DNA of 64,000 bases from Candidatus Saccharimonadota bacterium. Its GTDB lineage: Bacteria; Patescibacteriota; Saccharimonadia; Saccharimonadales; Saccharimonadaceae. The translations under genes and the position numbers were made by a program. Below, one piece after another: positions 1 to 64,000 of this stretch (position 1 is the first letter of the stretch; every line of letters begins with the position of its first letter). The notes under the pieces were generated by a model. That model was given only the letters and a program-made list of their open reading frames with translations. It was not told where the DNA came from and made no database searches. The stretch spans positions 124,001 through 188,000 of the forward strand of contig JAATFU010000005.1 in assembly GCA_015655045.1 (NCBI GenBank). Reading direction: 5' to 3'.

Positions 1-125
1 GGGTCGACATTACGCCCGGTACGGCTTCTGGATGTAATATCATTGTTGGGCAAGCAGCTTCAATTAGTACGGCTTACACCTCCCTCGACAACGTGAACTA
101 CTATGCCGACTATACGGCACCTTAA
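1..125 (+). CDS. C-terminal end of an unidentified, probably secreted protein (partial)
   Basis: Reading from position 3, an open frame of 40 codons ends at a TAA at 123-125. The encoded tail is rich in Thr, Ser, Ala, Tyr and Asn, with one Cys (ITPGTASGCNIIVGQAAS then YYADYTAP). That composition is typical of the variable C-terminal domain of pilins and other exported proteins of these bacteria. The next gene on the same strand is a prepilin with its own promoter, so a second pilin-like gene is plausible, but the N-terminus lies outside the window and no family can be named. Confidence 0.5.
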   Translation, partial: VDITPGTASGCNIIVGQAASISTAYTSLDNVNYYADYTAP

Positions 126-163
126 AATAGTGATTACATAGAATGAAAATTGAACGATAATGC

Positions 164-192
164 TTGCGTTTATAAAAAACTTCCCGTATAGT
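164..192 (+). promoter_or_regulatory. Sigma70-type promoter of the prepilin gene
   Basis: TTGCGT at 164-169 and TATAGT at 187-192 are separated by exactly 17 nt. The predicted start of transcription is near 199. The gene's AGGGGG ribosome binding site (213-218) sits 8 nt before ATG 227. Unlike many genes here, this one has a conventional leader. Confidence 0.6.
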
Positions 193-226
193 ACAGTTAT
201 CATAACAATTATAGGGGGCACCATAT

Positions 227-754
227 ATGGTACTGAATGGCATTAAGAAGAGAAAGAATGAGCGCGGTTTCACCATCGTAGAGCTCTTGGTCGTTATCGT
301 CGTTATCGCGATATTGGCCGCAATTACAATTGTTGCATATGGCGGTATTACCGCACGGGCAAACACCTCAAAAGCAGAGACAGCTGCAGCTAATACCCAA
401 AAGGTGGCAGAAGCTTACAACGCGGATGGAGGAGTCTATCCTGCTAGTATTGCTCAATTCGGCTCTGGTTATACAGTTAATGGTGCAACACCTTCAAGTA
501 AATTACCTTCTGCAATTGTCATTAAGCCAAGCGCAGCGGCAGCAACCGTAGCGGCAGCAACAACTGCAGCAGCGACTGCCTTAACCGCAACCGGCGTCGA
601 TGTGACTAGTTCGGTATACGTTGTCATAACCGGGACAGCAGCAGCTCCAACTGGTGGAATTGTATTCTACTATGACTCCAGTCAGAAAATTGCAGTACCA
701 GTATATTATGGTGCAGCAAATTCATCGAGCACATCCCTCCTAGCCCTAAGTTAG
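227..754 (+). CDS. Type IV pilin-like prepilin (175 aa)
   Basis: The protein is probably the major or a minor subunit of a type IV pilus. It starts with a short basic leader followed by the prepilin peptidase signature (RGFTIVELLVVIVVIAILAA, residues about 14-33): cleavage after the Gly, Phe at mature +1 and the conserved Glu at +5. One hydrophobic helix follows, then a roughly 130-residue globular part rich in Ala, Thr and Ser with a poly-Ala/Thr stretch around residues 105-125. There is no C-terminal disulfide pair. AGGGGG lies 8 nt upstream of the ATG. Assembly genes pilB, pilC and pilMNO-like lie at 37.1-42.7 kb and another prepilin at 45.1 kb. The leader motif makes the call secure; which pilin it is cannot be told. 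Confidence 0.9.
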   Translation: MVLNGIKKRKNERGFTIVELLVVIVVIAILAAITIVAYGGITARANTSKAETAAANTQKVAEAYNADGGVYPASIAQFGSGYTVNGATPSSKLPSAIVIKPSAAAATVAAATTAAATALTATGVDVTSSVYVVITGTAAAPTGGIVFYYDSSQKIAVPVYYGAANSSSTSLLALS

Positions 755-774
755 GATAGGTTCAACGATTTACC

Positions 775-808
775 TATAAGAATAGACTCGATTGAGTCTA
801 TTCTTATA
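775..808. terminator. Bidirectional terminator between prepilin gene and glyA
   Basis: A perfect 15-bp inverted repeat (arms 775-789 and 794-808, loop GATT) lies between the convergent prepilin and glyA stops. The arm ends are rich in A and T, giving a U-tract in either direction. Confidence 0.85.
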
Positions 809-827
809 TTGTCATATTCTAGAAATG

Positions 828-2105
828 TCAGCTATCGCTTGGTAAAGGGAATAGCTTTGCAAATGCTTTGACGTCAGCACGTAGTGTAGCTAAAGTCTCT
901 GAGCTATCTCGACTCTCGATAGCCTGTTTCATCCACTGCGCGATTTGTTCCATATGTTCAGTCTTTAGACCACGAGTAGTAATAGCCGGTGTACCAATCC
1001 TGAGGCCGCTTGGCTTAAAAGCAGGCAGAGTATCGTCTGGTACACTATTAGCGTTGGCAGTAAGGCCAATGGCTTCTAGTGCATTTTCTGCTATCTTTCC
1101 GTCGATGCCAAAGCTCTTATAGATATCGATGAGGATGAGATGATTACTCGTTCCACCGGTTACTAAATTAAAGCCACGCTGCTTCAGTGCCTCGGCCAAA
1201 GCCGACGCGTTATCAAGCACCTGTTGCGCGTACTGTTTGAACTCTGGCTGTAATGCCTCATAGAAAGCCACCGCTTTTGCTGCAATTGAATGCATATGTG
1301 GACCACCCTGCATACCGGGAAAGATAGCACGGTCAATCAGTGTTGGAATATTCTCGAGTGTCTTCTCCGGAGCACGTAATGGATTGCTCACTGTACCCAT
1401 CGAAAGAATGAGACCACCCCGAGGACCGCGCAATGTCTTATGAGTCGTCGTGGTAATAACGTGGAAGCCATAGTCAAAAGGATTCTTAGCTACCCCTCCC
1501 GCAATGAGACCGGCGATATGAGCCATGTCGGCCATAAGCAGAGCACCCACTTCGTTACCGATTGCGGCGAACTTCCCATAATCAAGCTCGCGAGGATAGG
1601 CGCTAAAACCAGCAATGATAAGCTTTGGCTTATGCTCAAGTGCAAGGCGACGTAATTCATCATAATCTATCTCACCAGTTGCAATATCTTTCATCTTATA
1701 ACGAATAAAGTTATATAAATGCGCACTCCGCGTGACGGGCGCACCATGAGTGAGATGGCCTCCATGGCTTAGGTCCATAGCAAGGACAGTATCGCCAGGC
1801 TCAAGCCACGCACTATACACAGCTTCATTAGCAGGTGCCCCCGAATGTGGTTGTACATTCGCATGATCAGCTCGAAACAGTTGCTTAGCTCGATCAATTG
1901 CAAGCTGCTCAACCTTATCGGTGTAGGTCTGACCCCCATAATAACGTCGCCCCGGATAGCCCTCCGAGTACTTGTTTGTAAAAACACTGCCAAGTGCCGT
2001 GAGGACATCTCGACTCACATAGTTTTCACTTGGAATAAGCTCTAACCCATTCCGTTGCCGTTCTTCTTCACCTGCAATAAAAGCTGCTATTTGTGTATCG
2101 TGCAT
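828..2105 (-). CDS. glyA: Serine hydroxymethyltransferase (425 aa)
   Basis: A PLP enzyme that interconverts serine and glycine while loading one-carbon units onto tetrahydrofolate. The PLP-lysine motif is visible (VITTTTHKTLRGPRGG), as are the N-terminal SENYVSRDVLTALGSVFTNK block and the glycine-rich GGQTYTDKVEQLA region. Length matches the family (about 415-430 aa). A longer frame starts 14 codons upstream, but the ATG at 2105 is preferred: AGGAGA lies 7-8 nt before it and an extended -10 (TGG TATAAT, hexamer 2128-2133) would place transcription start only about 15 nt upstream, inside the longer frame. The gene is convergent with the prepilin gene and divergent from murA. Confidence 0.97.
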   Translation of the reverse strand: MHDTQIAAFIAGEEERQRNGLELIPSENYVSRDVLTALGSVFTNKYSEGYPGRRYYGGQTYTDKVEQLAIDRAKQLFRADHANVQPHSGAPANEAVYSAWLEPGDTVLAMDLSHGGHLTHGAPVTRSAHLYNFIRYKMKDIATGEIDYDELRRLALEHKPKLIIAGFSAYPRELDYGKFAAIGNEVGALLMADMAHIAGLIAGGVAKNPFDYGFHVITTTTHKTLRGPRGGLILSMGTVSNPLRAPEKTLENIPTLIDRAIFPGMQGGPHMHSIAAKAVAFYEALQPEFKQYAQQVLDNASALAEALKQRGFNLVTGGTSNHLILIDIYKSFGIDGKIAENALEAIGLTANANSVPDDTLPAFKPSGLRIGTPAITTRGLKTEHMEQIAQWMKQAIESRDSSETLATLRADVKAFAKLFPLPSDS

Positions 2106-2127
2106 ATACCGTTCTCCTAGTACCTTG

Positions 2128-2136
2128 ATTATACCA
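2128..2136 (-). promoter_or_regulatory. Extended -10 promoter of glyA
   Basis: On the minus strand, TGG precedes a consensus TATAAT (2133-2128). No good -35 hexamer is seen at 16-18 nt, as expected for an extended -10 promoter. The predicted leader is about 15 nt and contains AGGAGA. Confidence 0.55.
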
Positions 2137-2140
2137 TTAG

Positions 2141-2169
2141 TTGACAATATATCATGGTTGATATATCAT
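2141..2169 (+). promoter_or_regulatory. murA promoter with overlapping palindrome; predicts a leaderless mRNA
   Basis: Consensus TTGACA (2141-2146) and TATCAT (2164-2169) are 17 nt apart. The -10 ends 7 nt before ATG 2177, so transcription should begin at or next to the start codon. A perfect 10-bp palindrome TGATATATCA (2159-2168) overlaps the -10, and ATATATCAT is repeated at 2147-2155 and 2161-2169. It is a good candidate operator for the XRE domain carried by MurA itself. Confidence 0.6.
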
Positions 2170-2176
2170 AAGGAGT

Positions 2177-3706
2177 ATGACAAACGATGATTATAAGGCC
2201 AAAATTGGTACATTGATTCAAGAAACTCGTCAATCTAGAGGTCTTACCCAGACTCAACTCGCTGAAGCGCTCAGCACTAGCCAAAGCGCTATCAATCGGA
2301 TTGAAAAAGGTGGGCAAAACATTAGCCTTGAAATGCTGGCGCGTATTAGTGAAGTCCTCTCGAGCGAACTGGTCAGTCTTAACCAGTCGGGTAAAATTAA
2401 TTTTCGTATTACTGGTGGCAAAAAGCTCTCTGGCTCCATTGAAGTCAAAACCAGTAAAAACGCTGCCGTAGGCTTACTCTGCGCCGCTCTCCTTAACCAC
2501 GGCACCACAACTTTACGTCGCGTGGCCCGAATCGAAGAAGTGAATCGAATCATTGAGGTTCTGCAAAGTATTGGCGTAAAAGTCCGTTGGCTGAACGACA
2601 AGAATGATCTTGAAATTACTCCACCCGCTCGCTTGAAGCTTGAAGATATGGACATCACCGCTGCAAAGCGGACCCGAACGGTTATTATGTTCCTTGGTCC
2701 ACTGCTCCATCAATATAAAGAATTTAAGCTTCCTTTTGCAGGCGGCTGTAACCTCGGTACCCGAACCGTTGAGCCGCACATGACCGGCCTCGCACCATTT
2801 GGCCTCTCGGTGGAAGCAACCACCGATTACTACGAAGCAACCGTGAAGGAGAAACCCGTCACTAAAACAATTCTTCTGACCGAACGAGGCGACACGGTCA
2901 CGGAAAACGTTATCATGGCAGCTGCTTTATATGACGGCGTGGTAACAATTCGTAATGCCAGCCCCAACTACATGGTCCAAGACCTTTGCTTCTTCTTAAA
3001 AAAGCTCGGTATTAAGATCGAGGGCATCGGTACGACGACACTTATTATTCACGGTGTTCGTCATATTAATCAAACTGTTGAATACTATCCAAGCGAAGAC
3101 CCCATCGAAGCCATGAGCTTAATTGCAGCCGGCATCGTAACTGACTCTGATATTACCATTACGCGCGCACCAATTGAGTTTTTGGAAATCGAACTTGCTA
3201 TTCTTTCAGGTATGGGACTTGAGTACGAGGTTACTGCCGAATATGCGGCTCGAAATGGCGCTACGCGTCTGGTTGATATCCACTTAAAGCAATCGAAGCT
3301 TCAGGCGCCTAAAGACAAATTACATAGTATGCCCTTTCCGGGCGTCAATATGGATAACCTGCCTTTCCTTGGCCTCATTGCTACGGTCGCCCATGGCCGA
3401 ACGTTAGTACATGATTGGTCATATGAGAATCGGGCCATCTATTTTACTGAGCTTTCTAAATTGAATGCGAACATTGAACTAGTTGACCCCCACCGCGTCT
3501 ACATTACTGGCCCAACCAAGTGGAAGCCCGCCGATGTGATTGCCCCACCAGCTTTGCGTCCTTCTGTAGTAGTACTGCTTGCCATGCTTGCAACCCCCGG
3601 TGTTTCAACCCTTCGTGATGTCTACTCAATCAATCGTGGCTACGAAGACTTTGCTAATCGACTCAATAGTTTGGGTGCCTCTGTCGAAACCGTGCGCGAG
3701 ATTTAG
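2177..3706 (+). CDS. murA: XRE helix-turn-helix fused to UDP-GlcNAc 1-carboxyvinyltransferase (MurA, 509 aa)
   Basis: The protein catalyses the first committed step of peptidoglycan synthesis, transfer of enolpyruvate from PEP to UDP-N-acetylglucosamine. Residues about 8-70 form an XRE/Cro-type HTH (TQTQLAEALSTSQSAINRIE). The EPSP-synthase fold follows from about residue 75. The substrate Lys-Asn pair (SKNAA), the fosfomycin-target Cys (GGCNLGTRTVEPH), a PGVNMD segment with the catalytic Asp and the C-terminal NRGYEDF are all present, so the enzyme should be active and fosfomycin-sensitive in principle. The extra N-terminal domain adds about 75 residues to the usual 420-435. AGGAG is only 1 nt from the ATG, too close for normal Shine-Dalgarno use; the promoter geometry suggests a leaderless mRNA. 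The 3' end overlaps the convergent ndh by 4 bp. Confidence 0.93.
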   Translation: MTNDDYKAKIGTLIQETRQSRGLTQTQLAEALSTSQSAINRIEKGGQNISLEMLARISEVLSSELVSLNQSGKINFRITGGKKLSGSIEVKTSKNAAVGLLCAALLNHGTTTLRRVARIEEVNRIIEVLQSIGVKVRWLNDKNDLEITPPARLKLEDMDITAAKRTRTVIMFLGPLLHQYKEFKLPFAGGCNLGTRTVEPHMTGLAPFGLSVEATTDYYEATVKEKPVTKTILLTERGDTVTENVIMAAALYDGVVTIRNASPNYMVQDLCFFLKKLGIKIEGIGTTTLIIHGVRHINQTVEYYPSEDPIEAMSLIAAGIVTDSDITITRAPIEFLEIELAILSGMGLEYEVTAEYAARNGATRLVDIHLKQSKLQAPKDKLHSMPFPGVNMDNLPFLGLIATVAHGRTLVHDWSYENRAIYFTELSKLNANIELVDPHRVYITGPTKWKPADVIAPPALRPSVVVLLAMLATPGVSTLRDVYSINRGYEDFANRLNSLGASVETVREI

Positions 3707-4896
3707 CTCTTTCGAACACTCGTTTCTTGGCTCGGTACCTCATCCTCAAGTACACGTTGGGCGTGCCACGCTCCTAATGCTTGACCAATTGGCAAAATAT
3801 CATGGTACCCACTCAGATCAGCTATTTGACGCACCCATGAAGCAAGTCGGCCATGAAGCCGCAGTTTGTGCCACTCAAAAATAGCCCACTTCTCTCCAAC
3901 CGGCACAACAATGGCGGGCATCACGGCCTTGTATGTACGCTCTGGCTGCTGTCGTTGCTGCCGTTTCAGGTTCCGAGCCACAAAAAGCGCATCGTGGAGT
4001 GCCGTCTGAGCAAGCCCAGAATAAGGCGTAGCAGCGTTATCCCCAATGACATAGACCGACTGATAGGCAAGTAGTTGCTCATTGACAATCACCCGTCCAT
4101 TTGGTGCAAGTTTGAAATAGTGCTCATGGGCTTTAAAGAACGGATGGTTGGCCACGCCCGAGGTCCAAATGACCGTACTCGTCAGAATTGGCTTACCGCT
4201 GACAATTAAATCGGTGGCTTCCTCTAATTCAACCTTACGGTTGGTTTGGATAGTCACACCCAGCCGTTTCAGCCGCTTTGCCACTACTCGGCTTGCTGCC
4301 ACAGACATCTTTGGCAGAACTCGGGGCGCTGCCTCAACCAGATTCACATGGATATGACGTCTCGCATCGACGCGGTAGTACTGACGCAAGCGTGCCAAAT
4401 ATGATACCAACGTACCTGCCAATTCAACGCCAGTTGGACCAGCCCCGACAATCACATAGTGTTTATCAAGTTGATGCTTCTTTTGGAGATCGGCGTGAAT
4501 ATGTTGCTTGAAGCGCTCAATCTCGGCCTGGGATTTAATGCTGTATGAGTACTCATCTAGGCCTTCAATCCCAAAGAACGTCGTCACTACACCCAGTGCT
4601 AAAATACAGTTTTCGTATTCGTACGATACGCTCTTTCCTCTCAGCAACTTCCGTTCCGGATCAATGGAGATAATCGTATCATTGATGAGTGTCATACGAG
4701 GTTTACCTTGGAATATCGTCTGCAGAGATACCCATGATTCAAGGTGACTATGCCCTGTTGCCGTTCCGTATAGAGCTGGATAATACAGGAAGTCTGGCTT
4801 ATCGCTAATAAGCGTGACAAAGATATCTTTTGATTTAATAAGCTCAAGGGCCGCTTTGACACCGCCAAAGCCGCCGCCCACGATGGTAATATGCAT
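3703..4896 (-). CDS. ndh: Type II NADH:quinone oxidoreductase (NDH-2, 397 aa)
   Basis: A monotopic flavoprotein that passes electrons from NADH to membrane quinone without pumping protons. The N-terminal Rossmann FAD motif is ITIVGGGFGGVKAALEL, and the second, NADH-binding motif is VIVGAGPTGVELAGTL near residue 150. A late FAD-contact motif (VYVIGDNAATPYSGLAQTA) is near residue 285. Length is in the family's usual range of about 400-450. AGGAA lies 7 nt before the ATG. It is the last gene of the minus-strand cyoABCDE-ndh run, 57 nt after cyoE, so the electron donor and acceptor enzymes of one short respiratory chain are neighbours. Some members of the family use NADPH or sulfide, but the context favours NADH. 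Confidence 0.88.
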   Translation of the reverse strand: MHITIVGGGFGGVKAALELIKSKDIFVTLISDKPDFLYYPALYGTATGHSHLESWVSLQTIFQGKPRMTLINDTIISIDPERKLLRGKSVSYEYENCILALGVVTTFFGIEGLDEYSYSIKSQAEIERFKQHIHADLQKKHQLDKHYVIVGAGPTGVELAGTLVSYLARLRQYYRVDARRHIHVNLVEAAPRVLPKMSVAASRVVAKRLKRLGVTIQTNRKVELEEATDLIVSGKPILTSTVIWTSGVANHPFFKAHEHYFKLAPNGRVIVNEQLLAYQSVYVIGDNAATPYSGLAQTALHDALFVARNLKRQQRQQPERTYKAVMPAIVVPVGEKWAIFEWHKLRLHGRLASWVRQIADLSGYHDILPIGQALGAWHAQRVLEDEVPSQETSVRKS

Positions 4897-4953
4897 ATGA
4901 AAGTTCCTGTTTGTTTATGTGTCGATCGGTCTGTATGTCTTACTATAACACGC

Positions 4954-5811
4954 TTAGATGAGTCGCGCACCAAGCGCTAGCATAACGCACATGACGAGCA
5001 TTACCAGTAGTGAATAAAAAAATAGCTGCCGAGCCCAGTGCTCATATGATTGCTGTGGTCGAAGCGCCAGATATGCCCACCCGAGGCCAACCAGAGCCAT
5101 AACGATAAAGTAACTTACTCCCGTATAGCCCGCTAGGCTCATGAGAAGTGATGCTCCTACATATAGAAAGACGTAGAATATGATGTGTCGACGGGCTACA
5201 GCCATACCTCGTACGACCGGCAGGACTGGCAATTTGGCGGCAGCATAGTCAACATGCCGATACATTGCAATAGCATAAAAATGAGGCATCTGCCAGGTAA
5301 CCCACATGAGAAAAAGAAGTATGGCAGCAAGGTCGAGTCCACCCGAAACGGCTATATACCCAGCAACGGGAGGCAATGCCCCCGCCACGCTACCCACAAG
5401 TGTTCCGTGAACCGAACGGCGTTTAGCTATGCCGTAGAGAATAACATAAAAGATGACTGCAATCACGCCGAGCAACACCGTCATAATGTTACTCGCCACG
5501 GCAAGACTCACAAAGCCAACGAGACCAAGTAAGCCAGCAAATATAAGAGCATTCCGGCCACTTACGACACCAGTGACGAGCGCACGCCCCCTCGTACGAG
5601 CCATGCGCTTATCAATCGAACGATCGATATAGTTATTCGCCACACAGGAGGCAGCAATGATACATCCTACACCCAGTAAGGTACCAATGAGTGCACGTAC
5701 GTCGACAGAGCCTTGCGCTGTGGCAAGGAGAAAACCTGCTCCAGCCGCCAGTACATTACTATAGACAATACCAGGCTTCGTGAGGTGGTAATAGGTGCGA
5801 ATTCGTTCCAA
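4954..5811 (-). CDS. cyoE: Protoheme IX farnesyltransferase, heme O synthase (285 aa)
   Basis: An integral membrane UbiA-family prenyltransferase that converts heme B to heme O, the cofactor of bo3-type oxidases. The Asp-rich prenyl-diphosphate motif is visible (NNYIDRSIDKRMARTRGR, residues about 62-80), as is the second loop (YRHVDYAAAKLPVLPVVRG). About eight to nine hydrophobic helices are expected from the sequence. The start follows the cyoD stop by 2 nt, so the genes are translationally coupled. No heme A synthase (CtaA) is seen, which agrees with heme O use. Heme biosynthesis genes are absent from the window, so heme B may be imported or made elsewhere. Confidence 0.95.
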   Translation of the reverse strand: MERIRTYYHLTKPGIVYSNVLAAGAGFLLATAQGSVDVRALIGTLLGVGCIIAASCVANNYIDRSIDKRMARTRGRALVTGVVSGRNALIFAGLLGLVGFVSLAVASNIMTVLLGVIAVIFYVILYGIAKRRSVHGTLVGSVAGALPPVAGYIAVSGGLDLAAILLFLMWVTWQMPHFYAIAMYRHVDYAAAKLPVLPVVRGMAVARRHIIFYVFLYVGASLLMSLAGYTGVSYFIVMALVGLGWAYLALRPQQSYEHWARQLFFYSLLVMLVMCVMLALGARLI

Positions 5812-5813
5812 AA

Positions 5814-6191
5814 CTATAAGCCCTCGTTATTCTGGAGATAGGTTTTGGTTTGCTCGGGGGTCATCATTGTGTAGTCAAGATTGTTCATGATCCATATCGA
5901 TCCCCCCACGAGGATCACCACGATCAAGAGCATAAAGAAGAAGGCTATCATCTTCACCCGTGGCTTTGGCTCCTTACCGATATGAAGGAAGAAGACTGCC
6001 TGCACCACAAACTGGATAATCGCCAATAGCGCGATGCTAATCATCAAGAACGTATGAGAGAGTACCTGATGTCCTCCCGCGATCCGGTTCTGTACAAAGA
6101 AATACACAATAAGGGTCGCGGCTAGTGACACAATAAATCCAGTTATGTACCGGCCCAGTGCGGTTCTCTCAGAGAATGTCGACTTTTTCAT
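5814..6191 (-). CDS. cyoD: Cytochrome bo3 quinol oxidase subunit IV (125 aa)
   Basis: A small accessory subunit with three predicted transmembrane helices (about residues 15-35, 45-68 and 80-100). The family features are recognisable in YITGFIVSLAATLIVYF near the N-terminus and QFVVQAVFFLHIG in the middle. The protein supports CuB insertion or assembly of subunit I in characterised homologues. It starts 1 nt after cyoC and ends 2 nt before cyoE. Length is slightly longer than the usual 105-115 aa because of the C-terminal tail (MTPEQTKTYLQNN). Confidence 0.93.
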   Translation of the reverse strand: MKKSTFSERTALGRYITGFIVSLAATLIVYFFVQNRIAGGHQVLSHTFLMISIALLAIIQFVVQAVFFLHIGKEPKPRVKMIAFFFMLLIVVILVGGSIWIMNNLDYTMMTPEQTKTYLQNNEGL

Positions 6192-6192
6192 C

Positions 6193-6795
6193 CTATAAAA
6201 CTCCGATCATATAGACAATGCTAAAGATAAATATCCAGACAATATCGAGGAAGTGCCAAAATAGGCTGATGAGTCTCAAGCGCCTCGTCACCGCAGTGGT
6301 TAAGCCTCGATATAGTACCTGGTACCCCACGACAAGCATCCAGAGCAAGCCAACCGCGATATGCAGCCCGTGCATCCCTACAAGTGTGAAGAAGGCTGAC
6401 AAGAAGCCGCTCCGTTGCCAGCTGTTGCCATCCTGGATCAGGTGACTAAACTCCGTTAACTCTATTACAAGGAAGCCAACACCGAGCACAAACGTTAGTG
6501 CCAAGAATACCATCACGAGTCGACGGTTGCCACGACTGAGGACGATCGTCAGGAGGCCCGCCGTGAAGCTACTCGTTAAAAGAAGGATTGTCTCAACTAA
6601 TACCAAGGGTAAGTTAAATAGCTGACCACCACCCGGGCCACCGAAGGTATTACTTCGCAGCACCGCATAGGTGGCAAATAACGAGGCAAATAATACGAGG
6701 TCGGTCATAAGGTAAATCCAAAAGCCAAGCAGTACTTTAGCTTGTTTTTGCATAGCGCTCTCACCATGAAGGCCTGCGTTCACTCGCTCACTCAT
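6193..6795 (-). CDS. cyoC: Cytochrome bo3 quinol oxidase subunit III (200 aa)
   Basis: A heme-copper oxidase subunit III of the short five-helix form typical of quinol oxidases. Recognisable segments are LGFWIYLMTDLVLFASLFATY at the first helix, SAFFTLVGMHGLHIAVGLLWM in the fourth, and WHFLDIVWIFIFSIVYMIG at the end. The ATG overlaps the cyoB stop (ATGA), so translation is coupled. It has no catalytic metal of its own and stabilises the oxygen-reducing subunit. Confidence 0.95.
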   Translation of the reverse strand: MSERVNAGLHGESAMQKQAKVLLGFWIYLMTDLVLFASLFATYAVLRSNTFGGPGGGQLFNLPLVLVETILLLTSSFTAGLLTIVLSRGNRRLVMVFLALTFVLGVGFLVIELTEFSHLIQDGNSWQRSGFLSAFFTLVGMHGLHIAVGLLWMLVVGYQVLYRGLTTAVTRRLRLISLFWHFLDIVWIFIFSIVYMIGVL

Positions 6796-8765
6796 ACTAG
6801 ATCCCTTTGGCGACGAGCGGTCAGCTCTTGACGTTCAACGTCGACTGCCGATATAATTTCTTCTTCTGCGTCATGAGACAGGCGAATAATACAGCTGATG
6901 ATGAGACCGAGTAACGCCACGGGAATAAGCCATATAATCTGCCAAATAACCGCAAAACCAATCAAGGTGGCAAAACCAGCAATGACAATACCTGCGCTCG
7001 TATTCTTCGGTACGGCAATTGCTCGATAGTGGCGCGGCACTTGATCGGGTATTGATTGGTGCTTACTGACCCAAAAATCATCTCGATCGGTGACGATTGG
7101 AATCACGGCGAAGGTATAACTTGGTGGCGGCGAAACAGTTGACCATTCAAGGGTTCGTCCATTCCAAGGATCGCCGTCCAGTACCAAGTGTTGTTTACGC
7201 TGCACGATACTCACGATGACCTGAAGAATCTGTAGCGCCACTCCAATGCAAATTAAGGTTGCCCCAATACCCGCGACGATAAACAGACCTTGCCAGCCAA
7301 GTGAGGCATCATAATGATCGAGTCGTCTTGTCGCTCCCATAAGTCCAAGGATATACAGTGGGATAAAGGCCAGTAAGAAACCAAACAGCCATACCCAGAA
7401 GGCCCAGCGACCTATTCGCTCGTTCAAAGTAAAGCCAGTAAACTTGGGAAACCAGTAGGTAAAGCCCGCGAAGATGCCAAATAACACGCCGCCAATAATC
7501 ATGGTGTGAAAATGAGCAACAAGAAAGAGGCTATTATGAACCTGGTAATCAATCGCCGGTACCGACATTAAAACACCGGCTACTCCCCCTAGCGTAAAGG
7601 TAACCACAAATCCAAGGAACCATAGCATCGGTGTCGTCAATCGCACCCGTCCTCGATACATCGTAAACAACCAATTAAAGATCTTCACGCCGGTTGGAAT
7701 TGCAATAATCATCGTCATGATGCCAAAGAAGGAGTTGACATCGGCGCCCGCTCCCATAGTGAAGAAGTGATGGAGCCACACAGTGAATGAGAGAAATGTA
7801 ATGGCGCCCAGCGCCCACACCATCGACTTATAGCCAAACAAACGCTTACCAGAAAAGACTGAGACAATCTCCGAGAATATACCAAACGCTGGCAAGATTA
7901 AGATGTAGACTTCAGGGTGTCCCCATGCCCAGATGAGGTTAACGTACATCATGGCGTTGCCGCCCGCTTCAGCTGTGAAAAAATGCATCCCGAGTGTTCG
8001 ATCAAGCGCCAGCATACTGAGCGTGGCGGTAAGAATAGGAAAAGCGAACACCACGAGTGACATACTCCCCAGTACGCTCCAAATAAAAATTGGCATTTTC
8101 ATCGGCGTCATACCGGGCGCACGAAGTTTTATAATCGTGACCAGGAAGTTAATGCCCGAAAGCAGGCTGCCGACGCCCGCAATTTGTAAACTCCATATCC
8201 AATAATCCACTCCCACTCCTGGACTATAACTCAGTTCTGAAAGTGGTGGGTAGGCCAGCCAACCTGCGGCCGAGAATTCCCCTACCGCTAGTGATAGATT
8301 TACCAGCAGTGCACCACCAGCGAATAACCAAAAGCTCACAGAGTTTAAGAATGGAAAGGCCACATCACGAGAACCAATTTGTGGAGGCACAATGAGGTTC
8401 AAGATACCAAACAAGAAGCCCATCGCTACAAAGAAGATCATCATCGTGCCATGCGCTGAAAAAACCTGCTGGAACGTATCGGCATTAATAATGCCATGGG
8501 AAGCACCCGAAGATAGAGCCTGCTGGGTTCGAATGAGCAGCACGTCAGCAAGGCCTCGCAGTAACATAAAGGTGGCAATCGCAATGTACATGACCCCAAT
8601 CTTCTTAGGATCGAGTGAGGTAAGCCAGTTCTTCCACAGCCATGATAGTTTTTTAAAGCGAATGAGTAGAATGATTCCAACAATACCAATAATAATCGTT
8701 CCGAGAATGGCCACATTCGTAATGGGATCGTGGACAAATGCGCTGATGGTCAATTTTCCAAACAT
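6792..8765 (-). CDS. cyoB: Cytochrome bo3 quinol oxidase subunit I (657 aa)
   Basis: The catalytic subunit: it oxidises quinol, reduces O2 at the heme o3-CuB centre and pumps protons. CuB and heme ligands are present: the GHPEVYILILP motif (His, Glu, cross-linked Tyr), the HHFF pair and HFHTMIIGG. The D-channel entrance Asp is kept (GSRDVAFPFLN) and so is the K-channel Lys (IPTGVKIFNW). The soluble tail carries the CyoB-type GDPWNGRTLEWSTVSPPPSYTFA. Similarity to proteobacterial CyoB is very high along the whole length, which suggests acquisition by transfer. In the quinone-site region RGLADV (E. coli R71, D75) is kept, but the position I align with E. coli H98 is Thr. Confidence 0.97.
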   Translation of the reverse strand: MFGKLTISAFVHDPITNVAILGTIIIGIVGIILLIRFKKLSWLWKNWLTSLDPKKIGVMYIAIATFMLLRGLADVLLIRTQQALSSGASHGIINADTFQQVFSAHGTMMIFFVAMGFLFGILNLIVPPQIGSRDVAFPFLNSVSFWLFAGGALLVNLSLAVGEFSAAGWLAYPPLSELSYSPGVGVDYWIWSLQIAGVGSLLSGINFLVTIIKLRAPGMTPMKMPIFIWSVLGSMSLVVFAFPILTATLSMLALDRTLGMHFFTAEAGGNAMMYVNLIWAWGHPEVYILILPAFGIFSEIVSVFSGKRLFGYKSMVWALGAITFLSFTVWLHHFFTMGAGADVNSFFGIMTMIIAIPTGVKIFNWLFTMYRGRVRLTTPMLWFLGFVVTFTLGGVAGVLMSVPAIDYQVHNSLFLVAHFHTMIIGGVLFGIFAGFTYWFPKFTGFTLNERIGRWAFWVWLFGFLLAFIPLYILGLMGATRRLDHYDASLGWQGLFIVAGIGATLICIGVALQILQVIVSIVQRKQHLVLDGDPWNGRTLEWSTVSPPPSYTFAVIPIVTDRDDFWVSKHQSIPDQVPRHYRAIAVPKNTSAGIVIAGFATLIGFAVIWQIIWLIPVALLGLIISCIIRLSHDAEEEIISAVDVERQELTARRQRDLV

Positions 8766-8777
8766 AGCCTCTCCCCT

Positions 8778-9722
8778 CTACATTCCCGGCATATTCATAT
8801 TCATATTCGTGTCCATATCCATGTCGCTATTCACCGCCTTCGTATCGGTCGACGATGTTGCCGTAGAAGGCATCATGTATTTCATTACTATAGTATCATA
8901 AAGGGTTGGTTCACCCAGTCGGTAGAGACGTACCGCTACATCGGCTGAGGGCACGGCAAGCGCAGTATAACTACTAGACGTAAGGACTTGTGAGCTTGAG
9001 TGTGCCCGTATAAGCCAGTTCGCATAGTCTGAAGCCGAGGTTGCAATCGCACTAAATCGCATACCAGAAAATCCTGTACCACTCAAATTCGCTGATGATC
9101 CAGCATACGTACCGCTCGTATCGGCCATGAGATGCAACTTGGTGGTCATACCTGGCATGGCATAGATTTGCCCACCGAGACTAGGAATCCAGAACGAGTT
9201 CATCGGAGCATCAGCAGTAATATCAAACTCAATCGGAGTATTGATTGGAAACTCAACGGTATTTACTGAGGCAACCTGCTGGTCTGGATAGAGAAAGAGC
9301 CATTTCCACTGCAAGGCTACCACTTGAATCTTGAGTGGCGGATGAGTAGACGTAAGGGACCGCGTAGGATCAAGTTGGTGGCTACTTGTCCATGTCACAA
9401 TCGCAAGAACCAAAATAATCAGACAGGGAATTCCCCACCATAACGTTTCAAAGAAGCGACTTCCATCCCATTCGGGCGAATAGATAGCTTTAGTATTAGT
9501 TGCCCGGTATCTCCATACAATCACAAATAGCATGACAAACACCGGCACGACTACGACGAGACTCAGCAGGGTCGTGAAGATAAGGAGGCCTCGTTCTTTG
9601 TCGGCGATAATACCTTTTGGATCAAGAATGGCAAAATGAGCTCCCTGAAGGGCATATGCGAGAAGCCCCCCAACAACAAGCAGAGGGATAGCGATGATAA
9701 AGATTTTCATTAATTTTTTCAC
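8778..9722 (-). CDS. cyoA: Cytochrome bo3 quinol oxidase subunit II with Met-rich tail (314 aa)
   Basis: Subunit II has an N-terminal membrane helix, a second hairpin helix and an external cupredoxin domain. The CuA ligands are missing and replaced by the quinol-oxidase form (GTGFSGMRFSAIATSASDY), which identifies a quinol rather than cytochrome c oxidase. WEWGIP-like FFETLWWGIPCLIILVLA marks helix 2. The first 25 residues are hydrophobic but lack the lipobox Cys found in E. coli CyoA. The C-terminus ends in a Met/Asp/Asn repeat (MDMDTNMNMNMPGM), resembling copper-binding Met-rich segments. The start is GTG 9722 or ATG 9710; neither has a clear ribosome binding site. It is the first gene of cyoABCDE-ndh. 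Confidence 0.95.
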   Translation of the reverse strand: MKKLMKIFIIAIPLLVVGGLLAYALQGAHFAILDPKGIIADKERGLLIFTTLLSLVVVVPVFVMLFVIVWRYRATNTKAIYSPEWDGSRFFETLWWGIPCLIILVLAIVTWTSSHQLDPTRSLTSTHPPLKIQVVALQWKWLFLYPDQQVASVNTVEFPINTPIEFDITADAPMNSFWIPSLGGQIYAMPGMTTKLHLMADTSGTYAGSSANLSGTGFSGMRFSAIATSASDYANWLIRAHSSSQVLTSSSYTALAVPSADVAVRLYRLGEPTLYDTIVMKYMMPSTATSSTDTKAVNSDMDMDTNMNMNMPGM

Positions 9723-9821
9723 GTTGTCTTACGCTCACGTATAACGGTAATGTTTGTTTAAGAATACACCCTTACTCAGTTTGCGCATAGTTCGTCTCGA
9801 TCATTATCCTCTACGGAATAT

Positions 9822-10205
9822 CTAGAAATTGATGAGTTCAATATCAAACACAAGGTCACTGTTTGGGGGAATGTTAGCCGCTGCCCGAACTGACCCATAG
9901 GCAAGACTAGCCGGGATAATTAAACGACGCGTGCCACCAACCTTCATACCGGGAACGCCCTGAGTCCAGCCCTTAATGACTTGATCGAGGCCGAACGTGG
10001 CAGCCCGACCAAAATCATGGCTGCTCTGAAAGATAATGCCGTTACTACAGAGTGCACCCGTATAGTGAGCAGTGATCGTTGCACCGGTTGGTACCTCAGG
10101 ACCCTCTCCCTCGACAAGATCAATACTTTGGAGGTTGTCTACTGTGGCGATTGGTTCAAAGTTAGCCAGGTGAGTGCCCTCAAGGGGGGTGGAGGATGTA
10201 TTCAT
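9822..10205 (-). CDS. FKBP-type peptidyl-prolyl cis-trans isomerase (127 aa)
   Basis: A single FKBP domain that speeds Xaa-Pro isomerisation during protein folding. Visible family motifs are GATITAHYTGALCSNGIIFQSS, VIKGWTQGVPGMKVGGTRRL and IPASLAYG, ending in LVFDIELINF. There is no signal peptide, so it is probably cytoplasmic. The short N-terminal extension (about 25 residues) precedes the domain. The gene lies between the cyo operon and hsp20, all on the minus strand. A TGA TAGAAT extended -10 (10220-10212) ends 6 nt before the ATG, predicting a leaderless mRNA. Confidence 0.93.
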   Translation of the reverse strand: MNTSSTPLEGTHLANFEPIATVDNLQSIDLVEGEGPEVPTGATITAHYTGALCSNGIIFQSSHDFGRAATFGLDQVIKGWTQGVPGMKVGGTRRLIIPASLAYGSVRAAANIPPNSDLVFDIELINF

Positions 10206-10211
10206 ATCCCT

Positions 10212-10220
10212 ATTCTATCA
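10212..10220 (-). promoter_or_regulatory. Extended -10 of the FKBP gene, leaderless geometry
   Basis: On the minus strand TGA (10220-10218) and TAGAAT (10217-10212) are followed by 6 nt (AGGGAT) and then the ATG at 10205. Confidence 0.5.
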
Positions 10221-10279
10221 AACTTCGTACCCTAACGGAATTTCCCTTGGCACCTCGTAGTCTCTGGCCCTGATATATA

Positions 10280-10310
10280 GATACACCACGTTATTATAAC
10301 GTGGTGTATC
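10280..10310. other. Near-perfect 31-nt palindrome between hsp20 and the FKBP gene
   Basis: Fifteen bases (10280-10294) are the exact reverse complement of 10296-10310 with a single T at the centre. It lies 38 nt after the hsp20 stop. It may work as a terminator, yet neither side has a clear U-tract; it could also be a protein-binding site. Confidence 0.5.
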
Positions 10311-10348
10311 AGAAAGAAGCATGACACTCTCACCTGAAGGGTAATGGG

Positions 10349-10783
10349 TTACTTCTTCACCTTCGCTTTACTCTCGATCGCAATCTTCTTTGGCTCAGGA
10401 AGCGGTGTGAGCGGAACTGTTACTTTTAAGACACCCTCGTCAAGGTGAGCGGTAACCTTATCACCATTTGCCCGTTCAGGCAATTGAATTTGACGGTAGA
10501 AGCTACTACTACTTTCGCGTACCACGTACTTTTTTGTCTTGTCTTCCTCCTTCTCGTGGCGTTCGGCCTGGATTGTTAACAAACCATCGTTGACTTGAAT
10601 ATCGACATCATCTTGATTGAAGTTTGGTAGATGAGCCTCGACGACCATTTCATTGTCTCTGGTGTAGACATCGGTAGTTGGAATATTGATACCTTTTAGC
10701 GGTGTCAACCAATCATCACCAAAGAATTGACGTTGCAGGGCGCTTAGTTCTGCAAATGGATCGTACCGTACAAGTTTATTCAT
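10349..10783 (-). CDS. Hsp20 / alpha-crystallin small heat-shock protein (144 aa)
   Basis: An ATP-independent holdase that keeps unfolding proteins soluble. The N-terminus has the usual WxPFxEL-like segment (VRYDPFAELSALQRQFF). The alpha-crystallin domain spans about residues 38-135 and contains the A-x-x-n-GVL motif as LDEGVLKVTVPL. The C-terminal extension has IAIESKAKVKK in place of a clear IXI motif. A strong AAAGGAGGAG precedes the ATG. A consensus promoter (TTGAAT, 16 nt, TATAAT) lies upstream with a hairpin at the predicted 5' end of the mRNA; no CIRCE is seen, so control differs from dnaK and dnaJ. Confidence 0.94.
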   Translation of the reverse strand: MNKLVRYDPFAELSALQRQFFGDDWLTPLKGINIPTTDVYTRDNEMVVEAHLPNFNQDDVDIQVNDGLLTIQAERHEKEEDKTKKYVVRESSSSFYRQIQLPERANGDKVTAHLDEGVLKVTVPLTPLPEPKKIAIESKAKVKK

Positions 10784-10828
10784 TATAATTCTCCTCCTTT
10801 CGTTTAATGGATTAGATAAAACGTCATG

Positions 10829-10880
10829 AGAAGCAATAATGCTTCTATCTTTATTATAGAAAGTGGTTACAAAAATTCAA
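10829..10880 (-). promoter_or_regulatory. hsp20 promoter and 5'-terminal stem-loop
   Basis: Minus strand: TTGAAT (10880-10875), 16 nt, TATAAT (10858-10853). Transcription would start near 10846. Exactly there begins an inverted repeat AGAAGCA-N4-TGCTTCT (10846-10829), so the mRNA would carry a stem-loop at its extreme 5' end, or the repeat is an operator. Confidence 0.5.
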
Positions 10881-10906
10881 TATGTATGAATAAAAATAAT
10901 GCGCTC

Positions 10907-12037
10907 TTACGCATCGACACCAATCGCGTCGTAAATCGAGCTAAACCCATCAGCTCTCACTAATCTTGCGAGCTCTCGGTTAATTTGACCAATGAGCTGG
11001 GGGCCTTGAAAAATCATACCGGTAATTAATTCAACGAGACTTGCCCCTAGCCGTATCTTTGTGTAGGCATCTTGGGCCGAGAAGACGCCACCCACACCAA
11101 TAATCGTAAATCGCTTACCGTAGTGGGTATAGGTTTCTTTAATAAGACGATTGCTTAGTTCATAGGTTGGTTTACCACTTAGGCCACCCTTCACATAGTC
11201 AGGCAGCTCCTCGAGGAACGTAATCTTTGCTCGATCTTTCGTGAGGTTACAGATCGTAATACCACTCACGGTATGACGGGCTGCTACTTGAAGCAGATCA
11301 TCAAATTGCTTCCAGGTGAGATCACTGGGCATCTTTAGGAAAATGGGCTGAGCTAGCTTTACCTTATCAACTGCCGTAAGCAGTCGATCAAGACTCTGGG
11401 CTTGAGTAAAAGGTTCTCCACCGTAGGTGTTGGGGCAGGAAATATTAATGGTAATCATTGCTGCCACGGCTGTTTGCTTTACTTTGCGTAGTCCTCGTAT
11501 ACAGTCAGCTATCATGCCAGCTTCAGTGTGAACGCTCGGGATGTTTGTATGCGCAATAGAGACGTTGAGGGGAAAATTTGTGAAGGTATCTTTTGGATAC
11601 TTCTTGAGACGCGCCATTACCTGGTCGGCACCCTGATTACCCAGCCCGGCATGAACAACCAGTGATTTCGTGTGTGGCAAGCGGTAGAACCATGGGCGAG
11701 GATTACCAGGACCAAATTGATTTGTCACCGTTCCCCCTTCCATAAAACCAAAACCAATTGAGTGGAGGATGCGTGGTAATTCAATATTCTTATCAAAGCC
11801 CGCTGAGAGTCCAATGGGATTGGTAAAGACGATATCGTGAATAGTTTGCTTGAGAACCGGTAAGTCCTCATACGCATACGTAGTACGCAGTAATCGTCGC
11901 ACTACGCGATTCTTTTGCAGCCATGCACCCAGACGCAGCATATCACTATGAACCCTATCTGGACTCACCTTAAAGGCAATCGGTTTAACGACGGAACGAT
12001 AGATAGATCCACTAAGCTGGCTTACAAAAATAATCAT
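10907..12037 (-). CDS. pyrD: Quinone-type dihydroorotate dehydrogenase-like flavoprotein (376 aa)
   Basis: The fold and length are those of class 2 PyrD: an N-terminal amphipathic helix for quinone access (residues 1-40, with VSPDRVHSDML) and an FMN barrel (NPIGLSAGFDKN, ITICNLTKDR, GGLSGKPTYELSNRLI, GVGGVFSAQDAYTKI). The active site is unusual. The catalytic base, Ser175 in E. coli, is Cys here (NISCPNT), as in class 1 enzymes. The orotate-contact loop reads VVHAGLGNQG where E. coli has INRMGFNNLG, losing the Asn and Arg. No other pyrimidine genes are in the window. ATG 12037 fits the family N-terminus; a GTG start at 12052 is possible. It could feed electrons to the quinone used by the bo3 oxidase. 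Confidence 0.82.
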   Translation of the reverse strand: MIIFVSQLSGSIYRSVVKPIAFKVSPDRVHSDMLRLGAWLQKNRVVRRLLRTTYAYEDLPVLKQTIHDIVFTNPIGLSAGFDKNIELPRILHSIGFGFMEGGTVTNQFGPGNPRPWFYRLPHTKSLVVHAGLGNQGADQVMARLKKYPKDTFTNFPLNVSIAHTNIPSVHTEAGMIADCIRGLRKVKQTAVAAMITINISCPNTYGGEPFTQAQSLDRLLTAVDKVKLAQPIFLKMPSDLTWKQFDDLLQVAARHTVSGITICNLTKDRAKITFLEELPDYVKGGLSGKPTYELSNRLIKETYTHYGKRFTIIGVGGVFSAQDAYTKIRLGASLVELITGMIFQGPQLIGQINRELARLVRADGFSSIYDAIGVDA

Positions 12038-12135
12038 ACGAGACCTGAGCACTCCTTTGTTACAACGACATGTGGCAGAGTATTAGACGATTGAGTCATA
12101 TACATGCATAATAGGCTACGTACTCAACTTTTGTC

Positions 12136-12151
12136 TGTGACCTTTGTCACA
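12136..12151. promoter_or_regulatory. Perfect CRP-type box upstream of the CRP/FNR regulator gene
   Basis: TGTGAC-N4-GTCACA is a perfect dyad and matches the E. coli CRP consensus TGTGA-N6-TCACA at all ten positions. It ends 10 nt before ATG 12162, so binding there would block the gene (autorepression). It is also 99 nt from the divergent pyrD start. Confidence 0.8.
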
Positions 12152-12161
12152 TAGGATCTCT

Positions 12162-12797
12162 ATGGCACTCGATACTCACCCCGCTTCTTCTCTTACCGCC
12201 TTCTTTAGTCGCTTCCCTCAAAAGCATTTTGCAAAGGGGGAGCTTATTCTCTATCCAAGTGATGAGCACCTGCCGAAGATCACCTATATTGAAGAGGGTA
12301 TCGTTGCCCAGTACGCCATCCACGCGAGTGGCACAAAAGTTATTGTTAATATCTTTAAAGCGGGAGCCTTCTTCCCTGCCGCCTCGGCAGTTAACCACAC
12401 ACTGAACACCTACTTCTTTGAAGCGTCTACCGAGGTAACTGGTCGTCAAGCCGAGCCGCAGGCGGTCGAAGAACTCTTACATCACAATCCCGCTATTACC
12501 TACGATCTTCTACAACGAGTCTATCGAGGTACCGACGGGCTACTCGGTCGCCTGAGTCTATTGCTCGATGGTAGTGCTCGAAGTAAACTTCTTTACGAGT
12601 TGGTAATTAGTAGTGAACGATTTGGAGAAATTATCCCTGAGGGCCGATTGCTTCGTATTACCGAAGATGAACTAGCTCAGCAAATCGGTCTGGCACGCGA
12701 AACGGTGAGCCGAACCTTGAAAACATTACGCACCGAGGGTCTTGTCAGTCTACAGCGGGGAGCCATTCTGCTCTACAGCCACGCCCTTCAGGCATAG
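12162..12797 (+). CDS. CRP/FNR-family transcriptional regulator (211 aa)
   Basis: The N-terminal cyclic-nucleotide-binding-like beta-roll (residues about 20-120) is followed by a dimer helix and a winged helix. The recognition helix reads LARETVSRTLKTL, keeping the Arg-Glu...Arg residues with which E. coli CRP reads TGTGA. There are no Cys residues, so it is not an Fe-S FNR. The cAMP pocket residues of CRP are not obvious, so the ligand is unknown. AGGA lies 5 nt before ATG 12162; an upstream TTG at 12144 is inside the operator and less likely. The 3' end overlaps the convergent membrane-protein gene by 10 bp. Respiratory genes nearby make redox or energy control plausible. Confidence 0.88.
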   Translation: MALDTHPASSLTAFFSRFPQKHFAKGELILYPSDEHLPKITYIEEGIVAQYAIHASGTKVIVNIFKAGAFFPAASAVNHTLNTYFFEASTEVTGRQAEPQAVEELLHHNPAITYDLLQRVYRGTDGLLGRLSLLLDGSARSKLLYELVISSERFGEIIPEGRLLRITEDELAQQIGLARETVSRTLKTLRTEGLVSLQRGAILLYSHALQA

Positions 12798-13249
12798 GTA
12801 TCGGAACGAAACGATTGGAGGAGCGCGCTAAAATCTTTTTTCAACGACAAACTTGTATGACTCAGGTTACCGACAAAGCCATCTTTCGTTGGCGCCGCTA
12901 CATCACGGGCTAAGCGAAAGAGTAGTATAACCTTTGGGGTCTGAATAACGTCCGAGAGGGTCTGTAGCTTATCGACGAATTGTTTGATGGCTCGTCGCTG
13001 GGCTTTCGTCTGTGAGGGCATCACGTAGCGGATAATTAATTTTATCAAGATCGAAAAAGCAATAACAATGCTTACCGCGATAACAACAGGAATTCCCAAG
13101 AGCCACCACCATAGACTTATAGTAGTGAGCCATAGCGTACCTCCTATCAAGATAGCCGACAAAAGAGCTGCCATGATAACAACTGGGGTATAGACACGAT
13201 TGGCAAACTCCGTACCAATCGCCCGAATTACCAAAAGAGAAGCTTTCAT
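12788..13249 (-). CDS. Unknown two-helix membrane protein (153 aa)
   Basis: No family is recognised. There are two adjacent hydrophobic segments around residues 22-44 and 47-72 (VVIMAALLSAILIGGTLW and WWWLLGIPVVIAVSIVIAFS), then a basic cytoplasmic-looking tail with KAQRRAIKQFVDKLQTLSDV. A longer frame begins 12 codons upstream, but ATG 13249 is preferred: TATACT (13262-13257) ends 7 nt before it, and the intervening AGGAGGT is too close to the ATG to serve as a normal ribosome binding site. The layout is the same as at murA. Confidence 0.65.
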   Translation of the reverse strand: MKASLLVIRAIGTEFANRVYTPVVIMAALLSAILIGGTLWLTTISLWWWLLGIPVVIAVSIVIAFSILIKLIIRYVMPSQTKAQRRAIKQFVDKLQTLSDVIQTPKVILLFRLARDVAAPTKDGFVGNLSHTSLSLKKDFSALLQSFRSDTYA

Positions 13250-13311
13250 ACCTCCTAGTATACGTGGCGGGGGCGTATTGTACACCTCTAGCCTTCGTAT
13301 GGTGCCGGCCG

Positions 13312-14034
13312 CTATGTCGTTATTTGAAAAATGACGTTATCACAAAACCATTGCGTCGCCATAATGGCCGCAATAAGCTGATCCTGCCCGATCGTATAGG
13401 TACTGGGGTTCCCCCACGGGTCGGCCACCAGAAATTCGCCAGCTATATTACGCCCGTAGATCATGACAGCATGTGTCGCGATCCCGTTATGCGTATCATC
13501 CGGTTGAGATTGTCTCAAACCGGTGCTTCTACCATGTCCCGTCCCTCGAAGCGTCGGTTGGTTGACGCCCACGCAAAATGGTCCTTGCCTAATGAGCTGC
13601 TCCAACAAGTCGCTCGAAGGGTACGATTGAATGACGAGCTTGCCTCCTTGTTGCAGAAACTGGATATAGTCATCTACATACTGCGTCGAAAGCGCCTTCC
13701 CCAGGCTTCGTACTGATCTTGTGGCTCGAACCACCTCGAGTCGCTCAAGCAACGTAGATGAGCGTAGGTCTTGCCAGGAAAGGTCAATTAACATGGAATC
13801 AAACGTATAAAGAGTAACTGTAAAGCCCGCCCCTAGGCACCAAGCAGCGAGTTCGGGCAAGCTCGAGCCAAGCTCAGTCCCATTTGGATCGGTATAGACC
13901 GGGGCCTCACGTAGGATAGTTTCAAGCTTATATTGTGAGCTAAGGTGGCTTACCAACATTGCCGTAGCCGTTTGGGTGCAGGCTGCATTTGTTGGCTGCA
14001 ACAGTGGCGTGTAGGAATACTGCAAAGACTTCAT
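13312..14034 (-). CDS. Peptidase C39-like cysteine peptidase (240 aa)
   Basis: The protein is a soluble papain-fold enzyme or a binding relative. A Gln and Cys pair lies near the N-terminus (LLQPTNAACTQTATAML), a His is in THAVMIYGRN near residue 198, and an Asp is in FLVADPWG, matching the C39-like order Cys-His-Asp. No ABC transporter or bacteriocin gene adjoins it, so a bacteriocin-processing role is not supported. The frame is open 32 codons further upstream but that overlaps the preceding gene; ATG 14034 has a TATAAT (14046-14041) 6 nt before it, inside the end of the upstream gene. Substrate unknown. Confidence 0.7.
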   Translation of the reverse strand: MKSLQYSYTPLLQPTNAACTQTATAMLVSHLSSQYKLETILREAPVYTDPNGTELGSSLPELAAWCLGAGFTVTLYTFDSMLIDLSWQDLRSSTLLERLEVVRATRSVRSLGKALSTQYVDDYIQFLQQGGKLVIQSYPSSDLLEQLIRQGPFCVGVNQPTLRGTGHGRSTGLRQSQPDDTHNGIATHAVMIYGRNIAGEFLVADPWGNPSTYTIGQDQLIAAIMATQWFCDNVIFQITT

Positions 14035-14041
14035 GTCGCTA

Positions 14042-15148
14042 TTATAGCTCGAGAAATAACGCTGCCCACACCATACCGGGGTCTGCCCGATATAGGGGTG
14101 CTTTAAACCAAGAGCCATCTGGATTGACAAGCTCAGGATAGGTCCCGTGTCGTTCGATTAAGCTCGCAAAATGCGCGTATTGTTCGGCATACTCAGGGCA
14201 ATCGTATCGCTTAAGCAAGTGGAGATAGAAGGTTCCGTGCCACGTCCAGATAGTTGTACCCGTATAGTTAGGCATTAAAATGGTGCCCATACCAAACCGG
14301 TAGTGAAATACCTCTGGCCGGTTACAATATACCAATGGATAAAGGCTATTGAGACCAGCTTTTTCAATGTAGGCAAAGGTAGCTTTCGCTTTATCAACAT
14401 CATCAATAATCCCTAAAAAGAACGGCATTAAAGCACACTCAGAACTATAGACTGCTGCGACGCGATCAGCTTGAAAATACTCACCCGTCCAATAGTTCGC
14501 GACTAGGTCTTCTCGGTACTGCGCCACATCAAACGGAAAAGTACGTAAGCCAAGCTCCTGGCTACACTGCGCAAGTCTTGCGACCAAGCTAACTGCGTAA
14601 GCGCTTCGATCATAATAGACGGCATCGCGCATTTCAGCGTAGTGCAATGGACGAAGCTCGCCCGTAGCTGGATTGAGAAAAGTTTTGACATATTTTTCCA
14701 ACTGGCGATCGAGAAACGCACGTTCCGAAAGACTCAGGGAATAGTGACTCACGACAAGAGAGTGAAGGAGCCAAGGCAGCGCATCAACACTTTTTTTGGC
14801 GGGGGCATTAAAGGTATTTCCGGCCTTATCAATACACAGCGTGACTGCTCCTGCTCGGCGATAATGGTGTAGTGCCCAGACAAGAGTATGGTGGACTCGG
14901 TCGGTGTAGCCAAGATTAACAAGTGATTGACTGACCGTGCCAAAGTCGCGCATCCAGAAGAAATCGAAGTGTCCGAGACTTGTCCGATAGAAATCCCCCT
15001 CCCAAAGTTTTTCAATGACTTGCCCGCTAATTTGCTTGGCGTTACCCTCGAAGCGCTCAATGCGACCAAAGTAGCGATTCATGACTTGACGATATTCTGC
15101 GCGTACAGTACCAAGGATCGCCCCGGTCCGTCGAATAAGTGGTTTCAT
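14042..15148 (-). CDS. Six-hairpin (alpha/alpha)6 glycoside hydrolase-like protein (368 aa)
   Basis: The sequence resembles the (alpha/alpha)6 barrel of glycogen-debranching, GH15/GH63 and neutral invertase enzymes. FFWMRDFGTVSQSLVNLG carries the W-x-R-D motif of the barrel entrance, and repeated Trp/Tyr helices follow (DALPWLLHSLVVSHYSL, YYDRSAYAVSLVARLA, TTIWTWHGTFYLHLL). No signal peptide is visible, so it probably acts in the cytoplasm on an oligosaccharide. The substrate cannot be fixed. TGC TATACT (15164-15156) ends 7 nt before the ATG. The C39-like peptidase gene follows 7 nt downstream on the same strand. Confidence 0.7.
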   Translation of the reverse strand: MKPLIRRTGAILGTVRAEYRQVMNRYFGRIERFEGNAKQISGQVIEKLWEGDFYRTSLGHFDFFWMRDFGTVSQSLVNLGYTDRVHHTLVWALHHYRRAGAVTLCIDKAGNTFNAPAKKSVDALPWLLHSLVVSHYSLSLSERAFLDRQLEKYVKTFLNPATGELRPLHYAEMRDAVYYDRSAYAVSLVARLAQCSQELGLRTFPFDVAQYREDLVANYWTGEYFQADRVAAVYSSECALMPFFLGIIDDVDKAKATFAYIEKAGLNSLYPLVYCNRPEVFHYRFGMGTILMPNYTGTTIWTWHGTFYLHLLKRYDCPEYAEQYAHFASLIERHGTYPELVNPDGSWFKAPLYRADPGMVWAALFLEL

Positions 15149-15155
15149 AGCCTTA

Positions 15156-15164
15156 AGTATAGCA
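15156..15164 (-). promoter_or_regulatory. Extended -10 with leaderless geometry (glycosidase-like gene)
   Basis: Minus strand TGC (15164-15162), TATACT (15161-15156), then 7 nt and ATG 15148. No Shine-Dalgarno at a usable distance. Confidence 0.55.
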
Positions 15165-15228
15165 AAGAAAAGTGTCTCAATGGGCTTCGGTAGGTACTCG
15201 TACCTGTCCTATCCCCTCCAGTCATATC

Positions 15229-15681
15229 TTATGCCAGTAACCGACTGGCAATTTGTTTATTCGTAGCCCGTAAACGCGCCACTGCTGCTACGTCGCCTCG
15301 AGACCGCGCATCCCAATAGGCAACCTTCCCAGCGAGATACTCTTGTCGAAGTCTTAAGTGAGCGATCTCCTCTGCCACTGCTCTCTTATGACTGGCAAAC
15401 AGTTCTTTTTGCCGATCCGATGCGGCATCACCCACCCGAAGTAATTCGAGAAACGTCCTCATATCCTTAATTGAGAATCCGGTCTTGCGAAGACACGCAA
15501 GTGATTCGATGATATCGATCACCTCACCTGAATACCGTCTGTGTTTACTCGAGGTATCCCGATCAATCGGGGCGATAAGCCCGATCCGTTCATAGTAGCG
15601 TAATGTATGCTCACTAAAACCACTGCGGGTGGCCATTTCTTGAATCGTGAGCCGTTCGTCTTGAGTAGGTGGTTGAATCAT
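15229..15681 (-). CDS. MerR-family transcriptional regulator (150 aa)
   Basis: The N-terminal winged helix is clear (LTIQEMATRSGFSEHTLRYYER then IGLIAPIDR, residues about 9-40), followed by KTGFSIKDMRTFLELL and a long coiled-coil dimerisation helix (KRAVAEEIAHLRLRQEYL). It is short and has no Cys cluster, so metal sensing is unlikely; a small-molecule or stress role is possible. ATG 15681 is chosen because TTGACT, 18 nt, TGG CATACT ends 6 nt before it; the longer frame upstream would overlap that promoter. The long -35/-10 spacer is in the range MerR proteins act on, so autoregulation is plausible. The DUF1801 gene lies upstream on the same strand. Confidence 0.88.
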   Translation of the reverse strand: MIQPPTQDERLTIQEMATRSGFSEHTLRYYERIGLIAPIDRDTSSKHRRYSGEVIDIIESLACLRKTGFSIKDMRTFLELLRVGDAASDRQKELFASHKRAVAEEIAHLRLRQEYLAGKVAYWDARSRGDVAAVARLRATNKQIASRLLA

Positions 15682-15687
15682 GGCCTT

Positions 15688-15717
15688 AGTATGCCAACTT
15701 AGAGCACTCTCAGTCAA
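15688..15717 (-). promoter_or_regulatory. merR-type promoter with 18-nt spacer, leaderless geometry
   Basis: Minus strand TTGACT (15717-15712), 18 nt, CATACT (15693-15688) preceded by TGG; 6 nt (AAGGCC) then ATG 15681. Confidence 0.6.
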
Positions 15718-15770
15718 GGGAGACACATGAGTCGATAGCGCTCAAATGAATTTCGGAGCACGCTTCTTTC

Positions 15771-16124
15771 TTAGCTCACTGCTTTTTTAACCAAGGCAAT
15801 GAGTTTCGCTTCGTCAGCCATGGTCAATGCCCGAATCGCAAAACTGACGGGCCACACACCACCCTCGTCAAGCTTAGCTACATCATTAAACCCAAAGGTC
15901 ATATAGCGCTCGCCAAACTTTTTTCGACTACGAAAAAAGCAGACAATTTTGCTCCCGTTATGATACGCGGGCATGCCGTACCAGGTTCGTGGCATAAGCT
16001 GCGGTGCGATATCTGCCATAAGAGTATGTAACCGTTCGCCAATCAAACGATCCTCTTCTGGCATAGCGGCGATTGCCATCCGAACCGCAGCCTCGTCGCT
16101 TGTTTGCTTATCATTTGCCTGCAT
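15771..16124 (-). CDS. DUF1801 / YdhG-like protein (117 aa)
   Basis: A small soluble protein of the YdhG/YdeI (DUF1801) group, whose Bacillus member Fra is described as an iron chaperone. Typical segments are LMPRTWYGMPAYHNGSKIVCFF and FGERYMTFGFND. AGGAGA lies 5 nt before the ATG, giving a conventional leader. The MerR gene follows 89 nt downstream on the same strand. The exact role here is unknown. Confidence 0.72.
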   Translation of the reverse strand: MQANDKQTSDEAAVRMAIAAMPEEDRLIGERLHTLMADIAPQLMPRTWYGMPAYHNGSKIVCFFRSRKKFGERYMTFGFNDVAKLDEGGVWPVSFAIRALTMADEAKLIALVKKAVS

Positions 16125-16291
16125 AGGGATCTCCTTATGTAATTACCCCTTACTGTAGAGTTATACGAGATCGAACGCAAGTGTGTATGGGGTGATGCTT
16201 GATACTATTCGTATTTTATGAACGTACTCAAATTGATTGATTACCATAGTAGATAATATTTTCATAACAAAACACCCTACTGAAGTTAGGA

Positions 16292-17152
16292 TTATTTTCC
16301 ATTTGGATCGGTCGCTAAAGCGTCATCAAGCTTATCTAGCCATTCGCTTGCCTTACCACCCTGGAATTGAATTTCACCCAATAACTCTACATAATTGATT
16401 TCGGTTTCATTTCCCTCAAGCATATCTTTAAGCATTTCACTATACTCACGATCTAACTCAATGATTGAGCGTGGAACCTCGTCAAGCCCGAATGAATCAA
16501 ACAATGCAAGTGATGCAGGCACTATGACTTTCTTATTAGCACTATCGGAAGTTCCTGCCTGTGTACCATTCATTTCATCCAATACACGCAAGGTCTTTCT
16601 TCCTATTGCCAATGGCAATTCAAGAATACGTTGCAAACCTTTGTATTGGTCGGGGCCTTCTGGTAAAAATCCTGTTGCCACGCTTCTCTTCTTATGTCGA
16701 ATATACGAAAGCAAGTGGTTTCTGGAGCCATAATCTGGAAAGTGCATATACCCCGCCGGATCCTCACCATATACAAGTCTCGCTGATCCACTTAGGTGGT
16801 TGCCAAAATAACGATCAATTTCGTGTGCACCCGTAGATAATCTCGAACGAGGATGGACAATGGCGCTCATCTCAATACGACCAGTCGGATTAGATGCCTT
16901 TAAAATCTGTGCTATAGCAGCGAGACTTTGAGGGGAATGGTCATATGGGACAATCAGACAATCCAAGTCACTTCGGAGCGTATAGGCTCGGATTGCTACG
17001 GAACCGTAAATAAGTGCACCGGCTATATTTCCAGCATCGATTTCGCTCTTCGCTGCTTGTTCAAAATGATCTATTGCATACTCAAAATCATCCAAAGTAG
17101 GAATATTCGTATCACGATTATAAATTTGCTCAATGCTAAAAACACGCCCCAT
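16292..17152 (-). CDS. Nucleotidyltransferase-fold protein (286 aa)
   Basis: Residues about 46-70 carry the Pol-beta-type nucleotidyltransferase signature: GS at ALIYGSVAIRAYTLR followed by SDLDCLIVPYD, with two Asp for metal binding. The rest is mainly helical and does not match a family I can name. Candidates are an aminoglycoside nucleotidyltransferase-like enzyme or a free-standing MNT-type toxin; no HEPN partner is next to it. A GATACT lies 8 nt upstream of the ATG and no ribosome binding site is seen. Base composition is more AT-rich than the flanking housekeeping genes, as in the whole 16-20 kb stretch. Confidence 0.65.
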   Translation of the reverse strand: MGRVFSIEQIYNRDTNIPTLDDFEYAIDHFEQAAKSEIDAGNIAGALIYGSVAIRAYTLRSDLDCLIVPYDHSPQSLAAIAQILKASNPTGRIEMSAIVHPRSRLSTGAHEIDRYFGNHLSGSARLVYGEDPAGYMHFPDYGSRNHLLSYIRHKKRSVATGFLPEGPDQYKGLQRILELPLAIGRKTLRVLDEMNGTQAGTSDSANKKVIVPASLALFDSFGLDEVPRSIIELDREYSEMLKDMLEGNETEINYVELLGEIQFQGGKASEWLDKLDDALATDPNGK

Positions 17153-17274
17153 ATGAATTAAGTATCTTCATATCGGAACGTGATGCAAGCATAATAACTT
17201 TGGGACCCTGTAGTTAATATATTTACAATGAAAGACTATGAAGTTATCGTGAAAGCATCGAAAAATCTTTGAAC

Positions 17275-17676
17275 CTAAGGGATGTACAACTCAGCCCATC
17301 CCAATCGCAAGAAACTTTCTACTTCCTTAAAAATAGGAACCTCTGGGTCTGGTACTTTTGCGATATATATCTTGATGTCCTTTAGACCTCGTAGCTTTTT
17401 GACGGTCGCATAGATAAGCTCAGCAGTGCCATTTGCACCTATATAGCCAGCAGTGTCATTCTTATCCTCGTTCATAAGAAAAAAGACATCACACTCATCA
17501 ATAGCATCATAGAAATTGACATATAGACCTTTTAGCTTCTGGTCGTGTCCGTTAGAACTTTCCAAAGGCTTGGGAAATGCGATTATTTCATAACCCTTAG
17601 TTTCAAAGTGATCTTTCCAATATGCAACCTTGTTCTGCAAATTTCCGCTGCCAGATATTACAACCTTTTGTTTCAT
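17275..17676 (-). CDS. Small Rossmann-like protein, possibly nucleoside 2-deoxyribosyltransferase-like (133 aa)
   Basis: The N-terminus is a beta strand and Gly-rich turn (KVVISGSGNLQNKVAYW). In the middle, DAIDECDVFFLMNEDKN and GYIGANGTAELIYA resemble the nucleotide-sugar-binding strand and loop of nucleoside 2-deoxyribosyltransferase or DUF4406-type folds. The match is by pattern only. TGT TATGAT (17691-17683) ends 6 nt before the ATG, predicting a leaderless mRNA; this promoter abuts the terminator of the upstream G5-domain gene. Confidence 0.5.
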   Translation of the reverse strand: MKQKVVISGSGNLQNKVAYWKDHFETKGYEIIAFPKPLESSNGHDQKLKGLYVNFYDAIDECDVFFLMNEDKNDTAGYIGANGTAELIYATVKKLRGLKDIKIYIAKVPDPEVPIFKEVESFLRLGWAELYIP

Positions 17677-17688
17677 TCTTTAATCATA

Positions 17689-17712
17689 ACAAAAAGCCTC
17701 CAGAACGGAGAC
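17689..17712 (-). terminator. Rho-independent terminator after the G5-domain gene
   Basis: Minus strand GTCTCC, 5-nt loop, GGAGGC, followed by TTTTT. It lies about 125 nt beyond the stop at 17837. Confidence 0.7.
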
Positions 17713-17836
17713 TGAATGTTTCACAACGTGTCAACTTAGTATCCGATACTTGATAGGTTTAGAATTAAATACTATGAGGTTATTGTGAATTTTGCTAGGG
17801 AAATCGCGATGACTCGCAAATTATCGTTTGCTTAAA

Positions 17837-18754
17837 TTAACCAGCTCTACTTAAACATTGCGAATACAAAACATTGAGCTGGTCCATTGCACTTGAGCTA
17901 CCAGCTCCAGCTGCACTAATTTGAGCTTTCGCGGAATTATAATCTGCTGTACATTTTTGTCTAGCAGCGGCGGATGAAGCCTTCGAATTACCAGAATTAG
18001 AGGATACACCAGTACCGACGTAAGTAATTTTATTAATAGGTTGAATCGTATAATCAGGAGATTTATAGCCAGTTGAGCTAACTGTACACGTAACTTTATA
18101 GCCATCATATCCACCAGAAGATTGCGTCTGTCCAGCAGATAAGTACGAAACATTCTGATATGAAGTAGTGTACGGTATAGGAATTTTTGAGCAATTTGAT
18201 GGAATATATGCACTGACGTAAGTATTTGCTTGATTAGTGCCCGGTGCTCCATCGGCAAGTTGAGTCATAGCGCCCTGTCCATTTTCTTGACAGATATCTT
18301 TGCTCTTATGGGTGAAGCCTGTGTTCTTATCTTTAAACTGTTCATCCGTGTAGTAACGATAGACCCCGTTGGTACAGTACATATACTGGTACTTTCGTGT
18401 GCCATTCGCAGTTACTTCATTTACCGGTTTTGACTTAGCTTCAGTCGTAACTATTTGCCCCTCAGTTGAGTGCCCACCAAATAATATATTAAAGAGCGAC
18501 CTAGAATATCTATAGGTTACATCCTTGCTACCAACAGAACCATTCTGAATAACTTTAGTTTCATTAAGTTCAATATTCGGGTCCTCTACTGATTCTCTTG
18601 TAAATGATACCGATTCACTTTTAATTCCGTTCAGCGAGAATATAGGCAACGAAGCAAAGATAAGTAGAAGAATAGTTATGGGCAACCAAATAAATAGTCG
18701 TTTTTTAACACTAAACCACTTTTTAATTTTGCTTTTATGTAGATTCTTTGGCAT
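17837..18754 (-). CDS. Membrane-anchored G5-domain surface protein (305 aa)
   Basis: A basic N-terminus and one transmembrane helix (residues about 20-42, LFIWLPITILLLIFASLPIF) anchor an external part. Residues about 47-85 match a G5 domain (ESVEDPNIELNETKVIQNG, then a V-T-Y-R-Y strand); such domains occur in Gram-positive surface proteins and bind N-acetylglucosamine or Zn in studied cases. A Cys-containing Ser/Thr/Tyr-rich region follows, and the tail is Ala/Ser-rich with two Cys. It could help attach to a host wall. The G5 call rests on motif reading. Confidence 0.6.
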   Translation of the reverse strand: MPKNLHKSKIKKWFSVKKRLFIWLPITILLLIFASLPIFSLNGIKSESVSFTRESVEDPNIELNETKVIQNGSVGSKDVTYRYSRSLFNILFGGHSTEGQIVTTEAKSKPVNEVTANGTRKYQYMYCTNGVYRYYTDEQFKDKNTGFTHKSKDICQENGQGAMTQLADGAPGTNQANTYVSAYIPSNCSKIPIPYTTSYQNVSYLSAGQTQSSGGYDGYKVTCTVSSTGYKSPDYTIQPINKITYVGTGVSSNSGNSKASSAAARQKCTADYNSAKAQISAAGAGSSSAMDQLNVLYSQCLSRAG

Positions 18755-18815
18755 ATGATTAAAATAACATAAAATATTACTTTTGTAAAATATCTATAAC
18801 TTAATCATATCTAAC

Positions 18816-18840
18816 CAAAAAGCCTCCAAAACGCAGACTT
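18816..18840 (-). terminator. Terminator downstream of tRNA-Arg
   Basis: Minus strand AAGTCT, 9-nt loop, AGGCTT then TTTT, 22 nt beyond the tRNA 3' end. Confidence 0.6.
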
Positions 18841-18861
18841 AATAGTTCATAACGTATCAAC

Positions 18862-18937
18862 TGGTACCCCGGGTTGGGATCGAACCAACGACCTTAGGCT
18901 TAGAAGTCCTCTGCTCTATCCACTGAGCTACCGGGGC
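18862..18937 (-). tRNA. tRNA-Arg (anticodon TCT)
   Basis: The reverse complement starts GCCCCGGTAGCTCAGT, has anticodon loop CTTCTAA, a T-arm with GGTTCGATCC and an encoded CCA. The acceptor stem opens with G1-U72 rather than a Watson-Crick pair. TGA TACAAT (18957-18949) lies 11 nt upstream. Confidence 0.93.
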
Positions 18938-19013
18938 GTACGCTACCCATTGTATCATTACTATCTCCACACAATAAATGGTACTAAGATGAGTATACTG
19001 ATATATTGGTACT

Positions 19014-19673
19014 ATGCGTATTGAAAAGCAGAAAGCAATCAAGCTCAGAGAAGCTGGAATGTCTTATAGCCTCATCGCCAAGGAGCTTAGTCTTTCAAAG
19101 AGTACTCTAAGTAATTGGCTTAAAGACGTGCCATATACGCCAAATGAAGAAGTTCTGATAAGAACTTCAAACGGTAGAGGTGCATACGGCATACGACGAA
19201 GGGAACTGCGACTTCGTGAAACTATTGAGTTGAAGCAAATAGGAGCAGAGGAAATTGGCGCAATTACTAAGCGCGACCTGTGGATGCTTGGGCTAGGGCT
19301 ATGGATTGGCGAAGGGTCAAAAACAATGGAGCAAATTCGCCTCGTCAATTCTGACGCAAAGGTGATCCAACTCTTCATGCGTTGGCTCCGTGAAATCTGT
19401 GAACTTCAAAACAATAATATTACCATTGCGATGCATCTCTATCCCGACTCAAACGAGACCTTAAGCAGAGCATATTGGATGGATGTCACTAAATTACCAT
19501 TTGAACAATTTAGGAAAACACAGATAGATAAGCGACTAGATAAAAAACAATCTAAAATAGGCAAAATACCTCATGGCACGCTCCATATTACTGTAGCGAG
19601 TGGCAAAAATCCAGATAAGGGCGTACGACTTTATAGACGGATGATGGGCTGGGTATCGGCAATAATGAAATGA
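19014..19673 (+). CDS. HTH protein with LAGLIDADG-like endonuclease domain (219 aa)
   Basis: Residues 1-45 form a helix-turn-helix (KAIKLREAGMSYSLIAKEL, KSTLSNWL). The C-terminal part has GLGLWIGEGSKT and IRLVNSDAKVIQLFMRWLREI, resembling the degenerate LAGLIDADG homing endonuclease domain often seen in CPR and archaeal proteins with the same HTH. A mobile or regulatory role is possible. TGA TATATT (18999-19007) ends 6 nt before the ATG. The gene sits alone on the plus strand between tRNA-Arg and the HIT gene, so its location near tRNAs is consistent with insertion. Confidence 0.62.
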   Translation: MRIEKQKAIKLREAGMSYSLIAKELSLSKSTLSNWLKDVPYTPNEEVLIRTSNGRGAYGIRRRELRLRETIELKQIGAEEIGAITKRDLWMLGLGLWIGEGSKTMEQIRLVNSDAKVIQLFMRWLREICELQNNNITIAMHLYPDSNETLSRAYWMDVTKLPFEQFRKTQIDKRLDKKQSKIGKIPHGTLHITVASGKNPDKGVRLYRRMMGWVSAIMK

Positions 19674-19748
19674 TAATAGTAATAACGGCATCGATCACTT
19701 TCTACATATATTTTTCTTCTAGCTTATATGTGTGATTAATTATGCAAC

Positions 19749-19772
19749 AAAAAGACGCCTGCTCTGACGTCT
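19749..19772 (-). terminator. Terminator of the HIT-family gene
   Basis: Minus strand AGACGTC, 6-nt loop, GGCGTCT then TTTT; 7-bp stem (one G-U). Confidence 0.75.
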
Positions 19773-19817
19773 CCGATGATCTATCTGTGGTGCACCATTC
19801 TCTCCGAAGTCAGAACT

Positions 19818-20273
19818 TTACTGTTGTGCGGCAACAATTTTATCTCGAATTTCATCGAGTCTTGAGTCATCCATTCTTGGACCTTCAAGTGTCGTAATGA
19901 AGCCGCGATATTCCTCCACGAATTCTGTTGTATCTCCCCAAACATCAGTTTCGTTTGCGAGAGAACCGTAAAGAGGATATAGCTTGGCATGCACATGCGC
20001 CACACCAGTACCTTCAAAGACAAGGGCTACCCTCTTAACATCAAGTGCTTTCTCGAGAATATTTGCAACAGTTTTTGTTGCCTTCATAAGTTCTATATAT
20101 TGTTCTGTATTTAAACCAAATACATTATCACCAATGTTTTCTTTTGGAATAACGACGGTAAGGCCGGGTGTGTTTGGAAAAGGCGTAAGAAAAGCCATAT
20201 GTGTATCGTTTTGCCATACAATATGGCTTTCTATTTCACCACGCAAGATTTTATCAAAAATTGTTTCAGACAT
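19818..20273 (-). CDS. HIT-family nucleotide-binding protein (151 aa)
   Basis: A histidine-triad hydrolase fold that usually cleaves nucleotide phosphoramidates or dinucleoside polyphosphates. FDKILRGEIESHIVWQ and FPNTPGLTVVIPK are typical. The triad reads HVHAKLYPL, so the first two His (including the nucleophile position) are present but the third is Lys. Catalysis may be altered. ATG 20273 is chosen over upstream Met codons because TGT TATACT (20289-20281) ends 7 nt before it. The gene lies between two terminator hairpins. Confidence 0.85.
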   Translation of the reverse strand: MSETIFDKILRGEIESHIVWQNDTHMAFLTPFPNTPGLTVVIPKENIGDNVFGLNTEQYIELMKATKTVANILEKALDVKRVALVFEGTGVAHVHAKLYPLYGSLANETDVWGDTTEFVEEYRGFITTLEGPRMDDSRLDEIRDKIVAAQQ

Positions 20274-20280
20274 ACTCATT

Positions 20281-20289
20281 AGTATAACA
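20281..20289 (-). promoter_or_regulatory. Extended -10 of the HIT gene, leaderless geometry
   Basis: Minus strand TGT (20289-20287), TATACT (20286-20281), 7 nt, ATG 20273. Confidence 0.55.
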
Positions 20290-20313
20290 AAAGACGTCAT
20301 CTCTGACGTCTTT
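20289..20313 (-). terminator. Terminator downstream of tRNA-Gly
   Basis: A perfect 10-bp stem (20290-20299 with 20304-20313, loop TCTC) ends in a T-run on the minus strand, 10 nt beyond the tRNA. Confidence 0.75.
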
Positions 20314-20322
20314 CATAAAATC

Positions 20323-20397
20323 TGGTGCGGGCGGAGAGAATCGAACTCTCATCGCCTGATTGGAAGTCAGACATATTAGCCATTATACGACGCCCGC
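20323..20397 (-). tRNA. tRNA-Gly (anticodon TCC)
   Basis: Acceptor GCGGGCG pairs with CGCCCGC, discriminator A and encoded CCA follow. The anticodon loop is CTTCCAA. A TGG TATAAT promoter element lies at 20416-20408, 10 nt upstream. Confidence 0.95.
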
Positions 20398-20496
20398 ATG
20401 TTTTGCTATTATACCAGTAATATAAGGGGTATGAAAGCCTCCTGATGTGTTTTCATATCTCATTCAATCTGTTACAATTGCTAGGTTACAAATTAT

Positions 20497-20574
20497 GGCG
20501 AATGTAGCTCATCTGGTTAGAGCGTCGGGTTGTGGTTCCGAAGGTAGTGGGTTCGATCCCCATCATTCGCCCCA
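20497..20574 (+). tRNA. tRNA-His (anticodon GTG)
   Basis: The extra 5' G (G-1) opposite C73, typical of tRNA-His, is encoded at 20497. Acceptor GCGAATG pairs with CATTCGC, the anticodon loop is TTGTGGT and CCA is encoded at 20572-20574. Confidence 0.95.
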
Positions 20575-20609
20575 AAATAAAAAACAGTATTTCTACTGTT
20601 TTTTATTTT
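20574..20609. terminator. Bidirectional terminator between tRNA-His and clp
   Basis: A perfect 16-bp stem with loop TTTC and A/T-rich flanks. It overlaps the last codons of the convergent clp gene. Confidence 0.85.
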
Positions 20610-23047
20610 AGTTCGTTAGATGTCTGAATAATCTCGTCAGCCTGCTGCTTAGTACTCACCAGCGCCCGAACTTGCTCGAGTGTGATGTGGATGGTGCTGC
20701 CTGGCGCGACTAGACCTGTCAACATTTGTTTAGCCACGGTATTTTCGACAGCCCGTTGCACGACGCGGCGCATTGGACGGGCACCTAGACGTGGATCATA
20801 GCCTGCATCAACGAGGTAGAGTTTCGCATCCTGATCAACGTCGACACTCACTTTCTGAAGGGCAAGAGTTTTGTTAATACCGACTAATATAAGATCGACC
20901 ACCTGAACAAGCTCGTCTTTCTTAAGTGGTCGGAAAGTCACAATTTCATCAAAACGATTCAAAAACTCAGGTCGGAACTGATTTGAGGTAATGAGTTCAT
21001 TAACGAATTGGTCTTCTATCTTTTCGATGTCATAACCTTGCTCAATATACTCACGGATCCGATCGGCTCCTGCATTACTCGTCGCAATGACAATAGCATC
21101 TCGAAAGCTTACTTCGCGGTTCTTTGAATCACGTAGAATACCCTCATCTAAAAGCTGGAGGAGTGTCGTAAGAACACTTGGGTGTGCCTTCTCAATCTCA
21201 TCTAGCAGCACAACGCTAAATGGCTGTTTCATAGCTCGAGCGGTCAGGCTATTGGGATCTTCGGCACCATCTGCGATAAGGCGAGCTACATCGGTTTGAG
21301 ACACAAATTCATTCATATCGAGACGAATGATTCGATCTTCGCCGCCAAAATAAACATCGGCGAGGGCCTTCGCAAGCTCCGTCTTTCCAACACCCGTGGG
21401 ACCAAGGAATAAGAATGTTCCAATGGGCCGATCTTGATTTCGAACTCCTGAGCGCGCACGTCTGAGCGCATCACTTACGACACTCACCGCATGGGTTTGA
21501 TTAATCATACGCTGATGGATAAGTTGTTCGAGATTCAGTAACTTTTCACGATCCTGATCGCTACTGGCTACTCCTACTTTAATATCCATCGTTTTTTCGA
21601 TGGCCTGTTGGACCGAATGAGCCGTCACAAGTCCGTTTTCACTATAGGCAGCTGAAGTCTCAAGTAGTTTTAATGCTCGACCTGGCATCGCAAGATCATG
21701 CACGTATCGCTCACTCAGCCGATATGCTTCTTGGAGTGCTTGATACATAAACGTAACCTTCTGACGGAATTCAATCATAATTAATTGGTCTTGCATGACC
21801 GCAATTGTCTCAGCTTGAGTAGCTGAGCCAACACTAATTCGATTCAATGTATTCGCAAGTTCGGGGTGGGTTTGGCTAATCTTGAGGAAACGTTGTTCAT
21901 CCATCGTGAGAATTATAGGTAGGCGGCCCGCACTGAGAATCGGCAAGAGCAGTGCGCTAATATCCACCGAACCAATCCCTTCTTCAAAGAAGACTTGGGC
22001 ATCCTCCAGACAAATAATAATATTCTTTGCGCTATATGCTTCGGATAACAAACGGTTCAGTAACTGCTCTAACTCACCGCGCCTTGGGGCGGCCGATAGA
22101 AGTGCACTCGCATCAAGCATGAAGAGTTGTTTGAAACGCAGCTTCACGGGCACTGTCGGATCATCACCAAGAAGCTTCTCGGCAAACGAAGTGACGATTT
22201 GAGTCTTGCCCACACCTGTTGGCCCCACAAGGACGGCATTCTGGCGAGCCGAGCCATCAAAAGAGTGAATGAGCTGGGTAATTGCTTCGGTGTGGGCCTC
22301 AAGCTTTGCCGAGAGGAGTCCGTTGCGGCCTACTGCTTGGCTAATATTCTGGCCAAAGCGCGTCAATAGCGGAATCCAACCAAATGACCAATCACGAGCG
22401 ATTCCACCCGTTTTACGTGGCACCTGTTGAGCAGCTATGAGCTCGTGTAGGTGGTGATACCAACGAATGCCGGCATATACATCTTCTTGGCTGAGCTGGA
22501 GGTGGGCAAGAAGGCTATCATGGCTCGGCGTATTTTCAATAAAAGCCGCTAAGAGTACCCCGGCAGAAAGATGCTTACTTCCCGTTGTCTGCTGAACAGT
22601 GAGCGCACTCTGCCAAATCGCTAACATATCCTTGGGATCATGCGAAGCGAATTGACCAACAAACTGGGCACTCAGTCCTAGCCGAGCGGCGAAGAAGTAA
22701 CCACCAGCGGTACTGCCGAGAATGAGCGATAGTTCGTAGGGCGTTGGTTGGGCCGAAAGTCTACCAAGTATCTCAGTTTCAAGTAGGTCGTCAATTGTTT
22801 GGGGATTTTGAGATACGTGAAGCTGCGCAAGTTCACCTTCGTACCACGTACGAATCATAGCTGGAATAAAAGCGATACCAGCTACTAACCACCCAAGTGG
22901 CCAACCGCCCACGAGTAAGACGATACCCGCAAGCAACAGGATAATCGCCATAGCTGGTAGAAGCCACTGCCAGATACCGTTCAAACTTAAACTGATTCGG
23001 GCTTTCTCGGCTCGAGGACTCGTATACTTCAACGTTGGCGCTACCAT
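20603..23047 (-). CDS. Membrane-anchored double-AAA+ Clp ATPase (ClpC/ClpB-like, 814 aa)
   Basis: An AAA+ unfoldase with two ATPase modules behind an N-terminal membrane anchor. Two transmembrane segments lie near residues 28-65 (LLPAMAIILLLAGIVLLVGG), then a Clp-N-like helical part. AAA1 has Walker A GPTGVGKTQ; its Walker B reads NIIICLEDAQVFF, where the usual Asp-Glu order is altered. AAA2 has GPTGVGKTE, VVLLDEIEKAHPSVL and IVIATSNAGADRI. A D2-small domain ends the protein. There is no obvious ClpP-binding loop that I can point to. The ATG at 23047 overlaps the stop of the upstream membrane-protein gene (ATGGTAG), indicating coupled translation and a joint function at the membrane. Confidence 0.85.
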   Translation of the reverse strand: MVAPTLKYTSPRAEKARISLSLNGIWQWLLPAMAIILLLAGIVLLVGGWPLGWLVAGIAFIPAMIRTWYEGELAQLHVSQNPQTIDDLLETEILGRLSAQPTPYELSLILGSTAGGYFFAARLGLSAQFVGQFASHDPKDMLAIWQSALTVQQTTGSKHLSAGVLLAAFIENTPSHDSLLAHLQLSQEDVYAGIRWYHHLHELIAAQQVPRKTGGIARDWSFGWIPLLTRFGQNISQAVGRNGLLSAKLEAHTEAITQLIHSFDGSARQNAVLVGPTGVGKTQIVTSFAEKLLGDDPTVPVKLRFKQLFMLDASALLSAAPRRGELEQLLNRLLSEAYSAKNIIICLEDAQVFFEEGIGSVDISALLLPILSAGRLPIILTMDEQRFLKISQTHPELANTLNRISVGSATQAETIAVMQDQLIMIEFRQKVTFMYQALQEAYRLSERYVHDLAMPGRALKLLETSAAYSENGLVTAHSVQQAIEKTMDIKVGVASSDQDREKLLNLEQLIHQRMINQTHAVSVVSDALRRARSGVRNQDRPIGTFLFLGPTGVGKTELAKALADVYFGGEDRIIRLDMNEFVSQTDVARLIADGAEDPNSLTARAMKQPFSVVLLDEIEKAHPSVLTTLLQLLDEGILRDSKNREVSFRDAIVIATSNAGADRIREYIEQGYDIEKIEDQFVNELITSNQFRPEFLNRFDEIVTFRPLKKDELVQVVDLILVGINKTLALQKVSVDVDQDAKLYLVDAGYDPRLGARPMRRVVQRAVENTVAKQMLTGLVAPGSTIHITLEQVRALVSTKQQADEIIQTSNELK

Positions 23048-23421
23048 GAGGGTACCCATCCAATGATTGCCATAACGACTCCCACGACTGGAAGTAATGG
23101 AATGATCGGCCAGATCAAAAGCATACACAGACCAATAATCGTCTGAAAGATAATGGCGATACTACCAATAATAATCATCCCGATTCGGGCAACTGCCCCA
23201 ATCAAGCGTGAAATGGTTCGATCAACAAAAGCCCGTGCTTGCGTACCAAGTGACCCACTGGCCTGTCCGGCTGAGATCTGGCGGAATGGTGCAAAAAGGG
23301 TTTGAAGAAGAAGGGTGATCGAGAAGAAGTCAGTCGTCGCTTCAAAGCGACGCGCCATAGCCCCTAACCGTGCTCGCCAACCGCCGCCATACCACCAAGA
23401 GAATAAGCCCACCAGAAACAT
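23041..23421 (-). CDS. Small membrane protein coupled to the membrane Clp ATPase (126 aa)
   Basis: No named family. An N-terminal aromatic segment (FSWWYGGGWRARLGAMARRF) precedes an amphipathic region (SITLLLQTLFAPFRQI) and two long hydrophobic helices near the C-terminus (MIIIGSIAIIFQTIIGLCML, WPIIPLLPVVGVVMAIIGW). Its stop overlaps the clp start, so it is probably an assembly or substrate-delivery partner. TATAAT (23433-23428) ends 6 nt before ATG 23421, predicting a leaderless mRNA, divergent from murT with only 58 nt between start codons. Confidence 0.65.
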   Translation of the reverse strand: MFLVGLFSWWYGGGWRARLGAMARRFEATTDFFSITLLLQTLFAPFRQISAGQASGSLGTQARAFVDRTISRLIGAVARIGMIIIGSIAIIFQTIIGLCMLLIWPIIPLLPVVGVVMAIIGWVPSW

Positions 23422-23467
23422 GTTTTCATTATACCTGGTTATGGCTAAATCTGACAGACGAATAGGC

Positions 23468-23473
23468 TATAAT
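23468..23473 (+). promoter_or_regulatory. -10 element of murT, leaderless geometry
   Basis: A consensus TATAAT ends 6 nt before ATG 23480. The opposing TATAAT at 23433-23428 serves the divergent gene with the same spacing. Confidence 0.55.
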
Positions 23474-23479
23474 GGTCAT

Positions 23480-24754
23480 ATGTCCAAACCATACGTTACG
23501 ATCCTTGGTAAACTCATTCGTCAATTAGCTCGACTCCGAGGGGGAAGTGGCTCAGCCCTTCCTGGTCTAATCATCGAACGAATTGATCCGCATTTTATGG
23601 AACGTACGCTTGCTCCACTACCCCATGGAATTGTCATTATTAGTGGCACGAATGGGAAAACAACTACTGCAAAAATGGTCGTCGAACTTCTCGAGGGCCA
23701 AGGTTTGACGGTCTTTACAAATCGAACTGGCAGTAACTTCACGCGCGGTATCGTTGCCGCCTTACTTGCCGACGTAGATCTTCGCGGCCGACTCCAAGCT
23801 GACATTGCCGTTTTAGAGCTTGACGAAGCACACGCCGTTCCCTTTATTGCGGCCGTTAAACCCCGCTATAGCCTCATTTTAAATGTACTTCGAGATCAAC
23901 TTGATCGCTTTGGTGAGATAGACTATACCACCAATCTCTTGCGCCAAGTGGTTGAAGCCACAACTGATACAATTGTCCTAAATCGTGAGGATAAACGTAT
24001 TGCTGACCTTGCCAAAGTAGCCACTGCACAACAAGTTGTCTATTTTGGACTCGCTAGTTCCCTGCTCTCGACCTTTCCGAGTGATGACGAGCTTCGCGGT
24101 GAACCAGCCGAAGCGCGCGCCCACGTCAAAGCCGATGTTACACTCGAAGCTTTCAGTCACGCGACTGCTCAATTTAGACTAGGCACAACTGAAGTCTCAA
24201 CCCAACTTCAACTTACTGGTATCTATAATGTTTATAATGCGGCGGCTGCCCTGGCCCTTGTCCGGACGATTATTGGTCCGACGCTCGATGAATCAAAATT
24301 ACTCACGACTCTCTCGCAAATCACTCCTGCTTTTGGCCGTGGCGAAAGCTTTCACGTTGAAGGTCACCCTCTGGAACTCGTACTCGTTAAAAATCCCTCA
24401 GGTTTTCGACTTGGCCTTCAGTCTTTTGACCCAAAGAAATATGCCACCATGATCGCCATTAATGATAACTACGCTGACGGACGAGATATGTCGTGGCTCT
24501 GGGATGTTAACTTTGCCAGTCTCGGTGCGTACGGTGTTGCGCAAGTCTCAGGCCTGAGGGCCTACGACATGGCCCTGCGCCTCCAATATGATGAAGTGCC
24601 CATTGAAAGTGTTGAGTCCGATCTCAATGAGGCGCTAGCAGCTTTTATCGCTGACCACCCTGATCAACCGAAACGAATTTATTGTACCTATACTGCAATG
24701 CTGGCACTGAGGCGACAACTTGGTAAATATACCCACGTGGAGGCCATCGGATGA
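23480..24754 (+). CDS. murT: Lipid II isoglutaminyl synthase, MurT subunit (424 aa)
   Basis: With GatD it amidates the alpha-carboxyl of D-Glu in lipid II. The Mur-ligase ATP loop is SGTNGKTTTAKMV (residues about 54-66), and the central domain has VLELDEAHAVPFI and LNREDKRIADL. The C-terminal DUF1727 domain includes NDNYADGRDMSWLWDVNF. The Cys4 zinc ribbon inserted in the S. aureus MurT middle domain is absent: no Cys occurs between the ATP loop and the C-terminal domain. The frame is open 55 codons upstream but ATG 23480 is chosen because TATAAT precedes it by 6 nt. It overlaps gatD by 4 bp (ATGA). Confidence 0.93.
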   Translation: MSKPYVTILGKLIRQLARLRGGSGSALPGLIIERIDPHFMERTLAPLPHGIVIISGTNGKTTTAKMVVELLEGQGLTVFTNRTGSNFTRGIVAALLADVDLRGRLQADIAVLELDEAHAVPFIAAVKPRYSLILNVLRDQLDRFGEIDYTTNLLRQVVEATTDTIVLNREDKRIADLAKVATAQQVVYFGLASSLLSTFPSDDELRGEPAEARAHVKADVTLEAFSHATAQFRLGTTEVSTQLQLTGIYNVYNAAAALALVRTIIGPTLDESKLLTTLSQITPAFGRGESFHVEGHPLELVLVKNPSGFRLGLQSFDPKKYATMIAINDNYADGRDMSWLWDVNFASLGAYGVAQVSGLRAYDMALRLQYDEVPIESVESDLNEALAAFIADHPDQPKRIYCTYTAMLALRRQLGKYTHVEAIG

Positions 24755-25473
24755 ACCAGTCAATCACGATTTTACAGCTCTATCCTCGCGATATGAACAT
24801 TTATGGCGACTACGGTAATACCCTCACGCTCAAGCGTCGTCTGGAGTGGTGTGGCTTTACGCCCCGAGTCATTGACTACAATCTAGGTGACAGTTTTCCG
24901 GCTCATGTCGATATTATTATCGGTGGCGGCGGACAAGATAGTGGCCAAAATAAGATTCAGGCCGACCTACTTTCGATTGGGCCAACCCTTAAGACACTGG
25001 CTGACACCGGCGTGCCAATGCTCATGGTCTGTGGTCTCTATCAACTATTTGGTCATGGCTTTGTAACCGCTGATGGAACCCAACTTGTTGGCATTGGTGT
25101 ACTCGATGTCACGACCTATGCCAAGCCTCAACGTTTAATCGGGAACGTTGTCACCAAGAGTCATCGTTTTGGCGAAATTATTGGCTATGAGAATCATAGC
25201 GGTCAAACCTTCCTCGGTACCCACGCTAAGCCGCTCGCTCGAGTTGTTGTAGGAGACGGCAATAATACCGACGATGAGTTTGAGGGAGCCTACTATAAGA
25301 ACGTGATTGGTACGTACCTCCATGGCTCACTGCTTCCAAAAAATCCTTTAATTGCCGACTTCTTGATTCGCCAAGCTGTTATCAATAAGTACGGCACCTT
25401 CGAGCCTGAATTTACACCAGATGATCACTTCACGCGGCTGGCTCGACAGGTAGCTATGAAGCGACCACGTTAG
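24751..25473 (+). CDS. gatD: Lipid II isoglutaminyl synthase, glutamine amidotransferase subunit GatD (240 aa)
   Basis: A class I-type glutaminase that supplies ammonia to MurT. The nucleophile elbow is LMVCGLYQLFG near residue 94 and the catalytic His is in GTYLHGSLLPKNP near residue 190. GGGGQDSGQNKIQADLL near residue 55 is also typical. The ATG overlaps the murT stop, so the two subunits are translated together. The gene pair shows that the cell makes amidated, Gram-positive-style peptidoglycan. It is convergent with bcp, overlapping by 4 bp. Confidence 0.94.
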   Translation: MNQSITILQLYPRDMNIYGDYGNTLTLKRRLEWCGFTPRVIDYNLGDSFPAHVDIIIGGGGQDSGQNKIQADLLSIGPTLKTLADTGVPMLMVCGLYQLFGHGFVTADGTQLVGIGVLDVTTYAKPQRLIGNVVTKSHRFGEIIGYENHSGQTFLGTHAKPLARVVVGDGNNTDDEFEGAYYKNVIGTYLHGSLLPKNPLIADFLIRQAVINKYGTFEPEFTPDDHFTRLARQVAMKRPR

Positions 25474-25943
25474 CGAGGAGTAGCTGCTTGCTGAAGTCGT
25501 TCAAGCTCTGCAAGAACTTGAGGCCCATGACCAAGGGGCGTTACCCGACCATATACCTTGACCACGTGACCCGTAGGATCGATGATGAATGTCTTTCGAA
25601 GAATACCTTCTCGACCAAATTGCTTCTTACCCCAGGCACCATAGGCATCAATTACCGTGCCGTTCACATCCGTTAATAGGCTAAAGTTGAGGGTATGTTT
25701 CGCTTTAAACTGCTCGTGGGCTGCGGCTGTATCTTTACTGACACCTATCACCTCGGCTCCCCGTTCGGCGAGCGCATTACGTACATCTCGCAAGCTACAG
25801 GCTTCTGTCGTACAACCTGGCGTGTCATCTTTTGGATAGAAGTAGAGAATGACCCATTGTCCGACAAAATCGCTCAGTGAACGGAGGGTACCCGATTCGT
25901 CAGGCAGACTAAACGGTGGCGCTATATACGGAGTGATACTCAT
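25470..25943 (-). CDS. bcp: Thioredoxin-dependent peroxiredoxin, Bcp/PrxQ type (157 aa)
   Basis: It reduces hydrogen and organic peroxides. The active site YFYPKDDTPGCTTEAC holds the peroxidatic Cys and a resolving Cys five residues later, the PrxQ arrangement. FSLPDESGTLRSLSDF and FIIDPTGHVVKVYG are typical of the family. The protein fits a need to handle oxidants produced near the bo3 oxidase. TATACT (25956-25951) ends 7 nt before ATG 25943 and no ribosome binding site is seen. It diverges from the acyltransferase gene. Confidence 0.95.
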   Translation of the reverse strand: MSITPYIAPPFSLPDESGTLRSLSDFVGQWVILYFYPKDDTPGCTTEACSLRDVRNALAERGAEVIGVSKDTAAAHEQFKAKHTLNFSLLTDVNGTVIDAYGAWGKKQFGREGILRKTFIIDPTGHVVKVYGRVTPLGHGPQVLAELERLQQAATPR

Positions 25944-26002
25944 ACACTTGAGTATACGCGCCTTGCCAGCTTAGTTTCAGTAAAGTCTGTATAATGGACG
26001 AA

Positions 26003-27070
26003 GTGACTACCGATAAAATTTCAAAACGCCTGCTCACTCTCGACTATTTACGCGGAACGTTTATCGCTATTATTATCATCGACCACCTATCGCGCTGGCC
26101 AAGCTTCTTTGAGCTCTTTACAGGTAAGGCGCTGCTTTGGATTACAGCAGCAGAAGGCTTCGTCATTATCTCTGGTCTGCTCGTGGGGTATGTGCGGGGC
26201 TATAAGAACGCGGCCCTCCCGTTTCAAACAGTCGCAGGGAAAACTATCAAGCGTGCCCTTATTCTGTATCTCTGGTCAATTATTGCGACCGTTGTCTACA
26301 CCGCCTTAATGTGGTACGTCTTCTTCATTGGCCATGCTCCATCGAGCCCAATTGCAACTGGTGATTGGCTGGGCCTGCTCTATAAGACGATCACCCTCCA
26401 ATATACGTTTGTGTGGGTCTACTTCTTAACGCTGTATGCACTTTTTCTGGCGGCTTCCCCACTAGCCATATGGCTCATGCGTCATGGCAAGGCCTGGCTC
26501 GTACTCGTGATAAGCCTGATTGTCTTAGCCTTCGGCTGGCAAACTCATCTCGATGGCATGCAGTGGCAAGCTCTCTTCTTTATCCCGGCTGTGGCCGGTT
26601 TCTACCTAGAGCCTATTCGTCGTCGTTGGCTCGCTCTTCCTAAGACTACCGAACAACGAATACGTTGGGTAATATGGGGAGTAAGCCTCCTAACCATTGC
26701 TTTATCAGTACTTGCTACCTACTATGCGCCGCTTGCGCCAACTATTTTAAACTATCTCGATGGCCTCTTTGCCAAAGACACCATTAGTATATGGCGTCTC
26801 CTCCTCGCCTTTATCTGGTTCGGCGGCGCCTTACTACTCTTCAATCGGTTCGGCGATTGGATCGGCCAACGCCTTGGATGGTTATTGCTCCCCTTTGGTA
26901 CTCGATCACTCAGTGCATATATTGTTCATGGGCTGGCGCTCTGTATTATTAGCTTCTTCATTATCAGTAACGATAACGTCTTTATCAATTCGCTGCTTGA
27001 TATCTGTGCTATTGGGATTGTCTGGAGCCTCCTACGCATCCCACTTGTACAGCGTGTACTCCCTCGTTAA
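26003..27070 (+). CDS. Polytopic membrane acyltransferase, OpgC-like (355 aa)
   Basis: About ten hydrophobic helices. The N-terminus has LLTLDYLRGTFIAIIIIDHL, the R-G...H motif of OpgC and acyltransferase-3 proteins, and WITAAEGFVIISGLLVGY. Such enzymes add acyl groups (acetyl or succinyl) to glycans at the outer face of the membrane; the target here is unknown. The first ATG (25994) lies inside a consensus TATAAT (25990-25995), so it cannot be in the mRNA made from that promoter. GTG 26003, 7 nt after the hexamer, is the better start and would be leaderless. GT39 follows convergently. Confidence 0.8.
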   Translation: MTTDKISKRLLTLDYLRGTFIAIIIIDHLSRWPSFFELFTGKALLWITAAEGFVIISGLLVGYVRGYKNAALPFQTVAGKTIKRALILYLWSIIATVVYTALMWYVFFIGHAPSSPIATGDWLGLLYKTITLQYTFVWVYFLTLYALFLAASPLAIWLMRHGKAWLVLVISLIVLAFGWQTHLDGMQWQALFFIPAVAGFYLEPIRRRWLALPKTTEQRIRWVIWGVSLLTIALSVLATYYAPLAPTILNYLDGLFAKDTISIWRLLLAFIWFGGALLLFNRFGDWIGQRLGWLLLPFGTRSLSAYIVHGLALCIISFFIISNDNVFINSLLDICAIGIVWSLLRIPLVQRVLPR

Positions 27071-27087
27071 TACGTCGCTCTTTTACC

Positions 27088-28659
27088 TTAGTTTGTCTGG
27101 TATTCGGTCGCTTTATAATTATCTGCGTTGGCAATAGGATCATGAATTGAGAATGTCTGGAGAGGCTTCCAGCTTGCAACCGGAGAAACAATTGGGCCAC
27201 TACCGGCATTATCAACTACCCAAACGGTTGGATGTTCTTTAACAAACGCGGCGAGGTCTTTAATTTTATGGGCGTCGCTATATTTCAACATATCAAGTGA
27301 ACCGTATTTGTAATCGGTCTTTGCATCAATAAAGTAAATGGGGTGCTGCGTAGAATCGTAGAAAATAGCCTCATAGAAGACCCACGGAGAATTCGCAATT
27401 ATAGGTTCGCCTGAGGTGGCTTTTGTCGCAATATCTTGCACTAGATACTTTGTTTTTATTGCTTGGTTTGAGTTCTTATTATAGTTACCGTAATGATATA
27501 CATTGGTGATGCCGTAGATCATACTACCTGCAATGAATACTACCAAGAGACTCTGCCATATCTGGCGTACTCGCTTCATACCAACTGTAATAGTAATGGC
27601 TGCGAAGAGTGAAAAGCCAGCAACCGACGACATAAGATAGCGTTCTACAAAGGACGAATGGAGCGGTGGTAATGAGACAAGGAACAACAAGATAACCGGC
27701 ACGAAAGCAACGCAGAGAATGAGTTGATAGTTCCGACGATCAGCCTTCTTCAAACCTTTATACGTCTTTATTGTCAGGATCAAGAGACTAATAACAATCA
27801 CATAGAAGGCAAAGCCAATCCACGAAACCGCCTGGCTATGCTCAAGATAAAATAAAACGTTCGTCAGGTAACTCGTAAAGGAATAGGCTCCGACGGCACC
27901 AATCCAAAAACCGCCAACCTGAATACTCGTTAGTTGAATTGCCATAAACGGCAGCCACGGCAGGAAGCTGACAATAGCAATGATATAAGCAAGTTTCACA
28001 TTCTTCGTCAGAAACGCTTGACGAAGTTTTTTACCACGCTTACCTTCGGCGCGGATAATCCAATAGCGCCACACAAGATGAGCAATCCATGCCACCGCAA
28101 TAAGGTAATGTGTCCACATCCCAATTGCTACTAAAATACCATAGATTACCCAATATTTGCGCTTGTTAGTTTCGGTAGCAAGGACGAGCACGTAGGTTGC
28201 CGATAAGACGATAGCGGCCGCCATCGTATACATGCGAGCTTCCTGCCCATAGCGGACTAGCATTGGCGAAAGTGCCAAAAAGAGAAGAGCTATATAGCCG
28301 GCTTTTCGTCCGAATAGTTTACGGACCAGCAAGAAGCCAATAACAATCACTACCATACCAAACACCATACTTAGCGACCGAAGATCGACTTCGGTTGAGC
28401 TTCCAAAAATACTCACCCATATTTTCAATACCCAGTAATAAAGCGGCGGGTGCACATCGGTTGCGGTATAGCGAGCAATATCGATGAAATTAAAGCGCGT
28501 GAGATACGCGCTAAAGGCCTCATCGAACCAGATTGACCAAAGACCCATATTATGAAGCGTGATCGCTCCATAGGTCACGAGCGCTACCCCAATGGCAGCA
28601 ATATCGATGTGGCGCAGACGGATAATCCGTAGCAGATATGTCTTTAGGTTATTTCTCAT
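27088..28659 (-). CDS. GT-C fold glycosyltransferase, family 39 / ArnT-like (523 aa)
   Basis: A polytopic enzyme (about 11-12 helices) that transfers a sugar from a polyprenyl-phosphate donor. The Asp-Glu motif of the first external loop is present (WSIWFDEAFSAYL) followed by TDVHPPLYYWVLKIW, typical of PMT_2/ArnT-like proteins. The soluble C-terminal domain includes GEPIIANSPWVFYEAIFY. Substrate unknown: wall glycan or glycoprotein. Start context is not clear: TAGATT lies 6 nt before the ATG and a TATGAT 18 nt before it. No ribosome binding site is seen. Confidence 0.85.
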   Translation of the reverse strand: MRNNLKTYLLRIIRLRHIDIAAIGVALVTYGAITLHNMGLWSIWFDEAFSAYLTRFNFIDIARYTATDVHPPLYYWVLKIWVSIFGSSTEVDLRSLSMVFGMVVIVIGFLLVRKLFGRKAGYIALLFLALSPMLVRYGQEARMYTMAAAIVLSATYVLVLATETNKRKYWVIYGILVAIGMWTHYLIAVAWIAHLVWRYWIIRAEGKRGKKLRQAFLTKNVKLAYIIAIVSFLPWLPFMAIQLTSIQVGGFWIGAVGAYSFTSYLTNVLFYLEHSQAVSWIGFAFYVIVISLLILTIKTYKGLKKADRRNYQLILCVAFVPVILLFLVSLPPLHSSFVERYLMSSVAGFSLFAAITITVGMKRVRQIWQSLLVVFIAGSMIYGITNVYHYGNYNKNSNQAIKTKYLVQDIATKATSGEPIIANSPWVFYEAIFYDSTQHPIYFIDAKTDYKYGSLDMLKYSDAHKIKDLAAFVKEHPTVWVVDNAGSGPIVSPVASWKPLQTFSIHDPIANADNYKATEYQTN

Positions 28660-28764
28660 AGCGTAAATCTATGCTCTATCATAGCACGTTAAAGCTGTTT
28701 TCAAGCTGTGAATGACTGGCACTATTTTGACATTTACGCTATAATCCTACAAGTACAACACCAT

Positions 28765-28840
28765 CGGGGTGTGGCGCAGTTGATAGCGCGCGCGGTTTGG
28801 GACCGTGAGGTCGAAGGTTTGAGTCCTTTCACCCCGACCA
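28765..28840 (+). tRNA. tRNA-Pro (anticodon TGG)
   Basis: Acceptor CGGGGTG pairs with CACCCCG, the C1-G72 pair typical of bacterial tRNA-Pro. The anticodon loop is TTTGGGA and CCA is encoded. TATAAT at 28740-28745 is the likely -10. Confidence 0.95.
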
Positions 28841-28878
28841 AATAAAAGATCCGACATTCGTGTCGGGCTTTTTATTTG
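28840..28878 (+). terminator. Terminator after tRNA-Pro
   Basis: TCCGACA, loop TTCG, TGTCGGG followed by TTTTT; an outer A/T stem extends it (840-847 with 871-878). Confidence 0.85.
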
Positions 28879-28949
28879 GATTAGGCTAAGATTCAAACCT
28901 TTGTCCTTATGCTTGCCTTACAAAAAACACGTAGAGTATGCTATTAAAC

Positions 28950-30164
28950 ATGGATATTGAATCAGTCCGACAAAGATTTAATCGTGACCCAAAACAATTT
29001 GATCGCATCGAAGTTAATGAACCCGACTACAATACGAATTCAACCGAATTGAGAGCTGCCGAGATTCAGCCACTTGCCGAAAGATTTCGCCAATTTGGAG
29101 AACTTGCTAGTCGAGTCCGCACTCTGGCGGCCCAACGGGACATCTTTACTGGAAACCTCATTGATCATACCAATACCGACATGAGGGTGTACGAGTTCTC
29201 TATAGCGTTCGACGAATTTGTTGAAACTCCGTTCTTGATACTGTCTGCATACTACAGCCCAAACCCAGAGGAGCCAACCCAAGAACTTCGTTCAGTCACT
29301 GAGTACGTTCAATCCGCAGGAAATGAGATGCCTGTTAAAATTGTCGCTCAATGGTGGCCGCCACAGGCAATCTCATCCGAAAATTGGTCATTTGCTAAGC
29401 CATCCATCTCAGAAAAAGGTGATGACTACATCGTATATGTCGGCGAGCCCGTAGCCCAAGAGTCAATTGATATAACGCAGCTCGGTGATACTAAAGAGTC
29501 ACAGGAAATGTTAGCTCTTCTTGAAAGCTCGATCCTCGAAGCCGAGAAACGACACGGAAAAAATATAGTTTTTCGAGCAAAGGACATCGAACGCTTTCGT
29601 ATTCTCGACAGAATCTCGCCTATCATTGGCACCTACACAGTGACTGGGCGTTGGCACTTTGATGATAGCATTATTAACGACGACGAATTTGTTACCGGAC
29701 TTGACACGCCGTTCAAGGGAATCTCCTTTCCCATCAGAGGTATCGTCGACAACGAATCGGGTGAGTCTGTCGACCTCGAGCCAGGAAAAGAGCATAAGCT
29801 CGACGAGTTAGCAAATTCTCCAATTCTTACGGTTGCGGATATTATCTTATCGCTCGCACTGGTAGGAAAGCACGAATTTACAACACGATTTTCGTCACCA
29901 TTTCAAGATGATACTTACGATTCAGACTTTGGACGACTCCCAGACGCCGATAAGCTCTATACTATTGGAGTCCCCAAAGAAGACACATGGATTGAGCATC
30001 TCAGCGGAAATGTACGTATCTTCCCAGCTCCAATCGGAAGTGGACAATATTACGATCCAAAGTTAAAAGCTCAGGAACTTCCCCTCCTCACACCCCTTGA
30101 CCGAGATATAGACTACGACCCAAGTGGAGGCATGCTATCCATTCCTCCTGACGCCGAGTGGTAG
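28950..30164 (+). CDS. Unknown acidic cytoplasmic protein (404 aa)
   Basis: No family recognised. The protein has no signal peptide or membrane helix and is rich in Asp, Glu and Pro. Residues 1-70 look helical (IQPLAERFRQFGELASRVR), then a beta-rich body with YEFSIAFDEFVETPFLILSAYY and WHFDDSIINDDEFVTGL. A surface-bound or structural role is possible, but nothing shows it. ATG 28950 is preferred to ATG 28938 because TATGCT (28937-28942) ends 7 nt before it and overlaps the earlier ATG. It ends at a bidirectional terminator shared with the sortase gene. Confidence 0.6.
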   Translation: MDIESVRQRFNRDPKQFDRIEVNEPDYNTNSTELRAAEIQPLAERFRQFGELASRVRTLAAQRDIFTGNLIDHTNTDMRVYEFSIAFDEFVETPFLILSAYYSPNPEEPTQELRSVTEYVQSAGNEMPVKIVAQWWPPQAISSENWSFAKPSISEKGDDYIVYVGEPVAQESIDITQLGDTKESQEMLALLESSILEAEKRHGKNIVFRAKDIERFRILDRISPIIGTYTVTGRWHFDDSIINDDEFVTGLDTPFKGISFPIRGIVDNESGESVDLEPGKEHKLDELANSPILTVADIILSLALVGKHEFTTRFSSPFQDDTYDSDFGRLPDADKLYTIGVPKEDTWIEHLSGNVRIFPAPIGSGQYYDPKLKAQELPLLTPLDRDIDYDPSGGMLSIPPDAEW

Positions 30165-30344
30165 AATTTAGATACGCTTCTCAACTAGTCATGCATCTTG
30201 GAAGTCTATCCCAATCAACAGGCTGAGTCAAAGCATCCAACCCAAGCTCATAACCAAACACACATTACTCCTGCTCGTCGGCTATACCAAGCATTAAACG
30301 AAACTTAAACTTTGGGCACACTCTCTAGACGATACCGCAACCGA

Positions 30345-30382
30345 CCATATAATGAGACCGTTTAGACGGTCTTTTTATATGG
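30345..30382. terminator. Bidirectional terminator
   Basis: AGACCG, loop TTTAGA, CGGTCT with an outer 8-bp stem CCATATAA/TTATATGG. It separates the convergent 404-aa protein gene and the sortase gene. Confidence 0.8.
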
Positions 30383-30387
30383 AGAAT

Positions 30388-31023
30388 CTATTTCTCTTCG
30401 ATATCCGTAAAGACAACTAAGCGATCTGAGTAGCTGCCGGCAGCATTGACCCACACCCCATCACAAGTAATGAGATTAAGGTGGGCCTTTCCGTCATACG
30501 ATTGGAAGATGGCAGTGGCGTCGGCAGTAGGATCAAACTTTTGACTTCCACGAACTATAAAAGTCGTTGTGACGCCATTTTGATCCATAACCGATACTGT
30601 ATCTCCCTTCACAAGTTGTTGAAGCTTGTTAAAAACCGAGGGGTGTTGACCTGTCCAGCCGTAATGCCCCGCAATCACCGCACTCCCCTCGTCCCCTGGT
30701 TTGGTACCAAATTCATACCAGGCAACTTGATCAGGATCTTTTTTGATGTCCATCGCACCATCTGGCGTAAGGCCAGCCGGCGCAATTATTGCATCGAGGT
30801 TAATCGAGGGAATCATCAGACGTTGTGGAATACCGGCCGATACTTTCGGAGCTATGCGACCCGCGTCGGGAGCACGATACGGAATCGAGTTGCTAACAGC
30901 CATATGACGAAGTGCTGCCTGGACAACAAGGACGAGGACCAGCGTCCAGATAAGTATGCTTACGGCAATAGTTATGCGGAGTAAGAGAGAATGTTTTGAC
31001 CGATGTGAGCGTTGTATACGCAT
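30388..31023 (-). CDS. Sortase, class E/F-like (211 aa)
   Basis: A membrane-anchored transpeptidase that links LPxTG proteins to the wall. One N-terminal helix (residues about 15-37) precedes the sortase barrel, which starts at PQRLMIPSINLDAIIAPAG. The catalytic His is in SAVIAGHYGWTG, the Cys in LNLITCDGVW and the Arg in SYSDRLVVF, in the family order. The gene directly follows the LPxTG substrate gene (26 nt), so this looks like a dedicated enzyme-substrate pair rather than only the housekeeping sortase. Confidence 0.9.
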   Translation of the reverse strand: MRIQRSHRSKHSLLLRITIAVSILIWTLVLVLVVQAALRHMAVSNSIPYRAPDAGRIAPKVSAGIPQRLMIPSINLDAIIAPAGLTPDGAMDIKKDPDQVAWYEFGTKPGDEGSAVIAGHYGWTGQHPSVFNKLQQLVKGDTVSVMDQNGVTTTFIVRGSQKFDPTADATAIFQSYDGKAHLNLITCDGVWVNAAGSYSDRLVVFTDIEEK

Positions 31024-31049
31024 AATCGTTTACTCAACTACTAAATAGA

Positions 31050-32012
31050 TTAGAGAGCACGTTTCTTGCGGATAACGAGGAGGCCCATGCTTACGAGAAT
31101 GCCAAGGGTGAGAATTGTGCCAAGCCCTAATAGCCAGTTACTCGTGCGTTCCACGCCAGAGCCAGTATTTGGAAGGGTTGGTACGCTAGTGGAGCCACCT
31201 GTGGTTGAACCACCGCCACCGCCTGTCGTCCCGGCGCAAGTTGGCGTCGTGATTGTGTCATTTATGAGTGTCACATTACCGTTACGAGCGAGTAATCGTC
31301 CTTCAATCGTTGCACCATTGGCGACACTAATTGAGTTTAAAGCCAAGATTGTTCCCTTAAATGTGGCAGTGGTATTAATTGCTGCCGTATCAAGCCTCCA
31401 GAAAACATTACATGCCTGAGCGCCATTTATGAGAGCGACAGTGCTGCCCGAGCCGACTGTCAGGCCGGTGCCATTAAAGCCCATTTCGAAGATAAAGACC
31501 GAGGACGAGTCGCCCTGTCCATCAAGGATAAGTGGTCCAGCTCCAGCGGTTAAAGCAAAGGTTGTTGAAGCGGAGTCATAGACACCGGCTACTTTTGTGG
31601 TACCACCAAGTTCGGTCGGCGCCGTCGTCACAGGGGTACGACCAGCAGCGTCGGTGTAAGCAGCCGTGAGGTCATTTTTTGCCGTCACCATTAAAGGTCC
31701 GTTCGTTACGCGACAGGGCAATGGTCCCGCTGCATCAACTGAATAGATGGTTCCGGTTACTTGAGAACAAAGCAAACCGATACCCGCCCCAGTCGCCGGA
31801 GCAAGCCCGACATTTCCCTGGATAACCGAGGTATTGCCGGCGTCTGTAATATTAGGCGTACCTGAAAGAATCGCAAACGGAGCAGCCGACTGGAGATTAA
31901 CCGTTGCCTGTACGGCATGCGCAACAGGAGCGCCAAGACTAAGGTTGCCAAGAAAGACTGCAGCTGCAGTTATTATTGTTCCGAGTACTACCTTACGGCT
32001 CGCTATTTTCAT
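31050..32012 (-). CDS. DUF3494 ice-binding-like surface protein with LPxTG anchor (320 aa)
   Basis: A signal peptide (to about residue 33, ending VAHA) leads to a DUF3494 beta-helix domain: LQSAAPFAILSGTPNITDAG, SVIQGNVGLAPATG, GVYDSASTTFALTAGAGPLI, ILALNSISVANGATIEGRLL. In known proteins this fold binds ice or acts as an adhesin. A Gly/Ser/Thr linker and LPNTG follow, then a membrane helix and the basic tail RKKRAL, a complete sorting signal. The sortase gene lies 26 nt downstream. AGAGGA precedes the ATG by 4 nt. On an episymbiont an adhesin role is at least as likely as ice binding. Confidence 0.92.
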   Translation of the reverse strand: MKIASRKVVLGTIITAAAVFLGNLSLGAPVAHAVQATVNLQSAAPFAILSGTPNITDAGNTSVIQGNVGLAPATGAGIGLLCSQVTGTIYSVDAAGPLPCRVTNGPLMVTAKNDLTAAYTDAAGRTPVTTAPTELGGTTKVAGVYDSASTTFALTAGAGPLILDGQGDSSSVFIFEMGFNGTGLTVGSGSTVALINGAQACNVFWRLDTAAINTTATFKGTILALNSISVANGATIEGRLLARNGNVTLINDTITTPTCAGTTGGGGGSTTGGSTSVPTLPNTGSGVERTSNWLLGLGTILTLGILVSMGLLVIRKKRAL

Positions 32013-32307
32013 ACTGTCCTCTTCCTATTAATTAATGCTCTGAACATATCGTACTGTGCATCAATTTCAACCGAGGATATTGTATAAAGGTTGAGTTGAT
32101 AATTGTTCTGTGTAACTGAGAGATTGTGATCTTAACTATACATCTTATGATCATATCTCGCTCTTGGAACAAAGGTCTGTGGTAATATTATCAGCCTCGA
32201 AGCGAATATGCAAATAATAAGCTCAAGCAACACCATATGGTAAATAAGGTGTGGATAAGTTCTCCCACCTGGACTTTGAGTCTTTGGTATTCTGCTACAC
32301 TAAAGGC

Positions 32308-33000
32308 ATGAAATTAACGACGCTTAACTTACAGGGCTTTACCGATTGGGCTGCCCGTCAACCAGCTATCCTTGATTACCTTAGACGAACGAATGCAGAT
32401 ATTATTTTCTTTCAAGAAGCCGTTTTTCTGCCTGAACTATCTCCCTTTAATCAAGCCCAACTCTTAAACCAAACTCTTCAGTACCCATACGAACACAGTT
32501 CAATCACCCGCTTGCAGGTTGGACTTGAATATCAGACGTTCCGCGAAGGCTTAGTAGTCCTTAGTAAATTTCCCATTGTAAAGACTGATGCAATTATTCT
32601 TAAAAAGGCACCTCATGACGAGCTTAACCGCATCATCCAACTGGTAGATGTGGTGATGGGTGATCAAATAATTAAGCTAGCCAATATTCACTTCTCTATT
32701 ACCGACGTTGAAGACTTTGCGACAGCTCACCTCGAAGAGACGCTATCTATCCTCAGAGGTCGCCAGGAAACTCGACTCATTGCTGGTGATTTTAATTTGG
32801 ATAGTCTCGATGCTTCAGCCCCACTCTGGCAGGATGAATATACAACCTCCGCGACCATTCCGTATATCTCTTACCCTCAGATGGCTAAGCGTAATGATTA
32901 CATCCTTATTCCTAAACACGACGTCTTTCGAGATATGTTTATTTCAGGTGATAGTTTATCGGACCATCGGGCCCTTACGGTTGATATTACTCTTACTTAG
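32308..33000 (+). CDS. Endonuclease/exonuclease/phosphatase (EEP) family protein (230 aa)
   Basis: Compact EEP fold: LTTLNLQGF, the metal-binding Glu in ADIIFFQEAVF, the catalytic IAGDFNLDSLD near residue 172, and the terminal SDHRALTVDI with the catalytic Asp-His. It could cut DNA, RNA or a phosphoester; AP endonuclease features are not evident. ATG 32308 is chosen because TGC TACACT (32293-32301) ends 6 nt before it. The 3' end overlaps the convergent rny by 8 bp. Confidence 0.85.
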   Translation: MKLTTLNLQGFTDWAARQPAILDYLRRTNADIIFFQEAVFLPELSPFNQAQLLNQTLQYPYEHSSITRLQVGLEYQTFREGLVVLSKFPIVKTDAIILKKAPHDELNRIIQLVDVVMGDQIIKLANIHFSITDVEDFATAHLEETLSILRGRQETRLIAGDFNLDSLDASAPLWQDEYTTSATIPYISYPQMAKRNDYILIPKHDVFRDMFISGDSLSDHRALTVDITLT

Positions 33001-34483
33001 CAAATTCAATTGCTCGAGTCTCACGAATCACGTTAACCTTAATAGTCCCAGGGTACTGCATCGTGCTTTCAATCTTTGTCGCGATATCACGAGCAAGCTT
33101 AATGGCACTAAGATCATCGATTGCCTTCGGACTCACAATCACCCGGACTTCACGACCAGCGCTAATTGCATAGGCTTTGTCGATACCATTAAAACTCAGA
33201 GCGATATTTTCAAGTTCACGCATACGTTCAACGAAGTTCTCTGCACTAATATTACGGGCACCTGGACGAGCCGCCGAGAGCGCATCACAGACACGCACAA
33301 TTAAAGCCTCTGGTGTTGTGGCCTCAATATCGTCATGGTGAGCTTCGATTGCGTGAACGATGCGCTCATCCATACCATATTTCCGTGCTAATTCTGCGCC
33401 AATGTGGTGATGCTTGCCTTCAATTTTATGCGTCACTGCCTTGCCCACGTCGTGAAGAAGGGTGGCAATCTTTGTAATACGTACATCGGCACCAATTTCT
33501 TCAGCAATCAACCCTGCCATATGAGCCATTTCAGTACTATGCATAAGGACATTTTGACCATAACTCGTGCGAAACTTCAATTCTCCGAGTAGGTGAAGCA
33601 TTTCTTTAGGAATGCCGACAACCCCCACTTCACGCGCAGCATCTTCACCAGCCCGCATGACCTGTTTCTCAATTTCCTTCTCGGCCTTCACGACAACTTC
33701 TTCGATCCGTCCGGGATGAATTCGACCATCTTTCATGAGCATCTCGAGTGCTTCGCGGGCAACTTGCCGACGCATTGGATCAAAGCTACTGAGGATAATC
33801 ATGCCTGGCGTATCGTCAACTAAGATGTCGACACCAGTGGCTCGTTGCAAAGCTTGAATGTTGCGCCCCTCTTTGCCGATAATACGTCCCTTCATCTCAT
33901 CATCGGTAAGACGAAGTGCGGTCACGGTTCGTTCGGCGGTCACCTCGCTACTCATGCGCTCCATGGCAGTCACAAGAATAGTCTGTGCGTGCTCTTCAAC
34001 GTCATCCATAGCATCTTTTTGTAGCTTTGTAATAAGCCCGACTAGGTCTTGCCGAATATCACGTTCCGTCATCTTCATCAGATGTTCCTCGGCTTCTTTT
34101 TTGCTCAGCTTCGCAATCTTTTCAAGCTTATCCTGTTGCTTGACGCGAATTGCCCGAATTTCGCCTTTTAATGCTTCGGCCTCATCTTCTTGAGCACGTA
34201 ACTTATCAGCTCGCTTATCAAGATCATCAAATTTCTTATCGAGTGTTGTTTCGCGCTCTGCCAAACGATCTTCAGTTCGCTTCCATTCTTTACGTCGCTC
34301 CGTCTCGAGCTCGAGTGCTTCGTCTTTAGCTTTGAGGATAATGTCACTCGCTTTTGTTTTCGCGCTAGCAACCTCTTTCTCGGCCTTCAGCTTTCCGCTT
34401 GCGGCTCGACGCCTGTCATAGACAATAGTACCTGTCCCACCAACAAGCAGCCCCACAATGGCGGCAATAATACCTGGTATCAT
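32993..34483 (-). CDS. rny: Ribonuclease Y (496 aa)
   Basis: The membrane-anchored endoribonuclease that starts mRNA decay. An N-terminal helix (IPGIIAAIVGLLVGGTGTIV) is followed by a long coiled coil (residues about 25-190), a KH domain (GRIIGKEGRNIQALQ) and an HD domain (MHSTEMAHMAGLIAEEIG, ATLLHDVGKAVTH). Length is near the usual 510-520. AAGGA lies 7 nt before ATG 34483; the longer frame upstream has no support. The mRNA leader is unusually long for this window (about 130 nt) and is predicted to begin with a stem-loop. Confidence 0.96.
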   Translation of the reverse strand: MIPGIIAAIVGLLVGGTGTIVYDRRRAASGKLKAEKEVASAKTKASDIILKAKDEALELETERRKEWKRTEDRLAERETTLDKKFDDLDKRADKLRAQEDEAEALKGEIRAIRVKQQDKLEKIAKLSKKEAEEHLMKMTERDIRQDLVGLITKLQKDAMDDVEEHAQTILVTAMERMSSEVTAERTVTALRLTDDEMKGRIIGKEGRNIQALQRATGVDILVDDTPGMIILSSFDPMRRQVAREALEMLMKDGRIHPGRIEEVVVKAEKEIEKQVMRAGEDAAREVGVVGIPKEMLHLLGELKFRTSYGQNVLMHSTEMAHMAGLIAEEIGADVRITKIATLLHDVGKAVTHKIEGKHHHIGAELARKYGMDERIVHAIEAHHDDIEATTPEALIVRVCDALSAARPGARNISAENFVERMRELENIALSFNGIDKAYAISAGREVRVIVSPKAIDDLSAIKLARDIATKIESTMQYPGTIKVNVIRETRAIEFAK

Positions 34484-34593
34484 AATATGTTCCTTTCCTC
34501 GCAATGACCTCTTTGGCAATGATGCGGTACAAAGAAATGAGTGTCTATCAAATGTTCAAGCGGTCAAACGCGTCGGTTTCAAAAAGTTTTCAG

Positions 34594-34625
34594 AAGTTTA
34601 CAATAGTAAACTTATTTTTATTGTA
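34594..34625 (-). promoter_or_regulatory. Possible rny promoter and 5'-terminal stem-loop
   Basis: Minus strand TACAAT (34625-34620) would start transcription near 34613, exactly where the inverted repeat AAGTTTAC-N4-GTAAACTT (34613-34594) begins. The layout parallels that at hsp20. No clear -35. Confidence 0.35.
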
Positions 34626-34769
34626 GCGCCTTTTATATCTGAGCTGCAAGTCATTAAGAGATTATGAAATAAATCTTACGTCTTAGAATGAAAGATGCTT
34701 ATGTTAATAGTAATTTAATTGATTACCCGTATACTAGGAAGAACAAGTAAATAAGGGGCTAGTCGTACT

Positions 34770-36161
34770 ATGTCAAACCGTACCGTAAAATCTTCAAGCA
34801 ATAAATTTACTTTCCTTTCGACACCTCGCAAAATTATCATTATCTTACTCATTGGCTTTGTACTGAGTGCAGCGACGGCATTCTTACTTGGCCGCTTCTA
34901 CACAAGCCTGCTTGTTCAACGAGTAAACTCGTTTGTTCAAAGCGTTGACCCGGCTGACATTGTTCAACTAAAGAATACTACCCTACCTGATAGCCAAGTC
35001 CCCTACCAGAAGGTCAAGGCAAAACTCAGCTCCCTCAAGCAGGTCTATACCGAGACTCGCTTTGTCTATATCATGGACAAAGAGAATGACAAAGTCTACT
35101 TCTTGGCCGACTCCGAGCCGAGTACTAGCCCTGTCTACTCAGCCCGTCATTCGTACTACCCAGAAGCTACTCCAGCTCTCAAAGCTCTTTTTGACAACAA
35201 GAAATCTTTTGTCGAAGGACCAGTCCATGATGCATACGGTACCTGGTTTTCGGCACTTACTCCGATCGTAGATGCAAACGGCACTGTCGTTGCGATCATG
35301 GGTGTGGACGTGCCGATTACAAGTTACGCCTCAGTTATCCTCGGTATTGGGTCAAGTCCACTGCTAATCGCGATTGCCGTGTCAACGGCGGTCGCTTTCT
35401 ATGACGCTGGGCGTCGTCGTCGACTTGAGGCATTACGTTTTCAGATTGAGCTCTCAGCTATTGCCTCGCATGAACTGCAAGAGCCGCTAGAAGGCATTCG
35501 CTGGGGTGAGGAACAGTTACTTCTGGGTGGCCTCAATGAATCGCAACAGAAATTGCTCCAAGTTATGCGCGAGAGTACTCTCCGTCTCCAAAAGAGTATT
35601 GAAGACATACTCCAACTTGCCGACATTGGGAACGAACAGCCAACTACGATGAGTATGGTATCACTCGATGTAGTGCCGGTCGTTCAAGAAACAATCAAGG
35701 CGCAGACCGAAGCCGCCCAGGCTGAAGATATTCAGTTACAGTTCGACACTTCGTGGCCAGTTCACATTATTACCCACGGCAATGATTCCCAACTCCGTCG
35801 AGTCTTTAGTAATTTGATAGCCAGTAGTATTAATTATGCAAGTCACGGACATAAACTACTCTTTATATATTCTCAGAAGGATCGACAGCACCTCATCCAA
35901 ATTCGTCATGAAGGTGCTCACGTTCCTAAGAAACAACTTGATCATGTGTTCGATGGCTTCTATAACCCAAGTAACAAATTCCGTAATACAATCAGTGGGG
36001 CTGGCATGGGGCTATTCCTTGCTCGAAGTATTATCGAACAACACGGTGGCCGCCTATGGCTTGAGTCGACCGACGATATTAACGTGACCGTCTATATTAC
36101 ATTGCCTATAGTGATTGCGGCAGCCAATTCGCTTGCCTCCACCTCCTCTCATCCTGCCTAG
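34770..36161 (+). CDS. Membrane sensor histidine kinase with degenerate ATP-binding domain (463 aa)
   Basis: Two transmembrane helices (about residues 20-42 and 193-212) bracket an external Cache/PAS-like sensor (TRFVYIMDKENDKVYFLADS). The H-box is present (IASHELQEPLEGIRW) with its phospho-acceptor His. The ATP domain is unusual: the N-box reads NLIASSINYAS where the Mg-binding Asn is Ser, and the G1 box reads IRHEGAHVP with the adenine-binding Asp replaced by His, while G2 (GAGMGLFLARSII) is intact. It may be a weak or dead kinase. No response regulator adjoins it. AAGGGG lies 11 nt upstream; TATACT is at 34730-34735. Confidence 0.82.
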   Translation: MSNRTVKSSSNKFTFLSTPRKIIIILLIGFVLSAATAFLLGRFYTSLLVQRVNSFVQSVDPADIVQLKNTTLPDSQVPYQKVKAKLSSLKQVYTETRFVYIMDKENDKVYFLADSEPSTSPVYSARHSYYPEATPALKALFDNKKSFVEGPVHDAYGTWFSALTPIVDANGTVVAIMGVDVPITSYASVILGIGSSPLLIAIAVSTAVAFYDAGRRRRLEALRFQIELSAIASHELQEPLEGIRWGEEQLLLGGLNESQQKLLQVMRESTLRLQKSIEDILQLADIGNEQPTTMSMVSLDVVPVVQETIKAQTEAAQAEDIQLQFDTSWPVHIITHGNDSQLRRVFSNLIASSINYASHGHKLLFIYSQKDRQHLIQIRHEGAHVPKKQLDHVFDGFYNPSNKFRNTISGAGMGLFLARSIIEQHGGRLWLESTDDINVTVYITLPIVIAAANSLASTSSHPA

Positions 36162-36197
36162 GAGATCGCTTTGGCAGCCACTAACTGCTCGTTTACA

Positions 36198-36584
36198 TTA
36201 CTTACGTGGTTGCGTAATATGTGCATCGCTCCCATAAAAGGGCATCACGAGTTTGTCGTTTTCACCACGAGCTAGTCTGTCGAGCACCCCTGTTTGCCAA
36301 TGCTCACCTTGCCCACCTACAATAGGTATCTGTTCACTATCGGCAATCGTATTAAAAACCGTTAAGCCAATTCGAAGACCCGTAAAACTACCGGGGCCTT
36401 GATATGCCCCTAAACCAGTAATGTCGTGCCAGGCATATCCATACTGGGTAAGCGTAGTATCAAGATAACGCAATAATCCTTGAGCGAGGCTCCGATCGGC
36501 TTGCCAATGTTCGGTGAAGCGCCGCGCACCATCGACGAGCGTGACGTAACAGATCGGGGTACTCGTATCGAGTAAGAGAATCAT
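36198..36584 (-). CDS. tsaB: TsaB-like t6A synthesis protein, N-terminal lobe only (128 aa)
   Basis: TsaB partners TsaD and TsaE in making N6-threonylcarbamoyladenosine at position 37 of tRNAs. The N-terminal ASKHA lobe is clear (ILLLDTSTPICYVTLV, and GAYQGPGSFTGLRIGLTVFN). The C-terminal lobe of the usual 220-230-aa protein is missing, and the chain stops at about residue 128 with no downstream homologous frame. ATG 36584 overlaps the tsaE stop (ATGA); the frame 6 codons upstream lies inside tsaE. Confidence 0.85.
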   Translation of the reverse strand: MILLLDTSTPICYVTLVDGARRFTEHWQADRSLAQGLLRYLDTTLTQYGYAWHDITGLGAYQGPGSFTGLRIGLTVFNTIADSEQIPIVGGQGEHWQTGVLDRLARGENDKLVMPFYGSDAHITQPRK

Positions 36585-37033
36585 AGTTGTTTCTCCACCC
36601 ATTGAGCTCGAGAGCCACCACTTGTTATATCGAGTTGACGCTCAGTCTCAGTTATCGGCGTAATACGAATTGTGAGGCGATCGGCCGGAAGAGTATCACC
36701 CACGAGCTCAGCCCACTCAATCAGAGTAATAGTTTGAGGATCAGCGACTACTTCAGCAAGTTCAGCCTTCATGATACCTGGGTCGTTCAAGCGATAGAAA
36801 TCATAATGGGCCATCCGCAAGCCCTCTCGTCCCGTATAGACACGGCTAATCGTAAAGCTCGGGCTTTGAACATCCTCATCAATGCCAAGCCCGAGAGCGA
36901 TACCCTTAGCAAGGGTCGTCTTTCCAGCCCCCACGTCACCCACCAATTCGATAATCACTCCACCAACTAGCAGACCGCCGAGACGTGCTCCAAAGTCAGT
37001 CATATCTTTGACACCGGTAATCTGAATATTCAT
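36581..37033 (-). CDS. tsaE: TsaE, ATPase of tRNA t6A synthesis (150 aa)
   Basis: A P-loop ATPase: VIIELVGDVGAGKTTLAKG (Walker A), VQSPSFTISRVY (switch-like motif), MAHYDFYRL and ITLIEWAE (Walker B). It regulates the TsaBD complex. ATG 37033 has no ribosome binding site; TATACT and TACTAT hexamers lie 9 and 7 nt upstream. It is coupled to tsaB by a 4-bp overlap and divergent from pilB. Confidence 0.94.
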   Translation of the reverse strand: MNIQITGVKDMTDFGARLGGLLVGGVIIELVGDVGAGKTTLAKGIALGLGIDEDVQSPSFTISRVYTGREGLRMAHYDFYRLNDPGIMKAELAEVVADPQTITLIEWAELVGDTLPADRLTIRITPITETERQLDITSGGSRAQWVEKQL

Positions 37034-37098
37034 GTATTCTATAGTATATATCATCTGGCGTATTTGAGTCTCGTCAACTACAATAGAGCGTAAGCAGT

Positions 37099-38880
37099 AT
37101 GCGTATTTCAGATGAGACGATCGAAAAATTGCTCTTACGCAGTGGTGTGGCTACTGTTGAGCAAATCAACACGCTTAAAGAAGAGGGCGTGACTTCGAGA
37201 CGCCCCTTAAAAGATCTAGTCATCGAAGGTCACATTATTGATGAAACCGCTCTTATCAAGGCCTTCGCCGAATACGCTCAGATTCCCTTTATCGAACTTG
37301 ATCCCCGCGATATTCCCTCAGATATCTTAAATAAGATCCCTGAACGGGTGGCGAGACAATACAATGCGGTGCTCTTTAAAATCGACGACGCGGGCGTGTA
37401 TCATCTCGCCATGGAAGACCCTGATGATGTCCAGGCTGTCAACTTCATCGAAAAAGAGATTGGTACCAATACCAAAATTTACATTGCACCTCGAGATAAC
37501 ATTCTGGCGGCCCTTGAAAACTACCGCGGAGATGTTAACAAAGAGCTCAACGAAGTCATCGAGATCCAACGTGCCGATGACGTTCAGGCTCAAACCATCA
37601 CCGAGCAGGATATTGCCGAGGACTCACCAATTGCACAAACCATTAACCTCTTGCTCGAATACGCTATTCGATCCCATGCCAGTGATATTCACATTGAACC
37701 ACGCGAGGATTTTGTCCAGATTCGATACCGTATCGATGGAGTCTTAAAGGAAGTCAACCGCCTACCTCGTAGCGTCCTAAACGCCCTTATTAGTCGTATT
37801 AAAATTCTCTCAAACCTTAAGATCGACGAACGACGCGTACCCCAAGATGGCCGATTTAAGATTAATGTCGCGGGCAAGCAGTATGCTCTGCGTGTCAGTA
37901 CTATCCCTGTTTCAGATGGGGAGAAGACCGTGATGCGTATCCTTGATGAATCTAACCAGGCAGTGAGTTTAAAGTCACTGGGCTACTGGGGCAGGTCACT
38001 TACCATTATGAATGAAGTTATGACCGAGCCTAACGGCATGGTACTCATTACAGGCCCGACCGGAAGCGGAAAATCCACGAGTTTGTTTAGCGTCCTCACG
38101 CTTCTCAACACGCCAGACGTTAATATTTCAACCATCGAAGACCCGATTGAATATAAGATTCCCGGTGTTAATCAAACCCAAACGAATCCAAAGGCCGGTA
38201 TGACTTTCGCCAACGGTTTACGCGCCCTCCTTCGTCAAGATCCAAACATTATTATGATCGGGGAAATCCGTGATAGCGAGACAGCCGACCTTGGCATTCA
38301 AGCCGCACTAACGGGGCACTTGGTCTTTAGTACCCTCCACACCAATAATGCTGCCACGTCACTGCCACGTTTACTCGATATGAACATTGAGCCGTTCTTA
38401 ATCGCCAGTACTATCAAAGCTGTCGTCGGCCAGCGTCTTGTACGACGCCTTGAGAGAGCAACGCGCAAGAGTTACACACCGACCGAGCAAGAGAAACAGG
38501 CTATCACCCAACTGTTTAACCTCCAGCCGGGCCAAGATTTTTCCTACATTCACGAACTTGAAAAGCAAGCTGCGTCGGAAGGGCTAGGGGGTGATACGCC
38601 TTTAAGTACCGATGAACATGGGATCAATACCATTTGGCGAGCCGATCCTTCTAGTAACGACGATGGGGCACTTGGTGGTTACAAAGGTCGTATTGGGGTG
38701 TATGAAGTGCTCGCAAACACCCCAGCGATTCAACAGCTTATTATGAGCAATGCTAACAGTAGCCAAATCCAAAAGCAGGCAACCACTGAGGGTATGGTTA
38801 CTATGCAGACTGACGGTCTTATTAAGGCGCTCCGTGGTGAAACAACAATCGAAGAAGTCTTGAGGGTCAGTAAGGAATAG
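37099..38880 (+). CDS. pilB: Type IV pilus extension ATPase PilB / GspE (593 aa)
   Basis: The hexameric ATPase that powers pilus assembly. The N-terminal T2SSE_N domain (residues about 1-150) precedes the ATPase core: ITGPTGSGKSTSLFSVL (Walker A), ISTIEDPIEYKIPGVNQTQ (Asp box), GLRALLRQDPNIIMIGEIRD (Walker B) and TGHLVFSTLHTNNAATSL (His box). The four-Cys zinc motif normally present between RLVRRL and the GYKGRIGVYEVL segment is absent: that whole stretch has no Cys. pilC follows 2 nt later. Confidence 0.95.
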   Translation: MRISDETIEKLLLRSGVATVEQINTLKEEGVTSRRPLKDLVIEGHIIDETALIKAFAEYAQIPFIELDPRDIPSDILNKIPERVARQYNAVLFKIDDAGVYHLAMEDPDDVQAVNFIEKEIGTNTKIYIAPRDNILAALENYRGDVNKELNEVIEIQRADDVQAQTITEQDIAEDSPIAQTINLLLEYAIRSHASDIHIEPREDFVQIRYRIDGVLKEVNRLPRSVLNALISRIKILSNLKIDERRVPQDGRFKINVAGKQYALRVSTIPVSDGEKTVMRILDESNQAVSLKSLGYWGRSLTIMNEVMTEPNGMVLITGPTGSGKSTSLFSVLTLLNTPDVNISTIEDPIEYKIPGVNQTQTNPKAGMTFANGLRALLRQDPNIIMIGEIRDSETADLGIQAALTGHLVFSTLHTNNAATSLPRLLDMNIEPFLIASTIKAVVGQRLVRRLERATRKSYTPTEQEKQAITQLFNLQPGQDFSYIHELEKQAASEGLGGDTPLSTDEHGINTIWRADPSSNDDGALGGYKGRIGVYEVLANTPAIQQLIMSNANSSQIQKQATTEGMVTMQTDGLIKALRGETTIEEVLRVSKE

Positions 38881-38882
38881 CT

Positions 38883-40109
38883 ATGACCTCATTTCTCTAT
38901 ATTGCGACAGATAATAAAGGTGGCTCCATAACAGGCTCGCTCGACTCAACCGATCGAGCGTCCGTCATCGCTGCTCTTGTGAAACAGGGCCTGCGACCCA
39001 TTAGTATCAAAGAGGGCTCCTCAGGGCTGAGTGGCCTTAGCTTTGGCAATCTATTCAATCAAAACAAGGTAAAAACCGAACATATGGTTATGTTCACCCG
39101 TGAGTTAGCGGCAATGGTAGGAGCGGGCGTACCACTCCTTCGTTCCCTCACCTCACTCAGTAGTCACACCGAGAGTGTAGCGCTTAAAACGGTACTGAGT
39201 TCAGTGATTAAAGATGTCGAAGGCGGTGCCTCACTTGGTGGAGCACTCGCCAAACACCCTACTACGTTTAGCGATATTTATATCAATATGGTGAAAGCGG
39301 GTGAATCGGGTGGAATCTTGGACGAAATCTTAAAACGACTTGCCGCCCAGCAAGAAAATAGCGCCTCAATTCGTAAAAAAATCAAAGGCGCCATGACCTA
39401 CCCGCTGGTATTAGTTTCCATTACCATCCTTGCCTTCTTTGGGCTGATGATCTTTGTCATCCCTCAAATCGGTAAGATCCTCACTGATATGGGCGGGCCA
39501 GATGCGAAGCTGCCGGGCCTGACTCTTGGCATGCTTGCTATTAGTGGTTTCCTGACCCACTTCTGGTGGCTCGTCATTCCGGGTATTCTCGCCATTATTT
39601 ATGGTGTCAGACGCTACCTTAAAACCGCCAAAGGGCGTAGCCAATTTCACCATTTAGTCCTGAGACTACCCGGTATCAGCACGATTATTAAAAAGGTGGC
39701 TGTGGCACGCTTTGCTCGGACCTTCTCGGCCCTCATGGGCGCAGGCGTCCCCGTCCTAGAAGCCCTCGATGTTACCTCTCGTGCACTGGGAAATGTCGTC
39801 TTTGAAGAAGCACTCCAAGACGCCGCCAGACAAGTCAAAAACGGCAAAACACTTTCCAGTGTCATTGAAGTTAATCCCCTGTTTCCCCCCATTGTCTCGC
39901 AAATGCTTTCCGTCGGTGAAGAAACGGGACAAACCGATAGCGTGCTAATTAAGGTAGCCGACTTCTACGAAGAAGAGGTTGACGTAGCTATCGATAGCCT
40001 TAGCTCAATTATTGAACCAGTTATGATCGTACTAATGGGAACCATGGTAGGGCTTATCGCAGCCAGCGTTATGTTGCCAATTGCAAGCCTTGCCCAGAAC
40101 GTGAAGTAA
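38883..40109 (+). CDS. pilC: Type IV pilus inner-membrane platform protein PilC / GspF (408 aa)
   Basis: Two T2SSF domains of about 120 residues, each with the expected sequence: FTRELAAMVGAGVPLLRSL and FARTFSALMGAGVPVLEAL. GGASLGGALAKHPTTFSDIY and ESGGILDEILKRLA are typical. There are three transmembrane helices (about residues 170-190, 218-238 and 375-400). It links PilB to the pilus base. It lies directly after pilB in the same operon. Confidence 0.95.
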   Translation: MTSFLYIATDNKGGSITGSLDSTDRASVIAALVKQGLRPISIKEGSSGLSGLSFGNLFNQNKVKTEHMVMFTRELAAMVGAGVPLLRSLTSLSSHTESVALKTVLSSVIKDVEGGASLGGALAKHPTTFSDIYINMVKAGESGGILDEILKRLAAQQENSASIRKKIKGAMTYPLVLVSITILAFFGLMIFVIPQIGKILTDMGGPDAKLPGLTLGMLAISGFLTHFWWLVIPGILAIIYGVRRYLKTAKGRSQFHHLVLRLPGISTIIKKVAVARFARTFSALMGAGVPVLEALDVTSRALGNVVFEEALQDAARQVKNGKTLSSVIEVNPLFPPIVSQMLSVGEETGQTDSVLIKVADFYEEEVDVAIDSLSSIIEPVMIVLMGTMVGLIAASVMLPIASLAQNVK

Positions 40110-40167
40110 GCATAGATTACCCATGATGCTCATGCTATAATTATAAGCAAAAGCACCAGTGGGCATC

Positions 40168-41223
40168 ATGGCAAAATTATTCTATAGAGACAAACCAATT
40201 ATTGGACTTGACATCAGTAACACTGGTATTAAAGCCATGGCTATTGACGTTAAGCGCTGGCTTGTGCTTGGGTATGGTTCAATTGACCTTGATCCCGTTA
40301 AGGTCAAGGAGTCACTCGAGGGTACCAGCACCTATGTAGCAGATAATATTCGCCTCCTCTTTAAGGAGAAGATTGTCGGCTCATTACCCAGTAATCATGT
40401 GGTTATGGGTATTCCAACAGCGCGAAGCTATTCTCGAACGTTTATGCTGCCCGTCAGTGCCGAGCGCACTCTCAAGGATGCTGTTGAGATTGAGGCGGAT
40501 CAATACATCCCCATCCCCTCTGCCACCTTATATATTGATCAGGAAATTGTTGAACGAGACAAAAAGAATTTGACGGTTCTGATGAGTGCAGTGTCGCGCA
40601 CAATTGTCGATAAGAGTATCGAGGCCGCCGAAAGTGCTGGTCTTGTCGTAACAATGGTTGAACCTGGTATGAGCGCCGTCGGTCGTCTCTTAACGAGTAC
40701 CGAAGACGGCCACCTGCTGAGCGTCATCGTTGACATTGGACCAGCCAGCACCGACATTGCTATCTTAGAGGGTGGCACGATTCGCGTGACTGGTGGTCTT
40801 GCCATTGGGGGCAACACCTTTACTCTCGATATCGCCAAAAAGCTAAACGTAACACTCGAAAACGCCCACCAGCTGAAAGTATTAAACGGTCTGAACGCGG
40901 GCCCCCGTCAAGAAAAGATTCGCTCTGCCATTGAGCCAAGCCTCAAACGAATCATTGTGGAGACTCGTCGGGTAATGCGTTATTACGCTGAGCGTTTGAA
41001 TGAAGACCATAAGATTGAACAATTGTTAGTTGTAGGTAGCGGTAGTAATACGCCCGGCATTGGTGAATACTTTACAAATGAGCTTGTTATGCCAGCTCGT
41101 GTGGCTAGCCCGTGGCAAAAACTAGACTTTGGTAAATTACCAGAACCTGCTAAACAGTTTCGTTCTCGCTATATTACGGTTGCGGGGCTGGCGCTGGTAC
41201 CACCACGGGGTATTTGGAAATGA
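40168..41223 (+). CDS. pilM: Type IV pilus assembly protein PilM (351 aa)
   Basis: An actin-like ATP-binding cytoplasmic protein that connects with PilN. IGLDISNTGIKAMAI (phosphate 1), LLSVIVDIGPASTDIAILEGG (phosphate 2) and LLVVGSGSNTPGIGEYF (adenosine motif) are seen. A TGC TATAAT (40133-40141) in the pilC-pilM gap may be an internal promoter. ATG 40168 is preferred over GTG 40159. The stop overlaps the pilN start (ATGA). Confidence 0.92.
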   Translation: MAKLFYRDKPIIGLDISNTGIKAMAIDVKRWLVLGYGSIDLDPVKVKESLEGTSTYVADNIRLLFKEKIVGSLPSNHVVMGIPTARSYSRTFMLPVSAERTLKDAVEIEADQYIPIPSATLYIDQEIVERDKKNLTVLMSAVSRTIVDKSIEAAESAGLVVTMVEPGMSAVGRLLTSTEDGHLLSVIVDIGPASTDIAILEGGTIRVTGGLAIGGNTFTLDIAKKLNVTLENAHQLKVLNGLNAGPRQEKIRSAIEPSLKRIIVETRRVMRYYAERLNEDHKIEQLLVVGSGSNTPGIGEYFTNELVMPARVASPWQKLDFGKLPEPAKQFRSRYITVAGLALVPPRGIWK

Positions 41224-41792
41224 TCAACCTTCTTCCCTATGATGCCAAGAAGCAAATCCGGGCCGCCCGAATGAACGTTGTCCTAATGCGCTATTTTATC
41301 GTGATTGGCCTGGCTGCGCTATTTTTGGCAGCTATATCTGGCGCTGTGTACGTAGTGCTTTTAAACACCCAAGAGAGTGCGAAAGCACTAACTGCCGCGA
41401 ACGAATCAAAGGCGGGGGCGTACGGCGCAGTCCAAACTCAGATCGCTAGTTTTCGCGCAAGTCTCTCAACTGCTAAGTCGGTGATTGATCAATCCGTCTC
41501 GTACTCAAATGTTTTAACTGGTATTGCTCGAGTCGTACCAAGTGGTGTTGTGCTCGATAATTTAAACCTGAGTTCGGCAACTTTCGGTGCTCCTATTACT
41601 CTGCTTGCCCATGCCCGTACAAACAAAGATGCTTTGGCGCTAAAGCAAAACTTCCAAAACTCACAACTATTCTCAGATGTAAGCTTAGTTTCGCTCGCAA
41701 CAACACCGGGAGATAGCACGGGCTACCCAACAGCCGTCTCAATTAGCGTCGTTATTAATAAAGCCGCAGCCACGGCGGTGGTAACCCAATGA
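41220..41792 (+). CDS. pilN: PilN-like type IV pilus assembly protein (190 aa)
   Basis: A bitopic membrane protein. The N-terminus MINLLPYDAKKQIRAAR carries the INLLP motif through which PilN binds PilM. One transmembrane helix (residues about 25-48) and a periplasmic-type coiled coil and ferredoxin-like domain follow. A frame starting at TTG 41214 is open, but ATG 41220 overlaps the pilM stop. It overlaps the next gene by 4 bp. Confidence 0.88.
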   Translation: MINLLPYDAKKQIRAARMNVVLMRYFIVIGLAALFLAAISGAVYVVLLNTQESAKALTAANESKAGAYGAVQTQIASFRASLSTAKSVIDQSVSYSNVLTGIARVVPSGVVLDNLNLSSATFGAPITLLAHARTNKDALALKQNFQNSQLFSDVSLVSLATTPGDSTGYPTAVSISVVINKAAATAVVTQ

Positions 41793-42388
41793 AAAAATCA
41801 AAGATGACGGCAACTAAATTACGGGGCCTTCTCGTTACGCTTGTTATTATCCTCGCGCTTCTTGTCGGCGTAGGCTTTTATTTTACGCAGATGCAACTCA
41901 AGCGATTCGCGATCGATGTCAGTCATACGATCGCCGATTCAAAGGCTACGGCCGAAAATGTTCAAAGCCTCCAGAAAGTTCAAGAAGAGCTGAGTGACCA
42001 ACAGGGCGCCCAAGCTAAAGCGAGTGCAATTGCCTCCACGCGAGATGGGTATCAGACACAAGTCATCAACGACATCGATACGTATGCCAACTTAACTGGT
42101 GTGGAGATCCAAAATTATGCATTTGCCGCCCCAGCCACAACGGCCACAACAGCAGCCACGACCCCTGCCGCCTCTGCAAGTGCACTTAGCTCTGCCTTCC
42201 AGACGGTGACCGTTTCACTGGTGAGTCCCGTTTCCTATACGCGGCTTCTCAAGTTTATTACTGCCATTGAGCATAACTTGCCAAAGATGCAGATAGCGAC
42301 AATTAACTTAAGCCGTTCTCCGACAGCTGGTGCAAGTTCAGATATGGTCACCACTGACACATTAACAATAGCGGTATATACTCAATAG
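41789..42388 (+). CDS. pilO: PilO-like type IV pilus assembly protein (199 aa)
   Basis: An N-terminal transmembrane helix (residues about 10-32, LLVTLVIILALLVGVGFYFT), then a coiled coil with VQSLQKVQEELSDQQ and a C-terminal alpha/beta domain (SPVSYTRLLKFITAIEHNLP) matching the PilO layout. An Ala/Thr-rich linker lies around residues 110-130. It is known in the family to pair with PilN. Sequence is divergent, so position and topology carry much of the call. Confidence 0.8.
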   Translation: MKKSKMTATKLRGLLVTLVIILALLVGVGFYFTQMQLKRFAIDVSHTIADSKATAENVQSLQKVQEELSDQQGAQAKASAIASTRDGYQTQVINDIDTYANLTGVEIQNYAFAAPATTATTAATTPAASASALSSAFQTVTVSLVSPVSYTRLLKFITAIEHNLPKMQIATINLSRSPTAGASSDMVTTDTLTIAVYTQ

Positions 42389-42394
42389 GAAGCT

Positions 42395-42682
42395 ATGAAA
42401 AATATTACTGTCTCCCAAGTTTTTAAACCAATTGGCAAATTCCTCCGACGAATTAATTTTACGTTGCTTATTGTCGTTATCTCAGGCGGCCTTGCCGTAG
42501 CTGTCTTGATGCTCAATACTATCCTGGAACAATCGTCTACCGATACGGGCTACGTGTCTGATTTAAGCCTCACCAGTTTTGACCAGACCACCATTGATCA
42601 GCTTGATAGCCTCACACCAAGTACCAGCAGTACCGGGAATATTACCCTGCCGACTGGCCGCATTAACCCATTTTCAGAATAG
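42395..42682 (+). CDS. Small membrane protein ending the pilus operon (95 aa)
   Basis: One transmembrane helix (residues about 22-44, FTLLIVVISGGLAVAVLMLN), then an extended Ser/Thr-rich segment ending in LPTGRINPFSE. The Gly-Arg...Pro-Phe ending resembles the G-R-x-P-F motif of PilP-type proteins, so it may replace PilP in the alignment complex. No other family is recognised. It starts 6 nt after pilO. Confidence 0.6.
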   Translation: MKNITVSQVFKPIGKFLRRINFTLLIVVISGGLAVAVLMLNTILEQSSTDTGYVSDLSLTSFDQTTIDQLDSLTPSTSSTGNITLPTGRINPFSE

Positions 42683-42711
42683 TTGGCGCCAGGGCATAAA
42701 ACGCTTATACT
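42683..42711 (+). promoter_or_regulatory. Promoter of the PRC-barrel gene, leaderless geometry
   Basis: TTGGCG (42683-42688), 17 nt, TATACT (42706-42711), then 6 nt (AGGAAT) and ATG 42718. Confidence 0.6.
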
Positions 42712-42717
42712 AGGAAT

Positions 42718-43305
42718 ATGCTTTTACTTGGATCACGCCTTATCGGCACCCCCATCATGAGCCTTCAGACGGGTACACGACTCGCTGAAACGAAAGCTCC
42801 CCTTATTGATCCAGCTAACTTAAAGATCATGGCCTATGAAGTTGAGGGACCTATGCTTGATGAGCACCCCTCTTTCCTACGTATTGCCGACGTTCGTGAA
42901 CTTAGTACCATTGGCATGATTATTGACAGTAGTGATGAGTTTATTGGCGTCGAAGATGTCATTAGCATTCACAAACTCTACGATCTTAGCTTTACCCTGA
43001 TTGGAAAAGCCGTGATTGATGAGACGAAACATAAACTCGGCAAGATTGAAGAATATAGCTTTGATACTGATAGCTTCATTATTCAGAAGCTCCACGTGAA
43101 GCGTGGTGTCTTCAAAAGCCTGACCGAAACGACGCTATTGGTTGATCGATCCCAGATTATCGAGATTAACGACCGACAAGTCATCGTCCGTACTACCGCC
43201 AAGAAGCTTGAGACCGTTACACGACCAGCGGCAACATTAAGCTACTCAAATCCCTTCCGACAAAATTCACCGCAAGTCGAAAACACTACCTCGTCCGAAC
43301 ATTAG
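42718..43305 (+). CDS. PRC-barrel domain protein (195 aa)
   Basis: Two PRC-barrel-like units: residues about 1-75 (GSRLIGTPIMSLQTGTRLAE, PLIDPANLKIMAYEVEG) and about 80-150 (LIGKAVIDETKHKLGKIEE, FIIQKLHVKRGVFK). The fold occurs in RimM and in photosynthetic reaction centre H subunits and usually mediates protein contacts. The tail is disordered (NPFRQNSPQVENTTSSEH). Its promoter predicts a leaderless mRNA. It overlaps the convergent recX by 4 bp. Confidence 0.78.
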   Translation: MLLLGSRLIGTPIMSLQTGTRLAETKAPLIDPANLKIMAYEVEGPMLDEHPSFLRIADVRELSTIGMIIDSSDEFIGVEDVISIHKLYDLSFTLIGKAVIDETKHKLGKIEEYSFDTDSFIIQKLHVKRGVFKSLTETTLLVDRSQIIEINDRQVIVRTTAKKLETVTRPAATLSYSNPFRQNSPQVENTTSSEH

Positions 43306-43940
43306 TCACTCTCAACGTTGAGTGCAGCTTTGATATCATCGTAGCTAAAACCTTGGCGAGCGAGATAGGCCATAAATTTCTGCGGTTCAGGATAATGAGA
43401 CTGCTTTTTACGGATAATCTTGGCAAGCTCCTCTTGATTGTTGCGTTCGGTTTCATGCAGCGCATTTTCAATAATTACCCGGTCCACGCCCTTACTCGCG
43501 AGTTCACTTTGGAGTTTACGAGAACTTACTCCTTTCGTTAGTGAACGATTTTCAACCCAATACCGGGCAAATTTAGTATCATCAACGTACCCTTTTTCTA
43601 CCAATCGCTCAAATACCCGTGTCGTTATTTCACTCGAGACACCTGGCCGCAACTCGCCAGTCTTCGTGCGCGCGGGACGAGTCTTACGATAGAGATACTC
43701 GCGGACTTCTTTGGCACTATGAGGCCGCATCAAGCAGTATTCCAGTGCACGACCGTACACTTTCCCGAATTGGCTCTCTTGCTCAAGCGTCTGAAGCTCA
43801 GACTCATCGAATTCTTTGCCGGTACGAAGTCCTAGTTCTGCAACTTGATATACATCGAGACTAAACCGATACACCCCCTCAACCGATACGTTGACTCGAT
43901 TAGGATTACGAGCTTGGATACTAATCGAGGTAATCTTCAT
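43302..43940 (-). CDS. recX: RecA regulatory protein RecX (212 aa)
   Basis: A helical-repeat protein that modulates RecA filaments. Typical segments are ALEYCLMRPHSAKEVREYL, VFERLVEKGYVDDTKFARYWVENR and GVSSRKLQSELASKGV. An N-terminal domain of about 50 residues (ITSISIQARNPNRVNVSVEG) is as in Gram-positive RecX. It follows recA by 14 nt on the same strand. Confidence 0.92.
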   Translation of the reverse strand: MKITSISIQARNPNRVNVSVEGVYRFSLDVYQVAELGLRTGKEFDESELQTLEQESQFGKVYGRALEYCLMRPHSAKEVREYLYRKTRPARTKTGELRPGVSSEITTRVFERLVEKGYVDDTKFARYWVENRSLTKGVSSRKLQSELASKGVDRVIIENALHETERNNQEELAKIIRKKQSHYPEPQKFMAYLARQGFSYDDIKAALNVESD

Positions 43941-43954
43941 GCACGCGCCGCTAC

Positions 43955-44995
43955 CTAGGCAGCTTCTTCAGCGACCTTAGCTCGAACCTTGGCTTCAATT
44001 TCAGCAAGGATTTCTGGGTTCTCTTTTAAGAATTGCTTACTTGCTTCACGGCCCTGGCCGATCTTTGCATCGCCATAATCAAACCATGCACCTGATTTAC
44101 CAACAATATTATGAAGCACCGCGAGATCGAGCACATCGCCCGTTTTTGAAATACCTTCGTTGTACATGATGTCAAATTCTGCTACCCGGAAAGGTGGCGC
44201 AATCTTATTCTTGACAACTTTCACCTTCGTACGATTACCGATAATCTCTTCGCCATTTTTAATCTGACCAGTTCGACGAATATCAAGTCGGACTGACGCG
44301 TAAAACTTCAGGGCATTTCCACCAGTCGTAGTTTCGGGATTACCAAACATTACCCCAATCTTCATACGAATTTGATTAATGAAGATAACTGTCGTGTGAC
44401 TTTTATTGATGATTCCCGTTAGTTTGCGTAGCGCCTGACTCATGAGTCGTGCTTGGAGGCCCATGTGGCTATCGCCCATGTCACCATCAATTTCAGCTTG
44501 TGGTACCAAGGCAGCTACTGAGTCAATCACGACAAGATCGACCGCATTTGACCGAACCAAAGTTTCGGCAATTTCAAGCGCCTGTTCACCATTATCCGGC
44601 TGAGATACGAGCAGATTGTCCGTATCGACACCGAGCCGCTTGGCGTAGGCTGGATCAAGCGCGTGCTCTGCATCGATAAAGGCCGCCGTACCACCTAAAC
44701 GCTGGACTTCAGCAATAGCATGTAAGGTGAGGGTCGTTTTACCAGAAGACTCCGGTCCATAGATTTCAAGGATACGTCCTTTTGGATAGCCTCCCCCTAG
44801 CGCAAGGTCAAGACTAAGTGAGCCACTGCTCACCAGTTCGACGTTGACAGTCGAAGTATCTCCAAGACGGCGAATCGCGCCGTCGCCAAAGGCTTTATTG
44901 ATTTGCTCTTGAGCTAGGCCCAGAGCCTTTAATTTACCTTCACTTGCAGTAGGCTTTTCAGATAGTGGGTCTTTCGTCGTTTTCTTTGCTGCCAT
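43955..44995 (-). CDS. recA: Recombinase RecA (346 aa)
   Basis: The DNA strand-exchange ATPase. [17 protein letters not shown] is Walker [18 protein letters not shown] Walker B, and the loop regions ([36 protein letters not shown]) are intact, as is [17 protein letters not shown]. Length is normal. A GAGAGGGA ribosome binding site lies 5 nt before the ATG. No LexA box could be pointed to in the upstream region. Confidence 0.98.
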
Positions 44996-45048
44996 ATTAA
45001 TCCCTCTCTTTAGAACTATCTATTATTGTATAAGATTTTGGTGTAATT

Positions 45049-45057
45049 TGCTATAAT
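45049..45057 (+). promoter_or_regulatory. Extended -10 of the 45-kb prepilin, leaderless geometry
   Basis: TGC (45049-45051) and TATAAT (45052-45057), then 7 nt and ATG 45065. The earlier ATG at 45056 lies inside the hexamer. Confidence 0.6.
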
Positions 45058-45064
45058 GAAGCCA

Positions 45065-45460
45065 ATGAGCAAACGTTCGCGCGGTTTTACGGTTATTGAA
45101 ATTATCTTTGTCGTACTCCTTCTAGGAGCCGCCAGTATTATCTTTTTTGTCCAAAAGAATGCCGTGGAAGTGACTGCCCGCGATACTCAACGCAAGACAG
45201 CGATCAACGCCATGTACTACTCCCTTGAAGAGGTCTACTATCCAGCTCATCAGGCGTACCCAAGCACGATTGACGCCACCACCCTCCCATCCGTTGACCC
45301 GGCCCAGTTTAATGACCCTGATGGCATCGCTCTTGGCACCGCTGGTAGCGATTATAGTTATACCCCCACTAACTGTACCAACAACGTCTGCAAGAGCTAT
45401 ACACTCCGCACAACCCTTGAAAATGAAGCTGACTTTGTCAAAACCAGCCAGCATAACTAA
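45065..45460 (+). CDS. Type IV prepilin / pseudopilin (131 aa)
   Basis: The short leader MSKRSRG precedes FTVIEIIFVVLLLGAASIIF: cleavage after Gly, Phe +1 and Glu +5. A 100-residue globular part follows with two Cys (CTNNVC). The helix is followed by KNAVEVTARDTQRKTAINAM, matching GspG-type pseudopilins, where DxxRxxxI is common. ATG 45065 is chosen over 45056 because the latter overlaps the -10. It lies alone between recA and the convergent PH-domain gene. Confidence 0.88.
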   Translation: MSKRSRGFTVIEIIFVVLLLGAASIIFFVQKNAVEVTARDTQRKTAINAMYYSLEEVYYPAHQAYPSTIDATTLPSVDPAQFNDPDGIALGTAGSDYSYTPTNCTNNVCKSYTLRTTLENEADFVKTSQHN

Positions 45461-45482
45461 TTACTATTACTCTATACCGTGA

Positions 45483-46226
45483 CTAGCTTCGGTCCACGAG
45501 GCGACCATTTTTAAATGACTCAACGGCATCATTGAGTTCGGCGATGTGTTCACCCGGTTGAGCGACATAAATGAAAGTGTAGGTATTCTCATCCCCGACT
45601 GTGCTGAGGCGAATTGTGCCATAGCCAAGCATTTGTTGAATCAGTCCATTTTGGGTATAGCTGGCATCTTCCACACTTCCAAGGCTAATAGATTGCTGAC
45701 GATGATTAAACAAGCCAAGTTGAATATCTTGGATAACGCTTTCATTTGTCAGGTAAAAACGGTTGCCCGTATAGACGACGTAGGCAATATAGGTACCGAG
45801 GAAGACCAAGAGAATAAAGAGCAGGAGTGGAACGGCTGCAAATGATACATCAGCAAGGGAGCCAGTTAAATGAAAGAGTTGTACGACGATATCGTAGTTA
45901 AATAAAGCCGATAGGGCTAAAGCGGCAAGGATAATACCTAACGCGAGCGGAAGAAGTAGCCCAACGGGATGACGACGTATTTCTGAAATCACGTATTCGT
46001 CCTCGCTGAGGTTGAGTGTTGGGTATAGCTCGGTGGCCTTCTGGTGTTTAGCGTGGGTAGCAATGTCGACCGTTGGGGCTGCCGGACGAGAAGGTTGGAC
46101 TTCAGAAGGTTGCGTGACTGGCTGTGGCTCCGCTACTACTTTAGCCGGGTGGGCATAGAGTGGTTGACCATCCACGTCATACGCAACAGGGCGATCATAC
46201 TCAGTCGTTGGCTCATCAGGATTCAT
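45483..46226 (-). CDS. Membrane protein with bacterial PH (YdbS/bPH2-like) domain (247 aa)
   Basis: A disordered Pro-rich N-terminus (about 80 residues) is followed by two transmembrane helices (HPVGLLLPLALGIILAALAL and VPLLLFILLVFLGTYIAYVV) and a PH-like beta domain (NRFYLTNESVIQDIQLGLF, ISLGSVEDASYTQNG, YGTIRLSTVGDENTYTF). This order matches bPH2 membrane proteins. Function unknown. TGG TATACT (46241-46233) ends 6 nt before the ATG. Confidence 0.8.
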   Translation of the reverse strand: MNPDEPTTEYDRPVAYDVDGQPLYAHPAKVVAEPQPVTQPSEVQPSRPAAPTVDIATHAKHQKATELYPTLNLSEDEYVISEIRRHPVGLLLPLALGIILAALALSALFNYDIVVQLFHLTGSLADVSFAAVPLLLFILLVFLGTYIAYVVYTGNRFYLTNESVIQDIQLGLFNHRQQSISLGSVEDASYTQNGLIQQMLGYGTIRLSTVGDENTYTFIYVAQPGEHIAELNDAVESFKNGRLVDRS

Positions 46227-46232
46227 AGCCCT

Positions 46233-46241
46233 AGTATACCA
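46233..46241 (-). promoter_or_regulatory. Extended -10 of the PH-domain gene, leaderless geometry
   Basis: Minus strand TGG (46241-46239), TATACT (46238-46233), 6 nt (AGGGCT), ATG 46226. Confidence 0.55.
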
Positions 46242-46244
46242 ACT

Positions 46245-47261
46245 TTACTGCGTCTCATCATAAGTTTTTCCTAAGTGTTTATAGCCTTTCGCGGTCACCC
46301 GGCGACCACGAGGGGTCCGCTCAATAAAACCAATCTGGAGAAGATAGGGCTCATAGAAATCTTCAATCGTGGTAGCTTCATCACCCGTTAAGGCTGCGAT
46401 GGTGTTAAGGCCGACCGGATTCGTTCCGTAGTTCTCGATCATACTCCCTAAGAGGTTTCGATCACCGGGATCGAGGCCAAGTTCATCGATCTCAAGAAGT
46501 TGCAATGCGGCCGTGGTGATGGCTGTATCAATCATACCGTCACCATTCACATCGGCGTAATCACGTACTCGCCGCAGGAGTCGGTTCGCGATTCGGGGTG
46601 TCAGACGAGCCCTCGTCGAGAGCATTAAGGCGGCCTCGGGATGAATTTGACTATTAAGAATACCTGAAGCTCGAGTGATGATTTGAGCTATCTCTTCGGT
46701 CGTATAGAATTCAAGACGATGAATCAAGCCAAAGCGATCACGCAGCGGTGCCGATAAGGCTCCCGTTCGAGTCGTTGCACCAATGACCGTAAATTTTGGT
46801 AAATCCAAACGAACACTGCGAGCAGCTGGGCCTTTGCCAATCATAATATCGAGCTTAAAGTCTTCCATGGCACTATAGAGCACCTCTTCGACAGTTCGGC
46901 CCAGGCGGTGGATCTCATCAATGAAGAGCACGTCGCCATCACTGAGGTTGGTGAGAATACTCGCCAGGTCTCCAGCTCGCTCAATTGCCGACCCGGACGT
47001 AATACGAATGTTTGTACCCATCTCGTGGGCAATGACCGTCGCCATAGTGGTCTTACCAAGCCCCGGAGGACCATACAGCAAAATATGATCAATTGGTTCG
47101 CTTCGTTTCTTCGCCGCGTCAATAGCCAGCTTCAAATTCAACTTTAACCGTTCTTGACCAGTATAATCGGCAAACGTTGTGGGACGAAGACTGACTTCAA
47201 TCAACTGTTCGTCGGTATCTTCGTCGTGGATAGTCGTATCAATAATTCGTTCGATTGCCAT
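46245..47261 (-). CDS. ruvB: Holliday junction branch-migration helicase RuvB (338 aa)
   Basis: The AAA+ motor of Ruv[23 protein letters not shown] is Walker [21 protein letters not shown] Walker B, and sensor 1 ([22 protein letters not shown]) and the C-terminal winged helix ([21 protein letters not shown]) are intact. It starts 2 nt after ruvA. Confidence 0.97.
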
Positions 47262-47263
47262 TG

Positions 47264-47839
47264 TTATCCTCGTAACGCTTGTGTAACGCGATCAGCAGTT
47301 GAAAGTTCAGTCGAGATACCCTCAAGCGCTTTACTGGCATCATTTAAGGTATAGCCGAGCGCCATCAGAGCCTCAAGCGCCTCGTCGTTTGTTGCGATTG
47401 GGTGAGATAGGCCAAACGAGTTAACGTCCGTTCGTAGAGCTAAACCAACCTTATCAGATAGATCAACCGCCACGCGCTCGGCCGTCTTTTTGCCGACACC
47501 GCTCGCCTTAGTAATGTAGGCGCTGTCGCTGTTAGCAATCGCATTGCGCACCTGTTCACTATCTCCAAGGGATAAGATAGCGAGGGCCGCTTTTGGCCCC
47601 ACGCCTTGCACGGTAATAAGAAGTTCAAAAAGCTTTTTAGCTGCCAGACTACTGAAACCAAACAACTCCTGTGATTGTTCGCGAATATGGTGATAGGTAT
47701 AAAATTTAATCTCTTGCCCCAGCAATGCTGAATCAAAATCACCAGCGGGCACCTGGATTTCATAGCCAATCCCCTGGACGTCAACAATGACGGCAGAGTT
47801 AAATTTTTCGGCCACTACTCCAAAGACATGCGCTATCAT
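47264..47839 (-). CDS. ruvA: Holliday junction DNA-binding protein RuvA (191 aa)
   Basis: Domain I OB-fold ([18 protein letters not shown]), two HhH motifs ([39 protein letters not shown]) and the C-terminal RuvB-binding domain ([22 protein letters not shown]). TGA GATAAT ends 7 nt before the ATG, giving ruvAB its own promoter. This fits its separation from ruvC by the 47.9-51.0 kb insertion. Confidence 0.96.
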
Positions 47840-47883
47840 ATGACTTATTATCTCATAATCTCCCAGTTTCTTATAGTACCCCT

Positions 47884-47940
47884 ATGTCACTGCACGAAAA
47901 GAGGATCTGCATGTTAAATGTACCATCACTCCCTTGCTAA
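47884..47940 (+). CDS. Possible 18-aa leaderless ORF heading the inserted operon
   Basis: TATAGT (47872-47877) is followed after 6 nt by ATG 47884 and 18 codons (MSLHEKRICMLNVPSLPC). The next gene starts 36 nt later. It may be a leader peptide or simply mark the operon promoter. No homology is claimed. Confidence 0.3.
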   Translation: MSLHEKRICMLNVPSLPC

Positions 47941-47976
47941 CATCCTTCTCATGCTTTATAAATAAGTAGAGATATT

Positions 47977-48093
47977 ATGAGTAGAGTATTTGTCGGCATT
48001 ACTAGCACAACTATCACCCTTACTGGCCGAGGGTTAGTTGAGCTTAGGGTGGACTACCCCACAAATGCTCCACAGATTGCGATAAGTATTTAA
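47977..48093 (+). CDS. Small unknown protein (38 aa) coupled to the LamG-like gene
   Basis: A 38-codon frame (MSRVFVGITSTTITLTGRG to the end) whose TAA overlaps the next ATG (TAATG), so translation is probably coupled. It looks like a short beta-rich peptide. In phages, similar very short genes precede tail-fibre genes, but no homologue is recognised. Confidence 0.45.
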   Translation: MSRVFVGITSTTITLTGRGLVELRVDYPTNAPQIAISI

Positions 48094-48923
48094 TGGGCGT
48101 ACTTGATGTCCCGGGCATCCCATCTGCAGCAGTTGATGTAAAGATCTCATCGGCTGTTACGGCGGCCGTCACAGCCGCACTTGCTAATAAAAGCGTGGGA
48201 ATCACACTCGTACAAGGTAGCGGACTTGCTTACACGACAGGCACATTGACGGCGCTCTTTGGCACCCCAACTTATGCGACTGGCGAGAAAGGCGCAAATC
48301 TCACTCAAAACCCTCAACCAAGCGATATCACTGGCGTTTATACATTTGAATTTGACTTCACCCAGGCTATCGCCCGAACAGGCGATGTCGTTCTACTCGA
48401 CTTTTCGAATAGGTGGATTGGCATAACGCCAGCTGGCCTCATTTACTATAATACTGATACCACCACCTTTGGTCCGAATCTCTACAATGGCACAAAGCAC
48501 CATATCGCGATCGCCTTAAACAGAATTGCCGGTGTCTCAACCGGTCTGGTTGGCATCTGGATTGATGGTATACAGGTCGCTAGCACTATTGCTAATTCAT
48601 CCACTCCTGTCTGGCCCGGTTGGTCAGTGGGTGGTCGCTTTACCTCAGGCGGTTCCGCTGCTAATACGGCCCTGCTCGGGAATCTACGGGTTTCCTTTGG
48701 CACAACAAGTCGCTATGTAGCTGGAAACTTTGTCGTACCGACTCGTCCTTATACGTGGGATGCAACCACCCGAGTAATTGCGCCTTTACAAACTGACCTT
48801 TCGAGTTATGTACCCGGAACGGGCTATCCGCCTCGACCTTCTGTCGCGGGCGGAGCAGTCACGTATGTTGGACTGAGTACTCCGACTGATATGCTAACAA
48901 AAGATAGATGGTATCAGATATGA
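48093..48923 (+). CDS. LamG/concanavalin-like beta-sandwich protein, phage-tail-like (276 aa)
   Basis: The N-terminus (AAVDVKISSAVTAAVTAALANK) resembles the helical leader of actinophage minor tail proteins. The body reads as a concanavalin-type beta sandwich (GVYTFEFDFTQAIARTGDVV, HHIAIALNRIAGVSTGLVGI, WIDGIQVASTIANSSTPVW, LLGNLRVSFGTTSRY). No signal peptide or membrane helix. The stop overlaps the start of the SGNH gene (ATGA). Carbohydrate binding is the likely role. The family call is by fold pattern only. Confidence 0.5.
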   Translation: MGVLDVPGIPSAAVDVKISSAVTAAVTAALANKSVGITLVQGSGLAYTTGTLTALFGTPTYATGEKGANLTQNPQPSDITGVYTFEFDFTQAIARTGDVVLLDFSNRWIGITPAGLIYYNTDTTTFGPNLYNGTKHHIAIALNRIAGVSTGLVGIWIDGIQVASTIANSSTPVWPGWSVGGRFTSGGSAANTALLGNLRVSFGTTSRYVAGNFVVPTRPYTWDATTRVIAPLQTDLSSYVPGTGYPPRPSVAGGAVTYVGLSTPTDMLTKDRWYQI

Positions 48924-49963
48924 GCACTATTGCGCCCAACGATGTTAATATTCTCTACTCTCCGTACACATGGAAGCTTGAAGCCACGAAGGCCTCGTCA
49001 ATGTGCTCAGGTGCGTATCTCAAGGCAACTATCGAAGGTAGCCCAGCTGATTTGACAATGCTTTTTGATCAGACGAACCTTGCGAGCACACACGGTGCCA
49101 TTGTCTATCGAGTTGATGCGGGCACATGGACTCGCTTAACAGTCAGTGGTACATCCTACGCCTTAACACTGGACACATCATGGCCTGTGCATACTGTTGA
49201 GATTATTATTGCCGTGCGCGGAGGCGTCACACCAATCTGGCCAGCCCCCCCAAACGGTGTGATTCAATTTGCCGGCTTCTCGTCAACCACAGCTATTAAT
49301 ACCCGCAAGGTCCAGGCTCGAGCATTACACGGCTATGCACTTGGGGATTCTCTTGCGATGGGAATTCTAGCAGGAGCGGCTACGGCAAATGACGCCCGCT
49401 ATGGCTGGGCATATGGCCTTGGAGATAACCTTGGTGCTGATATAGGGGTCCACGGCTTTGGAGGGGTAGGACTCACCCAAACCGGTGATGGTGGCGTGCC
49501 TGTTTTTGGCACAATCTGGAATCAGCTTTGGGATGGCGAACTCGTTGATTTTACAACCATTCCCCCAGATTTTATGGCGACAATGCCCGGGACAAATGAT
49601 AGCACCGACGATGCAACAGTCACTGCCGCCGCAGTCTCATTACTCAATGCGATGTTAGCCGCCACCCCGGCTACCTGTCCTATTTTTCTTATCCGAGCCC
49701 TTAAAGGATCTAAGGCAACGGCTATCCAAGCAGCTATCGCTGCCTGCACAACACCCACACGAGTTCACTGGATCGACACAACAGGTTGGTGGGTAGCGGC
49801 CGACTCGAGTGACGGAACTCATCCTTACGGATACGCAAACGTTAATGATATTACCCCCCGGCTCGCCGAAGCAATGTCTCCTATTATCCTCGCAGCCAAG
49901 TCTCCTTCAACTGTGACAAATACCTTCGTCTATAACGGTACGGCATGGATAGCAGCTGCGTAG
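48920..49963 (+). CDS. SGNH/GDSL esterase with N-terminal beta domain (347 aa)
   Basis: An N-terminal jelly-roll-like region (residues about 1-135) is followed by an SGNH hydrolase: ALGDSLAMGIL (block I Ser near residue 146), MATMPGTNDSTDD (block III Asn) and SSDGTHPYGYANV (block V Asp-His). This order matches CE2-like acetyl-xylan or glycan deacetylases and some phage tail enzymes. There is no signal peptide. ATG 48920 overlaps the LamG-like gene's stop. The two neighbours probably form one glycan-binding and deacetylating unit. Confidence 0.72.
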   Translation: MSTIAPNDVNILYSPYTWKLEATKASSMCSGAYLKATIEGSPADLTMLFDQTNLASTHGAIVYRVDAGTWTRLTVSGTSYALTLDTSWPVHTVEIIIAVRGGVTPIWPAPPNGVIQFAGFSSTTAINTRKVQARALHGYALGDSLAMGILAGAATANDARYGWAYGLGDNLGADIGVHGFGGVGLTQTGDGGVPVFGTIWNQLWDGELVDFTTIPPDFMATMPGTNDSTDDATVTAAAVSLLNAMLAATPATCPIFLIRALKGSKATAIQAAIAACTTPTRVHWIDTTGWWVAADSSDGTHPYGYANVNDITPRLAEAMSPIILAAKSPSTVTNTFVYNGTAWIAAA

Positions 49964-49995
49964 TTAATACGTAGTAGTCTATTTTATAAAGCACT

Positions 49996-50004
49996 TGGTA
50001 TACT
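49996..50004 (+). promoter_or_regulatory. Extended -10 of the 154-aa gene, leaderless geometry
   Basis: TGG (49996-49998), TATACT (49999-50004), 7 nt (TGGAGAG), ATG 50012. Confidence 0.55.
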
Positions 50005-50011
50005 TGGAGAG

Positions 50012-50476
50012 ATGAACAACAATTTTGAACATGATATCACGGACATGGTCACTCATGCCGTTACGAGCCTCGATCACTGGTACGGCGTTCAATCCGAAGA
50101 CGAAGAATTTGGTGCTGAGCTTCTCGATATTGCCGACGAACGACTTGGCCACGCCCTTGAACTCGCCCACCAGAGTCAGGAACTAAGCATTTACCTCTAC
50201 GTTGGACACACGGCACTTTCAACATTCCTCTTTAAGAGCCACGCCTATACGGCGAGTGTCACTCCGGGCAAAGATAGAGATATTCATCGCGCCTCAAGCC
50301 GCGTGGCCCTTACCTATGCCCATGACCATGTCGTAAACCCCGAATATCATAGGCTACCTCGACTATACGTGGGCGACTATCGCTCTATTCATAGCGAACT
50401 GCTGGCCACCACCTTAGCCCAGGGTGGTCGACTTGAGATTGTCTCTACCCTGCCCGATCAAGTATCGAAGGGGTAG
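50012..50476 (+). CDS. Unknown protein, first of a paralogous pair (154 aa)
   Basis: No family recognised. Soluble, helical N-terminal half and a C-terminal half ending with PRLYVGDYRSIHSELLATTL and LEIVSTLPD. The next gene's protein ends with a nearly matching block (PRMYVGSTFMIHSELLAQTL, LDIVSNLPD), so they are tandem paralogues. A leaderless promoter precedes it. It lies within the insertion between ruvA and ruvC. Confidence 0.6.
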   Translation: MNNNFEHDITDMVTHAVTSLDHWYGVQSEDEEFGAELLDIADERLGHALELAHQSQELSIYLYVGHTALSTFLFKSHAYTASVTPGKDRDIHRASSRVALTYAHDHVVNPEYHRLPRLYVGDYRSIHSELLATTLAQGGRLEIVSTLPDQVSKG

Positions 50477-50548
50477 GCTACAACCCCGGCTCCACACATG
50501 TCGGTTATGTTTTACGAATTATTGTCCGTACTATATACTCCTAACTAT

Positions 50549-51028
50549 ATGAGTGAACTTGTTGACCATCCTCGAATTCCAGACGTGCAAAAAGCTGCAG
50601 ATAATTTGCGGTACTGGTATCGACAAAAAGATACCGACAGTATTGGCCAGCTCAGAAGGGCAGAATGGGAACTGGGAACGGCTGAGAGAATTCTTGAAGA
50701 TGTTATACACGAGCTTGCCCGCTACCGCGATCAGACCTATCGAGTAGGTCTAAAAATTGGCGAACAGGCAGTGAGCGCTTTCACTTTTAGTCATAATTCC
50801 TATGACTTCCTTGAAATACAGCAATATAGTAGGCCACTCGAACCGGGTTCACAATTAAAGTTCAACCATGTTCGACCGGGCTTAGAAAATCCACTTTATC
50901 ACCCACGACCACGCATGTATGTCGGGAGTACCTTTATGATTCATTCTGAGCTCCTTGCCCAAACGTTATCCGAAAACGGCAGTCTTGATATTGTCTCTAA
51001 CCTGCCCGACTCATTAACGAGTGAGTAA
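50549..51028 (+). CDS. Unknown protein, second of a paralogous pair (159 aa)
   Basis: Shares the C-terminal 35-residue block with the preceding gene's product and a similar helical N-terminus (DVQKAADNLRYWY). ATG 50549 is preferred over the frame's first codon at 50498 since the paralogue aligns from there and TATACT lies 9 nt before it. The 3' end overlaps the convergent ruvC by 32 bp, an unusually long overlap that suggests the gene was placed here after ruvC existed. Confidence 0.6.
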   Translation: MSELVDHPRIPDVQKAADNLRYWYRQKDTDSIGQLRRAEWELGTAERILEDVIHELARYRDQTYRVGLKIGEQAVSAFTFSHNSYDFLEIQQYSRPLEPGSQLKFNHVRPGLENPLYHPRPRMYVGSTFMIHSELLAQTLSENGSLDIVSNLPDSLTSE

Positions 51029-51473
51029 TAGCCGCAGCGAGTGCATCGGCACAGTCATCGGGTTTTGGTACCTCGGCTAGACCAAGTTGCAAACGAACCA
51101 TTTCTTGAACCTGCTTCTTATCCGCCTTACCATACCCAGTCAATGTTTGCTTAATTTGCATTGGGGTATATTCAGCAATTGGCAGCTTTGCTTTGCGCCC
51201 GGCAAGGATAGCCACACCTCGAGCTTCTGCAACAGTCATAGCCGTTGTGACGTTGCGGGCAAAGAAAAGCTTTTCGATAGACATACACTCAGGCTTAGAA
51301 GCAGCAATGATGTCAGTTAGACTATCGTAGATATCTTCCAGACGTTCATCGTGGGCAGTATGAGCCGGCGTCGTGATGACACCCGCATCAACCAACTTCA
51401 TCTTGCCATTAATGATATCGACCACGCCAAAACCCATAATGCCCGTGCCTGGATCAATCCCGATAATTCTCAT
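50997..51473 (-). CDS. ruvC: Holliday junction resolvase RuvC (158 aa)
   Basis: An RNase H-fold nuclease. The catalytic acidic residues are in IIGIDPGTGIMGFGVV, SIEKLFFARN and PDDCADALAAAITH, all intact. Length is normal. It follows yebC by 14 nt. ruvA and ruvB, usually next, lie 3.2 kb further on beyond an opposite-strand insertion. Confidence 0.96.
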   Translation of the reverse strand: MRIIGIDPGTGIMGFGVVDIINGKMKLVDAGVITTPAHTAHDERLEDIYDSLTDIIAASKPECMSIEKLFFARNVTTAMTVAEARGVAILAGRKAKLPIAEYTPMQIKQTLTGYGKADKKQVQEMVRLQLGLAEVPKPDDCADALAAAITHSLMSRAG

Positions 51474-51487
51474 AGCTTCAGTATAAG

Positions 51488-52213
51488 CTACGCAGCTGGT
51501 TCAACGATAATATCGGCGTTCGTATGCACATTCGTGACATCATCAATATCATCAAGGATGTCAAGGATCCGGAAGACTTTCTTCGCTACTTCGGGGTCAT
51601 CAATCACCACCGCACCATTCGGCACATATTGGAGTTCGGCCTCTTCGATCGTAAGGTCGCTATCAAGCAAAGCCTGTCGGACTTTCGCGAGATCCTTTTG
51701 GTCAGTATAAACAATGAGACCACCGTCCTCTTCGATAGCATCCTCAGCTCCAGCGTCAAGCACATTTAGGAGGGCCTCTTCGCCTGTCGCAGCCACACGG
51801 ATAACGCCCTTACGAGTAAACTGAAATGCCACACTTCCAGCATCGGCAATTCGACCACCATTTTTAGTCAATGCACTTTTGATCTCGGGAAAAGTACGGT
51901 TCTTGTTATCTGTTGCCGTCTCGATCATAATTGCCACTCCGCCCGGGCCCATTGCCTCGTACGTCGCCTCCTCAAGCTGGGCCGCGTTTTTGTCGGCTAC
52001 CCGATCAATGGCGCGTTGAATATTGGCGGCGGGCATATTAGCTTGTTTGGCCTTTTCAATTGCCATAGCAAGGGCCGAGTTCATTGTCGGATCAACGCCG
52101 CTACGTGCCGCAATCGCGATCAGGTTACCCAGACGGGTAAAGATGGCGCCCCGCTTCGCATCTTTTGCGCCTTTTTCACGTTTAATTGTTGACCACTTAC
52201 TGTGTCCTGACAT
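51488..52213 (-). CDS. YebC/PmpR-family protein (241 aa)
   Basis: MSGHSKWSTIKREKGAKDAK and GVDPTMNSALAMAIEKAKQ are hallmark sequences; GPGGVAIMIETATDNKNRT marks the middle domain. The family has been linked both to transcription control and, more recently, to relief of ribosome stalling. GGGAGAA lies 6 nt before the ATG. It heads the yebC-ruvC pair. Confidence 0.96.
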   Translation of the reverse strand: MSGHSKWSTIKREKGAKDAKRGAIFTRLGNLIAIAARSGVDPTMNSALAMAIEKAKQANMPAANIQRAIDRVADKNAAQLEEATYEAMGPGGVAIMIETATDNKNRTFPEIKSALTKNGGRIADAGSVAFQFTRKGVIRVAATGEEALLNVLDAGAEDAIEEDGGLIVYTDQKDLAKVRQALLDSDLTIEEAELQYVPNGAVVIDDPEVAKKVFRILDILDDIDDVTNVHTNADIIVEPAA

Positions 52214-52282
52214 ACCGATTTCTCCCTTTGGCTTGACTCGTATTTACTTCTATTATAACAGATTGGGCTTTGGGCTTCTCTC

Positions 52283-52327
52283 AAATAAAAAACACCTTCG
52301 GTAGCGATCAAAAGGTGTTCTTTATTT
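52283..52327 (-). terminator. Terminator downstream of tRNA-Lys
   Basis: A 16-bp stem with one mismatch (AAATAAAAAACACCTT against its partner at 52312-52327), 13-nt loop, T-rich exit on the minus strand. Confidence 0.7.
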
Positions 52328-52403
52328 GGAGGGACCAGTGGGGCTTGAACCCACGACACCCTGCTTAAAAGGCAGGTGCTCTAACCAGCTGAGCTATGGT
52401 CCC
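52327..52403 (-). tRNA. tRNA-Lys (anticodon TTT)
   Basis: Acceptor GGGACCA pairs with TGGTCCC, anticodon loop CTTTTAA, T-arm GGTTCAAGCC and encoded CCA. The discriminator base is T (U73) instead of the usual A. Confidence 0.93.
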
Positions 52404-52474
52404 ATATTAGGTATGGGTTTAGTTATTTATATGAAAACAACTCTCAAAAATGTACCACTTATAGGGGTGGGTTG

Positions 52475-52957
52475 TCAATGCTTGCTCTTCTCGTGACTCC
52501 GGCTGGCCGGCCTTGTCAAGAAAAGGTCAACCACTGCGATAATTAAGCCACCCCCAATAATAAGCGTCTGATGGCTCACGAGCCAGCCATACACAGCGGC
52601 CCCATCGCCTGTTATATTAAGCACTCCCCCCATTGGCGTGATTAAGAAAGCAAGCGCGAGGAGCGTAAAGAGAGCAGCACCAATAAGCCTTCCCAGAGGA
52701 CCTTTGTACGTTTGGCCATGAAACAAAAGTATCACCGCCGGAAGAAGTACGATAATGCCAAGCGTAACAGCATTGGTAAGAGGCGTATTGGCGATACCGA
52801 CTGCTCCAACAATGAGGCTTGCCGTATCCCCCCAGATGCCACTGAGAATCGAGCCAGCAGCAAGGGCTAGCCCAAGAAGACCAAAGCGACGCCTCGTCAC
52901 AAAGGCTGCTGCAAATAGGAGAACCGCGACAAGGCTACAGACAATTACAACTTGCAT
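52475..52957 (-). CDS. Unknown polytopic membrane protein (160 aa)
   Basis: Five hydrophobic segments can be counted (starting VVIVCSLVAVLLFAAAFV and FGLLGLALAAGSILSGIW; ending LIIGGGLIIAVVDLFL). No conserved motif is recognised. TAAAAT ends 6 nt before the ATG, inside the end of the DUF192 gene 4 nt upstream, so it may be expressed both with DUF192 and alone. Confidence 0.6.
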   Translation of the reverse strand: MQVVIVCSLVAVLLFAAAFVTRRRFGLLGLALAAGSILSGIWGDTASLIVGAVGIANTPLTNAVTLGIIVLLPAVILLFHGQTYKGPLGRLIGAALFTLLALAFLITPMGGVLNITGDGAAVYGWLVSHQTLIIGGGLIIAVVDLFLTRPASRSHEKSKH

Positions 52958-52961
52958 GCTT

Positions 52962-53459
52962 CTATTTTACTCCCTGGGCGACATTATCATCAAATACAGC
53001 AATAGCACCAACCAGGATTGTTTTACGTTGTACAGTGCCGGCTGGAAGCTCAAGGACATAGGTTGCCTCAGACTTTGGCGTAAATACGATATTGGTCCCA
53101 TCCTCGATCGAGGCGTCTTTGACGATGTAGACTACTTTCTTATCCTGATTAAGCCAAACGATATCGAGTGGGACCTTCATATCTTTCATCCAGATCTGCC
53201 ATTTATCTGCAGCAGGAAAGATCATGAGTAAAGCCTGGTCAGCCGCCAAGTTATCGACTCCAGAGAGGCCCTTAACTCGAGCGGAGTCTGTCTTCGCAAC
53301 TCGAGCATGAAACACCCCATCTCCCAATGTAATCGTACTTGTACCCTGGAGCTTTGGAAATATAACTGCCACAACGACAGCAATGATCAAAAGCAGAACA
53401 CCCGCAATAATAGTCCGAACGAGGATATCTTTTGCATTTGCTGCTTTACTGCCTATCAT
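52962..53459 (-). CDS. DUF192 exported protein (165 aa)
   Basis: A signal anchor (residues about 12-36) precedes the small DUF192 beta fold: FHARVAKTDSARVKGLSGVD, LLMIFPAADKWQIWMKDMKV, PLDIVWLNQDKKVVYIVKDA. The conserved W-M-K-x-M and I-W-L segments fit the family, whose function is unknown. ATG 53459 is preferred over 53465: TGT TATACT (53475-53467) ends 7 nt before it. Confidence 0.85.
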   Translation of the reverse strand: MIGSKAANAKDILVRTIIAGVLLLIIAVVVAVIFPKLQGTSTITLGDGVFHARVAKTDSARVKGLSGVDNLAADQALLMIFPAADKWQIWMKDMKVPLDIVWLNQDKKVVYIVKDASIEDGTNIVFTPKSEATYVLELPAGTVQRKTILVGAIAVFDDNVAQGVK

Positions 53460-53466
53460 AGACATA

Positions 53467-53475
53467 AGTATAACA
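53467..53475 (-). promoter_or_regulatory. Extended -10 of the DUF192 gene, leaderless geometry
   Basis: Minus strand TGT (53475-53473), TATACT (53472-53467), 7 nt, ATG 53459. Confidence 0.55.
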
Positions 53476-53493
53476 GTTTATAAATGTGTCTAC

Positions 53494-54405
53494 TCAGGCG
53501 CCGATTTTATCTTTTTTGTTATTGCGTTTCGCATTAAGCTCAACGTACTCAATAATCGCGCTAGCTACGTCTCGACCGGTAACTTTCTCGATACCGAATC
53601 CAGGACTGGCGTTCACTTCCAAAATCAGCGGTCCACGAGCACTCCGCATCATATCAACACCCGCGACGTTGAGGCCCATAGCCTTTGCGGCCTTAATGAC
53701 CATCTTATTCTCTTCGTCGGTCAGCTTGACAATCGTTCCTTCTCCGCCTTTATGAAGGTTTGATCGAAAGTCATCATCAAGACTCTGTCGTTTCATACTT
53801 GCAACCACCCGACCACCGACCACGAATGCTCGAATATCAGTCCCGGCCGATTCTTTTACAAATTCTTGCAATAAGACGTTAGTGCCATCTTCGTTAGTTA
53901 GATAAAATGCCTGAAGAACCGACTTGGCTGCTTTTTTACTCTCGGCTAATACTACCCCATTACCATGGGTTCCTCGAGCAAGCTTAATAATGACTGGCAT
54001 GTCACCCAGTCGCTCTAGCAGCACATCAATATCGGTCGTGTTACGCGATACGACCGTCTTTGGAATACCAACTCCAGCTTTGGCAAGTAGCTGCATGCTG
54101 CGTAATTTATCGCGTGAACGATTAATGGCAATCGAGCTTGAGACAGTATAGGTACCTTGCATTTCAAGCTGACGCACGATAGCCGTGCCGTAACGACTCA
54201 TATTGGCGGCAATCCGAGGAATGATTGCATCAAACTTGCCCAGATCCTCGCCTTTATAGCTAACGGTTGGGTTATTCTTTTCAATCGAGGCATAGCAGTC
54301 ACGATATTTAACAATAGTTACTTCATGACCACGCTTTAACGCGACCTCTTTGAGTCGTTTGGTCGAATAGTTACCGGGTCCATTTGATAGAATGGCTATT
54401 TTCAT
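53494..54405 (-). CDS. rimK: RimK-family ATP-grasp glutamate ligase (303 aa)
   Basis: ATP-grasp amide ligase. N-terminal IAILSNGPGNYSTKRLKEV, the nucleotide lid VIIKLARGTHGNGVVLAES, VLLQEFVKESAGTDIRAFVV and the metal-binding ILEVNASPGFGIEKVTG place it in the RimK group. E. coli RimK adds Glu residues to the C-terminus of ribosomal protein S6; related enzymes act on cofactor F420 or small peptides, so the acceptor here is open. GGGAGAG lies 5 nt before the ATG, which overlaps the stop of the DTGA protease gene (ATGA). The pair is thus translationally coupled. Confidence 0.92.
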   Translation of the reverse strand: MKIAILSNGPGNYSTKRLKEVALKRGHEVTIVKYRDCYASIEKNNPTVSYKGEDLGKFDAIIPRIAANMSRYGTAIVRQLEMQGTYTVSSSIAINRSRDKLRSMQLLAKAGVGIPKTVVSRNTTDIDVLLERLGDMPVIIKLARGTHGNGVVLAESKKAAKSVLQAFYLTNEDGTNVLLQEFVKESAGTDIRAFVVGGRVVASMKRQSLDDDFRSNLHKGGEGTIVKLTDEENKMVIKAAKAMGLNVAGVDMMRSARGPLILEVNASPGFGIEKVTGRDVASAIIEYVELNAKRNNKKDKIGA

Positions 54406-54863
54406 AATTTCTCTCCCGAGTCGTTGTCTAATTCTTGATTTATGCGCACATCCACGAGCATATTATTTTGTCTAAGGAAGCGTCTTCCGATCAGGACCTC
54501 TCTTTGCATATTTGATCTATTAGATAAGCCTATATCCACAGTATAACGCGTGTTTCTGATAATAATATCTGTTTCAATAATATATCGTTTTACTTGAATA
54601 CCATTCGAACTTCGAACTCTTTTGACGGTATAGTTTTCCATTTCGATAACATGGTGTTGATTATCCGACGGAGTAAAGCGAAGGATTGCTTTATCATCTG
54701 TTTTTCGATGCTTTACCTCAATCATTTCGCAATGCACCGCCCCGGAATAGGCTCCCGTATCGATTTTTGCAATTGCGTCCACAATACCGAGCTGGGGCAA
54801 GGAGACTGCTTCAAAAGAGCCAAGAACGACGGTTGATTGAGTAGGGTTTGGTAAGCTTTTCAT
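54402..54863 (-). CDS. Retropepsin-like (PF05618 type) protease partner of RimK (153 aa)
   Basis: A small protein with the aspartic-protease-like motif AKIDTGAYSGAVHCEMIEV near residue 32 and a preceding GSFEAVSLPQLGI, both typical of the family once called ATP-dependent zinc protease and now seen as retropepsin-like. Later strands include VKRYIIETDIIIRNTRYTVD and REVLIGRRFL. In Pseudomonas a protein of this kind (RimB) removes the glutamate tail that RimK adds. Here the gene overlaps rimK by 4 bp. Catalysis is inferred from the DTGA motif only. Confidence 0.85.
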   Translation of the reverse strand: MKSLPNPTQSTVVLGSFEAVSLPQLGIVDAIAKIDTGAYSGAVHCEMIEVKHRKTDDKAILRFTPSDNQHHVIEMENYTVKRVRSSNGIQVKRYIIETDIIIRNTRYTVDIGLSNRSNMQREVLIGRRFLRQNNMLVDVRINQELDNDSGEKL

Positions 54864-54909
54864 ATATGCACGTCCAATTTGATTATTTTATCATATTCAT
54901 GTTATTAAG

Positions 54910-55911
54910 TCAATCCTTAGTAGCGTGTAGCCAGTCATCGATTAATGTAACAAGTAGAGGTACTATATCAAACATATTGCCGTCTCGACAGCCATAAAAC
55001 AATTTCAAAACGGGAGAAGTATTAAATTCAATGAACCAATAATTATCGTTTGTTTGTGGTGTGTATAGATCTGATATAAACATATCGATAACTACAAATG
55101 CAGTCTCTAATGTACTACTTAGTCGCTCAACCGTTTGTATGTACGAGGGGTCAATCGTAGCAAGGATATTGTAAACCGAACACCCATTCTTGATCATTGT
55201 TGCATGGCTTAACTCTAACACGTCATTCGTAGCCAATATATCTTCACTTGTAAATAGCCTAGGGTCAATCATCGTATCGTCTAGTTGGGGATAGTCAATG
55301 TAGGGGAACTTCAATCTCTCGCGTGCCTTATTCTCTGATCTTATAAGTTCAGCAATCGTAGAAACGCCATTTCCAATCAAGCGAGGTGTTTGACGAAGGA
55401 TTGCAGCTTGAACGTGGCCGTTGATGATAACAAACCGTACCTCCTCACCTTTAACTTGTTCTTGAATAATTACCTCAGGCGTAATAGTTCTGGCATACTC
55501 AAGCGCCTCACGGAGAGACTCGATGGAATCAATATTTAGTGTCAGTCCTCTTGATAATGATGAAGCATTAGGTTTCACAATTAATGTCCCGTATTGATCC
55601 AAGAGCTCTTTAATTTTGCTTTCACTGATTGATTCACCAGAAGCGATATGGTACGTATACGGTATAGATACCCCATTAGCTACGGCAAAGTTATACGCTA
55701 GATCTTTATTAATTGATAGTAAACCCATTTGTCGAGACGTAAAGGGGTATGATATATGTGCTGCTTGTGTCTTCCATTGTCTACCCGATGGGGCTGTATA
55801 TATCACCACAAGCTTGTTGTTTTGGCGCTCATGAGTAATTGTGTAGCCTTTTTTCTTAAACTCAATCTCTAATAATTTATACGACGCAAAAGGATCATCC
55901 TTAATATACAT
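54910..55911 (-). CDS. Second ATP-grasp ligase, cyanophycin-synthetase/GshAB-like (333 aa)
   Basis: An N-terminal alpha/beta part (residues about 1-75) leads to an ATP-grasp domain: TLIVKPNASSLSRGLTLNI, VIIQEQVKGEEVRFVIINGH, RQTPRLIGNGVSTIAELI and YWFIEFNTSPVLKLF (Glu-x-Asn metal site). The RxTPxxIxGxG segment is typical of cyanophycin synthetase and the GshAB C-terminal domain, so it should join amino acids or peptides by an amide bond. GAGGGG lies 8 nt before ATG 55911. It sits 31 nt after the DUF1704 protease gene and 46 nt before the DTGA protease gene. Confidence 0.82.
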   Translation of the reverse strand: MYIKDDPFASYKLLEIEFKKKGYTITHERQNNKLVVIYTAPSGRQWKTQAAHISYPFTSRQMGLLSINKDLAYNFAVANGVSIPYTYHIASGESISESKIKELLDQYGTLIVKPNASSLSRGLTLNIDSIESLREALEYARTITPEVIIQEQVKGEEVRFVIINGHVQAAILRQTPRLIGNGVSTIAELIRSENKARERLKFPYIDYPQLDDTMIDPRLFTSEDILATNDVLELSHATMIKNGCSVYNILATIDPSYIQTVERLSSTLETAFVVIDMFISDLYTPQTNDNYWFIEFNTSPVLKLFYGCRDGNMFDIVPLLVTLIDDWLHATKD

Positions 55912-55942
55912 TCCGATATCCCCTCTCAATTAATTGCTAATT

Positions 55943-57292
55943 TTATATGGTTTTTGTCTCGTACATAATGCGTTCGTGTGCCACATTACTTGGATCTGCT
56001 TTACCCAACAATACAAACATGAATTTTAAATCATCACCACGAATCGTTTCAAGGTGACGCCACATATCTATAGCTCCATTATAATACGCCAGGTCCTTAA
56101 ACCAAGGGAGTTCATCTGTTCCGCGATCAATTCGCATAGTTGCGCTATACGCACCTCCTTTGGCTTTTTCAATTGCAGCTTCGGTCACATCGGCAGACTC
56201 ATCAATGGCCTCTAAGAGTGATAGTCGCCATTTCGTCTCGAATACATCGCGGAAATCTTTCTGTTCAAAATAGGCCAAGCCAACGGTAACATAATGATCG
56301 ACACCTCGTTCACTGAATTTACCCTCTAGTGCTTGTTCCATCACCACGCCAAGACCTTCTTCGGCATCGTAGTATGGCTCAAGTCCGCTTTGAAGCAAGA
56401 GTAAATCTGTCTGTGCTCCCATGATTGATCTCATCACATGTACACCTACTTCATGCACCATGAGTTTACGCACCGAGTCACGAGTTGCATTATTCATATC
56501 CTCAGGGATAACGATACGTTTCTCACTTGTCTTTACGCTAACGGCCTTAGCGGGTTCGATATCGACACACCAATCTCTAGCGGCCTCTCCAAACTCCTCC
56601 TCTATTGCCTCCGTAAAAATAGCCTTGACATCAGGCGCAGTAAACACCTCTTGATCCTCAGGTATATGACTTAGAACTCCCCCATAGAGGGTCTCGACAA
56701 CATCATGCATCCACTCAACCGTCTCGGACGTTGGCGTAAACCGTTCATAAGGCGTAGTATTTGGGTTATACTCCACAAGCTCAAGAAGTTCTTTTTTTAT
56801 CTTTTGGGCCGACTCGCTTAGTAATTTAGCCTCGATCTTCTGTAGCTTCTCTTGAATAAGTGAACGATACACCGACTCCTGAGGCTGCCCATATAGTTCA
56901 ATGTTAAGCTCTGTGTATTCATCTTTGAGCACTTTGCGCTCCTCATCTGCGTGTGCGGCCTTAAATTGTCGAGCCACGTCCATCATGTCAAGTTGACGCA
57001 TATATCTATCAATAAATTCATGATAGGAATTAGCGTACTTTGGATTTAGCTCATCATGGGAAGCTATCTCACTATCTATTTCGGTAATATGTTGTCTCGT
57101 TGCATCAAGATCAAGCATCTCAAGCTTATTATAATAGTGGTCGGGGTTATGAATTCTTCCTGATAAGAAATCGTTCCGCTGTTGAATCCCACTAGCTTTG
57201 TCGGGAACAAAGTTGCTGACAAGTTTTGGATCCTCCTGAGTGAGCTCGCTATATAACTCCGGAATTGAGATTGTTCGGCCTAGCTGTTCCAT
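55943..57292 (-). CDS. DUF1704 (QEGLA / MATCAP-related) metallopeptidase (449 aa)
   Basis: The C-terminal half carries the zinc site RKLMVHEVGVHVMRS (HExxxH, residues about 278-292) and EPYYDAEEGLGVVMEQALEG, the motif that gave the QEGLA name. The N-terminal 200 residues are helical and coiled-coil rich. The bacterial family has no firm function; the eukaryotic relative MATCAP is a carboxypeptidase that trims the C-terminal tyrosine of alpha-tubulin. The gene is followed by an ATP-grasp ligase, so ligase and tail-cutting protease are paired. The upstream DNA is very AT-rich with no ribosome binding site. Confidence 0.82.
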   Translation of the reverse strand: MEQLGRTISIPELYSELTQEDPKLVSNFVPDKASGIQQRNDFLSGRIHNPDHYYNKLEMLDLDATRQHITEIDSEIASHDELNPKYANSYHEFIDRYMRQLDMMDVARQFKAAHADEERKVLKDEYTELNIELYGQPQESVYRSLIQEKLQKIEAKLLSESAQKIKKELLELVEYNPNTTPYERFTPTSETVEWMHDVVETLYGGVLSHIPEDQEVFTAPDVKAIFTEAIEEEFGEAARDWCVDIEPAKAVSVKTSEKRIVIPEDMNNATRDSVRKLMVHEVGVHVMRSIMGAQTDLLLLQSGLEPYYDAEEGLGVVMEQALEGKFSERGVDHYVTVGLAYFEQKDFRDVFETKWRLSLLEAIDESADVTEAAIEKAKGGAYSATMRIDRGTDELPWFKDLAYYNGAIDMWRHLETIRGDDLKFMFVLLGKADPSNVAHERIMYETKTI

Positions 57293-57332
57293 TATAATCT
57301 ATATATTATCATAATAATATATAATTGTCAAT

Positions 57333-57842
57333 CTAGGCTTCTCTTCTCATAATGACCTGTCGTGCTCCAAAGAAATTTTTCTCACAAGGTCTAACTTCAT
57401 AAAAACCATACTTCACATAGAGCGCCTTGGCGACTACGTTATCGTTAACTACAGTTAATTCTATTGCTGTTCCCGGTTGGATTTGATCCAGGAGCTCCGA
57501 GAGTAAAATAGAACCAACACCCTTCTTATGTTCTAGGGGGTCGACAAATAGGCTTTTTAATTGTATTTCTGAGCGATCTAACTTATGGGCTATTATATAT
57601 CCAACTACTACCCCCTTAATTTCAGCAACACGAATTGTCCAACCTAAACTATTTAGTTTGCGATTAATACTTGAAATAAAGCGTTGGCGTTTATGCGTAG
57701 AAGGACGATATCTATCGTGAAAAGTAGTAAGGTACTCACGTGGAATGAGCGCGGTATAGTAGGTGTGAAGATGCGCACGGCAAGAGATAGCGTAAAGACT
57801 ACTTGCATCCTCCTTGCGGGCTGAACGAACTATAGTTTCCAT
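57333..57842 (-). CDS. GNAT-family N-acetyltransferase (169 aa)
   Basis: IVRSARKEDASSLYAISCRAH is the first strand and helix, VVVGYIIAHKLDRSEIQLKS the central strands, and LFVDPLEHKKGVGSILLSEL holds the acetyl-CoA loop (H-K-K-G-V-G in place of Q/R-x-x-G-x-G/A). ALYVKYGFYEVRP ends the fold. Target unknown; a neighbouring peptide-ligase cluster makes an amino-group acceptor plausible. TATATT ends 7 nt before the ATG. It is first in the row GNAT, DUF1704, ATP-grasp, DTGA protease, RimK. Confidence 0.85.
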   Translation of the reverse strand: METIVRSARKEDASSLYAISCRAHLHTYYTALIPREYLTTFHDRYRPSTHKRQRFISSINRKLNSLGWTIRVAEIKGVVVGYIIAHKLDRSEIQLKSLFVDPLEHKKGVGSILLSELLDQIQPGTAIELTVVNDNVVAKALYVKYGFYEVRPCEKNFFGARQVIMRREA

Positions 57843-57892
57843 GCGTTTAAATATATCGCAGAAGAAGGAAATTATCTACAAATGTTTTTTGA

Positions 57893-58996
57893 CTACCGAC
57901 TTGCCTGCGCTATTTGCTCTAGTAATTCTTTCTGTTTTTTCGAGAGCTTGGTAGGTGTATCAACGATAATGCTGACAATATGCGGGCCACGTTTGTCGCT
58001 GCGCATATGTGGCACTCCATGGTTTGAAAGTTTAAAATCAGTACCAGATTGCGTCCCGGCCGGTATCTTCATGCGCACTTCTCCATCTACGGTTGGTACG
58101 TCAATCTCGGTACCAAGCGCCGCTTCTACCATACCGATGTGCTGTTCGGATAAAATAATATCCCCTTCACGCGTGAAGCGCTTGTGCGCCTTGACCCGAA
58201 TATGTACATAGAGATCGCCTCGCTTACCGCCACCAATTGCTTCACCGCGTTCGCTCAAGCGGATGGTCGAGCCATCATCGATACCAGCAGGAACCTTGAG
58301 GGCAATGGTCTGCTTGCGACGCTCCGTACCTTTTCCGTGGCAGACAGTACAAACTTTCTCAGGCACCTTGCCTTTACCACCACAAGTTTCACAGGTTACG
58401 TTCTGTTGAATCGGGCCAAACATTGTGTTCATAACGCGCGTTTGTTGTCCCGCACCCTTACAGGTTGGACATGTCTTCATTTCGTAGCCTGGCTCAACTG
58501 TTGTTCCGTGACAATGCGAACACTCATCGTCCATATCAAGTTCAATCTTTTCTTCAACACCAAAGATAGCTTCTTCGAAGCTTAGCTGGAGACTTACCTC
58601 GATATCGCGACCACGCTGTGGCCCTCGTTGTTGGTTACTCGCACCGCCACCAAAGAATTGGCCAAAAATATCACCGAGGCCGCCATCACCAAAATCGAAG
58701 TGAACGTTCTGCCCACCAAAGCCACCGCCAAAGCCTTCAAAAGGATTACCACCTGGCTGGCCACCACCACCTGAAGCTCCACCAACGCCGGCATGCCCAA
58801 ATTGATCATAGCGTTGCCGCTTTTGGCTATCCTTGAGGACATCATACGCTTCGTTGATTTCCTTGAATTTCTCTTCGTTACCACCTTCTTTATCTGGATG
58901 ATGTTGCACCGCCGCCTTTCGGTAGGCTTTTTTAAGTTCGTCAGCAGAAGCATTCTTACTGACACCAAGGACTTCATAATAATCACGCTTACTCAT
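57893..58996 (-). CDS. dnaJ: Chaperone DnaJ (367 aa)
   Basis: A co-chaperone that stimulates DnaK ATPase. J domain with HPD ([20 protein letters not shown]), Gly/Phe-rich linker, four CxxCxGxG repeats of the zinc region ([31 protein letters not shown]-like TVCHGKG) and the C-terminal substrate domain are all present. It has its own CIRCE-controlled promoter rather than reading through from dnaK. TACAAT ends 8 nt before the ATG and no ribosome binding site is visible. Confidence 0.97.
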
Positions 58997-59004
58997 CTGT
59001 TACT

Positions 59005-59042
59005 ATTGTATAAAATTAGCACTTGAATGTCTAGAGTGCTAA
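59005..59042 (-). promoter_or_regulatory. CIRCE operator and promoter of dnaJ
   Basis: TTAGCACTT-N9-GAGTGCTAA (59016-59042) differs from the CIRCE consensus at one base. On the minus strand TAGACA (59033-59028) lies in the CIRCE spacer, then 17 nt, then TACAAT (59010-59005). HrcA bound here would cover the promoter. Confidence 0.88.
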
Positions 59043-59133
59043 ACGATTATTTCTATTCGGCGCGTCTCTATGACATGTAATACGGACCGCAACTGGGCGG
59101 TCCGTATATGTCATATGACGTCGCAAAGACGGC

Positions 59134-61029
59134 TTATTTTTTCTGTTCTGGCTCGTCGACAACTTCACCTTCAACTGGCTCGTCATCTTTCTTCTCGGCT
59201 GTTTCGTCTGCAGGAGCTTCTTCTTTTGAAGCTGCTTCGTACATCTTAGCGCCAATTGGCATAATGGCGTCATTGAGAGCTTTGGCAGCTGCCTCAAGCT
59301 CCTCTTTGTCGTCACTTGCTTGGTGTTTTTTCGCTTCTTCAACGGCATCAGTAATGACTTTTTTATCGTCATCGCTAATCTTATCTTTGTACTCATCCGG
59401 CGTCTTTTCGGCTTGATAAATTGCGCTCTCAAGACCATTGCGAGCATCGATCGCGTCACGCTTTTTCTTATCTTCATCAGCGTGAGCTTCAGCGTCTTTT
59501 GCGGCTTTCTCTATCTCTTCTTTTGACAGATTACCGCTATTTGAGATGGTAATACTTTGCTCTTTGCCCGTACCTTTATCCTTAGCCGTGACGTTCAAGA
59601 TACCATTAGCATCAATATTGAAGGTTACTTCAATTTGTGGCACACCACGAGGAGCGGGTGCGATACCATCAAGCGTAAAGCGGCCGAGAGACTTGTTATC
59701 AGCTGCCAGTTCACGTTCCCCTTGGGTGACATGGATCTCAACTTGTGGCTGGTTATCAGCGGCCGTACTAAAGGTTTCAGACTTTGAGGTTGGCACAGTC
59801 GTATTTCGTTCGATGAGCTTGGTGGCAACACCACCCATCGTTTCGATGCCCAGGGAGAGAGGAGTAACGTCGAGCAGAAGTACGTCTTTGACGTCGCCCG
59901 CTAACACACCACCCTGAATAGCAGCACCAATAGCCACCACCTCATCTGGGTTCACGCCCTTAAGGGGCTCCTTGCCAAAGATAGATTTCACCTTCTCAAC
60001 CACGGCTGGCATACGGGTCATACCACCCACAAGGACTACCTCGTTAATTTCGCTTGGCTTCAAGCCTGCATCCTTTAATGCCTTTTCAACTGGACCAGCG
60101 AGACGGTCGATGAGGTCACCCACTAATTCTTCGAGTTTGCTACGTGTGAGCTTGTATTCGAAGTGTTTTGGACCATCCGCATCGGCAGTTAAGAATGGTA
60201 AGTTAATCTCGGTCTCATTTGTACTTGAAAGTTCTTTTTTGGCTTTTTCAGCTTCATCTTTGAGACGTTGCAAAGCAGCTTTATCAGCTTTGAGATCGAT
60301 CCCTTCATTTTGCTTGAAGACATCGAGGAAGTGGTTCACGATCCGATTATCGAAGTCTTCACCACCAAGGTGAGTATCACCATTAGTCGATTTGACCTCA
60401 AACACACCATCACCGAGCTCGAGGACAGATACGTCAAAGGTACCCCCACCAAGGTCGAAGACAGCGATCTTCTCATCCTTCTTGCTTTCAAGACCATATG
60501 CCAAGGCGGCGGCAGTTGGCTCATTAATAATACGCTTCACTTCAAGGCCAGCGATCTTACCGGCATCTTTAGTAGCCTGGCGCTGTGAGTCATCAAAGTA
60601 AGCAGGAACTGTAATAACTGCTTCGGTCACCTTTTCACCCAAGAAAGCTTCGGCGTCAGCCTTAATCTTACTTAAAATAAAGGCACTAATCTCTTCTGGA
60701 GAATAGTCTTTATCACCAAGGCGAACGGCAACACCGTCACCTTTTTTGACGATCTCATAAGCCACGATGTCAATGTCTTTTTGGACTTCATCGTCGCTAA
60801 ATTTACGTCCGATCAGACGCTTCACGCCGTAGATAGTGTTTTTAGCGTTCGTCACTCGTTGACGCTGAGCCACCTGCCCCACTAATCGTTCGCCGGCTTT
60901 ATTAATTGCGACGACACTCGGTGTTGTACGGTTACCCTCGGCGTTCGCGATAACTTCAGGCTTACCAGCCACCATGTAGGCGAAGGCACTGTTAGTTGTA
61001 CCGAGGTCGATTCCAATAATTTTACCCAT
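59134..61029 (-). CDS. dnaK: Chaperone DnaK / Hsp70 (631 aa)
   Basis: [14 protein letters not shown] (phosphate loop), [39 protein letters not shown] and [17 protein letters not shown] form the ATPase; the substrate domain has [17 protein letters not shown]. The tail is acidic with [12 protein letters not shown], close to the usual EEVD-like bacterial ending. AGGAGA lies 8 nt before the ATG, so unlike hrcA this gene has a normal leader (about 78 nt). Two CIRCE elements lie upstream. Confidence 0.98.
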
Positions 61030-61079
61030 ATTGTATGTCTCCTATTCAATTTATTTACATCAAAGATTCTATAGCTATT

Positions 61080-61106
61080 TTAGCACTCTAGATCATAGAT
61101 TGCCAA
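61080..61106 (-). promoter_or_regulatory. Second, imperfect CIRCE at the dnaK transcription start
   Basis: Minus strand TTGGCAATC-N9-GAGTGCTAA; the left arm matches consensus at 7 of 9 positions and the right arm fully. It begins at the predicted start site (about 61107). Confidence 0.6.
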
Positions 61107-61113
61107 TAGGCTC

Positions 61114-61157
61114 AGTATATTAAATTGGCACTCTCATGTCAAGAGTGCCAATTTAAT
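61114..61157 (-). promoter_or_regulatory. dnaK promoter within a perfect CIRCE
   Basis: TTGGCACTC-N9-GAGTGCCAA (61125-61151), extended by A/T pairs to 15-bp arms (61119-61157). On the minus strand consensus TTGACA (61142-61137) sits in the CIRCE spacer and TATACT (61119-61114) follows after 17 nt. Confidence 0.9.
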
Positions 61158-61304
61158 ATTAGCTATATACTCGCTGTATAAAATAGCTTGACTCCTCGAG
61201 GTAATAGGACTATTATTCATGGCGGTCTTAGAAGTAAATACTCAAAAACCAACGTCCGCTTGAGCGCCGCTCAGTGGAACTTTTACATTTCAGGGAAGGT
61301 AACC

Positions 61305-61688
61305 ATGACAATCCTCGAGCTGGGGGCCAATACACAGGCACTGGTGAAAGAATCACCGAAGCTCACTCCGAAAGAGGTGTTCTTCAAGAAATACGAAAAG
61401 GAGGTGAAAAAAGATCTCCGTGACGCCGAGCACCACGCCAGAAATGGCAGGTATAACTTGGTTGTCACTCCAAGTAGTGTTGCCCTTCACAGGCGCCCGG
61501 ACGCTTCTTGCGTTCGGATTGATCTCCAGAAGGCGTGCAAAGAGCAAATGTGGCTGAGAGAGCTATATCTCTCCCTCTGCTCCGAAAAAGTACACCTCAG
61601 CTTCGGCTACGAGTGTCAGTACGATGCGCCGTACGAGGATCACCTCGAAGATGTGTACATGCTGGTTGTGAGCTTCACGTTCATCTAG
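61305..61688 (+). CDS. Unknown orphan protein (127 aa)
   Basis: No family recognised. The protein is soluble, Lys- and Glu-rich in its first half (PKEVFFKKYEKEVKKDLRDA) and ends with a hydrophobic strand (DVYMLVVSFTFI). GGGAAGG lies 5 nt before ATG 61305, so it has a conventional ribosome binding site; the longer frame upstream is unlikely. Codon choice is more GC-rich and C/G-ending than in the neighbours, and it lies on the opposite strand between dnaK and grpE, which suggests later insertion. It might share the CIRCE-containing intergenic region with dnaK. Confidence 0.55.
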   Translation: MTILELGANTQALVKESPKLTPKEVFFKKYEKEVKKDLRDAEHHARNGRYNLVVTPSSVALHRRPDASCVRIDLQKACKEQMWLRELYLSLCSEKVHLSFGYECQYDAPYEDHLEDVYMLVVSFTFI

Positions 61689-61725
61689 CCCATTACGCAC
61701 TTCGATCGAGTTGGGACCTTCCCTG

Positions 61726-61780
61726 CTCGAACCAAATTTCATCACTGATCTTTAGTGGTGGTACTTGGTTCGAGTCTTAT
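61726..61780 (+). terminator. Hairpin terminator after the 127-aa gene
   Basis: CTCGAACCAA (61726-61735) pairs with TTGGTTCGAG (61765-61774) around an internal imperfect stem, followed by TCTTATT. It ends at the convergent grpE stop. Confidence 0.55.
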
Positions 61781-62253
61781 TGACGCGTTACTTTGACCAT
61801 GGCGTGACGAATTGGCTGACCATTTAGCGTATAACCCGCTTGGAGTTCTTCGGCGATTACTTCTTGCTCACCCGTTGCATCTTCATCAAATTGAATGGCC
61901 TCGTGCACACTTGGGTCAAATACCGTCCCGGGTGTAGCGAGGATGCGTTTAAGATTGAGACTTTCGAGTGATTTTTCAAGGTTCTTTACAAGTCCCGCAA
62001 CGCTCTGAACCCAGCTATTATCTTTGAGTTCTGCTGGCGTATAGGCGATTGCGCGTTCGATGTTATCGATAACAGGTAATAATTTTAAAATAGCATTTGC
62101 CTGTCCGGCTTCACGGGCCGCGACCTTCTCGCTATCGACACGCTTACGGTAATTTTCGAAGTCAGCTCGAGTTCGTTGCAAATCACTTGTGATTTCATTC
62201 AATCGACGTTCGAACTCTAGATCTTTCTTGGTTTTTTTTGGACTATCAGCCAT
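61777..62253 (-). CDS. grpE: Nucleotide exchange factor GrpE (158 aa)
   Basis: A long N-terminal helix (FERRLNEITSDLQRTRADFENY) and C-terminal beta domain (VFDPSVHEAIQFDED, GYTLNGQPIRHAMVKVT). It releases ADP from DnaK. It starts 2 nt after hrcA, in one operon. Confidence 0.96.
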   Translation of the reverse strand: MADSPKKTKKDLEFERRLNEITSDLQRTRADFENYRKRVDSEKVAAREAGQANAILKLLPVIDNIERAIAYTPAELKDNSWVQSVAGLVKNLEKSLESLNLKRILATPGTVFDPSVHEAIQFDEDATGEQEVIAEELQAGYTLNGQPIRHAMVKVTRQ

Positions 62254-62255
62254 GA

Positions 62256-62972
62256 TTATAATACCTCCTCTAACATAGCGCCGGCATGACGAACCAAACG
62301 CATTACTTTTGCATAACTTTGGCGAGTTGAACCAAGTACCCCAATATAACTTCGATCACTGTATGGTGAACGAAAGCGACTAATGATCAAGCTCGCGCCA
62401 CTCGTCTTACCAATTGGGTTTTCCGCCCCAATATAGACATTGAGTGGCTCATTGGGTGCTGCTTCGCGCAGCCATGGCTCCAGGTTATCAAGTAGACGAG
62501 CCACTGCCTGGGTGTGGTTACCTTGGGCAAATTCAGGTTGAGAGAAAAGGTTACCAATTCCACTCATATATAGTTCGTCGCCAATCGTGGCGATACCGAG
62601 GTTATGTGTCAACTCAACGAGACTATCAACTGCGCTCCGAATGGCTCGATCAGCATGATCGCCTCCATAATTATTAACTCGGGCTTCAATCGCTCTCGCA
62701 CTGCGATCGAGGAGTAAGGGTTGTGGTTCATTCGCGTGTTGCTCATTGAGACTGTTAACGTAAAAACGGTATCCCGCGTCGGTTGGGACTCGGCCTGCAC
62801 TCGTGTGTGGCTGAGCAATCAGCCCCATCTCTTCAAGCTTTGCCATTTCACTTCGTATCGTTGCACTGGAAACACCAAACAGCTTGGCCAACATGACACT
62901 TCCAACAGGTGCCGCAATCTCGGCATGCTGTTCAATAATGGCGGCTAGTATCTGGATCTGACGTTCGGTCAT
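62256..62972 (-). CDS. hrcA: Heat-inducible transcription repressor HrcA (238 aa)
   Basis: Winged-helix N-terminus (RQIQILAAIIEQHAEIAAPV, LFGVSSATIRSEMAKLEEMG, QPHTSAGRVPTDAGYRFYV) and a GAF-like core ending in GVLGSTRQSYAKVMRLVRHA. At 238 aa it is shorter than the usual 340, apparently from a reduced middle domain. ATG 62972 is chosen because TGC TATAAT (62987-62979) ends 6 nt before it; this predicts a leaderless mRNA. A CIRCE overlaps the -35, so HrcA represses its own operon. Confidence 0.95.
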   Translation of the reverse strand: MTERQIQILAAIIEQHAEIAAPVGSVMLAKLFGVSSATIRSEMAKLEEMGLIAQPHTSAGRVPTDAGYRFYVNSLNEQHANEPQPLLLDRSARAIEARVNNYGGDHADRAIRSAVDSLVELTHNLGIATIGDELYMSGIGNLFSQPEFAQGNHTQAVARLLDNLEPWLREAAPNEPLNVYIGAENPIGKTSGASLIISRFRSPYSDRSYIGVLGSTRQSYAKVMRLVRHAGAMLEEVL

Positions 62973-62978
62973 GTTGTT

Positions 62979-63017
62979 ATTATAGCAAAATCTAGCACTC
63001 ATTCAAGTCGAGTGCTA
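62979..63017 (-). promoter_or_regulatory. CIRCE and promoter of hrcA-grpE
   Basis: TAGCACTC-N9-GAGTGCTA (62993-63017). Minus strand TTGAAT (63006-63001) lies in the CIRCE spacer, 16 nt, then TGC TATAAT (62984-62979), 6 nt, ATG 62972. Confidence 0.9.
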
Positions 63018-63033
63018 GATGAAAGGATGTAGA

Positions 63034-63297
63034 TTATTCAGATAGTATCGTTTGCAGAACCTGAAAAAGTCTCCGCTTTTCCGCTTGTGCAAGCTCACCA
63101 ATGAATGCCTTAAGCCGACTCTTGTCAATTGCCCGTATCCGATCGCATGTCGCGCTTGATTTCTGATTCAGGACATTGACTGTAACACGAAATGGCCACG
63201 GTTGAATAGTAGAGGTCAGCGGTACAATAGCAACCGTTTGGAGATAGCCATTCATTTCGTCGGGAGAGACCACGATACACGGTCGGATCTTACACAT
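63034..63297 (-). CDS. mazF: MazF/PemK-type toxin with disrupted 5' end (87 aa from internal ATG)
   Basis: MazF endoribonucleases cut mRNA. The body fits the family: IRPCIVVSPDEMN, VAIVPLTSTIQPWPFRV, SATCDRIRAIDKSRL. In the same frame upstream of ATG 63297, codons 63345-63298 encode AKLGYWFDSEPTKGSE, the normal first strand and loop of MazF, but they follow directly after the antitoxin's TAA with no start codon. The likely original start, ATG 63362 or 63359 overlapping the antitoxin gene, is one base out of register (MLSLKQ then a shift). So the toxin seems frameshifted near codon 8 or is made as a truncated form. Confidence 0.7.
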   Translation of the reverse strand: MCKIRPCIVVSPDEMNGYLQTVAIVPLTSTIQPWPFRVTVNVLNQKSSATCDRIRAIDKSRLKAFIGELAQAEKRRLFQVLQTILSE

Positions 63298-63345
63298 TTC
63301 CGATCCCTTAGTAGGCTCGGAATCAAACCAATAACCGAGCTTTGC

Positions 63346-63660
63346 TTAAGACTGAGCATCATTGCCTTTTCTCCAGTCCTCGTACGACATTCCCTCCCAA
63401 GCAAGAGTGTCGAGTTCGTCGGATGCATTGGTGCGAAGATCGGCCAATTCTGCTGTAGGGTCACCATACCGTTCACCAAGCGTACCAATCTGCTCGTGCC
63501 ATCCTTCTCGTGTATCTATGGAGTTGCTAATGATGATCTGACCCTCTTTTGCCTCAAGGCTCACTGCATGAGTAAGCCCACTCATTGCAAGTAGCTCCTT
63601 TGGAAAGCGTACGGCAACACTATTGCCAGAAGTAGTAAGCGTGGTTCGGATTACATTCAT
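63346..63660 (-). CDS. MazE/AbrB-like antitoxin (104 aa)
   Basis: The N-terminus has an AbrB/MazE swapped-hairpin sequence (TTLTTSGNSVAVRFPKELLA, then EGQIIISNS), the DNA-binding half, followed by an acidic extended C-terminus (DELDTLAWEGMSYEDWRKG) that would bind the toxin. ATG 63660 is chosen because TACAAT ends 6 nt before it. A perfect palindrome covers the -10 and the start codon, as expected for autoregulation. The toxin gene follows. Confidence 0.82.
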   Translation of the reverse strand: MNVIRTTLTTSGNSVAVRFPKELLAMSGLTHAVSLEAKEGQIIISNSIDTREGWHEQIGTLGERYGDPTAELADLRTNASDELDTLAWEGMSYEDWRKGNDAQS

Positions 63661-63676
63661 ACGTACATTGTACGTA
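63660..63676. promoter_or_regulatory. Palindromic operator at the antitoxin promoter
   Basis: TACGTAC-N3-GTACGTA is a perfect dyad (63660-63676). The minus-strand TACAAT (63672-63667) is embedded in it and its end touches the first base of the ATG. Confidence 0.75.
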
Positions 63677-63730
63677 CACATGATAAAAATGTTAAGAATT
63701 ATAGTTCATCAGAGCCGGAATTGCTACCTC

Positions 63731-64000
63731 CTAGACAGCACGTTCAATCGCATCAAGGAGGTCATGTGCTCGTAATCGAGCTTCATCATCGCCTCGATTG
63801 AAGGTATCACTATCCTTGTGAGCAATTTTATCGGTAATAGTAGCCGCTCGTTCGAGATCATCATTAATCACGAAGTGGTAGTAGGGCACTTCGAGCGCAT
63901 GACTCAGCTCATGAATGGCGCTCTCTCGTCGTTTTGGCCACTCGGCTTCAAATTCGGCCTGAGTAGCGTAGCGTTTTTTCAGGCGCGCTAGCCACGTCGT
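63731..64000 (-). CDS. gmk: Guanylate kinase, C-terminal part (partial)
   Basis: The last 89 codons of a frame running off the window, ending at TAG 63733-63731. The sequence has the LID-side segment WLARLKKRYATQAEFEAEW, then HALEVPYYHFVINDDLERAA, the V-x-N-D-D-L motif that closes guanylate kinases. The C-terminal helix continues for about 35 residues. The P-loop lies outside the window, so the call rests on the C-terminal motif. Confidence 0.8.
   Translation of the reverse strand, partial: TTWLARLKKRYATQAEFEAEWPKRRESAIHELSHALEVPYYHFVINDDLERAATITDKIAHKDSDTFNRGDDEARLRAHDLLDAIERAV

Follow-up and report, generated by a model that had tools for sequence, protein, structure and literature searches.

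The oxygen regulators FNR and ANR act on genes for anaerobic ribonucleotide reductase, fermentation and arginine deiminase. In E. coli, class II CRP sites centre at -41.5, as given in the accessible part of PMC5957442. SdrP, TTHB099 and DdrI are described in the accessible text of PMC12937710 as acting without ligand, with the SdrP type controlled by its amount. For the Saccharibacterium T. rhizospherense, five FNR-family regulators were reported and suggested to detect O2, and a phosphoketolase with a neighbouring acetate kinase was described; the accessible part of that account gives no binding site, regulon or promoter geometry (PMC6031116). In the open-access papers on regulation in Saccharibacteria and Patescibacteria that were listed, and as far as their text was accessible, neither a binding code nor a regulon was seen for any regulator of the Patescibacteria.

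The locus compared here lies in a window (the whole 64,000-nucleotide stretch of DNA that was analyzed) belonging to a Candidatus Saccharimonadota genome of 848,230 bases in 8 contigs. Its crp gene (P0001; 12162–12797, forward strand; ATG at 12162, stop codon ending at 12797) was identified by ORF, Pfam and structural model as encoding a CRP/FNR-family regulator of 211 aa. Exactly 10 nt separate this ATG from a CRP-type operator, the perfect palindrome TGTGACCTTTGTCACA (12136–12151, no strand assigned), which a motif search found to be the sole perfect copy of TGTGA-N6-TCACA in the window and in the 848-kb genome. Sites with at most two mismatches numbered 16 in the window, fewer than in dinucleotide shuffles (mean 28.5). 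The regulator gene, its RETVSR helix and the palindrome 10 nt before its start had all been pointed out in a first-pass annotation, and each was confirmed with exact coordinates. The open reading frames read in the window also include MurA, cyoABCDE, a type II NADH dehydrogenase and type IV pilus genes. The cyo operon was rejected as a direct target in the window, as no site with two or fewer mismatches lies near it. In another genome (L104, G118:C58) a CRP homologue adjoins a cyoABCDE operon, and cyo is also near crp in the window.

Divergent from crp lies pyrD, a predicted target encoding a quinone-dependent dihydroorotate dehydrogenase (10907–12037, reverse strand; TIGR01036 above cut-off). 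Its ATG, at 12037, and the palindrome are 98 nt apart. Spacing analysis placed a predicted pyrD -10 element, TATTAT, 22 nt past the palindrome (12108–12113, reverse strand). No TANNNT was found at gaps of 18–25 nt on the crp side. A weak candidate crp promoter (TAGACG, 17 nt, CATAAT; 12084–12112, forward strand) was recognized by its match to the consensus, and its -10 overlaps the pyrD -10 on the opposite strand, the two standing back to back; such matches were not above chance, with 2 seen versus 1.2 expected in shuffles. The sequence AGGA, read as a possible crp ribosome-binding site, adjoins the operator (12153–12156, forward strand). Judged from the sequence, this geometry points to the divergent pyrD, and a class II promoter for crp would not fit in. 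The palindrome is probably first of all a pyrD site, and repression of crp would be its second role.

The regulator scored above cut-off for HTH_Crp_2 (PF13545), Crp (PF00325) and cNMP_binding (PF00027; 32.8 bits versus a cut-off of 27.5), and thus combines the cNMP_binding-type domain and Crp-type winged helix of the CRP/FNR superfamily. An AlphaFold model made from a 41-sequence alignment (pLDDT 93.8) had CRP chains as its best structural matches among those listed, with Z about 20, and the best 50 matches listed include CRP, Vfr, GlxR, NtcA, Clp and Cmr. By sequence, the closest solved chain is 2zcw (E 5.8e-10), which the result table names only as FNR/CRP family and which we take to be SdrP; E. 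coli CRP came next. The named relatives are mostly Candidatus Saccharibacteria, and together with the gene content of the window they place the genome in Saccharibacteria/Patescibacteria.

ORF translation and alignment located the recognition-helix codons R179-E-T-V-S-R184 at 12696–12713 (forward strand). In the alignment, R179, E180, T181 and R184 show no variation (41 of 41 proteins), and R179, E180 and R184 are the equivalents of the CRP base-reading residues R180, E181 and R185. Base-reading residues and operator of cAMP-CRP are both present here. The putative effector domain, of cNMP_binding type by Pfam and alignment (residues 21–108; 12222–12485, forward strand), gave a different picture. 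CRP residues E72 and R82 align with A73 and N82, and the cAMP-CRP phosphate-binding cassette with E72 and R82 was not found. Among the 41 rows, column 73 holds no E (one row has a gap) and is mostly M, column 82 holds no R and is mostly N, and the neighbouring column 72 has E in one row and is otherwise mostly P. The earlier statement that the effector pocket is not CRP-like was therefore borne out, and the DNA-reading part of the protein can be described as CRP-like while the sensor part is not. The NCBIfam CRP equivalog scored far under its cut-off (49 versus 266 bits), and the FNR, FnrL, FixK and NtcA models likewise fell far below theirs. There is no Cys in the window regulator. No Cys column is conserved in the alignment (best column 14/41; 15 of the 41 rows have no Cys at all), nor is any His column (best 20/41), and the cysteine ligands of an FNR [4Fe-4S] cluster are absent. 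The same Cys and His counts are what the alignment shows with regard to haem sensors of the CooA/DNR type. The pocket and the lack of Cys suggest a regulator that neither employs cAMP the way CRP does nor carries a cysteine-ligated Fe-S cluster as FNR does. That this protein reads the window palindrome is very probable.

The first-pass annotation had proposed that the whole regulon could be found by motif search and that a lack of motif enrichment near starts would count against its proposal. In its own genome the search did not perform in this way. Apart from the single perfect site there were 17 one-mismatch sites versus 22 for a reversed control, which is no enrichment; of these 18 sites in all, 13 sit within ORFs. 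Across the family an association was seen. A homologue was present at E ≤ 1e-5 in 81 of 199 genomes, and perfect sites numbered 158 in these 81 and 47 in the 118 without it, as compared to 67 and 100 for the reversed motif. This corresponds to 1.95 perfect motifs per genome with the regulator and 0.40 without (control, 0.83 and 0.85); at least one perfect site occurs in 67 of the 81 and in 26 of the 118. The p-value of 3e-17 for this co-occurrence is too small because the genomes are related, but the reversed control stays level. When 80 of the 118 regulator-lacking genomes were searched with a profile, four further matches appeared, two of them partial. With the helix residues invariant and the motif co-occurring with the regulator, use of an E. 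coli-type DNA code across the family is supported by sequence comparison, as had been suggested. Since co-occurrence in the family goes with a flat motif count in the genome itself, the lack of enrichment strikes only the raw motif in a single genome. The regulon appears to be visible only via genome comparison plus -10 spacing.

The idea for the spacing analysis came from two promoters of this genome, those of ackA and pyrD, and the analysis was then extended to all sides. On 114 gene-facing sides, defined as those of intergenic sites with a gene start 25–160 nt away, TANNNT was found at gap 21 in 32 cases and at gap 22 in 17, with no more than 7 at any other gap up to 59. After near-duplicates were removed, 48 of 110 sides carried TANNNT at one of these two gaps, compared with a background of 3.3% per gap, and 62 did not; counted by site, 47 of 88 had it on at least one gene-facing side. 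A weaker peak was present on the 148 other sides, which lie in genes or have no start in range (16 at gap 21 and 4 at gap 22, with no other gap exceeding 11), and misplaced starts could explain it. The reversed-motif control for spacing gave only 2 sides in the fetched loci and is uninformative, as the loci had been chosen for the motif. By arithmetic, a 16-mer centred at -41.5 and a -10 element at -12 to -7 leave 21 nt between them. The peak at 21–22 nt therefore gives these sites the geometry of class II activator sites, and the window pyrD promoter shares it, with a gap of 22 to TATTAT and a transcript start that is predicted only. In two loci, L080 (pyrD/ribonucleotide reductase) and L088 (pyrD/xfp), one palindrome has class II geometry on both sides, and L135 is nearly two-sided, with a gap of 21 to pyrD and 20 to ackA. 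Spacing at other CRP-like genes is mixed (no -10, 20 or 21), so autoregulation may be activating in some species. In a separate observation on 310 upstream regions (window and L076–L115), TANNNT was located at -12 before the ATG in 45 and at -13 in 29, and no other position exceeded 18. Many transcripts of this group look leaderless.

The genes next to perfect sites were then compared, with starts and intergenic status approximate because of the simple gene caller used (longest ORF of at least 60 aa). Among distinct perfect sites in the examined loci, 106 of 131 were intergenic and 25 inside ORFs; the 131, own site included, are drawn from 205 perfect sites in the 199 genomes and come mainly from genomes with a strong regulator match. 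For 30 homologues (own included, one per genome), a perfect site was found within 200 nt upstream in 6 and a site of at least 9/10 in 9. A site of at least 9/10 was found within 250 nt in 14 of 64 named loci, which belong partly to the same genomes as the 30 and were drawn from 79 after 3 truncated and 12 distant ones were left out. Shuffled upstream regions of pyrD and ackA (about 250 nt) contained a perfect site in about 0.03% of cases and a 9/10 site in about 1%, which puts the counts upstream of the 30 homologues above chance.

Downstream of perfect sites, 19 CRP-like proteins from more than one CRP subfamily were found. The description of the window protein as an autoregulator thus gains from the many CRP-like genes with such sites, and it loses in that the geometry in the window faces pyrD and makes the crp role secondary. 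Other downstream clusters are PyrD (6), class II-type ribonucleotide reductase (5), acetate kinase (4), NrdD (3), phosphoketolase (3) and ribonucleotide reductase small chain (2). The class II reductase calls rest on NCBIfam RTPR scores of 260–277 bits, under the curated 340, together with Pfam and clustering. A ribonucleotide reductase alpha subunit, an arginine deiminase (above cut-off), a weak flavodoxin match and Hsp20 occur once each, and many further downstream genes are unrelated singletons. A family of about 160 aa accounts for 6 downstream entries, with one gene counted twice, and the one member scanned had no Pfam match; its perfect sites (L154 1501 and 1555, L098, L099, L157, L191) have a -10 at gap 21–22 and once form a tandem pair. 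In a second CRP-like group, with REST[AT]K-type or similar helices (RESTAK, RETTSK, RESVSK), the regulator genes are likewise preceded by perfect sites (L169, L069, L184, L137, L180, L181, L178). This group may share the code; statements on CRP subfamilies rest on profile scores plus helix residues.

Upstream regions of individual target families were also scored. For pyrD, 30 regulator-bearing genomes were searched and 16 of them had the gene; it is preceded in 7 by a site of at least 9/10 (6 of them perfect), in 10 by a site scoring at least 8, and in 9 by no 9/10 site. For 17 pyrD genes from 16 of 80 regulator-lacking genomes, only 1 had a site of at least 9/10 (Fisher p 0.015). For ackA in regulator-bearing genomes, 6 of 19 had a site of at least 9/10, 4 of them perfect, and 13 had none; four of these ackA matches begin at query residue 76–83, which makes the start uncertain, and one has only 117 nt upstream. 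Sites shared by two neighbours were counted for both (pyrD/ackA in G041, G083 and G105; pyrD/xfp in G153). As a target in its own right xfp was rejected, with a perfect site in 2 of 18; these 18 are the scored rows of 24, six partial or broken ones having been left out, and xfp often follows ackA. In one 98%-complete single-contig genome, G117, pyrD is preceded by a perfect site (G117:C1:869557-869572, L352) whose -10 lies at gap 21. No CRP homologue was found in G117, which would mean recent loss or a missed regulator.

In the genome of the window itself, ackA, followed by xfp (G000:C6), is preceded by the 9/10 site CGTGACCCACATCACA. Four of the five intergenic sites with at most one mismatch have a gene-facing -10 at gap 20–22: pyrD 22, ackA 20, a 67-aa gene 21 and a 212-aa gene 21, with none at L006. 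The sites before the 67-aa and 212-aa genes (L009, G000:C8:33909-33924; L014, G000:C8:235458-235473) match at 9/10. Neither product has a Pfam match, and the 212-aa product, read by eye, looks exported and Ser/Thr-rich. The genome's own ribonucleotide reductase was rejected as a target; the best sites in its 8-kb stretch are 8/10 and none lies just upstream. The genome has one paralogue of the regulator, at G000:C8:229851-230420 (L102 9761-10453), and the best site upstream of it is 7/10.

Taken as a whole, the data are best explained by a class II activator of pyrD and ackA-xfp that represses crp and is independent of cAMP in the CRP manner, a reading to which we give a probability of about 0.68. 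A CRP/FNR-family dimer would bind TGTGA-N6-TCACA through its CRP-type recognition helix, replace the -35 element and activate promoters with a -10 at 21–22 nt past the palindrome. Bound at 12136–12151, it would recruit polymerase to pyrD (TATTAT, gap 22) much as E. coli CRP does at class II promoters, and we consider such activation of pyrD likely. The same binding would block crp transcription: the candidate -10 elements of crp and pyrD stand back to back, with the operator situated between the former and the crp start, so that binding should exclude or block crp. For autorepression we regard the odds as about even. The second target in this genome would be the ackA-xfp operon, with its 9/10 site and a gap of 20 to the -10, and the two genes without assigned function (67 and 212 aa) are probable further targets. 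The site, the code residues, the co-occurrence, the spacing and the target families are seen directly in the sequences, whereas binding, activation, autorepression and stimulus are inferred from them.

As to the stimulus, ribonucleotide reductases, a quinone-linked dehydrogenase and substrate-level ATP formation have oxygen or redox/energy state as their simplest common factor. The regulator may adjust nucleotide reduction and ATP-yielding fermentation to this state through a ligand or its own amount, and from the targets in relatives this is the most likely adjustment; control by amount is possible in view of the ligand-free action of SdrP, TTHB099 and DdrI. An oxygen/redox regulon as such is put forward tentatively, at somewhat less than even odds. 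Class III ribonucleotide reductase works without oxygen and PyrD requires oxidised quinone, so the sign of regulation may differ between targets. With similar reserve, a wider proposal can be made, that a cyclic-nucleotide-independent Patescibacteria CRP subfamily uses the E. coli operator and class II geometry to run a compact oxygen/redox regulon (ribonucleotide reductase classes I, II and III, quinone-linked PyrD, phosphoketolase/acetate kinase and arginine deiminase), sometimes with two divergent promoters per palindrome, and that the window palindrome turns pyrD on and crp off.

The recurrence of pyrD and ribonucleotide reductases among the targets would also suit a regulator of nucleotide status (dNTP, pyrimidine) in place of oxygen or redox; acetate kinase, phosphoketolase and arginine deiminase are targets as well, and we consider this unlikely. 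Somewhat less likely still is a purely autoregulatory crp operator with pyrD as no target. The palindrome is 10 nt from the crp ATG versus 98 nt from that of pyrD, and the 19 CRP-like genes downstream of perfect sites fit such a role, but only the pyrD side has a -10 at class II distance, and in L083, L085, L088, L135 and L080 the site precedes pyrD while crp lies 3' of pyrD, elsewhere or 2.5 kb off.

Two further explanations concern the reader of the motif and its ligand. A genuine CRP that responds to cAMP or another cNMP through a divergent pocket would agree with the Pfam cNMP_binding score and with the fold, for which cAMP-type CRP, Vfr and GlxR are among the best structural matches listed. 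The lack of E and R at the E72 and R82 positions in 41 proteins and the low NCBIfam CRP score speak against it and make it improbable. The least credible possibility, which we hold to be highly improbable, assigns the sites to Rex or a different redox repressor and leaves the CRP-type protein as a bystander. In its favour, the motif is contained in the Rex consensus of S. aureus, TTGTGAAW4TTCACAA, and anaerobic genes are under Rex control, according to the accessible part of PMC2883068; TGTGAA-N4-TTCACA sites also occur in some AT-rich genera. PF06971, the N-terminal family of Rex, matched in 0 of 199 genomes and was positive in 7 of 14 control genomes, and Rex was rejected as the motif reader on this ground; in addition, the sites track the presence of the CRP-type protein and sit at its gene, and their distance to the -10, of class II type, suits an activator. 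The class II activator remains the preferred reading.

Motif plus -10 spacing provides a testable, sequence-only map of activated promoters in mostly uncultured organisms, and it links the genes for ribonucleotide reductase and fermentation to a regulator of CRP type. Compared to FNR and ANR, the regulator is alike in the kind of target (anaerobic ribonucleotide reductase, fermentation, arginine deiminase) and unlike in that the aligned proteins have no conserved Cys and the operator is of CRP type, not FNR type. The oxygen reading is in line with the O2 suggestion made for the FNR-family proteins of T. rhizospherense. The regulator resembles the effector-independent SdrP/TTHB099/DdrI type in that 2zcw is its best sequence match among solved chains, with only about 180 residues aligned at low identity. 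With E. coli CRP it shares the fold (Z about 20), the helix R-E-T-V-x-R, the operator TGTGA-N6-TCACA and class II spacing, and it differs in having no equivalents of E72 and R82 and few predicted targets. The motif and its -10 spacing also suggest that class II geometry has been kept in a reduced and distant lineage.

Follow-up and report, generated by a model that had tools for sequence, protein, structure and literature searches.

What does a Saccharibacterium with an 848 kb genome do with five adjacent genes for peptide ligases, peptidases and an acetyltransferase? The original prediction, made on a 64,000-nucleotide stretch of its DNA (the window), read them as a dual system that writes and erases peptide tails, with RimK paired to a retropepsin-like protease and a MATCAP-related peptidase paired to a second ligase. 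We examined the locus by profile searches and structure prediction and compared it across 121 genomes of the family, in which 72 dnaJ–rimK intervals could be resolved.

Gene content and family assignments

The features, by position in the window, are as follows.

52962..53465, minus strand: DUF192 protein (PF02643, 80.6 bits), a frequent right neighbour of rimK by synteny
53494..54405, minus strand: RimK, 303 aa, of the type that ligates L-glutamate to ribosomal protein S6 (NF007764, 332.2 bits), the constant gene of the locus
54402..54863, minus strand: RimB-like retropepsin, 153 aa (PF05618, 61.1 bits), DTGA at residues 35-38
54885..54913, minus strand: sigma-70-like promoter from a consensus scan, TTGACT-17-TAAAAT with a TG preceding the second hexamer, ahead of the retropepsin gene
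54910..55911, minus strand: ATP-grasp amino-acid/peptide ligase of the cyanophycin-synthetase/GshAB type, ~333 aa (TIGR02068, 99.7 bits; TIGR03103, 96 bits)
55943..57292, minus strand: MATCAP/DUF1704 (QEGLA) metallopeptidase, 449 aa (PF08014, 60.2 bits), a predicted C-terminal tail trimmer
57303..57331, minus strand: sigma-70-like promoter from a consensus scan, TTGACA-17-TAATAT with TG before the second hexamer, stopping 10 nt before the MATCAP start
57333..57842, minus strand: GNAT N-acetyltransferase, 169 aa (PF00583, 50 bits)
57893..58996, minus strand: dnaJ, which forms the conserved left edge of the variable interval and delimits it in 72 loci

All five ORFs are intact and run in the order GNAT, MATCAP/DUF1704, ATP-grasp, retropepsin, RimK. 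With the ATP-grasp gene started at the ATG after GAGAGGGG, the intergenic spacers measure 40, 31 and 46 nt and the retropepsin and RimK reading frames share a 4 bp overlap, so that the ORF coordinates bear out the predicted single-strand arrangement with gaps of 31-46 nt; the TTG at 55929, the start in the mechanical ORF list, stays open as an alternative. The promoter-like sites are matches to the consensus alone, of a kind no more frequent in this region than chance would give; as they stand just before MATCAP and the retropepsin, one transcript for the locus is not established.

The metallopeptidase passes PF08014 (cut-off 27 bits), misses the QEGLA protein model TIGR02421 (54.1 against 338.65 bits) and conserves the HExxxH and EEG metal site; across 27 relatives, H280, E281, H285, E311, E312 and G313 vary little or not at all. 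It aligns by profile to human MATCAP 7z5g (E=1.4e-9), and the sole significant Foldseek matches of its AlphaFold2 model (pLDDT 94.6) are to human MATCAP (E=2.4e-5, with low TM scores of 0.36/0.47), upholding the predicted relationship between DUF1704 and MATCAP. The adjoining ligase was described as cyanophycin/GshAB-like, and this too is borne out: its closest family is cyanophycin synthetase (TIGR02068), it matches cyanophycin synthase 7wac by profile (E=6e-66), and its model (pLDDT 92.9) retrieves GshAB and CphA1/CphA2 in Foldseek. The active-site residues K119, D282, E301 and N303 are conserved. Being an ATP-grasp domain alone, the protein stays below the 850-bit cut-off of the multi-domain cyanophycin synthetase, and with GNAT and ATP-grasp in separate genes the 569-bit cut-off of N-acetylglutaminylglutamine synthetase is not reached (96 and 23.6 bits).

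RimK clears the curated NF007764 cut-off of 331 bits and matches PDB 7qyr by profile (E=1.2e-93). The retropepsin passes PF05618 (cut-off 27 bits), matches PDB 9g59 by profile (E=8.5e-16) and has an invariant D35-T36-G37-A38; it misses the RimB equivalog NF052261 (72.7 against 200 bits), and hydropathy revealed no transmembrane or signal-like segment in it. The GNAT scored 49.2 bits against the RimI TIGR01575 cut-off of 86.4 bits, and on that score we dropped a RimI role on S18.

Variable interval between dnaJ and rimK

RimK matches were present in 100 of the 121 genomes, usually behind dnaJ; scanning relatives' contigs gave matches with RimK as query and none with the ATP-grasp. The interval between the two genes is a hypervariable cassette, with 47 arrangements among the 72 resolved intervals, and it holds a retropepsin in 69, an extra ATP-grasp ligase in 51 and a MATCAP/DUF1704 peptidase in 35. 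Within the family, 33 of 51 MATCAP genes lie no more than 12 kb from RimK, an association far above chance, and the grouping of these genes goes beyond coincidence. Conservation of the five-gene order stood in part: the exact order is shared by at least four further genera, yet it is just one of the 47 arrangements. The label 'dual' proved too narrow, as the numbers of extra ligases and MATCAP genes differ among loci and some also hold a Mur ligase, an S51 peptidase or a MurL-like epimerase. Five other cassettes carry a GNAT orthologue, with 36-40% identity, and in three loci (L096, L098, L101) the gene is found with the ATP-grasp and without MATCAP; GNAT accompanies the cassette ATP-grasp.

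The comparison overturned the predicted pairing of RimK with the retropepsin and of MATCAP with the other ligase. In a covariation test that took in unfused loci only, the retropepsin did not evolve as a pair with RimK (r=0.11, against 0.28-0.49 with a shared cassette ligase). Mean retropepsin identity was 55% where the ligase type was shared and 34% where neither ligase nor MATCAP was, while RimK identity was about 73-74% in both groups (permutation p=0.001). Seventeen loci, moreover, encode the retropepsin as a fusion with an ATP-grasp other than RimK. It therefore tracks the cassette ligase, and the module is a cassette of ligase and retropepsin, with or without MATCAP and GNAT, beside a constant RimK. 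Physical linkage during transfer could be an alternative cause of this co-inheritance.

The predicted linkage of tail ligases and peptidases recurs well beyond this genome, with MATCAP and ATP-grasp often in one polypeptide. In other Patescibacteria, MATCAP is fused (15) or adjacent (13) to an ATP-grasp in 28 of 30 loci, including fusions to a ligase matching TIGR02291 (glutamate-ligase-like), and one locus (L297) carries ligase plus retropepsin, MATCAP and a tandem ligase in one row. Plasmids of Shinella, Aminobacter, Pararhizobium and Roseateles carry an operon of FGase (N-formylglutamate amidohydrolase), MATCAP and a GshB-like ligase. The literature searched contained no prior mention of a MATCAP–ATP-grasp link; its coverage of comparative amidoligase work was incomplete and an earlier mention is possible.

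Proposed tail editing and its alternatives

The reading that we favour, at a little under an even chance, is a RimK-anchored system with an exchangeable accessory part, whose cassette enzymes would assemble a peptide tail on a protein or peptide acceptor and cut it back. The cassette ATP-grasp would convert a C-terminal carboxylate to an acyl phosphate and then attach an amino acid, as in CphA, GshAB and RimK; the co-inherited retropepsin would cleave within the ligase product, the MATCAP peptidase would take residues off its C-terminus, and a possible role of the GNAT that accompanies the ligase is to cap an amino group. What each enzyme catalyses, which amino acids are joined and what accepts them are all inferred. 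In favour of tail editing we count the family and active-site assignments, an interval filled with ligases and peptidases, the proximity of MATCAP to RimK, the MATCAP–ATP-grasp fusions, the Proteobacterial operon, the covariation of retropepsin and ligase, the bacterium's own S6 tail, a MATCAP gene by rpsF and the RimB and TMCP precedents. Against it we count S6 tails not clearly enriched for Glu, MATCAP–rpsF adjacency in one locus, ligase relatives that make free peptides or polymers, genes in some cassettes that resemble cyanophycin synthetase and cyanophycinase and suggest polymer chemistry, and linkage as a cause of co-inheritance.

RimB strips glutamates from S6 and stimulates RimK (PMC11957791), and S6 is a plausible RimK acceptor in the Saccharibacterium, where its sequence ends VEEE. 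S6 tails end in Glu in 26 of 30 RimK-bearing and 13 of 20 RimK-less genomes (Fisher p=0.09); Glu-ended S6 is thus frequent in RimK-less relatives too, and S6 ends in A or D in some RimK-bearing genomes. As the C-termini of the two groups did not differ significantly, S6 was rejected as a proven acceptor. In one relative (G120) MATCAP lies just upstream of rpsF; none of the genus's other readable loci has this adjacency, and we rejected it as a general rule.

The strong rival to tail editing is free-peptide synthesis, a real possibility that we rate as short of probable. The nearest relatives of the cassette ligase produce free peptides or polymers. Here the ATP-grasp, together with the GNAT, would make either a free dipeptide or oligopeptide bearing an N-acyl group or a cyanophycin- or polyglutamate-like polymer as an osmolyte or store, which the retropepsin and MATCAP would recycle. 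The top-scoring families for the cassette ligase are cyanophycin synthetase and N-acetylglutaminylglutamine synthetase, the second of these itself a GNAT–ATP-grasp fusion; in related cassettes a split cyanophycin synthetase is represented by its Mur-ligase half, and an S51/cyanophycinase-like peptidase also occurs; and the Proteobacterial MATCAP operons combine N-formylglutamate amidohydrolase with a GshB-like ligase. RimK also makes free poly-alpha-glutamate, stimulated by RimB (PMC11957791). However, the remaining CphA domains are missing from the locus ligase, which falls far under the cut-offs of those families, further NAGGN-set genes were absent among the scanned neighbours, and the characterised MATCAP enzymes in the literature found act on protein tails (PMC10499314).

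Two further readings are less likely. One is that the cassette makes a modified peptide for secretion, akin to a RiPP or graspetide, or a polymer of the surface such as a cell-wall side chain, and is swapped under host or phage pressure. This would suit the hypervariability and the presence in some intervals of glycosyltransferases, large membrane proteins and a terminal-Glu epimerase like MurL, but it is unlikely: hydropathy found no transmembrane-like segments in the five locus proteins, and PADLOC gave only trivial defence-system matches, on which we dropped a defence reading. Gaps of at most 46 nt leave no room for a precursor gene, and the RiPP/graspetide form was rejected with it. That this is an ordinary RimB-RimK system, with unrelated genes landed by chance between dnaJ and rimB, is already disfavoured and we consider it quite improbable. 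Eight intervals contain the retropepsin alone, showing that cassette genes are dispensable to the core, the TM7i locus is a minimal one of retropepsin and RimK, and a few intervals (L159, L162) do contain unrelated genes; yet the cargo is mostly peptide ligases and peptidases, the MATCAP–ATP-grasp linkage is repeated and fused in other lineages, and the retropepsin tracks the cassette rather than RimK.

Known systems and significance

The locus is a variation on the RimB–RimK system already described. As in RimABK of Pseudomonas (PMC11957791, PMC4741518), a RimK orthologue above cut-off has an adjacent RimB-like retropepsin, and a RimB-RimK hybrid protein is known; unlike RimABK, RimA was not seen beside the locus, the divergent retropepsin tracks a second ligase, its fusion partner is not RimK, and MATCAP, GNAT and further ligases are added. 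The RloABC operon of Pseudomonas aeruginosa (PMC12239564) likewise places a retropepsin next to a non-RimK ATP-grasp, and we infer that the TIGR02291-matching ligase resembles RloC. In contrast to secreted RloA, the locus retropepsin has no signal peptide, the ligase is of cyanophycin-synthetase type, and no RloB transglutaminase/7TM gene lies between dnaJ and DUF192. Cyanophycin synthetase, GshAB and NAGGN synthetase are the closest ATP-grasps by profile and predicted fold, but the locus ligase is a stand-alone domain without the CphA N-terminal and Mur-ligase domains or a fused GNAT. The Proteobacterial FGase-QEGLA-GshB-like operon shares a MATCAP-family gene adjoining an ATP-grasp ligase and differs in its N-formylglutamate amidohydrolase, with retropepsin and RimK unannotated in the examined stretches.

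The tubulin writers TTL/TTLL are ATP-grasp-type enzymes. The tubulin tyrosine/glutamate cycle also has a MATCAP-family trimmer, whose catalytic motif is kept here (PMC10499314); the locus differs in being bacterial, with a ligase outside the TTL family and remote sequence similarity. The likeness to tubulin is closer than the original prediction stated because the human MATCAP-family TMCP1/2 also remove polyglutamate (PMC10499314). A further extension, speculative and rather doubtful, is a combinatorial C-terminal tail code in Saccharibacteria, in which a constant RimK and exchangeable ligases and peptidases would write and erase varied tails (Glu, Asp/Arg, D-Glu, acetyl) on ribosomal or other proteins; the bacterial MATCAP–ATP-grasp pairs, often one polypeptide, would then be a precursor of the TTL(L)-MATCAP cycle acting on tubulin.

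If tail editing is correct, a reversible process deemed chiefly a tubulin trait would have a modular bacterial counterpart, with writer and eraser encoded side by side or as a single protein. The bacterial MATCAP/QEGLA family, for which we found no activity in the literature, would gain a testable function, and the MATCAP–ATP-grasp fusions are single polypeptides amenable to expression and assay. Tail editing would also explain why several peptide ligases are kept beside RimK in ultra-small genomes.

Five intact genes from dnaJ to DUF192

The observation behind the original prediction was confirmed: between dnaJ and a DUF192 gene, five intact genes lie on one strand of an 848 kb genome whose named relatives are Saccharibacteria. 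The retropepsin and rimK genes overlap by 4 bp, and the intergenic gaps in the window are too small for any precursor peptide gene.

Genes of the locus (window positions)
57842-57333, minus strand: GNAT, PF00583
57292-55943, minus strand: MATCAP/DUF1704, PF08014, 60 bits
55911-54910, minus strand: ATP-grasp ligase, nearest families cyanophycin synthetase and N-acetylglutaminylglutamine (NAGGN) synthetase
54863-54402, minus strand: retropepsin, PF05618, RimB-like with a score below the RimB cut-off
54405-53494, minus strand: RimK, scoring barely above the S6-ligase cut-off

Alignments of relatives revealed that HExxxH and EEG are kept in MATCAP, K119, D282, E301 and N303 in the ATP-grasp ligase, and DTGA in the retropepsin. 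We searched solved structures by profile and by sequence with the window proteins and matched MATCAP to human MATCAP (7z5g, E=1.4e-9), the ATP-grasp ligase to cyanophycin synthase (7wac, E=6e-66), the retropepsin to retropepsin-family entries labelled 'putative ATP-dependent zinc protease' (9g59), and RimK to RimK-type ligases (7qyr). Predicted structures were confident for MATCAP (pLDDT 94.6), with human MATCAP the only significant structural match at a modest TM-score, and for the ATP-grasp ligase (pLDDT 92.9), which matched GshAB and CphA.

Conservation and cargo of the dnaJ-rimK interval

Across 121 genomes of the family, we found RimK-like matches in 100, retropepsins in 88, MATCAP in 44 and relatives of the cassette ligase in 34. 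We then retrieved RimK-centred loci, labelling genes with profiles made from the window proteins. The 72 resolved dnaJ-rimK intervals fall into 47 distinct arrangements, with a retropepsin in 69, an extra ATP-grasp in 51, MATCAP in 35 and GNAT in 8. MATCAP lies <12 kb from RimK for 33 of 51 MATCAP genes (binomial 5e-38, a figure that ignores relatedness).

The exact order GNAT-MATCAP-ATP-grasp-retropepsin-RimK recurs in genomes G118 (with a ligase of different type, 26% identity), G037, G070, G029 and, contig-limited, G083, which with the window genome represent six genera. A second, named set of loci, partly overlapping the first, yielded this order again in L082 and L086 but a GNAT-ATP-grasp-retropepsin-RimK version without MATCAP in L096, L098 and L101, so the cassette modules combine freely.

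Other cargo and nearby genes (coordinates local to each locus, L, or to the window)
L188:10726-12009 and L200:10807-12087: stand-alone gene near rimK for the Mur-ligase half of a cyanophycin synthetase; the L188 copy adjoins a cassette ATP-grasp, a split cyanophycin-type synthetase
L199:6143-6880: S51 peptidase (cyanophycinase/PepE-like) in the interval; L149 and L187 also carry relatives
L204:11597-12922: protein resembling MurL, the terminal L-Glu epimerase, in the interval
L126:16349-19237 and L126:13627-16245: large proteins in the interval, belonging to two families and lacking a clear Pfam match
Window 50012-51028, plus strand: two adjacent small genes, apparent tandem paralogues sharing the C-terminal motif YVG..IHSELLA.TL

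The common theme of the interval cargo is non-ribosomal peptide-bond chemistry. The MurL-like gene, whose family inverts a terminal glutamate, has ATP-grasp ligases on both sides, and further cargo includes GT4 glycosyltransferases and an L-amino-acid-ligase-type ATP-grasp. Some intervals carry large membrane proteins; one L126 family has ~18-26 hydrophobic segments, the other a signal-like start and ~6-8.

Partners of the two proteases

The original prediction gave each ligase its own protease, RimK the retropepsin and the second ligase MATCAP. This interpretation was partly supported, but the former pairing was not borne out. In 66 loci with an unfused retropepsin, retropepsin and RimK identity showed almost no correlation (r=0.11). 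Mean retropepsin identity was 55% where loci shared a ligase type (identity of 40% or more) versus 34% where neither ligase nor MATCAP was shared, with RimK identity ~73% in ligase-sharing and non-sharing groups alike (permutation p=0.001). Seventeen loci encode the retropepsin as a fusion, at one end or the other, with a non-RimK ATP-grasp. Together these sequence comparisons place the retropepsin in the exchangeable cassette. Neighbouring genes transferred jointly could produce the co-variation with ligase type, but the break would then fall between the retropepsin and RimK, the very genes that overlap in the window. Among five-gene loci, the G029 RimK is 68-70% identical to the other RimKs, which share 86-90%; in retropepsin, ligase and MATCAP, by contrast, G029 stands no further from the other loci than they do from each other.

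The MATCAP-ATP-grasp linkage stood: across 30 MATCAP loci in other Patescibacteria, an ATP-grasp is fused in 15 and adjoining in 13.

MATCAP with ligase or amidohydrolase partners
L282-L284, L286, L287, L289-L296, L299, L301: ATP-grasp-MATCAP fusions, ~670-830 aa, other Patescibacteria
L344:4457-8201: N-formylglutamate amidohydrolase, MATCAP and GshB-like in a row, alphaproteobacterial plasmid
L343:5113-7104: N-formylglutamate amidohydrolase-MATCAP fusion, Vibrio plasmid

The fusions place ATP-grasp N-terminally and MATCAP C-terminally, and their ligase part matches the glutamate-ligase-like family TIGR02291. L297 encodes consecutively a ligase-retropepsin fusion, MATCAP and a tandem ligase. 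On Shinella, Aminobacter, Pararhizobium and Roseateles plasmids, MATCAP is flanked by N-formylglutamate amidohydrolase and a GshB-like ATP-grasp. MATCAP and ATP-grasp form a recurring pair, though the link is not universal: Vibrio and Pseudoalteromonas copies have no ligase in their neighbourhood, and the Vibrio MATCAP instead forms a fusion with an N-formylglutamate amidohydrolase domain.

Separately, a local profile detected a weak retropepsin-like stretch, which Pfam does not confirm, between the two domains of some ATP-grasp-MATCAP fusions. The sole annotation of the plasmid MATCAP is 'flavohemoglobin expression-modulating QEGLA motif protein'.

A putative tail-editing system

CphA/GshAB-type ATP-grasp ligases activate a carboxylate and then couple an amino acid. 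RimK attaches Glu to the C-terminus of S6, and RimB cleaves polyglutamate off S6 and stimulates RimK (PMC11957791); human MATCAP-family enzymes (TMCPs) both trim the C-termini of tubulin and shorten polyglutamate (PMC10499314). With activities and acceptor inferred from these established families, the simplest reading is that the locus would write and trim C-terminal tails using an exchangeable cassette. Its strongest competitor is metabolism of free peptides or polymers instead of tail editing. The genome's own S6 ends in ...RASHDAVEEE, and Glu is the last S6 residue in 26 of 30 RimK-bearing genomes versus 13 of 20 without RimK (p=0.09); S6 tails therefore do not decide the acceptor. In the relative G120 (L266:5011-7001), MATCAP is flanked by a helicase-like gene and by rpsF (S6), which lies a few hundred nucleotides downstream of it, an arrangement absent from the other readable loci of that genus.

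The literature searched, with the most relevant paper (Iyer et al. 2009) outside it, gave no account of the locus or of a bacterial MATCAP-ATP-grasp link, and priority is uncertain. The locus is a variant of the RimB-RimK kind; a combinatorial tail code would be a broader, unproven reading of its tail writing and trimming.
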